A DNA stretch of 6,470 bases, taken from Treponema sp. GTDB lineage: Bacteria > Spirochaetota > Spirochaetia > Treponematales > Breznakiellaceae. The first letter of the stretch is position 1. Every line of letters starts with the position of its first letter. The notes below the pieces were generated by a model. That model saw only the letters and a program-made list of their open reading frames with translations, was not told where the DNA came from and ran no database searches. The position numbers and the translations under genes were made by a program. The stretch covers positions 1 to 6,470 of the forward strand of contig JAIRUO010000122.1 in the NCBI GenBank assembly GCA_031254385.1. Direction: 5' to 3'. Positions 1-6,470 of this stretch are shown here, piece by piece.

Positions 1-4
1 TTAT

Positions 5-184
5 ATGCGGATGCGAAGAACCATAAAACTACCTGGAGTATCTTTCATTCCGATATTTATCCTAATAGTTATAGCGATGTTTTCAGGCTGTGGGAAAGGT
101 GTCCCTACTCCCCACTCCCCACTCCCCATTTGCCTCGTTCAGGGACATTCCCGGCGTTACAGCGGAGGAAATTGCTGCTATTGA
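5..184 (+). CDS. Out-of-frame lipoprotein signal peptide of the downstream kinase (5' gene fragment)
   Basis: This 59-codon reading frame starts at ATG 5 (a second in-frame ATG is at 11) and stops at TGA 182-184. It begins MRMRRTIK, a positively charged n-region, continues with a hydrophobic stretch ending IPIFILIVIAMFSGC, and has a lipobox-like F-S-G-C with Cys29 at 89-91. This is a type II (lipoprotein) signal peptide; Phe at -3 is unusual but fits relaxed lipoboxes such as those of spirochaetes. Beyond about codon 34 the frame runs through the ACTCCCC repeats into low-complexity sequence and ends, while the next frame carries the solute-binding domain that needs export. I infer that this is the true 5' end of the kinase gene, separated from it by a frame change at 107-127. 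Any ribosome binding site lies left of the window. The signal peptide is convincing; its status (phase-off allele, broken gene or sequencing error) is open. Confidence 0.72.
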   Translation: MRMRRTIKLPGVSFIPIFILIVIAMFSGCGKGVPTPHSPLPICLVQGHSRRYSGGNCCY

Positions 185-3100
185 AGCCTTGAAACAAGGT
201 TCATTGCGGCAGACCGGTGCCTTTATATATGGAACGACTCCCAACTCTGAGTCTTTTATCGGTGACGATGGAGAAGTCCACGGTTTCACCGCCCTGTTTT
301 GCGAATGGATGAAGGATCTGCTTGGCCTGCCGTTTAGGCCGGTAATCTACAGTTGGGGCGATTTGGTCAACAGACTTGAAACAGGCGAAATTGATTTTAC
401 CGGCGAGCTTACCCCCGTAGAAGATCGCCGCGATACTTATTTTATGACCAGCGCCATAGCAGAACGCACGATCAGGTATTTTAGAATACAAGATAGCCCG
501 CCGTTTGAAGAAATAGCGCGGCTGCATCCGCTGCGCTACGCCTTTTTAACCGGCACTACCACCTGGCGGGCCGTTATTGCCTCTTTCTCAAGCTTGGATT
601 ACGAGACTGTCTTTGTTGACGACAGCTCCCTTGTTTACGATATGCTGAAAAGTGGCGAAGTAGATGCATTCTTTAACGAAGGCCCCGGCGAATACATCTT
701 TGATATTCATGGCGACGTTGTAAGCCATTCTTTTGTCCCGCTCATTGTCGAGTCGGTATCGCTTGCCACGCGCAAAGAGGCCCTTCTCCCAATAATTTCC
801 GTTATGAATAAGGCTATATTAAACGGCGGCAGGAGTTACCTTTCGCAGTTGTACAACAGAGGTTACCTTGATTATCAAAGGCATAAATTGAATTTGCGCC
901 TGACAGATGAGGAACGCACATATCTCCAGAACAATTCTACTATCCGGGTGGCGGCCGAGTACGACGGCTACCCTGTAAGCTTTTACAATGCCTACGAAAA
1001 TGAATGGCAGGGCATCGCCTTTGACATACTGGATGAAGTAAAACAGCTTACCGGGCTTAAGTTCGATGTGGCTAACGGGCGTTATGCGGAATGGCCCGAA
1101 TTGCTAGAAATGCTTAGAAGCGGCGAGGCCGCCATGATAACGGAACTCCTGCGTACCGATGATCGCATTGGGCTTTATGTATGGCCGAAAAATTTTTTCA
1201 TCTCGGACAACTTTGCGCTTTTATCCAAATCCGAATATCCCAATTTGAGCCTGAACGATATTATGAACGCGAGAGTGGCGTTACGAAAAGATACCGCCTA
1301 TGCAGAGCTGTTCTACAAATGGTTTCCGAACCACGCGCACACTTTTGAGTATGAAAGCCATAACCAAGCCTTTGGGGCTCTGGTGAGGGGTGAGGTTGAT
1401 GTAGTTATGTCCGACCGCACGGAGCTTCTTTATTTTTCAAACTATAACGAACTTCCGGGCTACAAAGTAAATCTGGTGTTTGACCGACCGTCTGAAACCA
1501 CCTTTGGCTTTAATGCGGGCGAAGGCGTATTAGCCGACATCATTGACAAAGCGCTTATGCTTGTAGATGTGGAAGCCATTTCCAGCAATTGGTTATACAA
1601 AACCTACGACTACAAGGCAAAATTGCTTGAGGCGCAGCGCCCGTGGCTGTTTGGCGCGATTGGGCTGTCCTTGGTCGTACTGAGTCTGATACTGGTCATG
1701 CTATACAGAAGTCGCAATGTAAGGAAACTGCTTTCAAGATTGGTGGCGGAAAAGACAGCCACAATTAGAACAGAAAGCGTAAGATTCAAAGAAAGGGCAC
1801 ACTGGTATGAGTCAATACTTCATAGCATACCGTTCCCCCTTTCAATTACCGATACTGAGCGGAAATGGACCTTTGTCAATGCGGCTACTAGTAATTTTCT
1901 AGGCGAGAAAATACAAGACCTTGTCGGCAGACCTTGTAGCAACTGGAACGCCAACATCTGCAAAACACCCGATTGCGGTATTGAATGTGTTCTTCGTGGC
2001 GTAAAGCAGACGCGCTTTTCACAGAAAGGATTATCCTATCAAGTCGATGTTGAAATACTGAAAAGTCTGGAAGGTGAACCCATAGGCTTTATCGAATTTG
2101 TGCAGGATGTTACAAAACTGGAGCAGGCGATAAAACAGGAAGCAGAAGCAGAAGCCGCTAATCGCGCCAAATCTATGTTTTTAGCAACCATGAGCCACGA
2201 AATTCGCACGCCCATGAACGCAATAATAGGCATGGCGGAGCTTGCCCTCCGTGCTGATAATATAGAGGCAGCCCGCGAACACGTCTTTACGGTAAAACAA
2301 GCCGCTGCCAACCTTCTATCAATTATTAACGACATACTGGACTTTTCAAAAATAGAGACAGGGAAACTGGAAGTAGTCTCAAAGGATTATTTATTTTCAT
2401 CGCTGGTAAACGACGTGATAAATATCATCAGGATGCGCGCAATTGATTCGAAGCTGCGCTTCGTCGTCAATATAGACTGTAGCATACCGAATGCATTGAT
2501 TGGCGATGAAATAAGGATACGCCAGGCATTGCTGAACATACTGGGGAATGCGATCAAATATACAGAAAACGGCTTTGTCGCGTTCACGGTGCGCGTGACA
2601 CAGATTGAGGAAGACACGGTAAAACTTGAGATGGAGGTAAAGGACTCAGGCATAGGGATAAAGGAAGAGAACATAAAAGGACTGTTCCACGAGTATGCGC
2701 AGTTTGATCTGGAGAAGCACAGGGGCATAGAAGGGACTGGCCTTGGCCTGGTGATAACGCGGGGCATTCTGGAGGCGATGGGGGGTGACATCGGAGTAAA
2801 ATCGGAATACGGCAAAGGCAGCGTTTTTACGATTAACCTACCGCAGCAGATTCGCTCAAATAAAGCTCTGGCATCTGTCGAAAACCCTTCAGAAAAGAAC
2901 GTTCTGATGTTTGAGCGACGTGAAGTATACGTGGATTCGATAATGCATACAATGGAAAACCTCGGGGTAAAGTGTTTATTTGTATCGGATGACATGGAGC
3001 TACAAGAAAAGCTGTCAAGCGGGGAATATAATTTTATTTTTATGCCTTATGGGCTGTATATAAAGAGCAGGGACACAATAACAGAGTTTGAACGAAAAGT

Positions 3101-3668
3101 AAAAACAGTAGTGCTAACGGAATTTGGTGAAACGGTGCCTGGTAACAAAATAAACGCGCTGGCGATGCCGGTATACTCGCTGCCGGTTGCTAACATATTA
3201 AACGGAACAACAGACAGTTTCTCATACAGCGTAAGCAATGAATTCACGGCAAGGTTTACGGCACCCGAGGCGAGTGTTCTTGTGGTAGACGACATACTAA
3301 CAAACTTGAAAGTGGCTAACGGACTTCTTTTGCCGTATAAGATGCGTGTTGATTTGTGCAAGAACGGCATGACCGCAATAGAGGCAGTAAAAATGAATCG
3401 CTACGATTTAATATTCATGGATCACAAGATGCCGGAGATGGACGGAATAGAAACGACGCTCAAGATACGGGCGATGGGGGAAGAAGACGCGTACTACAGC
3501 GAAGTGCCTGTAATAGCGCTGACCGCCAACGCTGTTTCTGGGACGAAAGAGATGTTTATGGAAAACGGGTTTAACGATTTCCTGTCAAAACCGATAGACA
3601 CGGTGAAGCTTGACGCTGTTCTGGGAAGATGGATACCAAAGGAAAAACAAAAAAGCGATATTATATAA
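90..3668 (+). CDS. BvgS-like hybrid sensor histidine kinase with two solute-binding domains
   Basis: Membrane hybrid kinase, 1192 codons from GTG 90. Domains in order: family-3 solute-binding domain 1 (about residues 43-265); domain 2 (about 284-508); membrane helix (518-541) followed by a basic stretch; PAS (about 566-680) with Cys616, 624, 629 and 633; HisKA with H-box His703; HATPase with N-box Asn816/Asn820, Asp852-x-Gly-x-Gly and a Gly882-Thr-Gly-Leu-Gly lid; a receiver-like domain (936-1042) with Pro986 at the phospho-acceptor position; and a true receiver (about 1063-1180) with Asp1067/1068, acceptor Asp1111, Thr1145 and Lys1167. The order resembles BvgS/EvgS, but no HPt domain follows. 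Periplasmic ligand binding is expected to control His703 autophosphorylation and transfer to Asp1111; the ligand is unknown. GTG 90 is a poor start: it lies inside the lipobox codons of another frame, lacks a clear Shine-Dalgarno and gives no signal peptide. The natural start is probably ATG 5 or 11 after a frame correction at 107-127. Confidence 0.93.
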   Translation: MGKVSLLPTPHSPFASFRDIPGVTAEEIAAIEALKQGSLRQTGAFIYGTTPNSESFIGDDGEVHGFTALFCEWMKDLLGLPFRPVIYSWGDLVNRLETGEIDFTGELTPVEDRRDTYFMTSAIAERTIRYFRIQDSPPFEEIARLHPLRYAFLTGTTTWRAVIASFSSLDYETVFVDDSSLVYDMLKSGEVDAFFNEGPGEYIFDIHGDVVSHSFVPLIVESVSLATRKEALLPIISVMNKAILNGGRSYLSQLYNRGYLDYQRHKLNLRLTDEERTYLQNNSTIRVAAEYDGYPVSFYNAYENEWQGIAFDILDEVKQLTGLKFDVANGRYAEWPELLEMLRSGEAAMITELLRTDDRIGLYVWPKNFFISDNFALLSKSEYPNLSLNDIMNARVALRKDTAYAELFYKWFPNHAHTFEYESHNQAFGALVRGEVDVVMSDRTELLYFSNYNELPGYKVNLVFDRPSETTFGFNAGEGVLADIIDKALMLVDVEAISSNWLYKTYDYKAKLLEAQRPWLFGAIGLSLVVLSLILVMLYRSRNVRKLLSRLVAEKTATIRTESVRFKERAHWYESILHSIPFPLSITDTERKWTFVNAATSNFLGEKIQDLVGRPCSNWNANICKTPDCGIECVLRGVKQTRFSQKGLSYQVDVEILKSLEGEPIGFIEFVQDVTKLEQAIKQEAEAEAANRAKSMFLATMSHEIRTPMNAIIGMAELALRADNIEAAREHVFTVKQAAANLLSIINDILDFSKIETGKLEVVSKDYLFSSLVNDVINIIRMRAIDSKLRFVVNIDCSIPNALIGDEIRIRQALLNILGNAIKYTENGFVAFTVRVTQIEEDTVKLEMEVKDSGIGIKEENIKGLFHEYAQFDLEKHRGIEGTGLGLVITRGILEAMGGDIGVKSEYGKGSVFTINLPQQIRSNKALASVENPSEKNVLMFERREVYVDSIMHTMENLGVKCLFVSDDMELQEKLSSGEYNFIFMPYGLYIKSRDTITEFERKVKTVVLTEFGETVPGNKINALAMPVYSLPVANILNGTTDSFSYSVSNEFTARFTAPEASVLVVDDILTNLKVANGLLLPYKMRVDLCKNGMTAIEAVKMNRYDLIFMDHKMPEMDGIETTLKIRAMGEEDAYYSEVPVIALTANAVSGTKEMFMENGFNDFLSKPIDTVKLDAVLGRWIPKEKQKSDII
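107..127 (+). repeat. Heptanucleotide tandem repeat (ACTCCCC) x3
   Basis: Three perfect copies of ACTCCCC occupy 107-113, 114-120 and 121-127, followed by one further matching base (A128). The tract lies exactly between the signal peptide frame (codons starting at positions 2 mod 3) and the kinase frame (0 mod 3). Seven is 1 mod 3, so removing one unit, or adding two, joins the two frames. The join with two units would read ...CGKGVPTPHSPFASFRDIP. The repeat is plain in the sequence; its role as a switch is inferred. Heptameric short tandem repeats also occur as dispersed elements in some bacteria, notably cyanobacteria, so a genome-wide repeat family is possible. Confidence 0.9.
2137..2866 (+). 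repeat. Transmitter direct repeat, copy 1 (in gene 1)
   Basis: This block covers the coiled-coil end after the PAS domain, HisKA and HATPase. From 2163 to 2866 it aligns without a gap to 5767-6470, at a constant offset of 3604. By hand count of 235 codons, 92 of 705 bases and 30 residues differ, about 87% identity for both DNA and protein. The longest perfect run is 50 nt at 2499-2548, over the N-box. Identity is roughly 84% before 2499 and 90% after. The sensor parts upstream share no evident homology, so the left edge is near 2137, at the AEAEAANRAKS motif. The right edge cannot be set because copy 2 leaves the window. Confidence 0.93.
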
Positions 3669-3680
3669 AGGAATAGGGAT

Positions 3681-3695
3681 ATGAGTAAACTGTAA
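3681..3695 (+). other. Possible four-codon minicistron (MSKL) between the kinase genes
   Basis: ATG 3681 is followed by AGT AAA CTG and TAA 3693-3695. An AAGGAATAGGG stretch (3668-3678) lies just upstream, close to the start; its AAGGA part is at a usable distance. The stop meets the first base of the small inverted repeat before gene 2. It could be a leader that couples translation of gene 2 to ribosomes leaving gene 1, the remnant of a lost gene start, or chance. No direct evidence of translation can be seen, and such short frames are common by chance. Confidence 0.2.
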
Positions 3696-3722
3696 TTTCA
3701 GACATTATAGAGGAGCTGAAAT
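3695..3722 (+). promoter_or_regulatory. Small inverted repeat with the gene 2 Shine-Dalgarno in its loop
   Basis: ATTTCAG (3695-3701) and CTGAAAT (3716-3722) are perfect 7-base complements around a 14-nt loop that contains GAGGAG. The stem has only two G-C pairs, so it is weak. It has no U-tract and no G-C-rich stem, so it is not an intrinsic terminator. If it forms, it presents the ribosome binding site in an open loop directly before ATG 3724. The arms are visible; any regulatory role is inference. Confidence 0.35.
3710..3715 (+). promoter_or_regulatory. Ribosome binding site of the second kinase (GAGGAG)
   Basis: GAGGAG lies 8 nt before ATG 3724, a near-ideal Shine-Dalgarno sequence and spacing. 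It fixes the start of the second kinase, which then begins with the first membrane helix as expected for this sensor type. Confidence 0.85.
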
Positions 3723-3723
3723 A

Positions 3724-6470
3724 ATGGAAGCTGAATTGATATTATTTTTCGTCTCAATGCTTGTTTTCGGCACAATAATTGTTTTGCTTGTAAATAAGCG
3801 GAATCTTAGTATACGTGACCGTCGGATGAAATATTTCTATCCTATGGGAATTGCGGCGCTTGTCTGGATTGTGTTAAACGCGGTTACGATAGTCATAAAC
3901 CCTAAATATTTTCCGTATGTATACACGGCCAAAGTAATATTCGTCATTATTGAGGTTTATCTGTGTACATGGTTTCTCATTAATTTTGCCGAATCGAAGC
4001 TGGCTGATTCCCGGATTTTTCGCTCCGTGCTTATTATAATACCTGTAGTGGATCTTTTGCTATTGCTCACCAACCCGCTACATTGGCTTTTTTTTACCGC
4101 TTATAATTATCCCATAGCAATAAAAGGCCCCATTTTCAATATACATGTTTTTTTGATAGTCTCTTCCCTTTTGTTTTCTTCTGTAATTGTAGTCATTTAT
4201 GTGGCGAAAAATTTTAAGCAGTATCCGTTATTGTCTCTCACAACTATCGGGGTAATTATACCTATTGTGTTGAATATGCTGTTTTCTTTCAATCTCATCA
4301 AATTTGAACACGATATGTCTCCGGTAGGATATATTTTCTTAATAATTGCTTTTTTATATTTCGCAAATGTTACCCGGCTTGATACGACAAAAAGGCTTAG
4401 CCATGCGCTGGCGGAGATTACAAAAACCTCCGCCCTTTCATCAGGCATAGTGGAAGAATCCGCCAAGATTATAGCGCAGGAAGCTTGCCAGGCGTTGAGT
4501 ACGAACTCTATACGGATTGGAATATGGAATTTCCTGGAAGAAAAAGCTGTTGTCAAAAGTATAACATACTATTGCCTGCAAAGCGGAAAACATTCCATTC
4601 AGGATGATTTGGACCTGTCAGGTTGCCCGGAATATTTAAGACTCCTCAAATCCGAACGCGTGATTTTAATCAACAACGTGAAGATACCCAACCCGCTTTC
4701 CCCTATCCTGGATTCGTACGGGCCCAATATATGCGCACTGCTTGACGCGCCCATACGTATTGCCGGCAAGCTTGTGGGCATCGTTTGTATTGAGCAGGAC
4801 AGATGTAGGGAATTTCCGCAAAAGCGCGAATGGACGACAGAGGAACAAAATTTCGCTTCCTCCCTTGCTGACTTCATGGCGATTGCCATATCTAGTTTTG
4901 AACGCCATAAGATTATGCACCGCGTTGAAACGATGATGAGCAATCTTCCCGGCATGGTCTACCAGTATCTCAACAACCCACCCAGTTTTACGTTTACCTT
5001 TGTCAGCGAAGGCAGCCTGGAACTAGTGGGATATACGCCGGAAGAACTTATGGGCAACAGCCTACAAAAATTTGTAGAAATGGTGCATCCAGAGGATCTT
5101 GACCAGCTTAAAAAGCAGGTTGCCAAAACGCTCTCTGTTGGATCGCCGCTAGAGACTACATATCGCATTGTATTGAAGGATGGTACGATTAAATGGATTT
5201 GGGAACGCAGCCGTGTGGTTGAGTTTGAGCTGGACGGTACGGCGCACCTTTTTGAAGGCTTTTATACCGATATTACCGAACAGAAGCGGCTGGAGGCTGC
5301 GGAGGCCGCCAACTTGCGGAAGCAGAATGAAGCGGAGGCAAAGATAAGCGAGGCCGATGAGCGCGCACAACTTATATTTGACACCGCACCGCTTGCCAGT
5401 TGTATGTTTGGCAAGTACCGTGACGTAGTTGACTGCAATCAAGAAGTGGTAAAAATGTTCGGAATACCGAGCAAAGAGTTTTTCTTGAATAATTTTTTTA
5501 CATTGCTGATCCCAAAATATCAGCCCGACGGAGCATTGTCTGCCGAGGTGTCGGAGGAAAATGCTCGTATAGCGTTTGAAAAAGGTTATCACCGTTTTGA
5601 GTGTATGCACCAAAAACTGAACGGCGAGCCCCTGCCCTCCGAAATAACTATGGTACGCGTCAAGTACCGGGGGGAATACGCGATAGCGGGGTATTTCCGG
5701 GATTTAACCGAACAAAAGGCGATGGTGCAGCTTGCGAAACAGCAGGCGGAAGCGGAAGCCGCAAACCGCGCCAAATCCTCGTTCCTGGCCTCAATGAGCC
5801 ACGAAATCAGAACGCCAATGAACGCGATAATTGGTATGGCGGAGCTTGCACTCCGCGCCGATAACATCGACACAGCCCGCGAACACGTCTCTACGGTAAA
5901 ACACGCCTCCGCCAACCTTCTGTCAATAATCAACGACATATTGGACTTATCTAAAATAGAGACGGGAAAACTGGAAATAGTCTCAAAGGATTACCTGTTC
6001 TCATCGCTTATAAACGACGTGATAAATATAATAAGGATGCGTGCAACCGATTCTAGGCTGCACTTCGTCGTCAATATAGACTGCAGCATACCAAACGCAT
6101 TAATTGGCGATGAAATAAGGATACGCCAGGCATTGCTGAACATACTGGGGAACGCGGTTAAATATACGGAAAACGGCTATGTCTCTCTCACGGTGCGCGT
6201 GACACAGATAGAGGAAGAAACGGTAAGGCTCGGGATGGAGGTAAAGGATACGGGCATAGGGATAAAGGAAGAGGACATGAAGAACCTGTTCCGCGAATAC
6301 GCGCAGTTTGATATGGAGAAGAACAAGGGCATAGAAGGGACTGGCCTTGGCCTGGTGATAACACGGAACATTCTGGAGGCGATGGGGGGCGACATCGGAG
6401 TAAAATCGGAATACGGCAGGGGCAGCGTTTTTACGATCAACCTACCGCAGCAAATTCGCTCAAATAAAGC
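3724..6470 (+). CDS. 7TM-GAF-PAS-PAS sensor histidine kinase, 3' end beyond the window
   Basis: An open frame of 915 codons begins at ATG 3724 behind GAGGAG and has no stop before the edge. Seven hydrophobic helices (about residues 5-23, 39-58, 66-88, 98-118, 137-161, 168-192, 199-218) form a membrane sensor like the 7TM N-terminal domain of histidine kinases. Then follow a GAF domain (about 235-395), a PAS domain of the PAS_3 kind ending in a YTDITEQ motif (405-520), a charged coiled coil (521-550), a second PAS (about 550-665), HisKA with H-box His693, and HATPase with Asn806/Asn810, Asp842-x-Gly-x-Gly and a Gly872-Thr-Gly-Leu-Gly lid. All catalytic motifs are intact. There is no signal peptide and no solute-binding domain, so the stimulus differs from that of gene 1. 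It lies 55 nt after the gene 1 stop without a visible terminator or promoter, so the two are probably co-transcribed. Its last visible residues match gene 1 (IRSNK), which predicts receiver domains beyond the edge. Confidence 0.93.
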   Translation, partial: MEAELILFFVSMLVFGTIIVLLVNKRNLSIRDRRMKYFYPMGIAALVWIVLNAVTIVINPKYFPYVYTAKVIFVIIEVYLCTWFLINFAESKLADSRIFRSVLIIIPVVDLLLLLTNPLHWLFFTAYNYPIAIKGPIFNIHVFLIVSSLLFSSVIVVIYVAKNFKQYPLLSLTTIGVIIPIVLNMLFSFNLIKFEHDMSPVGYIFLIIAFLYFANVTRLDTTKRLSHALAEITKTSALSSGIVEESAKIIAQEACQALSTNSIRIGIWNFLEEKAVVKSITYYCLQSGKHSIQDDLDLSGCPEYLRLLKSERVILINNVKIPNPLSPILDSYGPNICALLDAPIRIAGKLVGIVCIEQDRCREFPQKREWTTEEQNFASSLADFMAIAISSFERHKIMHRVETMMSNLPGMVYQYLNNPPSFTFTFVSEGSLELVGYTPEELMGNSLQKFVEMVHPEDLDQLKKQVAKTLSVGSPLETTYRIVLKDGTIKWIWERSRVVEFELDGTAHLFEGFYTDITEQKRLEAAEAANLRKQNEAEAKISEADERAQLIFDTAPLASCMFGKYRDVVDCNQEVVKMFGIPSKEFFLNNFFTLLIPKYQPDGALSAEVSEENARIAFEKGYHRFECMHQKLNGEPLPSEITMVRVKYRGEYAIAGYFRDLTEQKAMVQLAKQQAEAEAANRAKSSFLASMSHEIRTPMNAIIGMAELALRADNIDTAREHVSTVKHASANLLSIINDILDLSKIETGKLEIVSKDYLFSSLINDVINIIRMRATDSRLHFVVNIDCSIPNALIGDEIRIRQALLNILGNAVKYTENGYVSLTVRVTQIEEETVRLGMEVKDTGIGIKEEDMKNLFREYAQFDMEKNKGIEGTGLGLVITRNILEAMGGDIGVKSEYGRGSVFTINLPQQIRSNK
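5741..6470 (+). repeat. Transmitter direct repeat, copy 2 (in gene 2, runs off the window)
   Basis: Partner of the block in gene 1, same orientation and codon phase, offset 3604 without gaps from 5767 to the last base. It encodes the coiled-coil end, HisKA and HATPase of the second kinase. The 50-nt perfect run is at 6103-6152 here. Most residue changes are conservative (K/R, I/V, D/E, S/T, F/Y), and no catalytic residue differs. Because similarity is undiminished at the edge, and is highest near it, the repeat very likely continues into the following receiver-coding region. Confidence 0.93.

Follow-up and report, generated by a model that had tools for sequence, protein, structure and literature searches.

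The ACTCCCC tract at the frame break of a hybrid sensor kinase gene is most probably (about 55%) a copy of a dispersed quadruplex-type ACTCCCC/GGGGAGT repeat of the host's wider group, lodged incidentally in a tolerant linker, with a unit number that puts this allele out of frame. The frame break, the intact frames of the relatives and the repeat family, which was counted in the relatives' genomes, are direct readings. We infer three further points: the cell itself carries the break, the gain or loss of 7-base units produced it, and it arose incidentally, not as a switch under selection.

The window, which is the whole stretch of DNA analysed, is a contig of 6470 bases and carries two sensor kinases in tandem, both on the + strand. 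ATG 5 begins MRMRRTIKLPGVSFIPIFILIVIAMFSGC in frame 2. This frame (5-184, + strand) encodes a lipoprotein signal peptide (5-91) with the lipobox FSG|C, identified by eye against SGC in the relatives, followed by the tract-encoded VPTPHSPLP and an unrelated tail, and it ends at the stop codon at 182-184 after 59 residues. The contig start leaves 4 bases before ATG 5, and the true start of frame 2 could be further upstream. The first kinase (90-3668) is a hybrid sensor kinase with SBP_bac_3 in two stretches, a hydrophobic segment recognised by eye, PAS_4, HisKA, HATPase_c and a response regulator domain; GTG 90 as its start is simply the first start codon of frame 3. The second kinase (3724-6470) was identified as an ORF with matches to HisKA_7TM, GAF, PAS, HisKA and HATPase_c, and is cut by the contig end. 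Sequence comparison revealed a 734 bp repeat at 5737-6470 (+ strand), 86.8% identical to 2133-2866 of the first kinase, which covers the kinase core of both kinases and reaches the last base of the contig. Both kinase ORFs possess no other frame break, and since the remainder of the kinase frame is open, any lesion would be recent.

Three perfect ACTCCCC units, forming a solo C-rich arm, were found at 107-127 (+ strand) by TRF and pattern search. TRF extends the repeat to 102-128 with 3.9 copies, the first of them imperfect. On the - strand, 103-127 contains four G-runs with short loops (GGGGAGTGGGGAGTGGGGAGTAGGG), a putative G-quadruplex assigned by pattern. A search with ACTCCCCACTCCCC, allowing at most 2 mismatches, gave two overlapping matches, both of which are the tract, against 0.01 expected in the shuffled window. 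A chance origin of the tract was rejected on this count and on the dispersed family in the relatives. No opposite arm of the GGGGAGT type was found in the window, which begins 106 bases upstream of the tract.

The kinase frame, frame 3, is blocked upstream by stops at 24, 63, 66 and 72, and its earliest starts are GTG 90 and GTG 99. Peptides of the relatives align to frame 2 until SGCGKG and to frame 3 from SPFASFRDIPG, and this switch across the tract places the frame change within it. Frame reading thus confirmed what the original prediction described, namely a signal at 5-91 in one frame, three units at 107-127 and the kinase in the next frame. Its arithmetic is also correct: two or five units fuse the signal with the kinase, and three or four do not. 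The heptamer contains no stop codon in any frame of either strand, and it encodes TPHSPLP on the C-rich strand whichever frame is read. The 3' edge of the tract falls on conserved SP codons, which may seed it.

Fusion of the two frames in some ribosomes by +1 slippage at a CCC-C quadruplet within the tract is very improbable. The shift needed is indeed +1, and in frame 2 a CCC codon is followed by C, which gives a quadruplet with a special role in +1 frameshifting. The tRNAPro is frameshift-prone according to the available part of one paper (PMC4519876), and tRNAPro lacking m1G37 gives +1 shifts according to an excerpt of another (PMC7577736). However, the tract-bearing relatives described below are simply in frame.

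Signal and sensor lie in the same frame at all 47 distinct N-termini that could be read in DNA relatives (59 loci offered), as they did in a stricter first pass (13 of 13). These N-termini are at most ~51% identical to that of the window, and the relatives at 75-83% are known as proteins only. A conserved frame break was rejected on these readings, and the break, as far as seen, is confined to this contig. The search for DNA relatives covered genome contigs, the family of the Treponema-related genome G001, the order (390 genomes drawn from more), a Holophaga-related family, a Fibrobacter-related order and viral contigs; over nearly the whole sensor half the best match was 52% identical, and no orthologous locus for DNA comparison was found there. 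The genomes of some relatives carry up to 8 matches to the sensor half, so loss of one copy should be bearable.

Among the protein relatives, the best 120 of 716 were examined. A FRDIPG-like motif is present in 118 of these 120 matches listed, one of which is the window's own protein. A hydrophobic segment precedes the motif in 114 of the other 117 motif-bearing proteins among the same matches listed (120 of 716), and the three exceptions, P0041, P0095 and P0113, all have short starts. The linker is unconserved; the distance between cysteine and motif ranges from 7 to 28 residues across the 94 of 118 proteins among the matches listed that have a recognised lipobox. Read from GTG 90 or GTG 99, the kinase frame of the window reaches a hydrophobicity of 0.51 ahead of the motif (12-residue scan), against at least 2.45 in 14 close relatives, which agrees with the earlier statement that the kinase has no usable signal of its own. 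Translation from GTG 90 or 99 as a cytoplasmic kinase is therefore hard to credit, even though GTG 90 starts the longest ORF: besides the missing hydrophobic segment, every DNA N-terminus read carries a signal in frame, and a sensor half that binds solutes should be located outside the membrane.

Similar tracts appear to be present at the same place in other kinases. In P0124, whose sensor half is 48% identical, the sequence is SGCGKAV-TPHSPLLTPHSP-FFSFRDIPG, in frame, and its linker looks like a five-unit tract. P0121 reads CS-PAPHSPLPTSQSP-FATFRDIPG, and P0008 possesses CVPTPNSPSTALITPFASFLDIPG at the linker; both look like degenerate tracts. Because the heptamer gives TPHSPLP in every frame of the C-rich strand, the linkers of all three proteins look like in-frame tracts, judged from protein letters only. 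P0121 and P0124 came from searches targeted at the N-terminus, and their number is no measure of frequency; the pattern scan of the best 120 of 716 proteins found array-like linkers in P0001 and P0008 only. No tract is present in P0002, the closest relative, at 82% across the sensor half. The continuous frame that the original prediction proposed to look for in close homologues is what the relatives show.

In a tree of 41 proteins, several forks of which are weak, the tract-bearing P0001, P0008, P0121 and P0124 lie apart. The window's protein is sister to the tract-free P0002 (99/99), P0008 branches outside the twelve nearest of the window's protein, and P0124 and P0121 belong to another clade, among members without a tract. 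This scatter favours several acquisitions of the tract, which are more likely than one old tract as far as the sequences indicate. Heptamer arrays were also observed upstream of kinases of the same family, in G187 and G120; the loci of these arrays and of a contig of G195 described below are L129:3226-3239, L170:2001-2063 and L029.

The heptamer is dispersed in the genomes of two groups, those around the Treponema-related G001 and around G004, a Fibrobacter-related MAG; such MAGs are presumably of termite gut origin. Exact matches to the 14-mer ACTCCCCACTCCCC were found in 11 of the 195 genomes in the G001 family. The richest genomes have 100, 29, 27, 25, 13, 11 and 10 overlapping matches and the other four have 1 to 5; the remaining 184 have no exact match. 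A reversed-pattern control gave 0-2 matches per genome in this family. In the order of G004, 10 of 113 genomes carry the 14-mer, with up to 27 matches per genome, and no exact match was detected in the other 103. Among literature titles, no study of an ACTCCCC/GGGGAGT repeat in Treponema-related or termite-gut genomes was found. Six IMG/VR records (L046-L052) also carry ACTCCCC arrays, one of them with 10 matches.

From the 11 genomes, 68 stretches were taken at the first places of each genome only, so that they hold part of all arrays, and one listed array (G123, C24, start) was left out. They contain 76 arrays, in which the number of perfect units ranges from 2 to 7 and is most commonly 2 (44 arrays) or 3 (22 arrays); the two 76-entry lists used for unit counts and for distances to contig ends are not identical. 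By eye, the unit variants GGGGAAT and AGGGAGT occur beside GGGGAGT. An opposite-strand arm is present within 600 bp of 33 of the 76 arrays, a pair of two perfect arms being counted twice, and by the same rule 43 arrays are solo. Of the control positions, 106 of 5227 have a G-rich arm as near. In the paired arms the G-rich arm comes first and the C-rich arm second, 33 to 0, an order in which the arm pair could form a hairpin.

For five of the 76 arrays in the relatives' assemblies, a contig end is at most 130 bp away, where 1.25 such arrays would be expected (P ~0.008, assuming independent arrays, two of the five sharing one contig). In G195, a contig was seen to end inside a long array, with an adjoining gene 81.5% like the gene upstream in G187. 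The excess near contig ends bears on the possibility that the break is an assembly or sequencing slip at the contig end and that the real tract is in frame. This explanation is unlikely, and yet deserves weight: the tract stands 106 bases from the contig start, and the opposite contig end falls inside the 734-bp kinase repeat. Against it, the two kinase ORFs contain no further frame break, and a tract of 21 bases fits within a short read and should normally be resolved.

A crude gene model of longest-ORF guesses assigns 39 arrays to ORFs and 37 to the intervals between ORFs. In 16 of 20 ORFs tested, Pfam matches either flank the array on both sides or span it; these ORFs were picked as open across the array, which favours in-frame cases, so the result shows that arrays can sit in frame and not how often genes break. 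The frame of the host gene is kept in these 16; in the window it is broken. According to Pfam, the genes with in-frame arrays include two class I tRNA synthetases (L110, L140), PriA (L150), HydF (L132), threonine synthase (L145), a MgsA/RarA-like protein (L115), Lnt (L123), an AMP-binding enzyme (L130), an HRQ1-like helicase (L141), NeuB (L154), and FemAB (L134) and TrmD (L143; G171, 1400-2290), the last two being counted without a position for the second stretch. A BcrAD/DUF2229 protein carries the array at one site in three genomes (L139, L146, L167). L137, of histidine biosynthesis, is an ORF that may join two genes, a HisA/F type and PRA-CH, which are often separate. In the available part of one paper, tRNA modification by TrmD suppresses frameshifts at proline codons (PMC8643618). 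In the other 4 of the 20 ORFs (L138, L124, L175, L131), Pfam did not match both flanks of the array.

None of the 9 flanking pairs with Pfam matches on both sides is a gene split across the array; 17 flank pairs were tested (18 loci listed), with 4 matched on one side and 4 on none. Six arrays lie at the very end of an ORF. Truncation was judgeable in 2 of these six genes, L169 and L127, whose domains run to, or almost to, the end of the profile.

At the BcrAD site, the anchor-to-anchor distance varies between 34 and 181 residues in four array-bearing loci. In 8 of 20 further loci, those readable by pattern, it is 12 to 44 residues; the ranges thus overlap, and the loop is variable anyway. Two ACTCCCC-free loci of this type, L187 and L194, carry other repeat-like linkers (TSHGGTEAQRED, TSRKGAKAQRED), and the loop seems to collect different repeats. 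The heptamer arms in the BcrAD-type gene of G187 (L146:2065-2451) enclose an ORF whose product matches the 23S rRNA intervening-sequence four-helix protein family (PF05635, E 2e-40), and a similar stretch was noticed by eye at the BcrAD-type site of G190 (L167); a heptamer-bounded element may carry the PF05635 gene. A core of ~150 bp with a heptamer arm was found in the RarA-like gene (L115:1876-2031, G123) and in PriA (L150:2026-2171, G187), with 80% identity, which may be a sign of an element moving between genes and genomes.

With the tract as an incidental copy of this repeat, the frame break would be explained as follows. The tract occupies the stretch that links the lipobox cysteine to the first solute-binding domain; this linker is unconserved and appears to tolerate very different peptides. 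A heptamer without stops that reads as the same peptide in all frames would do little harm when the total length keeps the frame. The unit number would then set the frame, and the three-unit allele would be out of frame. Translation from the visible start would yield the 59-residue truncated lipoprotein, and the kinase, made at most from an internal GTG, would stay unexported. Reversal of the break by slippage is possible in principle.

The original prediction regarded the contig as the OFF allele of a phase-variable export switch, in which slipped-strand mispairing toggles the fusion of signal and kinase. We consider this doubtful, and the OFF state of a contingency locus in particular gave way to the finding that the heptamer is scattered between and inside unrelated genes of the relatives: its presence in the kinase is thus no sign of selection for switching, and a contingency-specific tract as the default was rejected on the same ground. 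The frame arithmetic and the open kinase body do fit a switch, as do the in-frame relatives with a tract at the same place, one reading like five units and two degenerate, and heptamer tracts drive phase variation at the hmw1A promoter in the accessible part of one study (PMC8262952). However, the many unrelated sites of the heptamer include housekeeping genes, the nearest relative P0002 has no tract, and three perfect units stand against the 11 to 24 given for hmw1A in that text, which upholds the earlier remark that three units are few. Given that the tract has three units, that paralogues are numerous and that the contig ends 106 bases off, we give a fixed lesion or an assembly slip at least the same odds as a switch under selection.

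A reversible switch would equally leave the kinase body open, and a family of switches would likewise show linker tracts that recur with differing apparent lengths. It is speculative that, in gut spirochaetes and neighbouring groups, a mobile heptamer repeatedly entered the linkers of exported sensor kinases and acts there as an export slippage switch, so that cells of one population differ in which paralogous sensors reach the envelope. A two-component sensor had been called an uncommon target. It would still be uncommon as a switch, and among literature titles no sensor kinase gene switched by such a repeat was found, the nearest being covS mutations. A regulator as slippage target does have a precedent in Mga of group A Streptococcus, by an excerpt of the report (PMC10330708).

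Were the tract a switch, export would be the step at which a two-component sensor is phase-varied, an uncommon situation. Even as an accident, it draws attention to a repeat family found in genomes of two distant groups. Members of this family enter coding sequence, tRNA synthetases, PriA and TrmD among them, and are over-represented near contig ends. Before a frame-broken kinase on a metagenome contig is called a pseudogene or a switch, it should be checked for heptamer tracts.

Among known systems, the Haemophilus hmw1A repeat is similar in being a seven-base tandem repeat beside a surface gene, and it differs, in the available text, in lying in the promoter region with 11-24 units and a graded effect (PMC8262952); here the repeat lies in coding sequence, has 3 units and is a candidate switch only. 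Similar to the Rickettsia palindromic elements (RPE), of which the portion of a review at hand names ten families of ~150 bp, palindromic repeats sit in frame inside unrelated protein genes (PMC10969869). Unlike the ~150 bp RPE, this family has arms of tandem heptamers and, at one site, spans that vary between 34 and 181 residues. The window also holds a solo arm, out of frame, and an opposite arm accompanies 33 of the 76 arrays of the relatives. The dispersed quadruplex-forming heptamers GGGAATC in Xanthomonas and GGGGA(C/T)T in Nostoc, as presented in part of one paper (PMC4692102), share with this family a G-rich unit, a chromosome-wide scatter, at least two units, a preference for four G-runs and some intragenic copies; they differ in the unit, GGGGAGT here, and in the hosts, here Treponema- and Fibrobacter-related. 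The tract itself is a G-rich heptamer in tandem with at least two units, as in such repeats. In the same part of that paper the published heptamers vary widely in length between close relatives and mostly keep their sites (PMC4692102), which fits a repeat without a dedicated switch role.
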